Shown piece after piece: positions 1-24,503 of a stretch of DNA of 24,503 nucleotides; position 1 is the first letter of the stretch, and the number at the start of each line of letters is the position of its first letter. The notes beneath the pieces are model-generated. The model was given only the letters and a program-made list of their open reading frames with translations. It was not told the DNA's origin and did not search any database. Where the stretch lies: positions 1 through 24,503 of the IMG/VR virus record IMGVR_UViG_3300028810_000010, one strand, 5' to 3'. Source of the stretch: a virus. The translations under genes and the position numbers were made by a program.

Positions 1-108
1 CGTTGGCAGGCCACCCTCCCCCGTCGCGTCGAGAACGCAATCGACCGGTTCGGTTACCAGCGCGTGATCGCCAAGACTGTGGGACGCGACGCGATCGAGT
101 GGGCGTGA
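1..108 (+). CDS. C-terminal fragment of an unknown protein (partial)
   Basis: An open frame enters from the left edge and stops at TGA 106-108. The 35 visible residues run from RWQATLPRRVENAIDRFG to a C-terminal GRDAIEWA and look like a helical, basic-then-acidic protein tail. The family is not recognisable from this fragment. It is the gene immediately upstream of the first repeated promoter, whose -35 begins only 4 bases after the stop. Confidence 0.55.
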   Translation, partial: RWQATLPRRVENAIDRFGYQRVIAKTVGRDAIEWA

Positions 109-111
109 GGG

Positions 112-140
112 TTGCGTCGCCTGACGCGATGTGATAGAAT
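112..140 (+). promoter_or_regulatory. Promoter copy 1: extended -10, sigma70-like
   Basis: TTGCGT (112-117), exactly 17 bases, then TAGAAT (135-140) preceded by TGA, giving an extended -10 (TGATAGAAT). The block GGGTTGCGTCGC and the core ATGTGATA-AATTGT recur in promoter copy 2 (1154-1182). The transcript should start near 147, leaving a leader of about 25 nt ending in the GGGAAGGGAACCC element before the start at 172. Confidence 0.75.
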
Positions 141-155
141 TGTAGTAACACCAAG

Positions 156-168
156 GGGAAGGGAACCC
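156..168 (+). promoter_or_regulatory. SAS-like leader element 1 (ribosome-binding region)
   Basis: GGGAAGGGAACCC followed by GAG and the ATG at 172. It contains a purine-rich Shine-Dalgarno segment, but its flanking GGG and CCC are conserved beyond what ribosome binding needs. It matches 10 of 13 positions of the cluster K start-associated sequence GGGATAGGAGCCC (recalled from the literature). It fixes the start of the downstream gene. Confidence 0.75.
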
Positions 169-171
169 GAG

Positions 172-429
172 ATGCTCACCACGACCGAGATCCTGCGAGA
201 CCTGAACGTTTTCGTCATCGACGACAAGGACGCGCGCCTAGACGACACCACGGTGTGGATCCTCACCGCTGACACCTACGCGATCGGCCATGGGGACCTG
301 GACAACCGGACCGAGCTGGTCGGGGTATACGCCAGCCTCGACGCCCTGGCACGGGAGCTGCCGCTCAAGATGGCGCACCCCAGCTCGCGGATCTACAACC
401 CAATCGCGACGCAGGCAGTGGTGCAGTGA
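172..429 (+). CDS. Small unknown phage protein (85 aa)
   Basis: The protein begins MLTTTEILRDLNVFVIDD. The middle is a beta-rich stretch (TTVWILTADTYAIG), followed by ELVGVYASLDALARELPL. A strand followed by a GVYASLxA helix is common in small phage proteins of unknown function, so a compact alpha/beta domain is likely, but no role is known. The start is ATG 172 because the SAS-like element ends three bases earlier; an upstream in-frame TTG at 112 lies on the promoter -35. It is the first gene of a promoter-driven unit, and its stop overlaps the next ATG (TGATG). Confidence 0.75.
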   Translation: MLTTTEILRDLNVFVIDDKDARLDDTTVWILTADTYAIGHGDLDNRTELVGVYASLDALARELPLKMAHPSSRIYNPIATQAVVQ

Positions 430-560
430 TGTGGATCGTCATCATCATCATGGCCCTGCTCATCGGTTCGAGCAAGGGATGGTTCTGGGGCGTCCTGATC
501 ATGGCGGGCTGGCTGCTTTGCCTGCACGTCCGCAATCTCTACGTCCGCCGATACATGTGA
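429..560 (+). CDS. Small two-helix membrane protein (43 aa)
   Basis: ATG 429 shares one base with the stop of the upstream gene. The protein opens with a very hydrophobic segment (MWIVIIIMALLIG, residues 1-13), has a short SSKGWFWG turn, a second hydrophobic segment (residues 20-33), and a basic tail (HVRNLYVRRYM). The positive C-terminus suggests both ends face the cytoplasm. Its length and topology resemble small phage membrane proteins, but it lies far from the lysis genes and no function can be assigned. Support is the coupled start, uninterrupted coding and two clean helices. Confidence 0.6.
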   Translation: MWIVIIIMALLIGSSKGWFWGVLIMAGWLLCLHVRNLYVRRYM

Positions 561-564
561 CAGA

Positions 565-593
565 TTGTGCGGTTGACTCGGGTATGGTAGAAT
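565..593 (+). promoter_or_regulatory. Promoter copy 3: extended -10 (TGG-TAGAAT)
   Basis: TTGTGC (565-570), 17 bases, TAGAAT (588-593) with TGG immediately before the hexamer. The spacing equals that of promoter copies 1 and 2. A better-looking TTGACT at 573-578 is only 9 bases from the -10 and is not usable as its -35. The expected transcript start (about 600-601) falls on a GTG at 601, so initiation could be leaderless there. Confidence 0.6.
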
Positions 594-622
594 CGGCCCC
601 GTGAAAAGGGCACTCACCATAC

Positions 623-636
623 GGGAAGGGAGAGCC
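623..636 (+). promoter_or_regulatory. Divergent SAS-like leader element
   Basis: GGGAAGGGAGAGCC directly abuts GTG 637. The first nine bases match the other SAS-like elements; the CCC end is degenerate. It provides a strong Shine-Dalgarno for GTG 637 and is the main argument for that start over GTG 601. Confidence 0.6.
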
Positions 637-891
637 GTGGCATTCGCACGCACGCAAGGCATCGATTACGCCCCCACCTCAGTGGAGGACGTCCGAGACG
701 AGATCATCCAAGCCCGCGACGACGCAGTCCGAGTCCAAGACACGGAGTTCGCGCTGACACTGAGCTGGGTGATCGCCTACCTAGCCGAGTACGCCGACAT
801 GCTGTCCGACGACAGGATCGTCGAGGTACTGGAGGCCAGGCGTCGAGTCGAGGGATCAGCGGACGCCGTGACCATCCCATTCAACGTATGA
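637..891 (+). CDS. Small helical unknown protein (84 aa)
   Basis: The protein starts MAFARTQGIDYAPTSVEDVR and is almost entirely predicted helix, with alternating acidic/basic faces and a central hydrophobic helix (LTLSWVIAYLAEYADML). No family is recognised. The GTG 637 start is chosen for the SAS-like element just before it. An in-frame GTG at 601 would add 12 residues (MKRALTIREGRA) and sits exactly where the transcript is expected to begin, so a longer leaderless form is possible. The stop overlaps the next gene's ATG (ATGA at 888). Confidence 0.7.
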   Translation: MAFARTQGIDYAPTSVEDVRDEIIQARDDAVRVQDTEFALTLSWVIAYLAEYADMLSDDRIVEVLEARRRVEGSADAVTIPFNV

Positions 892-1133
892 GGACCGATA
901 AGGATATCGACCGCGACATCGCGGCGATCTTGGCAGAGAACGTCAGGAAATACCCGCCGGAGGAGGTGCAAGATGTCGTACCACCAGGACGCGATCCAAC
1001 GGGCGCTAGACTCACTGAGCGCCGCGTGCACGGAGACGGGGCAACTCAGCCAGTCGCAGCGTTTGGCAAGCGACAGCATGGACATCATGGCCCTCCACCT
1101 GATGCTCGTGATCATCCACCGACAGCTGGTTAG
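888..1133 (+). CDS. Possible small protein overlapping the next gene (81 aa)
   Basis: ATG 888 overlaps the preceding stop (ATGA), the normal coupling in this array. The first 28 residues (MRTDKDIDRDIAAILAENVR and onward) look like a genuine charged helix. From about 973 the frame runs under the better supported 973-1176 gene and becomes Pro/Gly/Arg/His-rich, as a shadow frame would. Either two genes overlap by 161 bases, or only the N-terminal part matters, or the two frames were once one gene. Function unknown. Confidence 0.35.
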   Translation: MRTDKDIDRDIAAILAENVRKYPPEEVQDVVPPGRDPTGARLTERRVHGDGATQPVAAFGKRQHGHHGPPPDARDHPPTAG

Positions 1134-1176
1134 GATCGCGGAAAGGCCAGGGGTTGCGTCGCGTCGCCCCATGTGA
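973..1176 (+). CDS. Small helical unknown protein (67 aa)
   Basis: A strong Shine-Dalgarno (GGAGGAGG, 958-965) precedes ATG 973. The sequence MSYHQDAIQRALDSLSAACT continues as amphipathic helices, including a hydrophobic stretch (DIMALHLMLVIIHRQLVRIA). No family is recognised. The last codons overlap promoter copy 2: the stop TGA (1174-1176) is also the TGN of its extended -10, so regulatory and coding signals are fused here. Confidence 0.65.
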   Translation: MSYHQDAIQRALDSLSAACTETGQLSQSQRLASDSMDIMALHLMLVIIHRQLVRIAERPGVASRRPM

Positions 1177-1182
1177 TATAAT
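1154..1182 (+). promoter_or_regulatory. Promoter copy 2: extended -10 (TGA-TATAAT)
   Basis: TTGCGT (1154-1159), 17 bases, consensus TATAAT (1177-1182) with a TGA extension. The 15-base core ATGTGATATAATTGT (1171-1185) occurs identically on the minus strand at 24400-24414. The expected start near 1189 gives a leader of about 45 nt. Confidence 0.8.
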
Positions 1183-1192
1183 TGTCATAGAC

Positions 1193-1231
1193 GGGGCGGC
1201 ACCAGCCCCCCGCAACCGGGGAAGGGAACCC
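1193..1231 (+). promoter_or_regulatory. GC-rich leader hairpins plus SAS-like element 2
   Basis: GGGAAGGGAACCC (1219-1231) is identical to element 1 and is followed by GAA and ATG 1235. Upstream lie two mutually exclusive short hairpins: GGGGC (1193-1197) with GCCCC (1205-1209), and CCCCG (1208-1212) with CGGGG (1217-1221). The second would pair with the start of the SAS-like element. The other promoter copies lack this insert. Confidence 0.55.
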
Positions 1232-1234
1232 GAA

Positions 1235-1927
1235 ATGCCACGCAGCACGAAGTCTCGCCGAGCACAGGCCCAGCCCGTCATCGTCGACGAGGTGCAGGAC
1301 GAGCAGGTCGAGCAGGCGCTAGACAACGCCGAGTCCGTCAACAACACCGAGATCGCCGCTGCCGACGAGCTGGTCCGTGAGACGCAGGAGGTCGAGACCC
1401 TCCACCCGGACGGCGGCCCGACCCCCGCACTGCACGCCCGTGACTTCAACTGGGACGCCATGCGCTGGATGCCGCCGAAGACCAACGGCTCGCGGCCCTG
1501 CCTCTGCAACCGCCTGCGCGGCCACGAGTGCGATCTCACCACGAAGAGCCGGTTCGCCATCGGCCACGATGCCCGCTTCAAGGGCAAGCTGCAGACGGCC
1601 TTCCGTGCCGGAGTGCAACTGCCCTGGACCTTCGAGACGGGCGACACGCTCACCGACACCGAGGGTACCAGCCGGGTGCTGAGCGAGCCCACGGAGCAGA
1701 TGCTGGCAGCCGACCAGATCGCCCGGATGGTGGCACCCAAGCTCCTGCCCCACGTGACCCACGAGTCGCGGGGCGCCAGGCTCCAGATTCTGGACGCAGC
1801 GGCTGGGACAGCCGTCCCGCAGACCGCCGTGGATCACCCGAAGGCGGACGAGGACCTCACCGACGCCGATCTGGCCGACGTCGTGGACGACGCGGAAGGC
1901 GTGGACGCCCAGTTCGTCGAGAACTGA
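1235..1927 (+). CDS. Unknown protein with CxC...GHxC...GHDARxK motif (230 aa)
   Basis: The N-terminus (1-60) is basic then strongly acidic and probably disordered. The centre has RPCLCNRLRGHEC (Cys 89, 91, 99; His 97) followed by SRFAIGHDARFKGKL (105-119). A Cys-rich stretch followed by F-x-x-GHDA-x-x-K recurs in hypothetical proteins of actinobacterial phages and suggests a small zinc-binding nucleic-acid domain; that role is inference. The C-terminus (200-230) is very acidic. ATG 1235 follows the SAS-like element by three bases. It is the longest gene of the array, the first of its transcription unit, and overlaps the next start by one base. Confidence 0.8.
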   Translation: MPRSTKSRRAQAQPVIVDEVQDEQVEQALDNAESVNNTEIAAADELVRETQEVETLHPDGGPTPALHARDFNWDAMRWMPPKTNGSRPCLCNRLRGHECDLTTKSRFAIGHDARFKGKLQTAFRAGVQLPWTFETGDTLTDTEGTSRVLSEPTEQMLAADQIARMVAPKLLPHVTHESRGARLQILDAAAGTAVPQTAVDHPKADEDLTDADLADVVDDAEGVDAQFVEN

Positions 1928-2205
1928 TGGGGCTGATCGATCGGGTGCTTGGCCTGGATGAACCGGCCAAGTGCCCGATGCACCCCCGGGCTAAGATGCC
2001 CTGCCGTCAGTGCCAGAGGATGAAGGAGCAGGCACGCGGCTTCCAACCGGAGACTCGGACCAAATACGGTCCGCGAGGCGGCAAGAAGATCACCCGCACA
2101 GGTAACCGGGTCGACGGAGCTGGGAACGTCTGGTGCGGCGCCTGTGACTGCCGCATCATGAACAACCGATGCACGAACGCGCGTTGCTCGACAAGGAGCA
2201 GATGA
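1927..2205 (+). CDS. Small Cys-rich putative zinc-ribbon protein (92 aa)
   Basis: Two Cys clusters are visible: C16-x2-H19...C26-x2-C29 near the N-terminus, and C70-x2-C73-x-C75...C82...C87 at the C-terminus, separated by a basic, Gly-rich middle. This suggests two small metal-binding knuckles flanking a nucleic-acid-contacting segment, but no family is recognised. ATG 1927 overlaps the upstream stop by one base. The stop (2203-2205) overlaps the next start. Confidence 0.7.
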   Translation: MGLIDRVLGLDEPAKCPMHPRAKMPCRQCQRMKEQARGFQPETRTKYGPRGGKKITRTGNRVDGAGNVWCGACDCRIMNNRCTNARCSTRSR

Positions 2206-2882
2206 TGACACGGTCATGGTGGCGGGCACCAGAGGATCCGTCCGAGCGCGATCGACGCCCTTGGCTGATGGCGCACGGCATCACGCCGATGAACCGCTCC
2301 ACCCGGCTGTGGGACATGGAGATCACAGCCCACCTGCTTCCGCACAGGACCGAACGTGTCGGCTCCCTGGACATGGCTCGGACCGCGCTTAACCAGCAGC
2401 GAGCCGGACACAAAATCGACCCGATTAAGTGGCAGGGTAGCCAGAGTATGGCGACCGGTCGCGCGTACGACTGGTGCTATTGCATCGAGGCGGTCGATAC
2501 CGAGGCGGACGGGCGGGTCTCCTGCATCTGCCAGTGCTGTGACTGCAAGCCGCCCGGCAAGGGCGCGACGCAGGTCCATTGGCGCAAGCGCAAGCACGCG
2601 CACGACATCCGGGTCGGCATGATCCGGCACCAGCAGGAGAACAACACTCGCTGGATCCGGCTCGGCCGATTCATCGAGAGCCTGGTCTGGGACTACGAGC
2701 ACGGATATTGGTTCTGGCAACGTTGGGGCTGGTTCGCTGACGACAGCCCGGTCTCCCAGGGTGGCGACACCCTGCACGACGACGAAGTCTACGAAGAGCC
2801 CGATACACCGCACGAGCCGATCAACTGGTACAAGAAGAAGTCTGACCCCGAGGAGGACGCGGAAAGTAATGGTAGGCCCTAG
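2205..2882 (+). CDS. Unknown Trp- and Cys-rich protein (225 aa)
   Basis: ATG 2205 lies 6 bases after AAGGAG (2193-2198); ATG 2202 is directly adjacent and equally in frame. The protein is rich in Trp, with a Cys patch at 91-114 (CYC, then CICQCCDC) followed by KPPGKG and a basic segment (HWRKRKHAH), and an aromatic stretch (YEHGYWFWQRWGWF, 165-178). The tail is acidic. The Cys/Lys region could bind metal or nucleic acid. No homologous family is recognised. Confidence 0.7.
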   Translation: MTRSWWRAPEDPSERDRRPWLMAHGITPMNRSTRLWDMEITAHLLPHRTERVGSLDMARTALNQQRAGHKIDPIKWQGSQSMATGRAYDWCYCIEAVDTEADGRVSCICQCCDCKPPGKGATQVHWRKRKHAHDIRVGMIRHQQENNTRWIRLGRFIESLVWDYEHGYWFWQRWGWFADDSPVSQGGDTLHDDEVYEEPDTPHEPINWYKKKSDPEEDAESNGRP

Positions 2883-3231
2883 GAGATCCAGCACACTGGA
2901 AGAGCTGACCGACGAGCAGGTCTGGTGCCATTCATTCGGGCACAACTGGAGCGACCCGCCCGTGGTCGAGACCAACCTCCGGGTTGGGGTGGTGGTCCAG
3001 CTGCGACAGGATCACCACTGCGACAACGGGTGCGGATGCACTAAGGGACACTACGTCCACCCGCCATCGGGTCGCCGCTGGGGATGGAAGCGTCGGGCCG
3101 GTGAGGGGTACGGCATTGACGGTGGGTTCTCCCGCGAAGACTTCGTCGCCGAATGGCTAAAGCGAGTCATGCACGATCGGGCAAGCAAACCGGTACCGCT
3201 ACCTTACCAGCGTCGGAGGCGGAACGCATGA
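2869..3231 (+). CDS. Small putative zinc-binding protein (120 aa)
   Basis: ATG 2869 follows a GAGGAGG/GGAAAG purine stretch and overlaps the upstream gene by 14 bases. The protein has WCHSFGHNW (Cys 20, His 25), then DHHCDNGCGCTKGH (Cys 51, 55, 57; His 61) and a basic C-terminus. A WC-x-x-FGH-x-W start followed by a Cys cluster is common in small actinophage proteins of unknown function and looks like a split zinc knuckle. The stop overlaps the next ATG. Confidence 0.7.
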   Translation: MVGPRRSSTLEELTDEQVWCHSFGHNWSDPPVVETNLRVGVVVQLRQDHHCDNGCGCTKGHYVHPPSGRRWGWKRRAGEGYGIDGGFSREDFVAEWLKRVMHDRASKPVPLPYQRRRRNA

Positions 3232-3476
3232 TGCAGCGGCTGGCTGATCGGACGGCCATCATCCGCGAGATGCGCGTCGGCCCAGCGATCATCGCAGACG
3301 AGCTATTCGAGTTGCGAGCCGGACGGGACCGCGCCGAGCGCCTTATGGCAGGCGAACCGCCGTCGACCAATCTTGGCGCCGGAATCCAACTCGGTGCCCG
3401 GATCATCCTCGGTCGAGTACACGACCCGGAAGTCTGGGTCCGAGCGCTAACCAATCTAGGAGACGATCTACCGTGA
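3228..3476 (+). CDS. Small helical unknown protein (82 aa)
   Basis: GGAGG (3215-3219) is 8 bases before ATG 3228, which overlaps the upstream stop (ATGA). The protein begins MMQRLADRTAIIREMRVG and is largely charged helix (DELFELRAGRDRAERLMAG), followed by a Gly-rich hydrophobic stretch. It could be a small coiled-coil oligomer. No family is recognised. The stop overlaps the GTG of the next gene. Confidence 0.65.
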   Translation: MMQRLADRTAIIREMRVGPAIIADELFELRAGRDRAERLMAGEPPSTNLGAGIQLGARIILGRVHDPEVWVRALTNLGDDLP

Positions 3477-3772
3477 GCTGGGACTGGGACCCATTCCGTC
3501 ACACCGAATTCGGCCGCACCGCCAACGATGAAGTGGTGATCTACTGCCACAACTGTGGCATGGAGGACAACATCGGCCCAGTCGAGGGGATGCTGGTCTC
3601 GGAGCTGATCGACAAGTGGCTCCAGCACGTGCGGCGATCGCACCGGATGACGCCCGAGGACACGCGGACCTACAGCGCGCCCGGCAAGCGATTCGTCCCG
3701 GGTCCGCCGCTAGACACGCACATCATCAAGCTCGACGGCGATCGGACCGAGGTGTGGGGTCATTATGCCTGA
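3473..3772 (+). CDS. Small C2H2-type putative zinc-finger protein (99 aa)
   Basis: GTG 3473 overlaps the previous stop (GTGA), with AGGAG 10 bases upstream. The central motif is YCHNCGM (Cys 25, Cys 28), a helix (LVSELIDKWLQ), then HVRRSH (His 52, His 57). That is C-x2-C, about 23 residues, H-x4-H, consistent with a C2H2 finger. The helix before the His pair and the surrounding basic residues suggest nucleic-acid binding, which is inference. Confidence 0.7.
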   Translation: MSWDWDPFRHTEFGRTANDEVVIYCHNCGMEDNIGPVEGMLVSELIDKWLQHVRRSHRMTPEDTRTYSAPGKRFVPGPPLDTHIIKLDGDRTEVWGHYA

Positions 3773-4082
3773 TGAAGACCCCGACGCCCAGATGAAGGCC
3801 GATTTGGTCATGCACACCATGAACGAGATTGCCCGTGAAAAAACCAGTATGGCGGTGGTCCACGCCTACATGCACATGGCAAGCCACGCCATTCACACTG
3901 CAATCAACACCATCTACGCCGAGCTGGAAGCCGAGGGCGAGCCAACCGAGGTGTGCGGCGTGCTCTCCGGCTACTGGAATGAGTTCGCTCGGGCTATGAT
4001 GCACTTCCACCTAGAAGTACCCTGCAACCACGAGGAGCCCCCGAATGGCGACACGCTCGGTCAAGATCACTGTAACGATTGA
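3765..4082 (+). CDS. Small helical, Met/His-rich unknown protein (105 aa)
   Basis: ATG 3765 overlaps the upstream gene by 8 bases. The protein is mostly helix with many Met and His residues (MHTMNEIAREK, VVHAYMHMASHAIHTAIN), an acidic middle and a Cys/His-containing end (VPCNHEEPP...DHCND). Those residues could bind a metal, but no motif is recognised. It overlaps the following gene by 38 bases, the longest well-supported overlap in this part of the array. Confidence 0.6.
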   Translation: MPDEDPDAQMKADLVMHTMNEIAREKTSMAVVHAYMHMASHAIHTAINTIYAELEAEGEPTEVCGVLSGYWNEFARAMMHFHLEVPCNHEEPPNGDTLGQDHCND

Positions 4083-4335
4083 GGACGGTGCCCACGGCGA
4101 CCACTTGGGCGAGGCCAGCGCGATCGTCAGTCTGCGGACGGACCTGCTGACCGGCATATTCACCGACAGCGCGCAGGACTGGTACTCGTCGATGGTCAGC
4201 TCGCTGGGCACCCTGGCTTACCGGGACGCGTTCCCGCGATCGGGCCGAGAGCTACCGGTGCAGACCCGCAGCGTATACCAGCCGTTGGACGTCGCGGCTG
4301 CACTCGCCGACATAGATAGGCTCGAAGGGCAGTGA
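4045..4335 (+). CDS. Unknown small protein (96 aa)
   Basis: GAGGAG precedes ATG 4045. The protein opens with an alternating strand (MATRSVKITVTIEDGAHG) followed by GEASAIVSLRTDLLTGIFTDSAQDW and a C-terminal helix (LDVAAALADIDRLEG). A compact alpha/beta fold is likely. No family is recognised. The stop overlaps the GTG of the next membrane protein. Confidence 0.65.
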   Translation: MATRSVKITVTIEDGAHGDHLGEASAIVSLRTDLLTGIFTDSAQDWYSSMVSSLGTLAYRDAFPRSGRELPVQTRSVYQPLDVAAALADIDRLEGQ

Positions 4336-4499
4336 CCACCGCCCGTCTGCTGATGTTCGTCTCCGCCACACTGGCCTTTTGTACGGTCTATTTCGTGATG
4401 GAGGGCGGAATCAAGGCGGTGTTCTGGCTGGGCATGATGGTCTCGATTGGTGCATCCGGGCTCATCGGGTTCATGGTGGGGAGAGCGAGCAAAAGATGA
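4332..4499 (+). CDS. Small two-helix membrane protein (55 aa)
   Basis: GTG 4332 overlaps the upstream stop (GTGA). Two hydrophobic segments (about 5-23 and 29-49) are separated by a short MEGGIKA turn, and the protein ends in RASKR. The topology is probably both ends in. It resembles 429-560 and 6126-6332 in size and layout but not in sequence. The stop overlaps the next ATG. Role unknown. Confidence 0.6.
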   Translation: MTTARLLMFVSATLAFCTVYFVMEGGIKAVFWLGMMVSIGASGLIGFMVGRASKR

Positions 4500-4783
4500 T
4501 CATCAACGCAATCAACTACGCGGGGTTGGTCGGACACTACGTCCGGATGGAACGACTGTCTACGGTCGAGGAGTTGGCCGCGACCCAGGAGCAGACGGTC
4601 GGCATGGAGGCCAACGTCGCCGCAGTTATGGACGACGGCAACGACGTTATCGTGATCGGCGACTACGGCGAAACCTGGCGAATCACCGGGCACGACGCCA
4701 TGGACTGGACGTTCACGATTTGGGCCAGCGAAGAGGCGGCCGAGAAATCGCGCCTCCGGCCGAGAGAGGTCAAGAAGCAATGA
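4496..4783 (+). CDS. Unknown small acidic protein (95 aa)
   Basis: ATG 4496 overlaps the preceding stop. The protein has an N-terminal helix with Tyr and Met (NAINYAGLVGHYVRMERL), an acidic middle and an alternating strand region (NDVIVIGDYGETWRITGHD), then DWTFTIWASEEAAEKS and a basic tail. It is probably a small soluble alpha/beta protein. No family is recognised. The stop overlaps the next start (ATGA). Confidence 0.65.
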   Translation: MIINAINYAGLVGHYVRMERLSTVEELAATQEQTVGMEANVAAVMDDGNDVIVIGDYGETWRITGHDAMDWTFTIWASEEAAEKSRLRPREVKKQ

Positions 4784-4983
4784 GTCGTCCCCATCCCTTC
4801 GCCGCAGTCACCATCGTGGTTGTCCCGCTTGACGAGGACGGCCGACCGGTGCCGTCGCAGACTGTAACCGTGGTCGGCATCGGTGGGGTGCAGCTCGAAG
4901 CCGATGACGCCCTCATCAAGTGGCGGCTGGACCGAGTGGCCGATCGCCGGTTCACCGTCATCGGACTAACGGAGTGGATATGA
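4780..4983 (+). CDS. Unknown small beta-rich protein (67 aa)
   Basis: ATG 4780 overlaps the upstream stop. The sequence alternates hydrophobic residues as in a beta sandwich or barrel (AAVTIVVVPLDEDGRPVP, QTVTVVGIGGVQLE) and ends RRFTVIGLTEWI. No catalytic or metal-binding residues stand out. Function unknown. It is coupled to the next gene by ATGA. Confidence 0.6.
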   Translation: MSRPHPFAAVTIVVVPLDEDGRPVPSQTVTVVGIGGVQLEADDALIKWRLDRVADRRFTVIGLTEWI

Positions 4984-5222
4984 CCGCGCCGAGACGTCGC
5001 CCTGGATTCGATCCGGGCGGCTGGGAGTCGGGTGGATGGCCGATCTACGGCCACAAGCGCTACCGACTCTGGGTTCCTCCTGGAACGAGCCTCAACACCC
5101 GATGGGGAATCCTGATTCGAGAGGACGTCAGCGCGCGGGGACAGCTGGCGATCCTGAACGCGATTCCGCTGTTTGACTTGAACAGCTCGGGCCACATCGT
5201 GATGTATCGGCGTCAGGCATGA
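4980..5222 (+). CDS. Unknown small basic protein (80 aa)
   Basis: ATG 4980 overlaps the preceding stop. The N-terminus is Arg/Gly/Trp-rich (RRRPGFDPGGWESGGWPIYG), followed by YRLWVPPGTS and a beta-rich C-terminal half ending in SSGHIVMYRRQA. No family is recognised. The stop overlaps the next start by ATGA. Confidence 0.6.
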   Translation: MTAPRRRPGFDPGGWESGGWPIYGHKRYRLWVPPGTSLNTRWGILIREDVSARGQLAILNAIPLFDLNSSGHIVMYRRQA

Positions 5223-5392
5223 CGCCCGAGGAGGAGGCCTGGCTCGAATCGCTGCCCCGAGTGACTCTCGATCAACGCATCTATTACTGGGAATGGCGTC
5301 ACGAGCTGGAGCGACCGAGGCCCTCCGAGAGGGTGCGACCGTACGTCGTGTGGCGTAAGGAAGAGCACATTGTGGGCTGGTTCGAGGAATGA
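5219..5392 (+). CDS. Small charged unknown protein (57 aa)
   Basis: ATG 5219 overlaps the previous stop (ATGA). The protein is highly charged and rich in Trp, Glu and Arg (MTPEEEAWLESLPRVTLDQR, then YYWEWRHELERPRPSERVRP). Its stop TGA (5390-5392) doubles as the TGN extension of the next promoter, the same fusion seen at 1174-1176. Function unknown. Confidence 0.6.
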   Translation: MTPEEEAWLESLPRVTLDQRIYYWEWRHELERPRPSERVRPYVVWRKEEHIVGWFEE

Positions 5393-5398
5393 TATACT
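5370..5398 (+). promoter_or_regulatory. Promoter copy 4: extended -10 (TGA-TATACT)
   Basis: TTGTGG (5370-5375), 17 bases, TATACT (5393-5398) with the TGA extension supplied by the upstream gene's stop codon. The whole -35 lies inside the upstream coding region. The expected start near 5405 gives a leader of about 22 nt containing the SAS-like element. Confidence 0.7.
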
Positions 5399-5410
5399 GG
5401 GGTATAGAGA

Positions 5411-5423
5411 GGGAAGGGACCCC
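5411..5423 (+). promoter_or_regulatory. SAS-like leader element (copy at 5411)
   Basis: GGGAAGGGACCCC, then AAG and ATG 5427. It is the same length and has the same flanking GGG/CCC as the elements at 156 and 1219, with a one-base difference in the core. It sets the downstream start. Confidence 0.7.
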
Positions 5424-5426
5424 AAG

Positions 5427-5729
5427 ATGAGGATCTGCACAGTGAACGTGGCCGGGTCGGTCTGCGGCCAGGAGGTCGCAGGCGAGATTCACTGGGAGGG
5501 CGAGGACTACACCGACGAGGCGTGCGCGAGCCACCTGTACCTGTTCGAGAAGATTGCGGGCCACGCCGTGACGCGCTACCCGACCTGCGCCATCGAGGTG
5601 CTCGACCCGTACAGCCGCGTCGACCTGGTCGCCTGTGGCGAGGTGGCCAAGACCAAGGCGCAGTGGGACGAGCGAGGGGCGATCTGGATCTGCTCCGGTC
5701 ACCTCATGGTGCTGGCGGAGGCTAACTGA
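5427..5729 (+). CDS. Putative tandem zinc-ribbon protein (100 aa)
   Basis: The protein appears to be an internal duplication. Repeat 1 has C4...C13-G-x-x-V-A...E-A-C33-x-x-H36-L; repeat 2 has C54...C70-G-E-V-A...I-W-I-C89-x-x-H92-L. Each repeat therefore offers Cys-Cys-Cys-His for one zinc. Such CCCH ribbons often bind nucleic acid or mediate protein contacts, but no named family is recognised. ATG 5427 is set by the SAS-like element ending three bases upstream. It leads the last transcription unit before the terminator. Confidence 0.75.
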   Translation: MRICTVNVAGSVCGQEVAGEIHWEGEDYTDEACASHLYLFEKIAGHAVTRYPTCAIEVLDPYSRVDLVACGEVAKTKAQWDERGAIWICSGHLMVLAEAN

Positions 5730-5956
5730 TGAGCACATTCTGGGCCAGTTTCCTCATCGGCCTGGCGGTCGGTCTGGCCCTGGCCTACTGCACCAATCCG
5801 CTGGAGCTATTCCGCGCTCCACGGCGCAGGCCACACGTCCATCGGGGCGATAGCTGGGACGGGCACTACGAGCACTGTCGATGCGGTGCCTCGGCCGGAG
5901 ATCGAGTCGGCAGCCACGGGCTGCGCTGCGTCCAATTCGAGGAGTGGGGCCAGTGA
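5729..5956 (+). CDS. Single-pass membrane protein with Cys/His motif (75 aa)
   Basis: ATG 5729 overlaps the upstream stop by one base. An N-terminal hydrophobic helix (about 4-21) is followed by a basic segment (FRAPRRRPHVHRG) and a Cys/His cluster, HYEHCRCGA...GSHGLRC (Cys 50, 52, 67; His 46, 49, 63). A membrane anchor followed by C-x-C-G also occurs in the leftward gene 23626-23823. The basic residues after the helix suggest the Cys/His domain is cytoplasmic. Function unknown. Confidence 0.65.
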   Translation: MSTFWASFLIGLAVGLALAYCTNPLELFRAPRRRPHVHRGDSWDGHYEHCRCGASAGDRVGSHGLRCVQFEEWGQ

Positions 5957-6129
5957 CGGTGGCGGAGCTGCGCAAGATCCTGGAGACTGCGCCCGACGAC
6001 GCGGACGTCGTGTTTGGTGAGACCGGATACGACGTCGAGTACGCCTACACCGCGATGCACTGGATCGGCATCGCCACCCCCACACCGCGTCAGGTACCGG
6101 TGCTGAAACTGGAGGGACTGAGCACATGA
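5953..6129 (+). CDS. Small TVAEL-type phage protein (58 aa)
   Basis: The protein begins MTVAELRKILETAPDDADVV and then GETGYDVEYAYTAMHW. The TVAEL-x-x-x-L-x-x-x-P-x-D-A-x-V-x-F opening is widespread in small phage and prophage proteins of unknown function, apparently a compact alpha/beta domain. GTG 5953 overlaps the previous stop (GTGA) and is preceded by GGAG; GTG 5959 is an alternative. It is coupled to the next gene by ATGA. Confidence 0.7.
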   Translation: MTVAELRKILETAPDDADVVFGETGYDVEYAYTAMHWIGIATPTPRQVPVLKLEGLST

Positions 6130-6332
6130 AGAACCTCGCGATCGAGATTCCGCGCATCCCACCCCAGGTGTGGTTCTGGTTTCGACAGGTGCTGGTCGTG
6201 CTCGGCGCGGCGCTGGGCATCGCCGGACTGATCTGGCTGATCGGGGCGATCCACATGAACGCCGGGTCGTGGCTTGGGGTGTTCGGGCTGCTGATCTCGA
6301 TGGTGATGCTGATTGAGGGGTTCCTCCCATGA
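6126..6332 (+). CDS. Two-helix membrane protein (68 aa)
   Basis: ATG 6126 overlaps the preceding stop. After a short N-terminus (MKNLAIEIPRIPPQ) there are two long hydrophobic segments, about 16-44 and 48-66, joined by HMNAGS, with almost no tail after the second. The layout is holin-like, but its location far from the endolysin argues against a primary lysis role. Function unknown. Confidence 0.65.
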   Translation: MKNLAIEIPRIPPQVWFWFRQVLVVLGAALGIAGLIWLIGAIHMNAGSWLGVFGLLISMVMLIEGFLP

Positions 6333-6622
6333 GCGCGCCCGAGCCCCAGCCGGTCGAGTGGCGACCGGGGGATCCGCCAATCCTGGTGTTTGCGGGAAGC
6401 TACGCCCAAGCCGAGTACTGGGCGCACTACGTCGCCAAGCTGCCGAACAGTCGACAGGCGTTCCGCTACATGCGCTACGCTCATGATCTGCGTGGGTATC
6501 GCGGGAACAGGGCCGTAATGGTCGGCTCGTTCTGGCATCGGAAGGGCGACGAGATCAGCGACATGCTGGATTACGCCAAGCTGATGAATCTGACCTGGCT
6601 CCCCGACTACGACGTCCGCTAA
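6329..6622 (+). CDS. Unknown phage protein of the FAGSYAQAEYWA type (97 aa)
   Basis: ATG 6329 overlaps the previous stop. After a Pro-rich start there is PPILVFAGSYAQAEYWAHYV, then AFRYMRYAHDLRGYRGNRAVMVGSFWHR and an acidic C-terminal helix. A strand followed by an AxxW helix and a later R-Y-x-x-x-x-x-x-L-R-G segment recurs in small actinophage proteins of unknown function and suggests a Rossmann-like fold. It is the last gene before the intrinsic terminator. Confidence 0.7.
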   Translation: MSAPEPQPVEWRPGDPPILVFAGSYAQAEYWAHYVAKLPNSRQAFRYMRYAHDLRGYRGNRAVMVGSFWHRKGDEISDMLDYAKLMNLTWLPDYDVR

Positions 6623-6636
6623 GCCTCCCGCACCGG

Positions 6637-6670
6637 ACCCCCAACCAATGGTTGGGGGTTCGACTTTTTT
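6637..6670 (+). terminator. Intrinsic terminator ending the small-gene array
   Basis: A perfect 10-base-pair stem, ACCCCCAACC (6637-6646) with GGTTGGGGGT (6650-6659), loop AAT, followed by CGAC and six T (6665-6670). It lies 15 bases after the last stop of the array and just upstream of the terminase promoter, separating the two transcription units. Confidence 0.9.
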
Positions 6671-6699
6671 AGGCCATCGCGCCAGCCCTGGCAGGCCAT
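6671..6699 (+). repeat. Direct repeat AGGCCAT upstream of the terminase promoter
   Basis: AGGCCAT occurs at 6671-6677 and 6693-6699, 22 bases apart (about two helical turns), each followed by a GC/CG-rich step. A small inverted repeat GCCAG-CC-CTGGC (6681-6692) sits between them. The spacing and the position just 5' of the -35 are suitable for a dimeric regulator, but the motif is short. Confidence 0.35.
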
Positions 6700-6716
6700 G
6701 CGATTTGGGGGCGCAC

Positions 6717-6746
6717 TTGCGCCGCTGCCAACCCGTCTGGTAGACT
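6717..6746 (+). promoter_or_regulatory. Extended -10 promoter for the structural genes
   Basis: TTGCGC (6717-6722), 18 bases, TAGACT (6741-6746) preceded by TGG. The -35 is half of a perfect inverted repeat GCGCA-CT-TGCGC (6711-6722), a possible operator. Seven bases separate the -10 from the GTG at 6754, the same geometry as 588-601, so the transcript should begin at or next to the start codon. Confidence 0.65.
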
Positions 6747-6753
6747 GGGTCTC

Positions 6754-7221
6754 GTGTCCGAGTACCCGAGCCGCGAACTGGAAATGCTCGACCAGATCGC
6801 CAAGGATCGCGAAGCGCTCGAACTACGCTTGCGACACATGGGTTACCAGGATATTGCTGATATCCAGGGCGTTACCGTCCCTACCGTCCGGAAGCGCATC
6901 AGGCGCGCGATCCAGGCCGGAATCCCCAAGGAGACGCGTGATCAGGCACGGACCCTTGAAGTCACCCGGATCGACCGTCTCCAGCGCTTTAATGAACTGG
7001 TTATTCAGTCGGCCGCCACGACACTCGCTGAGAAGCTCGCAGCCCAACAGGCTTGGTTGGCTGCTTCAAAGGTACGAGCTGCCCTCCTCGGTCTCAACAT
7101 GCCAGCTGAGCTGGAAGTCAAGTACTCCGGCGCACTGGACCATGAGATCGAGGCTCTGATGGTCGAGATGGGCGGTCAACCCGCCGTGATAGACGGCGAG
7201 GTAGTCGACGCCGATGACTGA
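6754..7221 (+). CDS. terS: Terminase small subunit
   Basis: A 155-aa protein with a clear N-terminal helix-turn-helix (LRHMGYQDIADIQGVTVPTV, about residues 27-46, then RKRIRRAIQ), a central helical region rich in Arg, Gln and Ala, and a C-terminal acidic tail, as expected for a phage TerS that recognises the packaging site and recruits the large subunit. It sits directly before the large terminase with an 8-base overlap. GTG 6754 has no Shine-Dalgarno (GGGTCTC precedes it) but lies where transcription should start, pointing to leaderless translation; the next in-frame ATG (6784) has no better site. Assignment rests on the HTH, size and context. Confidence 0.85.
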   Translation: MSEYPSRELEMLDQIAKDREALELRLRHMGYQDIADIQGVTVPTVRKRIRRAIQAGIPKETRDQARTLEVTRIDRLQRFNELVIQSAATTLAEKLAAQQAWLAASKVRAALLGLNMPAELEVKYSGALDHEIEALMVEMGGQPAVIDGEVVDADD

Positions 7222-8644
7222 CCCGCCCCGCAATTGGCGCCAAGGCTACGGTCCTGGCGACGGCGAGTGGCGGGCTTGGGAGCCGGAGCGCAAGCAGCAT
7301 TTGCGCGACCGGCTGGCTCAGGAGATCGAGAAGCGGCGCACGATGTGGCGCTGCGACATGCCGTTCTGCGATGGGCGACCCCATGAGGGGTGGGTCGCGC
7401 CGCACGCGCGGTATACACAGCTTGCCCCGCCCGACACCCCCAGAACTGTGCGTGATCCGCGTCAGGCCGCGCCGGTACAAGTCACACTTCCATGGTTGGA
7501 GTGGCTGATCATGGCGGGTCGAGGGTGGGGCAAGACCCGTACTGGAGCCGAGTTCATTCGTGAGCAGGTGACGAAGCTAGGCCCACCGGGTCGAATCGCG
7601 CTCATCGGGCGTACGGCGGCCGATGTGCGTGATGTCATGATCCTAGGCGAGTCGGGATTGCTGTCGGTATTCCCCGCTTGGGAGCGACCGGTTCACTACC
7701 CGAGTAAGCGTGCCGTGCACTTCAAGAATGGCGCGGTTGCGTTCTGCTACAGCTCGGATGAGCCAGACCAGCTCCGAGGCCCGCAGCATCACGCGGCCTG
7801 GATCGACGAGATGGCGACTTTCAACCATCTTGAGGACGTGTTCACCAACTACCGGCTTGGTCTGCGGCTGGGCTCGGACCCCCGTTGCGTGATCACGACC
7901 ACCCCACGCCCTCGGCCGGAGATCCGGGAGCTGAGGTACTCACCGACCACAGTCATCACCAGTGGCCGGACGTATGATAATCTCCACAATCTGGCTCCTG
8001 TCTTCCAAGAGACGGTCCTGCGCAAGTACGAGGGCTCGCGACTTGGAAGGCAGGAGCTGGAGGGCGAGCTCCTCGAAGATGTTGAGGGCGCGCTTTGGAC
8101 TAACGATCTCATTGAAGAGCACCGGGCCGACATCAAGATGGTCGAGCCGTTCATGTCTCAGATGGAGATCGTGGTCGCGATTGACCCAGCAGTGACCTAC
8201 GGCGGCGACGAGACTGGCATTATCGTCGCAGCCAGGCTTGACCACGAGGGATTCGTCCTCGCGGACATGTCGGGTCACTACACCCCGCACGGATGGGCTC
8301 AAGCTGCGATCCAGGCGGCAGCCGCCTGGGGCGCAAGCTACATTGTCGCCGAGACGAACAACGGCGGCGAGATGGTCCGCACTACTCTAGAATCCGAGCG
8401 TCTGCCGCAAGGAGTGAGATTCAGACCCGTCACCGCGAGCCGAGGTAAACGACTGCGAGCCGAGCCGGTGAGCACCCTGTACGAACAGGGACTCGTTCAC
8501 CACGTCGGGATCCACCACACGCTGGAGGATCAAATGACGACGTGGACACCAGCCGACCGCTTGTCCCCCGACCGCCTCGATGCGCTGGTATGGGCCATTT
8601 CTCACCTATTCTTCCGGAGGCGCGGGATGGCGGATGTCGCGTAG
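7214..8644 (+). CDS. terL: Terminase large subunit (ATPase and nuclease)
   Basis: A 476-aa motor that packages DNA into the prohead. Walker A is AGRGWGKTRTG (101-111), Walker B is AAWIDE (194-199), and the coupling motif is CVITTTPRP (225-233). The C-terminal RNase H-like nuclease has D324 in VAIDPAVT, E380 in IVAETNNGG and an acidic pair in SPDRLDALVW (451-460). An N-terminal CDMPFCDGRPHEGW segment (Cys 47, Cys 52, His 57) resembles a zinc knuckle seen in actinophage terminases. ATG 7214 overlaps terS by 8 bases. Full length with all key residues present. Confidence 0.95.
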   Translation: MTDPPRNWRQGYGPGDGEWRAWEPERKQHLRDRLAQEIEKRRTMWRCDMPFCDGRPHEGWVAPHARYTQLAPPDTPRTVRDPRQAAPVQVTLPWLEWLIMAGRGWGKTRTGAEFIREQVTKLGPPGRIALIGRTAADVRDVMILGESGLLSVFPAWERPVHYPSKRAVHFKNGAVAFCYSSDEPDQLRGPQHHAAWIDEMATFNHLEDVFTNYRLGLRLGSDPRCVITTTPRPRPEIRELRYSPTTVITSGRTYDNLHNLAPVFQETVLRKYEGSRLGRQELEGELLEDVEGALWTNDLIEEHRADIKMVEPFMSQMEIVVAIDPAVTYGGDETGIIVAARLDHEGFVLADMSGHYTPHGWAQAAIQAAAAWGASYIVAETNNGGEMVRTTLESERLPQGVRFRPVTASRGKRLRAEPVSTLYEQGLVHHVGIHHTLEDQMTTWTPADRLSPDRLDALVWAISHLFFRRRGMADVA

Positions 8645-10007
8645 CACAAGCTCCCCGATTGAGCCCGGGGGAGGCTGGGTCGGCGCGCTAAAAGGCGCGG
8701 CTAGCCTGCTGGCAGACCAGGCTTCTCGTAGTCTGGCGCGTCGATCCATGCCTGGGACAGAGTTCCCTTACGGTGGTTCATTCCACGTCGCGGGGACTGA
8801 CACGATATACGTGACAATGGGTCCAGATGGCCTGTACCAGTGGTATCAGGACGGCCAAACTGGATGGCGAAACAGCGCGGTTGCTTACCGCTGTATTGTC
8901 GCGATCGCCACGAACGCTGCTACCTGCCCACTCGAAATCCTGAACGAAAACGGGGAGGTGATCCCCGATGAGGTGGCTGATCTCTGGAACCACGCTCCCA
9001 ACAGTTACATGTCCGCCAGAGTTCTACGCGAGATCAGCTGGCTCCGACTAGAAACGCAGGGCCAGTGCTTCATCTACATGGACAGGGGCGACTCGGGACA
9101 GGGACCGGTCGCCTCGATCCATGTTTTGGACCAGAGCTGGGCGATCGAGCCCGTCATCGACAACACCGGACCGGAAGACACCCAGACACTGATTGGGTAC
9201 CATGTCCACGGATCCAGCGGGCGAACGGGTTTCCTTCTACCTGAGGAAATGCTCTGGCTGCGGTACCCGGATCCTGATGACATCTGGGCCGCTTTGCCGC
9301 CGCTGCGAGCGGCTCGATTTGCGCTTGAACTGGACGATTATGCGCGTCGTTACCAGTCCGCGACTTTGCAGCGTGGAGGAACCCCAGGTGGAGTCGTATA
9401 TCTCGGCGACGTGGACGAGGGCACGCACAAGCAGGTCCGCGCGGATCTAGCCGCGCGACACGAATCGCCCGAGAATGCCGGGCGGCATCTGATCCTTAGT
9501 GGGCCAGTTCCCGCTAAGTACGAACGCATCGGTCTAACGAGTGAGGAGGTTTCGTATCTCGACACCCGGGTGCGCACTGCCGAAGAAGTGATGTTGGCCT
9601 TCGGCGTTCCCCGCGATTACCTGATGGGTGGCACGACGTACGAAAACCGAGCGGCTGCGCGAGCCACACTCTGGTCCGACACCATTGTTCCCAAGCTCCA
9701 GGTCGTCGCTTCTGAAATCGACCTACAAACGGTGCCGGACCCGCGACAGACCGCCGAATTCAATACCGGGGAGGTGGAAGCACTCCAGGAGTCGGAAGAC
9801 CAGCGGGTTACTCGGACAGTGTCCCTGGTCGAAGCCGACATCTTGACGATTGACGAGGCACGTGCCGAAGTTGGACACGAACCGTTGCCGGGGGGCCTGG
9901 GCGCGCTCACCCTGACACTGTACCGCACACGCGCTCAGGCTCCACCCGTCCGAAACGGGAATGGCCACGTCCTCCCAATCCTGGACCCGATTGGATCTGC
10001 CACGTGA
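8634..10007 (+). CDS. Portal protein (HK97 family)
   Basis: A 457-aa portal that forms the dodecameric DNA entry ring. Recognisable segments are NSAVAYRCIVAIATNAATCP after the variable N-terminus, ISWLRLETQGQCFIYMDR, EEVMLAFGVPRDYL followed by TTYENRAAARATLW, and the late LTIDEARAEVGHEPLPGG. Together these are characteristic of the Phage_portal (HK97 gp3) family. ATG 8634 overlaps the end of terL, with GGAGG upstream inside terL. The length is normal for the family. Confidence 0.93.
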   Translation: MSRSTSSPIEPGGGWVGALKGAASLLADQASRSLARRSMPGTEFPYGGSFHVAGTDTIYVTMGPDGLYQWYQDGQTGWRNSAVAYRCIVAIATNAATCPLEILNENGEVIPDEVADLWNHAPNSYMSARVLREISWLRLETQGQCFIYMDRGDSGQGPVASIHVLDQSWAIEPVIDNTGPEDTQTLIGYHVHGSSGRTGFLLPEEMLWLRYPDPDDIWAALPPLRAARFALELDDYARRYQSATLQRGGTPGGVVYLGDVDEGTHKQVRADLAARHESPENAGRHLILSGPVPAKYERIGLTSEEVSYLDTRVRTAEEVMLAFGVPRDYLMGGTTYENRAAARATLWSDTIVPKLQVVASEIDLQTVPDPRQTAEFNTGEVEALQESEDQRVTRTVSLVEADILTIDEARAEVGHEPLPGGLGALTLTLYRTRAQAPPVRNGNGHVLPILDPIGSAT

Positions 10008-10288
10008 CTAAGCTACTAGTCATACCCGCTCTTCCGCTTGAAGCGGACCGAACCGGCCATGCGATTCTGCTGCGTGAGGGTCCGCTGGACGGACAGACCG
10101 GCGAGCATATTGGGACTCTGCCCCCCAAGCTCGAACTCAAGATTGGCGTCTACGGTACGTGGACGTACCTGCGTACAGGCGAGATGACCGAAGTGACTGA
10201 CTTTATCCCGGGCTCTACCACGGCGCGCACCCGCGATGGTCGCGTCTATCAGTGGAATGGTAGAGACCCGAATGGAAATCGTATCTGA
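10004..10288 (+). CDS. Small GPLDG-type protein between portal and protease (94 aa)
   Basis: GTG 10004 overlaps the portal stop (GTGA). The protein includes HAILLREGPLDGQTGEHIG, a beta-rich middle (KIGVYGTWTYLRTG) and ARTRDGRVYQWNGRDPNG. The R-x-GPLDG motif followed by short strands recurs in small actinophage proteins of unknown function. Its fixed place between portal and protease suggests a head-associated or accessory role, but this is inference. It overlaps the protease start by 17 bases. Confidence 0.75.
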   Translation: MTKLLVIPALPLEADRTGHAILLREGPLDGQTGEHIGTLPPKLELKIGVYGTWTYLRTGEMTEVTDFIPGSTTARTRDGRVYQWNGRDPNGNRI

Positions 10289-10817
10289 CGCCTACCGCTA
10301 TGTAGCGTTCAGCGACCTCACTGTTCGTACCGACCCCGACGGCGACGATCCCCACTTTGAGGGCTGGGCTTGTAGGCACGGCGTGCTCGACGCCTATGGC
10401 ACGACGTTTCAGGCTGGCTGCTGGTCAGCGGGTGGTCTGGACGGCGAGCCGTACGCGCTGTGTTGGATGCACGACCCCACCGTCCCAGTCGGAGTGTTCC
10501 GGGCGGAGGACCAGGCCGAGGGGCTATGGATCCGAGGATGGTGGGACGACACCACTGACGGGCACGATGCCCGCACCAAGGGAAGTTCCGGGTCAGCCCC
10601 CGAGCTGTCCGTGGGATTCCGTCAAGCGATCTTCGACGAGGACGAGCCAAACCGGATCGTTGCAGTCAAACTCGTCGAGGTCAGCCAGATCACAGCACGC
10701 ATGGCCGCTGTGCCTGGATCTCAGTTTACGGCAGCTCGATCGGCCCCTGCCACCGGTCGTTCCGTCGCCGCAGCGCGGCTGCGATTGAGGACCGTTCAAC
10801 TAGGAGGACGACCGTGA
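10272..10817 (+). CDS. Prohead (capsid maturation) protease, HK97/S78 family
   Basis: A 181-aa protein with the S78 layout: FEGWACRHGVLDAYGTTFQAG (substrate and fold region, about 29-49), then YALCWMHDPTVPVGVF with the catalytic His 67, and SAPELSVGFRQ with the nucleophile Ser 113, followed by LVEVSQIT, whose Glu may complete the triad. It cleaves the N-terminal scaffold part of the capsid protein, encoded next. ATG 10272 is chosen because it immediately begins the conserved domain; overlaps on both sides fit an operon. Confidence 0.9.
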   Translation: MEIVSDAYRYVAFSDLTVRTDPDGDDPHFEGWACRHGVLDAYGTTFQAGCWSAGGLDGEPYALCWMHDPTVPVGVFRAEDQAEGLWIRGWWDDTTDGHDARTKGSSGSAPELSVGFRQAIFDEDEPNRIVAVKLVEVSQITARMAAVPGSQFTAARSAPATGRSVAAARLRLRTVQLGGRP

Positions 10818-12121
10818 ACCGCCGACCCATCACCGTCGCGCAGACCCTGCGCGCCCGACGTCGCGCCTTTGGCGCCACAGGTTGGCGAACCGCGCCGACC
10901 ACCGTCGACTACACCCAGTTCACTGACGCCGAGTTGCAGCAGGCTCGGTCCGAGGTGCTCGAAGCGCTGGGAGGCGAGAACGCGACCGACGAGGACGCCG
11001 CTCGCGCCGATCAGATCGCAGGCGAGATCGAGCGCCGCAACACTGTCACCGAGGCTACCAACGAGCGCCGTCGTCGCCTGGCCAACACCACGGTCGTCGA
11101 GCGCTGGCGCCCGGAGGGTGGTCAGCCGCAGCGCCGAGGTCAGCAGCGCGACGATCCCGCACCCCCGAGCAACCCGATCATCCCGGCCGACTGGCGCGAC
11201 CAGTTGGCAGCCGGAGCCGAGGCTTACCGCGAACGGGGCATGACCGGTGCGGCCGAGGTGCTGCGCCTCCCCGACGCCACCGATCTCCGCGCACTCGTCA
11301 CCACGGTAACACTGCCCGGTCAGCCGCAGCGGCTGCCGGGAATCGTGCACCCGCCAGACCAGGTGCTCAAGGTGGCCGACTTGCTCGACCAGCAGACCGC
11401 TACCTCGGGTTCGGTCGAGTGGGTCATCGAGACGTCGACCGCACCGCCTGCGGCGGAAGTCGCGGAGGGTTCGGCCAAGCCCGAAGCCGCCATGACGTTC
11501 ACGGTCGCGAGTGCCGCGTTGGCTACCATCGCGGTGTGGATCCCACTCACGCGTCAGTCGGCCGAGGACAACGCCCAGCTGACCGGGTACATCCAGGGTC
11601 GCCTGTCGTTCGCCGTCGAGAAGCGGATCGACACGCAGGTGCTGAACGGTAACGGTACCGCCCCCAACATGCGGGGCATCCTCAACACGGTGGGCATCCA
11701 GGAGCAGGACACCACCGACGGGATGCTGATCTCGATCCGCAAGGCGATCACCAAGACTCAGGTCTCGGGGTACAACCCGTCCGGTGTGGTCATGCATCCG
11801 GTCGACTGGGAAGCCGTCGAGCTGACCCAGGACTCCACCTCGGGCATGTTCCTCTTCACCAAGGACCCAGCATCCCTCGCGGCGCCTCGCGTTTGGGGCC
11901 TTCCGGTCGTGCCCACGGTTGGAATCGCGGCGGGTACCGCGCTGGTCGGTGCGTTCAAGGAAGGCGCCACCCTCTGGCGCAAGCCGGGCGTGCGAATCTT
12001 GATGTCGGACAGCCACGTCGACAACTTCATCAAGAACATCCTGGTCCTGCTGGCAGAGACCCGCGCGCAGCTCGCGGTTTACGCGCCGGCCGCCTTCATC
12101 AAGGTGTACGACGTTCCGTGA
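10814..12121 (+). CDS. Major capsid protein (HK97 fold)
   Basis: A 435-aa protein. Residues 1-130 are charged and helical (FTDAELQQARSEVLEALGG; IERRNTVTEATNERRRRLA), matching an HK97-type delta/scaffold region removed by the protease. The mature part begins near 150 and has the N-arm, then VWIPLTRQSAEDNAQL, the E-loop/P-domain segment VLNGNGTAPNMRGILN, SGVVMHPVDWE and a C-terminal RILMSDSHVDNFIKN. GTG 10814 follows GGAGG and overlaps the protease stop. Codon third positions are the most GC-rich in the window, consistent with high expression. Confidence 0.93.
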   Translation: MNRRPITVAQTLRARRRAFGATGWRTAPTTVDYTQFTDAELQQARSEVLEALGGENATDEDAARADQIAGEIERRNTVTEATNERRRRLANTTVVERWRPEGGQPQRRGQQRDDPAPPSNPIIPADWRDQLAAGAEAYRERGMTGAAEVLRLPDATDLRALVTTVTLPGQPQRLPGIVHPPDQVLKVADLLDQQTATSGSVEWVIETSTAPPAAEVAEGSAKPEAAMTFTVASAALATIAVWIPLTRQSAEDNAQLTGYIQGRLSFAVEKRIDTQVLNGNGTAPNMRGILNTVGIQEQDTTDGMLISIRKAITKTQVSGYNPSGVVMHPVDWEAVELTQDSTSGMFLFTKDPASLAAPRVWGLPVVPTVGIAAGTALVGAFKEGATLWRKPGVRILMSDSHVDNFIKNILVLLAETRAQLAVYAPAAFIKVYDVP

Positions 12122-12137
12122 GCAAGTGCCGCTGCTG

Positions 12138-12171
12138 CGGGATGGGGGTCGGCGACAAGGCCCCCATCCCG
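12138..12171 (+). terminator. Strong hairpin after the capsid gene, without a T tract
   Basis: A perfect 11-base-pair stem, CGGGATGGGGG (12138-12148) with CCCCCATCCCG (12161-12171), loop of 12 bases, 17 bases after the capsid stop. No T run follows, so it may be an inefficient terminator, an RNA-stabilising 3' end or an attenuation point that lowers expression of the connector genes relative to capsid. Confidence 0.6.
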
Positions 12172-12193
12172 CCTAAGCGATACGAGGGACCCG

Positions 12194-12718
12194 ATGAGTT
12201 ACTGCACGATCGACCAAGCAAAGAGTGCAGGTGCCGTGGGCACCGACACGGAGATCCAGGAAGCGATAGCCAGCGCCCAGACGGTAATCGACTTGTATAC
12301 CCGGTCAATCTGGGAACCGACGGACACGACGATTCCGGTAGCGGTGAGTAACGGTGTCGGTCGACTTTCGCGTTGGGCAGCGTCTGTCGAGTCAGGATCC
12401 TTGGGGTCCGACGGACACACTTGGTACGCGAGCGGCTTGGTTACTGGTGAGGTATTCGTTGCCGGCGATTACGGCACTCGTGAGACTCCACTGGGCGTAC
12501 AGATGGCTGCAGCGCGTCTGGCGGCGATGTACTCACCGGCTCCGTTTACTGCTCAGGCCGATGACGAGGGCAATCCGGTCGGCCGTCCCCCTGCTCCGAC
12601 TCAGCAAGACGAGACCGACCCGGCACCCCCGGGTGGGATGAACTACGAGAGGACCACCGGCGACCCCGTCGCCGACGCCTGGCTCGAACCCTACAAGACG
12701 AATCGGGTACTAGTCTGA
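12194..12718 (+). CDS. Head-tail connector (adaptor), gp6-like
   Basis: A 174-aa protein directly after the capsid gene. The N-terminal part MSYCTIDQAKSAGAVGTDTE, then IQEAIASAQTVIDLYTRSIW, is the usual start of HK97 gp6-like adaptors, which bind the portal ring. A helix near 95-115 (PLGVQMAAARLAAMYSP) fits the adaptor helical bundle. The C-terminal third is Pro/Asp-rich. GAGGGA precedes ATG 12194. Assignment is by motif and position. Confidence 0.8.
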   Translation: MSYCTIDQAKSAGAVGTDTEIQEAIASAQTVIDLYTRSIWEPTDTTIPVAVSNGVGRLSRWAASVESGSLGSDGHTWYASGLVTGEVFVAGDYGTRETPLGVQMAAARLAAMYSPAPFTAQADDEGNPVGRPPAPTQQDETDPAPPGGMNYERTTGDPVADAWLEPYKTNRVLV

Positions 12719-12984
12719 TGGCCACCAAGAAGAACAGCGACAACGAGACGACTACCTCATCTGCCGATAAGACGGTCGACGATCACTCCGTCGACCAGTC
12801 GGAGGAGGGTGCTGGCGACGACGTCACCGTTACGGTAGGTAGCGACACCACCACGACGGAGGTGGGGGACGTCACAGTGGAGCACTGGGACCACCCCAAA
12901 ACGCACAAGGGTACGCCTCGTATTGACCGTGGAGATCGAGTGATCAAGTATGCCAGCCCAAGTCACGTGGACGAATCAGAGTGA
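12718..12984 (+). CDS. Small acidic low-complexity protein (88 aa)
   Basis: ATG 12718 overlaps the upstream stop by one base. The first 60 residues are almost only Lys, Asp, Glu, Ser, Thr and Val (KKNSDNETTTSSADKTVDDH; VTVTVGSDTTTTEVGDVTVE), then HWDHPKTHKGTPRIDRGDRV. It looks mostly disordered. Position between the adaptor and the gp10-like protein suggests a head-completion or assembly accessory. No family is recognised. Confidence 0.7.
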   Translation: MATKKNSDNETTTSSADKTVDDHSVDQSEEGAGDDVTVTVGSDTTTTEVGDVTVEHWDHPKTHKGTPRIDRGDRVIKYASPSHVDESE

Positions 12985-13300
12985 GTGGGAACGCGCCATC
13001 CTCCGTGTATTTCAGCAGTGGGAGGGCCAGTTCCCGCGTAACGCGGCTGATTTGGCAGCCCTGGCCGAGAGAGAGGCCAAGTCGCGTGCGCCCGTACGTA
13101 CTGGGCGCCTCCGAAACGGAATCAATGGCCGCGTGGAAACGACTAGTGACTCAACGGCCGCGATTCTAGAGAATCATGTGGAGTACGCCGGGTATGTCGA
13201 GTTCGGCACCCGCCACTCGCGTGCCCAGCCCCACATGCGACCCGGGTTCGCTGCAGCCGAAGCGGCGTACGCCAAGACTATGGTGAAAGGCTGCGAATGA
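12950..13300 (+). CDS. Head-tail connector / neck protein, HK97 gp10-like
   Basis: A 116-aa protein with the gp10-like signature: an N-terminal helix (WERAILRVFQQWEGQF), AEREAKSRAPVRTGRLRNGI, then VEYAGYVEFGTRHSRAQPHM and RPGFAAAEAA. The APVRTGxLRxxI and Y-A-x-Y-V-E-x-G-T pair is diagnostic. These proteins sit at the head-tail joint. ATG 12950 lies inside the previous gene (35-base overlap); the stop overlaps the next ATG. Confidence 0.88.
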   Translation: MPAQVTWTNQSEWERAILRVFQQWEGQFPRNAADLAALAEREAKSRAPVRTGRLRNGINGRVETTSDSTAAILENHVEYAGYVEFGTRHSRAQPHMRPGFAAAEAAYAKTMVKGCE

Positions 13301-13731
13301 CCACGCCCGTGACCAACGCGACCGTCAGTGGAGCGATCAAGCATCTGATCGAGTCCGCTGGTCTCGGGCTGACCGTATTTCGCGACGTGGCCCCGCCCAA
13401 GGCTCCGCTGCCGATGGTCGTAGTGACCGAGGGTGTGGCCTGGCTCCCAGTACCCAATGGAGATACCGACGTCGAGGGCGAGCTGCTCGTCCGCGAACAG
13501 GCTCAAGTCGACATCTACCAAGCACTGAGGAACCCTGATGGATCCCGAGCCGAGCGCATCGGCTTGGAAGATAGCGTCTGCCTCCTGCTCCACCGATCCA
13601 AGCTGTCGAGCTGGCTCATCGTCTGTTACGGCGTGCGGATCCTGACTCGGTCGTCGCAAGCGGCCGATAACCTACGACGCACCATCGTAACGGTGCAGAT
13701 CGATCGCCAGCTGGCAGTCCCAGCGCCATAG
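13297..13731 (+). CDS. Tail terminator protein
   Basis: A 144-aa protein starting at ATGA 13297. It has an N-terminal helix (VSGAIKHLIESAGLGLTVF), a VAPPKAPLPMVVVTEG strand region, and an EQAQVDIYQ strand, the alpha/beta layout of lambda gpU/HK97 gp11-like terminators that cap the growing tail tube. Position after the gp10-like gene and before the major tail protein supports this. The motif match alone is moderate. Confidence 0.8.
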   Translation: MTTPVTNATVSGAIKHLIESAGLGLTVFRDVAPPKAPLPMVVVTEGVAWLPVPNGDTDVEGELLVREQAQVDIYQALRNPDGSRAERIGLEDSVCLLLHRSKLSSWLIVCYGVRILTRSSQAADNLRRTIVTVQIDRQLAVPAP

Positions 13732-13740
13732 GAGGCAGAA

Positions 13741-14352
13741 ATGACTCAGCCGACCCCGGTCGCCGATCAGGGTATCACCAAGGTCTACGCCGTACAGCAC
13801 TGCCAGATTGCCAGCGTGCTCACCGATGCCGTGGGCGCGCTGTGCACCTACGGTGAGTGGTTCGACGTCCCGGGTATCAAGTCGCTGGCGATCACCGGCG
13901 ACATGGACACCAAGCAGCTACGCGGCGACAACCGACTGATCGACCAGCAGTCCATTATCACCGGTCTGACGGCGGCGATCGAGAACGCCAAGCTGTCGCT
14001 GATGAACCTGGCCGTGATGCTGGGCGGTACGGTGAGCGACCGAACCGAGAGCGCCACCGTTCCCTACGAGGGCCAGGGCTGGTCGCTGCTGTCCTCGGCC
14101 TTCCCGAAGTCGTTCGGCATGCGAGCGGTCTCCGCAGCGTCCGACGCGCCCGGTGGCGCGGTCGCGTTCGTGATGAGTAAGTGCAGCCTGTCAAGCTTCC
14201 CCGAGATCGGCGCGGCCGAGGAGGACTACCAGACGGTTACGGCGGAGATGAACGTCAACCCACCCACAGGTACCTCGCCGTGGCTCGACGTCGTGATCGT
14301 TGAAAGCTACAGCCCGCCTGCCGCCTGGACGCCCGAGCCTCCGTTCGCCTAA
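13741..14352 (+). CDS. Major tail tube protein
   Basis: A 203-aa protein preceded by GGAGG and in the canonical place after the tail terminator. The features fit a tail tube protein: an early strand-rich segment (GEWFDVPGIKSLAITGDMDT), the loop KQLRGDNRLIDQQSI, an ENAKLSLMNLAVMLGGTVSD segment, and a late EDYQTVTAEMNVNP strand. It polymerises around the tape measure. Third-codon GC is high, as for the capsid gene, consistent with strong expression. Confidence 0.88.
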   Translation: MTQPTPVADQGITKVYAVQHCQIASVLTDAVGALCTYGEWFDVPGIKSLAITGDMDTKQLRGDNRLIDQQSIITGLTAAIENAKLSLMNLAVMLGGTVSDRTESATVPYEGQGWSLLSSAFPKSFGMRAVSAASDAPGGAVAFVMSKCSLSSFPEIGAAEEDYQTVTAEMNVNPPTGTSPWLDVVIVESYSPPAAWTPEPPFA

Positions 14353-14361
14353 GGAGAAGAT

Positions 14362-14652
14362 ATGACTCGGATTTGGATTATCGTAGCCGTGCTGCTATTC
14401 GCCGCCTTCGCGGGCGCGGGTCTGGCGAATGCGGGAGAGGCCAAGGGGCACCTGTTGGTCAGCGTGGACGGGGCCGCCGCTGTGGCCACCCCACCCGGTC
14501 AGGTGCGCAAGGTCGTTGCGGCCGAATGCCCGGCCGGAACGGTATTCAGCATTGACGCCATCCGCGCCGCGTTCCCCGCTCCGGTCACAGTGTGCACCGG
14601 GGTAGTCGTGACCTCGCAGGTTCCGGCCGAAGTGGAGCCGGTACCCGTCTAG
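14362..14652 (+). CDS. Small predicted secreted protein inside the tail operon (96 aa)
   Basis: AGGAG precedes ATG 14362. A textbook Sec signal (MTRIW, hydrophobic core IIVAVLLFAAFAGAGL, cleavage after ANA at residue 24) leads to a mature chain of about 72 residues that is Ala/Val-rich, with two Cys (56 and 78) that could form a disulfide and a Pro/Glu/Val end. No lipobox Cys follows the signal, so secretion rather than lipidation is expected. Tail structural proteins do not carry signal peptides, so this looks like an inserted cargo gene, perhaps altering the infected cell surface. Function unknown. Confidence 0.75.
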   Translation: MTRIWIIVAVLLFAAFAGAGLANAGEAKGHLLVSVDGAAAVATPPGQVRKVVAAECPAGTVFSIDAIRAAFPAPVTVCTGVVVTSQVPAEVEPVPV

Positions 14653-14698
14653 ACCCCGGCCGCCGCAACCCGACGCGCCAACCGAATAGAGGTACCGC

Positions 14699-15169
14699 AT
14701 GCCCGGTACGAATAATAGCTCTGGCCAGTGGATCACAATCGGAGATGATAAACACGAGCTGGTCTACTCCATGCTCAGCCTGGAGAAGATCGAGCTACAG
14801 TTTGGCTCCGTCACGGAGATGCAGAATTTGATCACAGACGACCACGGCCAGGTGATGCTCGACCGGCCGGTCGTCAAGATGCTGATCGACATCATCCATG
14901 CCGGGTTGCTACACATCTTCGCTGATAACAATGAGGGACGGCGCGCTGTTGCCATGGCGCTCCGTCCCTCTCAGCTTGAGGAGGTTGTGGAGGCCTTCAC
15001 TCGCGCGTTCACCGACGCGTTCGGCGAGCTGGGTGAAAAGGCGATGGCGGGGGAAGCAACGGGTCTGGTGGCCAATCGGGCGGACCGCCGGGCCGAATCC
15101 CCTTCGCCCAATGGTACTACATCGCTGTCGTCATCCTCGGTCGTACGCAAGAAGAGTGGCAAGAAATGA
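14699..15169 (+). CDS. Tail assembly chaperone, short form (gpG-like)
   Basis: A 156-aa protein directly upstream of the tape measure, the fixed place for lambda G-like chaperones. The N-terminal two thirds are helical (YSMLSLEKIELQFG; MLIDIIHAGLLHIFADNN; LEEVVEAFTRAFTDAFGELG). Past about residue 118 the zero-frame sequence is low-complexity Ser/Arg-rich (SPSPNGTTSLSSSS), as expected where the ribosome normally shifts frame. GAGGT precedes ATG 14699. It would bind the tape measure during tail assembly. Confidence 0.88.
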   Translation: MPGTNNSSGQWITIGDDKHELVYSMLSLEKIELQFGSVTEMQNLITDDHGQVMLDRPVVKMLIDIIHAGLLHIFADNNEGRRAVAMALRPSQLEEVVEAFTRAFTDAFGELGEKAMAGEATGLVANRADRRAESPSPNGTTSLSSSSVVRKKSGKK

Positions 15170-15336
15170 CGCCGCGTCAGCTTCTCGCACTAACCGACAT
15201 GCACCGGGAGTTTACCTCGCCCGAGGCTCCCCCCGAGCCGCAACCGAAAGCGCCTGCCAACCAAGGATCTGCCGGATGGCTGATGGCCCTGTCTCAGGGT
15301 CTGGAGCGATCCCGACCTCCATCGAGGGTAGGATAG
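14699..15336 (+). CDS. Tail assembly chaperone, -1 frameshift product (gpG-T-like)
   Basis: In the -1 frame, open from 15037 to TAG 15334-15336, the sequence reads RIPFAQWYYIAVVILG, RTQEEWQEMTPRQLLALTD and a Pro-rich end. Tyr-Tyr...LGRTQEEW-x-E-M-T-P is typical of the gpT domain. The best slip site is GGGGGAA (15049-15055, zero-frame GGG GAA), where a P-site Gly codon re-pairs perfectly. The product would be about 212 aa: 14699-15052 joined to 15052-15336, with a Gly/Ser linker. The A-site codon does not re-pair well, so the exact slip position is uncertain. Confidence 0.8.
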
Positions 15337-15337
15337 C

Positions 15338-17401
15338 ATGGCCCTGTTGCCCGATCTAGTCGGTCGCATCCGGCTAGATATGTCCGAGCTAGATCGAGCG
15401 CGCGGTGAGGCTACCTCACGCGGCGCGGCGATCGGCTCGGCGCTGGGCAGCGCGGTGGGCTCACTCGCAGGCGGTCTCTTGGCCGCAGCGGGACAGAAGG
15501 TATTGGAGTTCGTATCCGGCTCGGTGGACGCGTTCGCCCGGCTGGAGGATGCGACCAGTGTCACGCAAGTCAAGTTCGGTGAAGCGGGCGCCTCGGTGCA
15601 GCGATTCGCCGATACAGCGGCGACGTCGTTCGGCCTGAGCAAGTCGGCTGCGCTCGAAGCTAGCAACACCTTCGGCACGTTCGGCAAGGCGGTTGGTCTA
15701 ACTGGCCAGCCGTTGGCCGACTTCTCTACCCAGATGACTGGCCTGGCCGGAGACATGGCCTCATTTGCGGGGACCACTCCGGACGAGGCCGTGACCGCAC
15801 TGGGCGCGGCGTTCCGTGGGGAGTACGACCCGATCGAGCGCTTCGGCGTCCTGATCAATAAAGAGGCAGTCAACCAGAAGGCCCTGCAGATGGGGCTGGC
15901 GGCAACCAGCTCCGAAATCACCAAGGGCGACGAGATCATCGCCACCCGCGCTCTGATCATGGAGCAGACGGGGCAGGCGCAGGGCGACTTCGCTCGCACA
16001 TCGGATAGCGTCGCCAACTCGCAGAAGCGGATGGCGGCCGAGACAGAGAACGCCCAAGCCGCACTCGGCGAGAAACTAGCCCCAGCATTCCTGGCCATGC
16101 TGACCGTGCTCAACCAAGCGGTCACCGGCGTGACGGGGTTCCTGGATGTGGTGGGCCGAATCGCTGGGGTAGTGTACCAGTGGCGCGACGCCGTTACCGC
16201 CGTCCTGGTTGTGATCGGGATCCTGAACGCCCAGACCATTGCGTTCAACGTGGCGGCTGCGATCACCTTGGCTCGGATTATTGCGGTGAACGCGGCAACC
16301 CAGGCATGGACGGCCATCCAATGGTTGCTCAACGCCGCACTCACGGCGAACCCGATTGGCCTGGTCATCGCGGCAGTCGCCGCGCTGGTAGCCGGAATCG
16401 TTATCGCCTACAACCACAGCGAGACATTCCGCAACGCGGTAGACGCGCTGTTCGCCAAGCTTAAGGAGTTCGTCGACTGGTGCGGTCCGGCGATCGAGCA
16501 ATGGGCGTCCAAGGTCGCCACCTCGTTCGGCCAGGCTGTGACCGACGTCACCAACTTTGGTACCGCAGTGGGCAACTGGGGCACCAAGATGAAGACCTCG
16601 TTCACGCAGGCGTACCAGGACGTCGAGGGCTTCGGCGCGCACGTCAATAGGTCGCTGAGCGACACCGGCAACGACATGACCCGCTTCGGCGACACGGTCA
16701 ATGCCCTACCTCCTAAGGTCGCGGCAGCACTGTCCCGATTCGCGCAAATGCTGTGGGATTCCCTGGTCGTCGGGTGGAACCGCGCTCGCGACGAGTCGGT
16801 GCGGCTCATCGGCGTTATCGTTGCCGATGTCCAGGCGCTACCCGGCAAGATTATGGCCGCGCTACAGGCTCTGCCCGGTCAGATGGTCAATATGGGCCGG
16901 GACATCATGAACGGCCTGCTCAATGGGCTACAGCAGCTCGGCCCCCAAATCGTGTCCTATCTCACCAACCTGATCCCGGAACCGGTGCGTAACGCGCTCA
17001 ACATCCACTCTCCGTCGGGTGTGTTCCGTGAGATCGGCCAGAACATCATGCAGGGCCTCCAAAAGGGCCTCGACGATCTGCTACCACAGCTTCGGTCCAA
17101 GCTCGACCAAATCATCACCATGGTCAAGCAGGGTGGCCAAGCAGCGGGCTCGCTCGATATCATGGGCCAGAAGATCAACTACAACGTGTCGGGTTCTGCC
17201 GCTAAGGGTGTTCAGGGCAGCGCGACCATCGGCGGACAGCAGGTGTCCGGAAGCATCAGCCCCACGGGCCAGATTCAGGCCCAGGGCTTCGGGCAAAGCT
17301 TCAACATCGACGCCCGCAGCTTCGGCACCCAGCTCAACGCCAACGACGTTGTCAATCAGATCCTATGGAAGGCCAAGGCTGGCGGTCTGGTACCCGCCTA
17401 G
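15338..17401 (+). CDS. Tape measure protein
   Basis: A 687-aa protein, the longest in the window, starting one base after the gpT stop. It has Ala/Gly-rich helices at the start (GSALGSAVGSLAGGLLAAAG), a conserved FGEAGASVQRFADTAATSFG region, and a hydrophobic core around 280-365 (AVTAVLVVIGILN; TANPIGLVIAAVAALVAGIV). It also has a repeated-helix body and the NALNIHSPSGVFREIGQNIM motif near 555. It sets tail length; by the usual proportion 687 residues would give a tail of roughly 100 nm. Confidence 0.95.
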   Translation: MALLPDLVGRIRLDMSELDRARGEATSRGAAIGSALGSAVGSLAGGLLAAAGQKVLEFVSGSVDAFARLEDATSVTQVKFGEAGASVQRFADTAATSFGLSKSAALEASNTFGTFGKAVGLTGQPLADFSTQMTGLAGDMASFAGTTPDEAVTALGAAFRGEYDPIERFGVLINKEAVNQKALQMGLAATSSEITKGDEIIATRALIMEQTGQAQGDFARTSDSVANSQKRMAAETENAQAALGEKLAPAFLAMLTVLNQAVTGVTGFLDVVGRIAGVVYQWRDAVTAVLVVIGILNAQTIAFNVAAAITLARIIAVNAATQAWTAIQWLLNAALTANPIGLVIAAVAALVAGIVIAYNHSETFRNAVDALFAKLKEFVDWCGPAIEQWASKVATSFGQAVTDVTNFGTAVGNWGTKMKTSFTQAYQDVEGFGAHVNRSLSDTGNDMTRFGDTVNALPPKVAAALSRFAQMLWDSLVVGWNRARDESVRLIGVIVADVQALPGKIMAALQALPGQMVNMGRDIMNGLLNGLQQLGPQIVSYLTNLIPEPVRNALNIHSPSGVFREIGQNIMQGLQKGLDDLLPQLRSKLDQIITMVKQGGQAAGSLDIMGQKINYNVSGSAAKGVQGSATIGGQQVSGSISPTGQIQAQGFGQSFNIDARSFGTQLNANDVVNQILWKAKAGGLVPA

Positions 17402-17409
17402 GAGGAGAC

Positions 17410-17580
17410 ATGAACCCACTTCACATCGTGTTGCTGATCCTAGCGTTCTTGCTAGCTGCGGGTGCGTCGTTCGTGGCGTCTCGACCGGATCCAATCGTTC
17501 GTTACGCATTGGTGCTGCTATCGGCTGGGATCGCGGTGTGGTTCCTCGACCTGGTGCTAACTGCGGCGAGGGTGTATTAG
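17410..17580 (+). CDS. Small membrane protein after the tape measure (56 aa)
   Basis: A strong GGAGGAG precedes ATG 17410. The protein is two hydrophobic helices (PLHIVLLILAFLLAAGASFV and YALVLLSAGIAVWFLDLVLT) joined by SRPDPIVR, with a minimal tail. Short membrane proteins in this place are seen in some actinophages, with unknown function; roles in adsorption-linked membrane events or in lysis are only guesses. Confidence 0.7.
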   Translation: MNPLHIVLLILAFLLAAGASFVASRPDPIVRYALVLLSAGIAVWFLDLVLTAARVY

Positions 17581-17583
17581 TGC

Positions 17584-18450
17584 ATGAGAAGCACACAGCA
17601 GGGCCAGTGGCGTAACCTATTCTTCGGGCCGGGCACCGCGTATCCTGTCACGGATATCACCGGCATCGACGACATGGCGCCGATTCGGACGTCGGACCTC
17701 GACCGGCCGCAGATGGATGGTACCTGGACTGGCACTGATCAAGTCGATGCGCGCACCATCGTAATGTCGCTCGGAATCCAGGGCTCGTCTCCGACCGATC
17801 TGGAGGCGAAGCGCAAGGCGATTCTATATCAGATGAGCCCCTCGCGCCGCACTACCGAACGGCTTATCCTGACGGACGGGAGGCAGGTCTATGGTAAGCT
17901 TCGGCGGTCGGCTATGCCGAGTGATATGGGGGCTGACTGGCGACTGGGCGAGATTCATCTGGAGTTCTATTGCCCGGACCCCAAGGTCTACACCGGGGAT
18001 CTCCAGTCCGTCACGCTGATTGCGGGTGCGGGTCGGCTCACGGGCCGAACCTACAAGCGCGGCTACACCCTGACGTCCGGCGCCCCGAACTACGTCGCGC
18101 CCAAGGGCTGGCAATACCCACCCGCAAGCCAGGTCGTGTCTGAGGGACAGCTCACCAACACGGGCAACGTCGCTGCACCATGCGATTGCATACTGCAGGG
18201 TGTGCTGCTTAATCCACGCATCGAAGTGGTGGGTATTAGTCAGTTCCAGCTGACCGTGTCGCTGGGACCGTCTGACGTGCTCCAGGTGACCCGCGACTTC
18301 CACCTGCTACTTAACGGGGTGGAGCGGCGCGATCTACTCGGGCCGGGTGCCCAGTGGCCAGCGATTCCGCCCGGCACATGGACCATCCGCCTATTCGCGC
18401 AGTCCGGGACGGGCAACTGTCGAGTGACTACCCAATCGGCGAATCTATGA
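17584..18450 (+). CDS. Distal tail protein (Dit-like)
   Basis: A 288-aa minor tail protein, second after the tape measure, in the Dit position. The N-terminal part (RNLFFGPGTAYPVTDITGID; RPQMDGTWTGTDQVDARTIV) and LEAKRKAILYQMSP followed by RLILTDGRQVYGKLRR match the Sipho_tail/Dit-like ring domain. The C-terminal half is beta-rich with a VTRDFHLLLNGVE segment. It would form the hub connecting the tail tube to the tip. The Shine-Dalgarno is weak; ATG 17584 is the first suitable start. Confidence 0.8.
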   Translation: MRSTQQGQWRNLFFGPGTAYPVTDITGIDDMAPIRTSDLDRPQMDGTWTGTDQVDARTIVMSLGIQGSSPTDLEAKRKAILYQMSPSRRTTERLILTDGRQVYGKLRRSAMPSDMGADWRLGEIHLEFYCPDPKVYTGDLQSVTLIAGAGRLTGRTYKRGYTLTSGAPNYVAPKGWQYPPASQVVSEGQLTNTGNVAAPCDCILQGVLLNPRIEVVGISQFQLTVSLGPSDVLQVTRDFHLLLNGVERRDLLGPGAQWPAIPPGTWTIRLFAQSGTGNCRVTTQSANL

Positions 18451-19556
18451 CGGGACCGAACGAAGGCATCGATACCACATTGATTGTGCGGAGCATGCAA
18501 ACCCGCGCGATCATCGCCACCCTACCCTGGTCGACTCTCAGCTATGAGGCGCGAATCAACAGCGCGGGTCAGATGTCCGCCACCATTCCCATCACAGAAG
18601 GCGGAATGACGGACATCCTACTTCCGGGCCGGGTGATGATCGGGGTGTTGCGCGGATCGATGCCTGCGTGGAGCGGCATCCTCTGGAAGCGCCAAATGAA
18701 TCCGTCCGGCACAATGACCATCGGCTGCGAGGAGGTCCTCAGCTACTGGGACCGGAGGCGCATCCGCCAGACGATCATTTTCAACCAGATCGATCAGGCG
18801 ATGATTTTGTCGACGCTGTTCACGCTGCCGCAACAGGATGCCTACGGTAACCTAGGTGTGACTATGGTCGGCAACGTGACTACGGGCGTACGCCGGGATC
18901 GCTCCTATTATGGTTACGACCGCAAGAGCTACGGTGAAATGATCCGCGCGCTATGCGGGGTCATCGACGGGCCAGACATTAAGAACGATCCCGTGTTTGT
19001 TAACGGGGTGTGGTCCGACCAGATGCGGGTCGGCTACCCTCGGCTCGGGCGCACCCTTGACCAAGGCCACATCACGTTCATCGTCGGCGTGAACTGCCAG
19101 ATCGAGTACTGGCAGGAGGACGCAGCCGCTGCAACCACCGTGATCGACTGTCTGGGCACCAACTCGTCCGATGCAACCAACCCGCTGATCTCCACCTACG
19201 AAGCTAGATTCATGTATGGTGCAGGTTGGATGCGGATGGAGGACGCGCTCAGCTTCACAGACGTATCGGTCCAAGCGACCCTCAACGAGAAGGCAAAAGC
19301 CGAGCAAGCGGCCCGATCAGGGGTCATCCTGACCATCACCATCAGCGTGCCCGACGCCGATGAGGATCCGGTGTTGGGCTCGTATGGTGTGGGCGACGAC
19401 TGTCGGCTGATTGTGCCGCCCAGCCCAGCCTTTGTCGAGGGCTACGACATCCAGGTACGCATCGCCTCCATTGCGGTTGACGCAGGCCAGCGGGACGAAG
19501 TCAAGGTACAGATGGTACCCGCTCTGATTGACGGAACGGTGATTATTCCGATATGA
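18447..19556 (+). CDS. Minor tail protein, hub-like (Gp37-like)
   Basis: A 369-aa protein, ATGA-coupled to the Dit-like gene. Early residues LPWSTLSYEARINSAGQMSA, TIPITEGGMTDILLPGRVM and GILWKRQMNPSGTMTIGCEE resemble the first domains of tail hub proteins in the ReqiPepy6 Gp37-like group, which form the tail tip trimer. The later IDCLGTNSSDATNPLISTYE and C-terminal beta-rich part (DDCRLIVPPSPAFVEGYDIQ) fit a T4 gp27-like fold. No peptidase motif is seen. Confidence 0.75.
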   Translation: MTGPNEGIDTTLIVRSMQTRAIIATLPWSTLSYEARINSAGQMSATIPITEGGMTDILLPGRVMIGVLRGSMPAWSGILWKRQMNPSGTMTIGCEEVLSYWDRRRIRQTIIFNQIDQAMILSTLFTLPQQDAYGNLGVTMVGNVTTGVRRDRSYYGYDRKSYGEMIRALCGVIDGPDIKNDPVFVNGVWSDQMRVGYPRLGRTLDQGHITFIVGVNCQIEYWQEDAAAATTVIDCLGTNSSDATNPLISTYEARFMYGAGWMRMEDALSFTDVSVQATLNEKAKAEQAARSGVILTITISVPDADEDPVLGSYGVGDDCRLIVPPSPAFVEGYDIQVRIASIAVDAGQRDEVKVQMVPALIDGTVIIPI

Positions 19557-20737
19557 CCCGCGTAGCGCGCACGGTGGACCTATCCGAGTGGCTGACCCGG
19601 ACCGAGGAGCGGTTATCCACGGCCGAACGTCGCCTTGCCGCAGCTCAGCGTCCCGCCCAGGGCACAACCGCACTGGTCTACGGGCCAAATCTGCTACCCA
19701 ACCCGGGCTACGAGGACAAGCGCGTAGACGGTTGGGCGTTCCCGGAGAAGGGCATTCTGGTTACCGGCCCCGATGCAATCTCCGGCATCTGGTCTTATCA
19801 GATGAGCCACGCGGCCTCCACACCGGTCGTTAACCGAGAGAAACGATCCTTCGACATCACCCCGTACGCCTGGCGCAACTACAAGGGCGACAATACCTTC
19901 AAGCCAGCGCTCGGCTCCGATGGCGTCGACCACGCGTTCCAGGGTCAGTTTGACGCGGTAGACGGCAACACCCGCTCCTATCTGTGGTGGGATCCGGCTG
20001 GGTTCGCTGACGCGGTAAACTCCATCGCGGGCGACTGGATCTCGTTTGACCTGCTAATCTTCTGGGAACACTGGTTCTGGTCCGAGGGTGGCACCTCCGT
20101 CATCGGTGCGCACACTGTGGCCACACCCCCGGCCTCAGGCGCGGTTGGGCCGCTAACCAACTCATTCCCCGACCTAGTCCGCTTCACCTGGCCAGGCCGC
20201 TATTTGATGGGCTCCTGCAACCTGATCAATATCGGCGGCATTGCCGACCGGATCCGGGACGGCACGTTCCGAGGGCTGGAGTTCGGGCCCGGTCCGACCA
20301 CTAACCCGACTTACTACGGCTACGCTCGACCTTACGACGCTCGATTGCGTTGCACTTATTGGAAGACCGTCAGCATCACGCAGGTTGGGCTGTCATCCGA
20401 GGTTAGGTCATACGGCATGGGCGTGTCGGGCGGCAACGTCAAGTGGAACGCGCAGGTGACCACCAAGTGCACCGTCCCGGCAGTGGCCAAGCTCGGCGTC
20501 TGGTGGCGCAACGCAGGTGGCACCATCACTGACGTCGACGTCGCTACTGTGAACCTGGGCGCGAACGCGACGACTCCGCTTAGTGCGACCACCCCCGCCG
20601 CATTCTCCGACGCCGCAGTGGACCTCGGGGTCTACTTAAAGATCACGGGCGCCCCACCGTCGGACGGATCGGGTACTACCATCCCGTGGAACTACATCGT
20701 AGACGACTGGACGCTCCGACAGCAGATCGCAGGATGA
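19553..20737 (+). CDS. Minor tail protein with carbohydrate-binding-like domain
   Basis: A 394-aa protein coupled by ATGA. Residues 8-33 form a coiled coil (SEWLTRTEERLSTAERRLAA), typical of trimeric tail tip proteins. Then GPNLLPNPGYEDKRVDGWAF opens a jelly-roll of the type found in carbohydrate-binding modules (NLLPNPGxE...WxF), and another beta domain with TTKCTVPAVAKLGVWWRN follows. The C-terminus WNYIVDDWTLRQQI is the usual end of such a module. It is a candidate for binding cell-envelope glycans. Confidence 0.75.
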   Translation: MTRVARTVDLSEWLTRTEERLSTAERRLAAAQRPAQGTTALVYGPNLLPNPGYEDKRVDGWAFPEKGILVTGPDAISGIWSYQMSHAASTPVVNREKRSFDITPYAWRNYKGDNTFKPALGSDGVDHAFQGQFDAVDGNTRSYLWWDPAGFADAVNSIAGDWISFDLLIFWEHWFWSEGGTSVIGAHTVATPPASGAVGPLTNSFPDLVRFTWPGRYLMGSCNLINIGGIADRIRDGTFRGLEFGPGPTTNPTYYGYARPYDARLRCTYWKTVSITQVGLSSEVRSYGMGVSGGNVKWNAQVTTKCTVPAVAKLGVWWRNAGGTITDVDVATVNLGANATTPLSATTPAAFSDAAVDLGVYLKITGAPPSDGSGTTIPWNYIVDDWTLRQQIAG

Positions 20738-20741
20738 GACC

Positions 20742-21707
20742 ATGACACTAAAGTGCCTATACTTGCAGTCGGGAGCCTACAACGCGCTCGACGACCGGCT
20801 CGAAACTGGGCTGATGCTCGACTACTCAACCGACCCTCTATCCGGAGTTGGACGCATCGTCAGTGGTATGATGGTCTCGCAGCAGGCCACGCCCAACATG
20901 ACCGTTCAAGTCTCCCCCGGCCGCGCAATCTGCCCGACTCCGGCTTCGGACGGTGGCGCCTACGCGATCATGAGCGACGCAGTCGTCAACGTGACGGTTA
21001 ACCCAGTGTCGACACTACCGCGCACTGACTTAATCTTGATGGCCGTAGATGACGCCGACTATTCCGGCTCCCTCTATGGAGCCAAAATCTACGCTCTGGC
21101 TGGAACACCAGCAGCCTCGCCTGTTGCTCCGGCTCAACCAGCGGGTACACTGCTACTGGCCACACTGAACCTTCTCGCCAACGCGACATCAGTCGTGCAG
21201 TCGGCGATTGCTCGAAACCTGTGGACCAGCCACGAAGCTGAATACTACAACGGTGGGGTTCAGACGCTGACCCCAAGCGGTGACCGACCGCTGAGCTTCC
21301 CGACAGCGATGGCTACCACGCCGGATGTTACCAAGGGTATCGCCACGGGCGGGTCGACGCCAGATGCCAAGTTCACGCTAAACCGCGACGGGATCTGGGC
21401 GATAGATGCCGGGTTCCGACTCAACGGCATGCAGGACGGTTACTCGGCGGGGATCTGGCTTGGCCTGGACAACACCGCAGCGTTCCGGTTGGCTGGGGCG
21501 TTCAACACCAACGCGGTGTTGGCCAACACCGTCTCTGCATCCGGCGGCCCGACCGGCCCCACCCAGGAATGGTCTATTGCCTGCGTCCGCCGATTCGGTA
21601 TCGGGACAGCGCTCAACGTCTACGCTTGGCACAACTCACAAGGCAACAAAAACTCAGAGCCACTCGGCCAAACGATTCACTTCCGGGCAACCTGGCTGCG
21701 GTTCTAG
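20742..21707 (+). CDS. Minor tail protein / candidate receptor-binding protein
   Basis: A 321-aa protein. The N-terminal half (GLMLDYSTDPLSGVGRIVSG; TVQVSPGRAICPTPASDGGA; TLPRTDLILMAVDDADYSGS) matches the baseplate-upper-like module common in actinophage tail fibres, which attaches to the tail. The C-terminal part from about 205 (KFTLNRDGIWAIDAGFRLNG ... HFRATWLRF) has the layout of a C1q/TNF-like trimeric jelly-roll, a frequent receptor-binding fold. It is the last large tail gene, as is usual for host-recognition proteins. Receptor not predictable. Confidence 0.75.
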   Translation: MTLKCLYLQSGAYNALDDRLETGLMLDYSTDPLSGVGRIVSGMMVSQQATPNMTVQVSPGRAICPTPASDGGAYAIMSDAVVNVTVNPVSTLPRTDLILMAVDDADYSGSLYGAKIYALAGTPAASPVAPAQPAGTLLLATLNLLANATSVVQSAIARNLWTSHEAEYYNGGVQTLTPSGDRPLSFPTAMATTPDVTKGIATGGSTPDAKFTLNRDGIWAIDAGFRLNGMQDGYSAGIWLGLDNTAAFRLAGAFNTNAVLANTVSASGGPTGPTQEWSIACVRRFGIGTALNVYAWHNSQGNKNSEPLGQTIHFRATWLRF

Positions 21708-21716
21708 GAGACTATC

Positions 21717-22082
21717 ATGAGCGAACCTTTCTACCTCGGAGCCTTCAGTAGTGACGGCTTTGCGTGGATGGAGTGGGACGGCAGCAACGAGGACGCAATC
21801 GCCGAGTGGCTCAACGCCCAACCCGTCCCCAATCTCCCCAACACGTGGACGTACACCATCGACGACGGAATTCTCGTATTTACCGGAGAGCCCTACGCCG
21901 GTCAGCAACCGCCCGCGTCAGTTGGTGATATGGTGTCGCTCATGGTCTACGCCCACGGGTCCAGCGTCGGTGTCATGCCAGCCGAAGCGGCAACGCGGTA
22001 CTGGCGCACCCCCGATCCGACTGGACGACCCATCGAGTTAGAAGACATACAAGGGAGCTCCCCCGATGCCGATGTGGAATGA
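21717..22082 (+). CDS. Unknown protein before the endolysin (121 aa)
   Basis: AGGAG precedes ATG 21717. The protein starts MSEPFYLGAFSSDGFAWMEW and continues GSNEDAIAEWLNAQPVPNLP, then TWTYTIDDGILVFTGEPY and an acidic tail. It is probably a small soluble alpha/beta protein. It could be a tail accessory or a lysis-associated protein, judging only by position. No family is recognised. It overlaps the endolysin start by 17 bases. Confidence 0.65.
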   Translation: MSEPFYLGAFSSDGFAWMEWDGSNEDAIAEWLNAQPVPNLPNTWTYTIDDGILVFTGEPYAGQQPPASVGDMVSLMVYAHGSSVGVMPAEAATRYWRTPDPTGRPIELEDIQGSSPDADVE

Positions 22083-23085
22083 TCTCGACCGAGCAGTGGC
22101 CGCGTCCGGCCTGGTTGTCAAAGTCGGATACAGCGGCTGGAAGACCTACGGCCACGGAACCCCCGGGCCGGTGGAGGGAGTAGTTTGTCACCACACAGCG
22201 GGTCCCCCGACGGGCGACACCCCCAGTCTCAATACCTGCGTCTACGGGCGCAGCGATCTGCCTGGACCGCTCTGCAACCTATTCCTCTCGCGCAGCGGGC
22301 AAGTCTACCTGGTAGCGGCTGGAATCGGTTACCACGCTGGGAACACCGTGGTTCCGTGGGGCGACAACAACTCCGGCATCGGCATCGAAGCCGAAGCAAC
22401 CGGCGTCGACCCCTGGCCTAAGGCTCAATACGACGCGTATGCCGCGCTGTGCAAGTCACTACAGGATTATTACCGACTCCCAGGCGCGCACGTCGCCGGA
22501 CACAAGGAGGTCTGTTCGCCCCCGGGTCGAAAGATCGACCCCAACTTCGATATGAACGCATTCCGCACCGCCGTCAGTAAGGGAGGTGGGGTTCCTCCCG
22601 CTCCCCAGGCCCCAGCCGACTTCGCAGATGATGAGGAAAACCAGATGCTGATCTTCTTCGACACAATCACCACCAATCCCGGCAGTGCAGCTATCCCCGA
22701 GGTGCCGCCCAACCCGGGCGATCCCGACGCCGAGCCGCCCGTTCCGCCGACCCCCGGGTCTCCGGGCAAGCCCGCTGTTCCGCCCAGCTACCGCTACGAC
22801 TTCCACGGCCAGCGCACCTGCGAGGCCGGGGGCGGCTCGAACATCGCCCAGTCGGCGTGGGCCTGCTTCTCCACGGCATGGGGTAGCTGCCAGGTGTACA
22901 TCGCGGCCAACGACGGCAAGGGTCGGACCTGGAACCTGCTCGGCGCACCGGGCAAGCCTGCCGGGGTCAAGAACAACAGCCAAATCCCCTTCCCTCTCCC
23001 GGCTGGCGCACGAATGGTGACGATCGAGGGGAACCGCGATAACCCCGGCACGGTTATCGCTTGCGATGTCTACAACCTACGTTGA
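22066..23085 (+). CDS. Endolysin: N-acetylmuramoyl-L-alanine amidase (lysin A)
   Basis: A 339-aa protein. Residues 36-165 are an Amidase_2/PGRP domain: GVVCHHTAG (His 42/43), GIGYHAGN (His 90), GIGIEAEATG, and HVAGHKEVCSPPGRKIDP (His 146, Asp 159), which cuts the link between MurNAc and the stem peptide. Residues 172-240 are a Pro-rich linker (IPEVPPNPGDPDAEPPVPP). Residues 241-339 form a domain I do not recognise (four Cys, GNRDNPGTVIACDVYNLR at the end), probably cell-wall binding. ATG 22066 is preceded by AAGGGAG, part of a GGGAGCTCCC palindrome. It starts the lysis module. Confidence 0.92.
   Translation: MPMWNDLDRAVAASGLVVKVGYSGWKTYGHGTPGPVEGVVCHHTAGPPTGDTPSLNTCVYGRSDLPGPLCNLFLSRSGQVYLVAAGIGYHAGNTVVPWGDNNSGIGIEAEATGVDPWPKAQYDAYAALCKSLQDYYRLPGAHVAGHKEVCSPPGRKIDPNFDMNAFRTAVSKGGGVPPAPQAPADFADDEENQMLIFFDTITTNPGSAAIPEVPPNPGDPDAEPPVPPTPGSPGKPAVPPSYRYDFHGQRTCEAGGGSNIAQSAWACFSTAWGSCQVYIAANDGKGRTWNLLGAPGKPAGVKNNSQIPFPLPAGARMVTIEGNRDNPGTVIACDVYNLR
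22633..22647 (+). promoter_or_regulatory. Candidate internal translation start in the endolysin
   Basis: GAGGA (22633-22637) lies 7 bases before an in-frame ATG (22645-22647, Met 194). Initiation there would yield a 146-aa protein beginning MLIFFDTITTNPG and comprising the Pro-rich linker and the unrecognised C-terminal domain. The spacing is at the optimum for translation, and the site sits exactly at the end of the catalytic part. Confidence 0.45.
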
Positions 23086-23251
23086 ACGCTGCGTAATCGA
23101 GAGTGGGAGAAGTATTCCACGTGAGTGCGACACACCTCGCACTTACATTCACCTTCCCCCATCCGAAGCCGTCACGCTGCTTTCCGCTTTCGGAGTCGCG
23201 ACGGTCGTCTGCCTGGCACTATTTGTAGCGGTGTGGTACCTGGCTCGCTGA
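23066..23251 (+). CDS. Small single-pass membrane protein of the lysis module (61 aa)
   Basis: ATG 23066 overlaps the endolysin end by 20 bases. A polar N-terminal half (MSTTYVERCVIESGRSIPRE) is followed by one hydrophobic helix near the C-terminus (VTLLSAFGVATVVCLALFVA) and WYLAR. One-helix proteins downstream of lysin A in actinophages are often holin partners or pinholin-like. No good Shine-Dalgarno is seen. The minus-strand gene 23172-23633 overlaps its last 80 bases, in a non-aligned codon register. Confidence 0.5.
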   Translation: MSTTYVERCVIESGRSIPRECDTPRTYIHLPPSEAVTLLSAFGVATVVCLALFVAVWYLAR

Positions 23252-23633
23252 GGCGTACATGGGACGCGGAATATATGTTATCTGCCTGACGGTGATAGCC
23301 CTGACTGCGATGAGCTTGCTCGCCAATCCAGTCGTAGTCAGTGATCCAGTCGCCCTTTACAGCTGCCTTACGATCGCGGCGACGTGTGTCGGCCTGCTGG
23401 CTGGCGGGCACATCAACTTGCAGATCGTCCGCACGAAGCACGAGCTCCCAAAAGAAAACCATGATGGAGACCAAAAATAGTCCCATCGTCAACATGCCGA
23501 GGATGCCTCCAGCCAGCCCGGATAGCGCGACGACGCTCCCCACCAACAGCGCGAGGAACATCCCGACGAGCGAGCCGACCAGGATGAAAAACCCTTTGAC
23601 GTGACCGCGTCGGTCGGCGCTGTGCCTACCCAC
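23172..23633 (-). CDS. Two-helix membrane protein, leftward operon (153 aa)
   Basis: The N-terminal part has two hydrophobic helices (GFFILVGSLVGMFLALLVGS and GILGMLTMGLFLVSIMVFFW) and a long hydrophilic tail (QADTRRRDRKAAVKGDWITD). The non-overlapped part (23481-23633) has about 80% GC at third positions, strong evidence of coding on this strand; the rest is antisense to the holin-like gene. GTG 23633 overlaps the stop of the preceding leftward gene by 8 bases; GTG 23681 is an alternative. If the tail is real, convergent genes share about 310 bases. Function unknown. Confidence 0.55.
   Translation of the reverse strand: MGRHSADRRGHVKGFFILVGSLVGMFLALLVGSVVALSGLAGGILGMLTMGLFLVSIMVFFWELVLRADDLQVDVPASQQADTRRRDRKAAVKGDWITDYDWIGEQAHRSQGYHRQADNIYSASHVRLSEPGTTPLQIVPGRRPSRLRKRKAA
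23259..23480 (+). CDS. Holin-like two-helix protein (73 aa)
   Basis: The sequence has two hydrophobic helices (YVICLTVIALTAMSLLAN and ALYSCLTIAATCVGLLAG) separated by PVVVSDPV, and a charged hydrophilic tail (RTKHELPKENHDGDQK), a classic class II holin layout next to an endolysin. GAGG lies 6 bases before ATG 23259. However, it lies entirely inside the minus-strand gene 23172-23633 with codons in register, where hydrophobic and hydrophilic residues mirror each other. Third-position GC is about 66% here against about 60% for the opposite frame, which favours this strand only slightly. Confidence 0.55.
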   Translation: MGRGIYVICLTVIALTAMSLLANPVVVSDPVALYSCLTIAATCVGLLAGGHINLQIVRTKHELPKENHDGDQK

Positions 23634-23823
23634 GTCGGAACTGCGGGCATTCGTCGCAGTCAACGCATTCGGTTCCCGCACGATAGTGTTCGTGAGCGTC
23701 TCGTCCGTGACCGCACACGCAATACGGACCCTGCCGCCAGTGCAAATATCGGCCGACAGCTATCGCCAGTCCGAACATGCACGCCAACCCGATGAAGATA
23801 TACCCTACTACACCTACAGACAT
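23626..23823 (-). CDS. Single-pass membrane protein with Cys/His zinc motif (65 aa)
   Basis: The ATG at 23821-23823 is preceded on the minus strand by GGAGGG. One N-terminal helix (GVVGYIFIGLACMFGLAIAV, residues 5-24) is followed by YLHWRQGP and a dense motif C35-x-C37-G-H39...H44-x-H46...C53-x2-C56-x2-C59. C-x-C-G-H-x4-H-x-H followed by C-x2-C-x2-C recurs in small actinobacterial and phage proteins, probably as a zinc ribbon. Basic residues after the helix suggest a cytoplasmic domain. Middle gene of the leftward operon. Confidence 0.75.
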   Translation of the reverse strand: MSVGVVGYIFIGLACMFGLAIAVGRYLHWRQGPYCVCGHGRDAHEHYRAGTECVDCDECPQFRRG

Positions 23824-23878
23824 GCCAGCCCTCCATTCGAGTGAGCCTCGTTTGGCAGACTGGCAGACTGCGTCGGTG

Positions 23879-24370
23879 TTACTTGGCGTCGCCGCCGTCG
23901 TACACCCAGACCACGCCACCGTGCGTGGAGAACTTTTGGCCATCCGTGAGCGTGAGGTTGCTCGGACCGTCGATGTTGATTACCTTGACGATCTGGCCGT
24001 CCGGCCCGTAGACGGTCGCGTAGGCCACCGATCCGTCTGGGTGGGTACCGTCGGTGTGGTAGTGACCCGTGGGGATGTTACCCGGAGTGTGACCCACCTC
24101 GTAGTCGTTGCCGTCCGTGACGCCCGGAACCGCGATGACCTTGGGCTCCTCCGGTGCGGCCTGAACGGGAGCGACAGCCGGAGGCTGCGCGAGGACCGTA
24201 CCGGGCGACGACGTCGCGGCAGTCGGAGTGGGCGATGAGTTGAAGCCGCCGATCGCCAGGCCGATGATGAACATCACGGCTCCAACGATCACGTAGGACC
24301 AGATCGGTCCGCGCTCGCGTGCGGCTGTTTGGGGAGCTACCTGCGTGTGCTGTCCCATTTCGTTTTCCAT
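23879..24370 (-). CDS. Membrane-anchored extracellular protein, leftward operon (163 aa)
   Basis: The ATG at 24368-24370 follows the SAS-like leader by two bases. A 22-residue cytoplasmic N-terminus (ending ARERGPIW) leads into one helix (SYVIVGAVMFIIGLAIGG), an Ala/Pro/Thr linker (47-85), and a domain at 86-160 with DYEVGHTPGNIPTGHYHTDG and GPSNLTLTDGQKFSTHGGVV. This is reminiscent of a secreted actinobacterial module that typically reads G-x-Y-x-V-G...I-x-P-G-x-Y-x-T, but without its Cys pair; the likeness is by eye. No catalytic residues stand out. First gene of the leftward unit. Confidence 0.8.
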   Translation of the reverse strand: MENEMGQHTQVAPQTAARERGPIWSYVIVGAVMFIIGLAIGGFNSSPTPTAATSSPGTVLAQPPAVAPVQAAPEEPKVIAVPGVTDGNDYEVGHTPGNIPTGHYHTDGTHPDGSVAYATVYGPDGQIVKVINIDGPSNLTLTDGQKFSTHGGVVWVYDGGDAK

Positions 24371-24372
24371 TC

Positions 24373-24387
24373 GGGGATTCCCTTCCC
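24373..24387 (-). promoter_or_regulatory. SAS-like leader element on the minus strand
   Basis: Read on the minus strand: GGGAAGGGAATCCCC, then GA and ATG 24370. It has the same GGGAAGGGA core and C-run as the plus-strand copies at 156, 1219 and 5411, with two extra bases. It shows that the leftward operon shares the regulatory module of the small-gene array. Confidence 0.72.
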
Positions 24388-24402
24388 TCGGTGTGTAATA
24401 CA

Positions 24403-24432
24403 ATTATATCACATCCAACACACTCCCCTCAA
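24403..24432 (-). promoter_or_regulatory. Promoter of the leftward operon: extended -10 (TGA-TATAAT)
   Basis: On the minus strand, consensus TATAAT (24408-24403) with the TGA extension and TTGAGG (24432-24427) 18 bases upstream. The 15-mer ATGTGATATAATTGT is identical to 1171-1185. The expected start near 24396 leaves about 25 nt of leader carrying the SAS-like element. Confidence 0.75.
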
Positions 24433-24502
24433 TGTGTGGCTTGCCACTCCCGTCAAATGCCACGGCCAGCCAGTGGCGGCGCGCGTGTTTGAAAAAGTGT
24501 GG
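24404..24502 (-). CDS. C-terminal fragment of a leftward gene (partial)
   Basis: A minus-strand frame enters from the right edge, reading PHFFKHARRHWLAVAFDGSG and ending EGSVLDVI at a TAA (24406-24404) that is part of the TATAAT of the leftward promoter. Composition is protein-like, and the gene-end/promoter fusion matches 1174 and 5390. A second minus frame is also open and ends at the TGA of the same extended -10, but reads less like a protein. Family not recognisable. Confidence 0.4.
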   Translation of the reverse strand, partial: PHFFKHARRHWLAVAFDGSGKPHIEGSVLDVI

Positions 24503-24503
24503 C

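Follow-up and report, generated by a model that had tools for sequence, protein, structure and literature searches.

SAS and ESAS elements, known from cluster K mycobacteriophages, were defined in PMC3203893. As far as the accessible parts of the cluster K descriptions go, the SAS is a 13-base GGG-SD-CCC block with the consensus GGGATAGGAGCCC, membership of which allows at most two mismatches; it lies typically 3-7 bases before start codons in gene orientation, occurs in 11-19 copies per genome and is confined to non-structural genes, while the ESAS carries a 17-bp imperfect inverted repeat upstream. Sigma-A-like promoters with 17-18 base spacers were identified inside the ESAS of Adephagia (PMC11373665), 188 cluster K phages were surveyed in PMC12699233, and the motifs of cluster EF Microbacterium phages (AnnaSerena and LordBart) are described in PMC7302621 and PMC12859693. 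What the SAS does was not settled in 2011, and in the accessible text of papers from 2024-2025 its function is still described as ill-defined or as needing experiments; no demonstrated effect on translation initiation was found for any group in the parts of the published descriptions available. Here we describe what is, judged from its sequence, a third SAS-type system, a putative variant that is nearly always coupled to a promoter, has no detected ESAS repeat and belongs to a PurZ-encoding lineage.

The window, that is, the whole stretch of DNA that was analysed, is a virus record of 24,503 bases in one contig with a GC content of 63%, in which terminase, portal, protease, capsid, tail and endolysin genes are all present. 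A megablast search against 50,697 phage records returned no nucleotide relatives among named phages, and neither tRNAs nor known RNA families were found in the window. The endolysin protein matched 828 records, at least 824 of which are actinobacterial phages going by their names, while the terminase and capsid matches were mixed, with a Microcystis phage as the best terminase match, Arthrobacter phages next, and Vibrio as the commonest name (64 of 205). From these matches we infer that the window derives from a siphophage of actinobacteria. The lineage encodes PurZ, and its DNA is predicted to carry 2-aminoadenine in place of adenine. A tie between such a Z-genome and the SAS was considered and rejected, as Arthrobacter phage Wayne has a PurA-like synthetase and three promoters of the type described below without a SAS-type block (checked by eye before starts, at four loose matches), so that the two are not tied in Wayne.

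Relatives with the block were gathered by pattern scans of viral contigs, which gave 20 loci in a first scan and 50 new loci in a second. The full promoter pattern lay upstream of the block in nine of the first 20 (L010, L011, L012, L015, L017, L018, L019, L021 and L022), a -10-like hexamer only in L005 and L016, and neither in the other nine; 42 of the 50 later loci had a GC content below 0.55 and were dropped as probable chance. Site sets were filtered at a GC content of at least 0.58 (24-site, folding and permutation sets) or at least 0.55 (33-site set), with near-duplicates merged. The terminase was 71-100% identical to that of the window over the best segment at 27 of the 80 loci kept (136 were found), which ties several block-bearing loci to the window phage. 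Two 40-kb relative records, G003 and G005, were compared with the window. Copies in hosts or prophages were also considered: the whole-module pattern gave 21 matches in bacterial or archaeal genome contigs, which by title came from unrelated taxa (Clostridia, Bacteroidota, Chloroflexota, Planctomycetota, one archaeon, one Coriobacteriia and others) and were read as chance.

Five promoter sites lie where the original prediction had placed them, with the first bases of the -35 and -10 elements at 112/135, 565/588, 1154/1177, 5370/5393 and, on the minus strand, 24432/24408; the predicted spacers of 17-18 bases measure 17, 17, 17, 17 and 18. Promoter 1 (112-140, plus strand; TTGCGT, 17-base spacer, TGA-TAGAAT, G two bases past the -10) is followed by the SAS-like leader GGGAAGGGAACCC at 156-168, three bases before the ATG at 172 of an 85-residue gene (172-429), and this leader site is also present in L017 and L018. 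Promoter 2 (565-593, plus strand; TTGTGC, 17, TGG-TAGAAT, NG), which is kept in G005, precedes the 9-mer GGGAAGGGA at 623-631, followed by GAGCC and the GTG at 637 of an 84-residue gene that ends at 891. Promoter 3 (1154-1182, plus strand; TTGCGT, 17, TGA-TATAAT, NG), whose TGA doubles as the stop codon of the upstream ORF 973-1176, is separated by a predicted stable stem-loop (1192-1212) from GGGAAGGGAACCC at 1219-1231 and the ATG at 1235 of a 230-residue gene ending at 1927. The TGA of promoter 4 (5370-5398, plus strand; TTGTGG, 17, TGA-TATACT, NG) likewise doubles as the stop codon of an upstream ORF (5219-5392), and its leader GGGAAGGGACCCC at 5411-5423 stands before the ATG at 5427 of a 100-residue gene ending at 5729. 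On the minus strand, promoter 5 (24432-24403; TTGAGG, 18, TGA-TATAAT, NG) leads to GGGAAGGGAATCC at 24387-24375, then CC, before the ATG of a 163-residue gene (24370-23879).

The predicted leader is exact at 156, 1219 and 5411 (GGGAAGGGAMCCC) and has one mismatch at 24387-24375, while at 623 it departs at three positions (GGGAAGGGAGAGC) and keeps the 9-mer. It had been said to end 0-3 bases before the start codon; the 13-mer ends 3, 1, 3, 3 and 4 bases before it, within the published cluster K spacing except for the gap of 1 at site 2, which is below that range. Four of the sites precede a terminator-like hairpin with a T run (6634-6662, plus strand) that could close an early region, and the fifth lies beyond the endolysin gene; judged by position, none is at structural genes, in agreement with the confinement described for cluster K. 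Terminator-like hairpins in 1-7300 numbered three against 3.1 expected, that at 6634-6662 having the longest stem. It is followed by a sixth promoter of the same type without a SAS (6717-6746, plus strand; TTGCGC, 18, TGG-TAGACT, NG), and the GTG at 6754, which begins 7 bases on and opens the first gene of the structural operon, is predicted to be a leaderless start.

The 9-mer GGGAAGGGA occurs in exactly five copies on the two strands of the window, against a mean of 0.236 in 500 dinucleotide shuffles, and all five have an extended -10 promoter upstream (TTGNNN-17/18-TGNTAKAMT-N-G) and a start codon 5-8 bases downstream. The succession of an extended -10 and the 9-mer was seen five times against a mean of 0.002, and TGTGATAKAATTGT three times against 0, each in 500 such shuffles. 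The 13-mer with up to three mismatches was found 19 times against 18.2 expected, which is chance level, so that the signal lies only in the near-exact copies and their context. Of 41 other window positions listed as ORF starts, six were not start codons, and none of the remaining 35 has the 9-mer; their upstream sequences are varied, and CCC falls within 9 bases of the start at 4 of these 35 compared with three of the four plus-strand SAS starts. G003 and G005 hold eight and five copies of the 9-mer, and over the three records 17 of 18 copies have both the promoter and a start, the exception being G003:7335 on the minus strand. If one mismatch is allowed, 18 sites are promoter-linked, and 17 of them have the exact 9-mer; the eighteenth is a further copy with one mismatch. 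The central proposal of the original prediction, a repeated promoter and SAS-like leader at dispersed genes with further copies at starts, holds in these relatives as well.

The promoter is the more widespread partner. The search that gave the 24 non-redundant sites fixed the -10 and partly also the extended -10 and the G, and left the TTG free. All 24 nevertheless have an upstream TTG, with a spacer of 17-18 bases in 23 and 16 in L016; conservation is otherwise seen in the extended -10, the -10 hexamer and the discriminator. A second search of the window, G003 and G005 for TTG, spacer and extended -10 found 6, 14 and 13 promoters, where 60 shuffles of each record gave on average 0.15, 0.15 and 0.23. 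All 33 have the G downstream of the -10, which was not part of this search. The block follows 18 of these promoters (5 in the window, 7 in G003, 6 in G005), and the other 15 comprise 11 leaderless-like cases, three with an ordinary SD and one that fits no class; leaderless-like means a start codon 4-8 bases past the -10 by a crude script rule, and at least two of these cases, which have an SD further on as well, may belong elsewhere. We take this to be the general promoter of the phage, with at least three types of leader downstream of it (SAS, leaderless-like and ordinary SD). A strict sigma-70 scan of 1-7300 missed all the promoters in that region, since their -35 fits mainly through its TTG; with so weak a -35, the extended -10 must carry these predicted promoters. 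The 15-mer ATGTGATATAATTGT was correctly noted as identical at 1171-1185 and, on the other strand, 24414-24400. Its positions fit the core of a strong extended -10, and as this is what such an element is expected to look like, no separate regulator is needed, contrary to the hint originally drawn from it. The distance from the -10 to the SAS varies from 4 to 36 bases over the sites. As the same promoter serves non-SAS genes and no ESAS-type inverted repeat was detected, promoter and leader are separable rather than one module.

With the 5' end placed 6 bases past the -10, predicted leader lengths run from 22 to 46 bases in the window and from 16 to 46 in the family. Among matches to the downstream proteins that reach the start there are 21 distinct upstream regions, the window's own five included, and 14 of these carry the block; nine further matches stop short of the start and are not counted. 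The seven regions without the 9-mer comprise one for gene 2, one for gene 3 (L098), four for gene 4 (three of them short matches) and one for gene 5 (L063), where GGAAGGGA is kept but the first G and CCC are missing. Among regions that retain the block, the spacer between it and the -10 can differ. The five downstream proteins gave no PHROG or Pfam family (E 0.01; gene 2 queried with a start 36 bases upstream) and no tblastn match in the 50,697 phage records (E limit 1e-5, then 0.01), and their best local matches to AnnaSerena or to the right arm of Anaya reached an E-value of 0.035 at best. Compared with each other, they gave one short match, between genes 2 and 3 (28 residues, E 0.005), all remaining pairs being at E 0.25 or worse. 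This absence of clear kinship suggests that the leader has been joined separately to different genes.

The stem-loop at 1192-1212 lies between the predicted 5' end of the site 3 transcript and its SAS. Its counterparts in L011, G003 and L098 differ in stem sequence yet still pair, with G-C to C-G exchanges, a statement based on inspection of three to five sequences rather than on statistics, and similar stems occur in leaders of other G003 and L010 genes; stems were read from folds of the individual sequences, as MAFFT misaligned the leader stems. In L098, the gene 3 orthologue, promoter-like sequence and the 5' stem are kept and an ordinary AAGGAG stands in the place of the SAS, indicating that stem and block are two separate elements and supporting a ribosome-binding role for the block.

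The predicted duplex of GGGAAGGGAACCC with what we take to be the 3' end of 16S rRNA has an energy of -10.1 kcal/mol, two G-U pairs and GGAAGGGA as its core. This is not the strongest possible SD, which suggests that something beyond ribosome pairing may conserve the block. CCC is missing at 623 and elsewhere, in 7 of 33 sites in all, and the remaining 26 of 33 are a biased count because these loci were mostly fetched by patterns holding CCC or CC. The fair count comes from a scan with a fixed promoter core and GGAAGGGA that required neither the first G nor CCC and returned 25 distinct sites. Of the nine sites in high-GC contigs, all of which have a start codon, eight show both the first G and CCC, and L063 shows neither. 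The 16 low-GC sites, taken as chance, include one with the G and none with both CCC and a start codon. This result supports an SD framed by GGG and CCC. Folding of the bare block as a mini-hairpin gave -1.7 to -3.9 kcal/mol; a fourth G brings this to -5.3. The covariation signal is marginal: when downstream parts were permuted over 27 sites, with relatedness not removed, equally good folds came up in 87 of 2000 permutations. The site 3 orthologues have C-G versus T-A just outside the block stem. Plus-strand stretches of five cluster K phages contain 84 near-start sites, and the loop ATAGGAG is the same in all 84. The stem deviates in 13 of these sites, of which one (Pixie) is compensated position for position, and this makes the hairpin idea less likely; pairing between flanking bases is seen in 11 of 71. 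The fair count speaks for the GGG/CCC frame about as strongly as the added exceptions speak against it. The GGG/CCC mini-hairpin is a lead, short of a result.

Like cluster K phages, the window phage has several copies of a 13-base GGG-SD-CCC block a few bases before starts of non-structural genes, downstream of a sigma-A-like promoter (there in the ESAS class). The cluster K consensus quoted in the original prediction is correct, and GGGAAGGGAACCC agrees with it in 10 of 13 positions; the three mismatches place it outside the published SAS definition. Copies number five in this 24.5-kb fragment, and 7 and 5-6 promoter-linked ones in the two 40-kb fragments, compared with the 11-19 reported per cluster K genome. 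The ESAS promoter with its 17-18 base spacer upstream of the SAS has a predicted equivalent here, whereas no equivalent of the 17-bp inverted repeat was detected: 14 sites scored a mean of 8.9 of 17 against 8.9 when shuffled, with 13 at shuffle level and G003 16119 above it, while seven Anaya SAS with TTGAC, used as a positive control, scored 13.9 against 9.1. In the Anaya stretch TTGAC accompanies 7 of 12 exact SAS, and a single promoter pattern accompanies 5 of these 12, compared with 17 of 18 exact 9-mers here; the genes of that stretch have no clear protein kinship to the window's five.

In the available descriptions, the EF motifs appear to be the closest published ones found. The EF motif GGGAAAGGACCCC is matched at 12 of 13 positions at 5411 and at 11 of 13 at 156 and 1219 (the EF criterion allows one mismatch), and the LordBart 12-mer GGGAAGGAACCC occurs exactly at L011:3868. 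An exact-string search of open-licence PMC texts did not find GGGAAGGGAACCC. In AnnaSerena a -10-like hexamer lies 8-50 bases upstream of all nine pattern-matched SAS, compared with 2% of random positions, and 7 of those 9 have a G after the hexamer, compared with 1%; the EF 'ESAS' is on this evidence probably also a promoter (-10 element). The word "promoter" is absent from the main text of PMC7302621. EF phages resemble the present system also in an inverted-repeat score near shuffle level and in a clear stem-loop just before the block in three of nine folded AnnaSerena leaders, as in some leaders here. AnnaSerena nevertheless belongs to a different phage lineage and has no TTG-16/18-extended -10 promoter (0 found), and none of the window type was found in AnnaSerena or in the Anaya stretch. 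Together with the absence of protein matches, this leans towards separate acquisition on the question, raised in the original prediction, of common descent or convergence, which a 13-base element cannot settle.

In actinobacteria and their phages, extended -10 promoters of the sigma-A type give mRNAs that are leaderless or have a short leader. The promoters described here share with these the TGN before the -10, the 17-18 base spacer and, in the leaderless class, a start codon 6-7 bases past the -10, and differ in that 18 of 33 lead to a SAS block; leaderless phage promoters are reported in PMC4351075.

We consider it probable that these sites comprise a sigma-A-type promoter producing a short-leader mRNA with a specialised SD block, sometimes behind a stable 5' stem-loop. 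The recurrence of the sites, their promoter architecture, the start spacing, the conservation in relatives and the changed stems that still pair are all observed in the sequences. Each site would act as a self-contained expression start, at which the host's housekeeping polymerase, presumably of the sigma-A type, would read the TTG-type -35, the 17-18 base spacer, the extended -10 and the favourable G, and transcription would yield an mRNA with a short leader. The leader would end in GGGAAGGGA-N(0-2)-CCC as a specialised ribosome-binding site, whose core GGAAGGGA, at 5-8 bases from the start codon, is predicted to pair with the very 3' end of 16S rRNA. On either side, GGG and CCC are usually kept though they would add no rRNA pairing; they may hold the SD core in a tiny hairpin loop or be read by a factor, which is speculative. 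At some genes, such as that of site 3, the stem-loop near the 5' end of the leader probably protects the 5' end of the mRNA. A bolder extension, which we regard as unlikely, is that the SAS-type blocks of all three phage groups belong to a single class of RNA elements. Each would be a very small GGG/CCC hairpin presenting a fixed SD loop to a factor of the host or the phage, by which dispersed early genes would be translated together, here in a predicted 2-aminoadenine lineage in which the 33 promoters found in the three records share the extended -10, which the search required, and the G, which it did not.

That the blocks are ordinary strong ribosome-binding sites, without a special role and similar to the SAS through convergence on good initiation, is a doubtful but serious reading: in its favour, the core is predicted to pair with the 16S end at an ordinary spacing, and a plain SD stands in the orthologue L098, yet the other window ORF starts are varied upstream and none has the block, the 9-mer is exact in all but one of the promoter-linked sites of the three records when one mismatch is allowed, and the first G and CCC occur in eight of nine family sites although the search required neither. 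Control by a phage-encoded regulator that would bind a shared operator including the -10 region, co-regulating the genes with the leader as part of its site, seems improbable. The 15-mer identical on both strands and the near-invariant leader are compatible with it, as are a CRP-like palindrome just upstream of the -35 at two relatives' promoters (L017 6548 and L021 12484) and the one site of 14, G003 16119, above its shuffles in the inverted-repeat test. The palindrome is, however, absent from the window, the promoter core also stands at genes without a SAS (15 of 33), no further strongly conserved block appears outside the -35, -10 region and discriminator in the 24 sites, the mean score for the inverted repeat stays at shuffle level over the 14 sites while the Anaya control is positive, and the -10 to SAS distance varies from site to site.

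Duplication of promoter-gene cassettes from one ancestral gene and its upstream region would account for the identical 15-mer and the 28-residue match of genes 2 and 3; the remaining protein pairs at E 0.25 or worse and the differing spacers and flanks make this very improbable. Chance matching, to which the 13-mer with three mismatches does conform, is hardly credible, as shuffles and relatives refute it. The present lineage offers comparisons for the SAS that we did not find described for cluster K in the accessible literature: its SAS is coupled to a promoter, one orthologue naturally carries an SD in place of the SAS, the promoter also serves leaderless-like genes, and the placement of CCC varies. 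It also suggests that the EF 'ESAS' may be a -10 promoter element.

At two of the five promoter sites with an SAS-like leader, site 3 (promoter 1154..1182, plus strand) and site 4 (5370..5398, plus strand), the upstream open reading frame ends in a TGA stop codon that doubles as the TGN of the extended -10 element (1174-1176 and 5390-5392, respectively). The structural operon is predicted from its sequence to have a leaderless start: within 6634-6754, a terminator-like hairpin is followed by an extended -10 promoter and, 7 bases further on, by a GTG start codon. A CRP-like palindrome, TGTGACCAATATCACA, abuts the -35 element at two SAS promoters of relatives, upstream of the SAS sites at L017:6548 and L021:12484. 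A search of the whole window for TGTGA-N6-TCACA found no occurrence. Site 5 (24403..24432, minus strand) has a divergent partner promoter, TTGCGG-17-TGGTATACT, which lies past the right end of the window and was located in the related record G012 (L220:473). The leader behind this promoter in G012 is without the SAS block, and the corresponding leader of the 40-kb relative G005 carries a block with one mismatch.

G005 also encodes PurZ, a succino-amino-deoxyadenylate synthase (L183:8573-9610, minus strand), which scores 324.7 versus the curated cut-off of 300. PurZ was present in three of the 13 searched records, many of which are short fragments, with relatives 87% identical in G012 (19098-20123) and 72% identical in the second 40-kb relative, G003 (38639-39658). 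A DpoZ-like polymerase, scoring under its own cut-off, is encoded near PurZ. Z-genome phages usually depend on the adenylosuccinate lyase of their host. Close to purZ, G005 encodes an adenylosuccinate-lyase-like protein (L183:7189-8283, minus strand) that scored above the cut-off for Pfam Lyase_1 and below that for the purB model. As the purZ-bearing G012 contains the 163-aa gene 5 of the window (24370-23879, minus strand) at 100%, the lineage of the window's phage probably has 2-aminoadenine DNA.

What the first reader, a model, noticed from the sequence alone, without database searches (positions are those of the whole stretch)
23172..24432. Leftward three-gene membrane operon sharing the SAS-type control
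Next to the lysis genes, a leftward unit encodes three predicted membrane proteins: an anchored extracellular domain (163 aa), a one-helix zinc-motif protein (65 aa) and a two-helix protein (153 aa). It has the same promoter core and leader as the small-gene array. An externally exposed domain plus two inner-membrane partners could be a surface-exclusion or envelope-remodelling system. I do not know a described system of this composition.
Basis: inference. Interest (0 to 1): 0.6.

Follow-up and report, generated by a model that had tools for sequence, protein, structure and literature searches.

The report
Phage operon making a surface-exposed protein
A group of uncultured phages, probably infecting actinobacteria, carries a conserved three-gene membrane operon whose outward-facing protein uses a bacterial surface domain (known from M. 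tuberculosis Rv1352 and Rv1906c) that is swapped between otherwise near-identical phages, most likely to keep other phages out of the infected cell.

Summary
A leftward operon at 23172-24432 encodes g1 (163 aa, one helix, outside domain), g2 (65 aa, one helix, zinc motif) and g3 (153 aa, helix hairpin), from one promoter and 13-bp leader shared with the left-end small-gene array. Orthologues lie in eight IMG/VR contigs (two hold only part of the operon); three further contigs keep the architecture next to an endolysin as little as 55% identical. Coding is under purifying selection.

Three things are new. (1) The g1 outside domain is a divergent, cysteine-less Rv1352/Rv1906c domain (NF053833), confirmed by syntenic relatives scoring up to 62.7 bits. 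(2) In isolated temperate phages (Sparky, Farewell, Madraxi) proteins with this domain are encoded in the repressor/integrase region; in integrase-bearing viral contigs they cluster near the integrase (19 of 28 within 5 kb, 7.7 expected). (3) g1 alone is swapped: window and L007 are 97-100% identical on both sides but 68-88% in g1.

This supports, but does not prove, an exclusion or surface-specificity system. No function was measured. Verdict: real, undescribed operon; interpretation partly supported.

The parts
24403..24432 (-). promoter TTGAGG-18-TATAAT, extended -10
   Evidence: only promoter-like site in 22000-24503; conserved in L003, L004, L007, L009; a TATAAT promoter with the same leader precedes the operon in L181
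24375..24387 (-). 13-bp leader (SAS-type) just before the g1 start
   Evidence: same element at 156, 1219, 5411
24421..24456 (-). direct repeat TTGASGGGAGTG x2, 24 bp apart (24421-24432 and 24445-24456), one copy over the -35; possible regulator site
   Evidence: conserved in four relatives; the repeat alone is not above chance in the window
23879..24370 (-). g1: TM-anchored protein with outside C-terminal Rv1352/Rv1906c-like domain
23906..24118 (-). g1 outside domain (residues 85-155), predicted all-beta
23626..23823 (-). g2: one helix, then CxCGHxxDAHEHYRxGTECxxC zinc-type motif, predicted cytoplasmic
23172..23633 (-). g3: helix hairpin with predicted cytoplasmic tail; tail antisense to lysis-region genes
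23259..23480 (+). 73-aa two-helix ORF antisense to g3; probable holin-like lysis gene
   Evidence: weak but position-matched similarity to ORFs beside the endolysin in L163/L167 (1 of 1000 class-preserving shuffles as good)
23066..23251 (+). 61-aa one-helix ORF after the endolysin, overlaps the g3 end by 80 bp
   Evidence: conserved in L003, L004 and weakly in L181
22066..23085 (+). endolysin (Amidase_2), convergent neighbour

Best explanation
The operon is an accessory envelope module, made from its own host-type promoter separately from the late genes. g1 is held in the cell membrane by one helix and shows a bacterial-type surface domain on a flexible proline-rich stalk; g2 and g3 are its small inner-membrane partners with cytoplasmic tails. 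The domain binds or mimics a host surface component used by incoming phages, so that the infected (or carrier) cell is closed to further phages or to their DNA; exchange of g1 alleles changes which phages are shut out. Shown: genes, conservation, shared control, domain homology, g1 swapping, location of related proteins in lysogeny regions. Predicted: topology. Inferred: surface display, timing, interaction of the three proteins, exclusion.
For: Operon architecture conserved down to 55% endolysin identity. Domain homology: NF053833 over cut-off in L003, L004, L009, L162 62.7 and L181 38.3 bits at the syntenic gene; an independent bacterial profile scores all five g1 proteins above 10,000 shuffles, hhalign 94%. 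Same architecture, anchor plus P/T-rich stalk plus domain, in the Sparky, prophi79-1 and prophiGD03-1 proteins and in most of the 76 viral loci examined. Location beside repressor/integrase in Sparky, Farewell, Madraxi, prophiGD03-1; 19 of 28 within 5 kb of an integrase, 7.7 expected. g1-only allelic replacement; L007 and L009 share the anchor but not the domain; L163 has a different outside domain on a similar anchor while the second protein and g3 stay 90% and 72% identical to L162. Precedents: an early phage lipoprotein, T5 Llp, excludes superinfection (PMC9586334); a prophage membrane protein (Charlie) blocks DNA injection (PMC6426606).
Against: No function is known to me for the domain; bacteria use it for themselves (27 of 148 sampled genomes of one class). 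This phage group shows no tyrosine integrase (records may be fragments), so the lysogeny-region argument is indirect. No PADLOC match. Integrase proximity in IMG/VR may partly reflect host flanks of prophage calls. dN/dS of g1 is below 1 in every comparison, so diversity is not shown to be adaptive.
Confidence: 0.4

Rival explanations
1. Envelope remodelling or protection for the phage's own benefit (stabilising wall or membrane, altering permeability) without excluding other phages.
For: The domain is a chromosomal surface-type domain in actinobacteria; the same phage group has a second secreted bacterial-type protein (AMIN-like PF24837, L003 2491-3063).
Against: Allelic exchange limited to g1 and placement of relatives in the repressor/integrase region fit a specificity role better.
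Confidence: 0.25
2. Lysis control: g2/g3 act on the holins, or the leftward transcript is antisense to the lysis genes and delays them.
For: The operon stays next to the endolysin in all lineages; g3 overlaps lysis-region ORFs on the other strand by 80 to about 300 bp, and no terminator-like site was found on that strand before the far side of the endolysin.
Against: The operon points against the late genes and has its own host-type promoter; a large outside domain is not needed for this; convergent gene ends in compact genomes overlap often.
Confidence: 0.15
3. Plain mosaic phage accessory genes without a joint function; g1 is a moron and g2/g3 hitch-hike.
For: g1-type proteins occur without recognised g2/g3 in mycobacteriophages; in the L162 group a different Cys-containing protein without a helix takes the place of g2; g2 carries a stop codon in one contig (L015).
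Against: Architecture kept in four lineages, overlapping g2/g3 stop and start, purifying selection on each gene.
Confidence: 0.2

Closest known systems
Rv1352/Rv1906c domain proteins (NCBIfam NF053833)
   Same: Sequence homology of the outside domain, mostly C-terminal position, predicted anchored or secreted, linker
   Different: Window copy lacks the two cysteines and scores 22.1 bits, under the 25-bit cut-off; it is in an operon with g2/g3
Sparky gp46, Farewell, prophi79-1 gp67, prophiGD03-1 gp2, Madraxi gp47
   Same: Phage-encoded Rv1352/Rv1906c-domain proteins; TM anchor and stalk seen for Sparky, prophi79-1 and prophiGD03-1; hypothetical or 'membrane protein' in the records
   Different: Most lie in a repressor/integrase region, with no recognised g2 or g3
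T5 Llp superinfection exclusion lipoprotein (PMC9586334)
   Same: Small anchored envelope protein of a phage; works-like comparison only
   Different: No sequence relation tested; Llp is a lipoprotein acting on FhuA in a Gram-negative
Actinophage prophage defence genes (CarolAnn gp43/gp44, Charlie membrane protein; PMC6426606)
   Same: Membrane proteins of actinophages that block other phages
   Different: Different proteins; lysogenic expression there, unknown here
Start-associated sequences of cluster K mycobacteriophages (PMC3203893)
   Same: 13-bp purine-rich element before start codons of many small genes
   Different: GGGAAGGGAACCC differs from GGGATAGGAGCCC at 3 positions; the 17-bp extended inverted repeat was not searched for

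Membership tests
Rv1352/Rv1906c domain (NF053833) | score over the curated cut-off of 25 bits | tested here: inconclusive
   window 22.1 and L007 20.2 bits (below); L003, L004, L009 28-30.6, L181 38.3, L162 62.7 (above)
Rv1352/Rv1906c domain (NF053833) | homology to bacterial members | tested here: met
   independent profile above 10,000 shuffles; hhalign probability 94%
Rv1352/Rv1906c domain (NF053833) | pair of conserved cysteines (seen in most bacterial members; not a stated criterion of the family) | tested here: not met
   absent in the window domain and in L162; present in L181 and Sparky. Hence described as a divergent relative, not a typical member
Superinfection exclusion system | blocks a second infection | not testable with these tools
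   needs plating or adsorption assays
Superinfection exclusion system | envelope location | tested here: inconclusive
   predicted from sequence only
Att-linked prophage defence | located between or beside repressor and integrase | tested here: inconclusive
   relatives yes; window group has no tyrosine integrase in nine records, all possible fragments; serine integrases not searched there
Known anti-phage defence systems (PADLOC-DB) | profile match | tested here: not met
   no family at E <= 0.01 for seven proteins
Cluster K SAS | GGGATAGGAGCCC with up to two deviations | tested here: not met
   commonest copy has three deviations, the operon copy four (criterion from PMC3203893)
Lysis cassette | co-transcribed with the endolysin | tested here: not met
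   opposite strand, own promoter; transcripts themselves not measured

The most novel reading that the evidence does not exclude
A phage surface-specificity system: a membrane platform (g2/g3-type proteins) that displays an exchangeable outside domain borrowed from actinobacterial surface proteins, used for exclusion, and whose transcript also runs antisense into the lysis genes, tying the state of the cell surface to lysis timing.
Probability: 0.12. Interest if true: 0.85.

Novelty: new variant of a known kind. Interest (0 to 1): 0.58.

Why it matters
The Rv1352/Rv1906c domain is common in actinobacteria and includes studied M. tuberculosis antigens, yet I found no assigned function for it. 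A phage operon in which this domain is the exchangeable part gives a direct way to look for its ligand, and points to a class of anchored phage proteins in mycobacteriophages that could be tested for exclusion in M. smegmatis.

Tried and rejected
No DNA match of the window in 50,697 phage records; g1 and g3 gave no match by tblastn and g2 only chance-level ones. No bacterial genome with g1. Pfam and PHROGs gave nothing convincing for the three proteins (one weak PHROGs hit for g2 of L004, phrog_13419, E 0.003). PDB sequence search: nothing. First structure model, five sequences only: poor (pLDDT 49). Fold comparison of the better model: Foldseek found no PDB match at E <= 0.001 and VIA-align Z was at most 6, tied over unrelated beta folds; among viral models the top rows were Mycobacterium phage Aggie lipoprotein and Rhodococcus phage ChewyVIII (TM 0.67-0.69 by query length, E 0.005), consistent but weak. 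I first doubted the 73-aa ORF opposite g3 as an antisense artefact (absent in L003/L004); similarity to ORFs at the same place in L163/L167 made it more likely a real lysis gene. The repeat TTGASGGGAGTG is not above chance on its own; only its conservation argues for it.

Full report
What is there. On the minus strand, one promoter (TTGAGG-18-TATAAT, extended -10, 24432-24403) and a short leader precede g1 (24370-23879), g2 (23823-23626) and g3 (23633-23172, GTG start overlapping the g2 stop). Hydropathy gives one helix in g1 and g2 and a hairpin in g3; charges suggest that only the g1 C-terminal part is outside. The promoter core and the 13-bp leader recur before rightward genes of the small-gene array at the left end. 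The region upstream of g1 is strongly conserved in four relatives (alignment including the first codons: 87% mean column identity), and a far relative (L181) has a TATAAT promoter with the leader GGGAAGGGAATCCC at the same place.

Relatives. IMG/VR gave the same operon in L002 (100% at g1), L006, L007, L008, L003 and L004, with L009 and L015 cut by contig ends. All frames are under purifying selection: pairwise dN/dS 0.02-0.37 where divergence allows. Searching with the endolysin and with the nearby lyase brought in farther phages: L181 (endolysin 55% identical) has anchored g1, g2 with the zinc motif, and g3; L162 and L163 have anchored g1, a different 111-aa Cys-containing protein in place of g2, and a longer g3; L167 shows the last two before its contig ends. 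Among contigs that span the locus I found no counterexample, but the sample is about a dozen contigs, some near-duplicates.

The outside domain. Three g1 orthologues pass the cut-off of NF053833 (Rv1352/Rv1906c domain); the window copy falls just short (22.1 of 25 bits). A profile built only from 32 bacterial domains found by the genome search scores all five g1 proteins above 10,000 composition-matched shuffles, and profile-profile comparison gives 94%. The syntenic g1 proteins of L162 and L181 score 62.7 and 38.3 bits, and L162 shares with the window the short insertion VGxxPGxIxxG and the lack of cysteines, which links the window copy to the family. With a deep alignment the domain is predicted as seven beta strands (pLDDT 81, pTM 0.72); fold searches gave no clear function.

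Where else phages carry the domain. In named phages: Sparky and Farewell (between immunity repressor and tyrosine integrase), prophiGD03-1 (beside the integrase), prophi79-1, and Madraxi ('membrane protein', in the arm with repressor and serine integrase). Sparky (reading upstream of the annotated start), prophi79-1 and prophiGD03-1 have anchor, stalk and domain in the same order as g1. In 28 contigs with a detected integrase, 19 domain genes lie within 5 kb of it against 7.7 expected for random placement with circular distance, and 15 against 6.2 with linear distance. Prophage calls with host flanks could inflate this; the isolated phages are free of that doubt.

Swapping of g1. Window and L007 (also L006) are 97-100% identical, with one 60-base block at 93%, for kilobases on both sides, including promoter, g2, g3, lysis and tail genes, yet only 68-88% in g1. 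L007 and L009 share the g1 anchor (dS 0.10) but not the domain (dS 0.70, dN 0.23). L162 and L163 keep a similar anchor and stalk (60%), a 90% identical second protein and 72% identical g3, but their outside domains are 21% identical and L163 has no family match. So the outside domain is the exchangeable part. dN/dS stays below 1, so selection for diversity is not proven.

Overlap with lysis genes. The latter is absent in L003/L004 but resembles ORFs at the same place in L163/L167 (best score equalled by 1 of 1000 shuffles). In the L162 group the g3 tail shows little protein-level constraint (dN/dS about 0.7-1.2), while the opposite ORFs are somewhat better kept (about 0.4-0.6). The hairpin is the secure part of g3.

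Mechanism. Exclusion or surface-specificity is my first choice (0.4), then envelope remodelling, unrelated accessory genes, and lysis control. The choice rests on domain type, company kept by relatives, and exchange of the exposed part; none of it is a measurement. Known precedents are T5 Llp (PMC9586334) and actinophage membrane proteins that block other phages (PMC6426606). Membership in any exclusion family cannot be tested here, and no PADLOC model matches.

Host. An actinobacterial host is inferred from the domain, the g2 motif, whose bacterial matches were all Actinomycetota, and the AMIN-like protein; it was not determined.

Noticed in passing
L003:531-6963; L002:243-3467: Next to the operon the relatives carry a PurZ-like adenylosuccinate synthetase (phrog_1211, 287 bits), a PurB-like lyase, dUTPase and a family A DNA polymerase (families tested on L003), and a small ORF of unassigned family: a likely 2-aminoadenine (Z) genome set.
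   Followed up: partly
L003:2491-3063: Secreted protein with an AMIN-like domain (PF24837, E 1e-31), a second bacterial-type envelope protein in this phage group.
   Followed up: partly
window 23259-23480: 73-aa two-helix ORF fully antisense to g3, probably a holin: a possible case of two overlapping genes both in use.
   Followed up: partly
L073:5953-6234 (Sparky gp46); L077 (Farewell 46/47): Sparky gp46 looks annotated too short: upstream codons in frame encode an anchor and stalk. In Farewell the annotated genes lie on the opposite strand of the domain.
   Followed up: partly
L015:1-153: The codon for tryptophan 29 of g2 reads TAG in this contig; mutation or sequencing error not resolved.
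   Followed up: no
L163:7313-7879: g1 with a different outside domain without any family match, on an anchor like that of L162.
   Followed up: partly
window 24421-24456: Direct repeat TTGASGGGAGTG, 24 bp apart, one copy over the -35; conserved in four relatives.
   Followed up: partly
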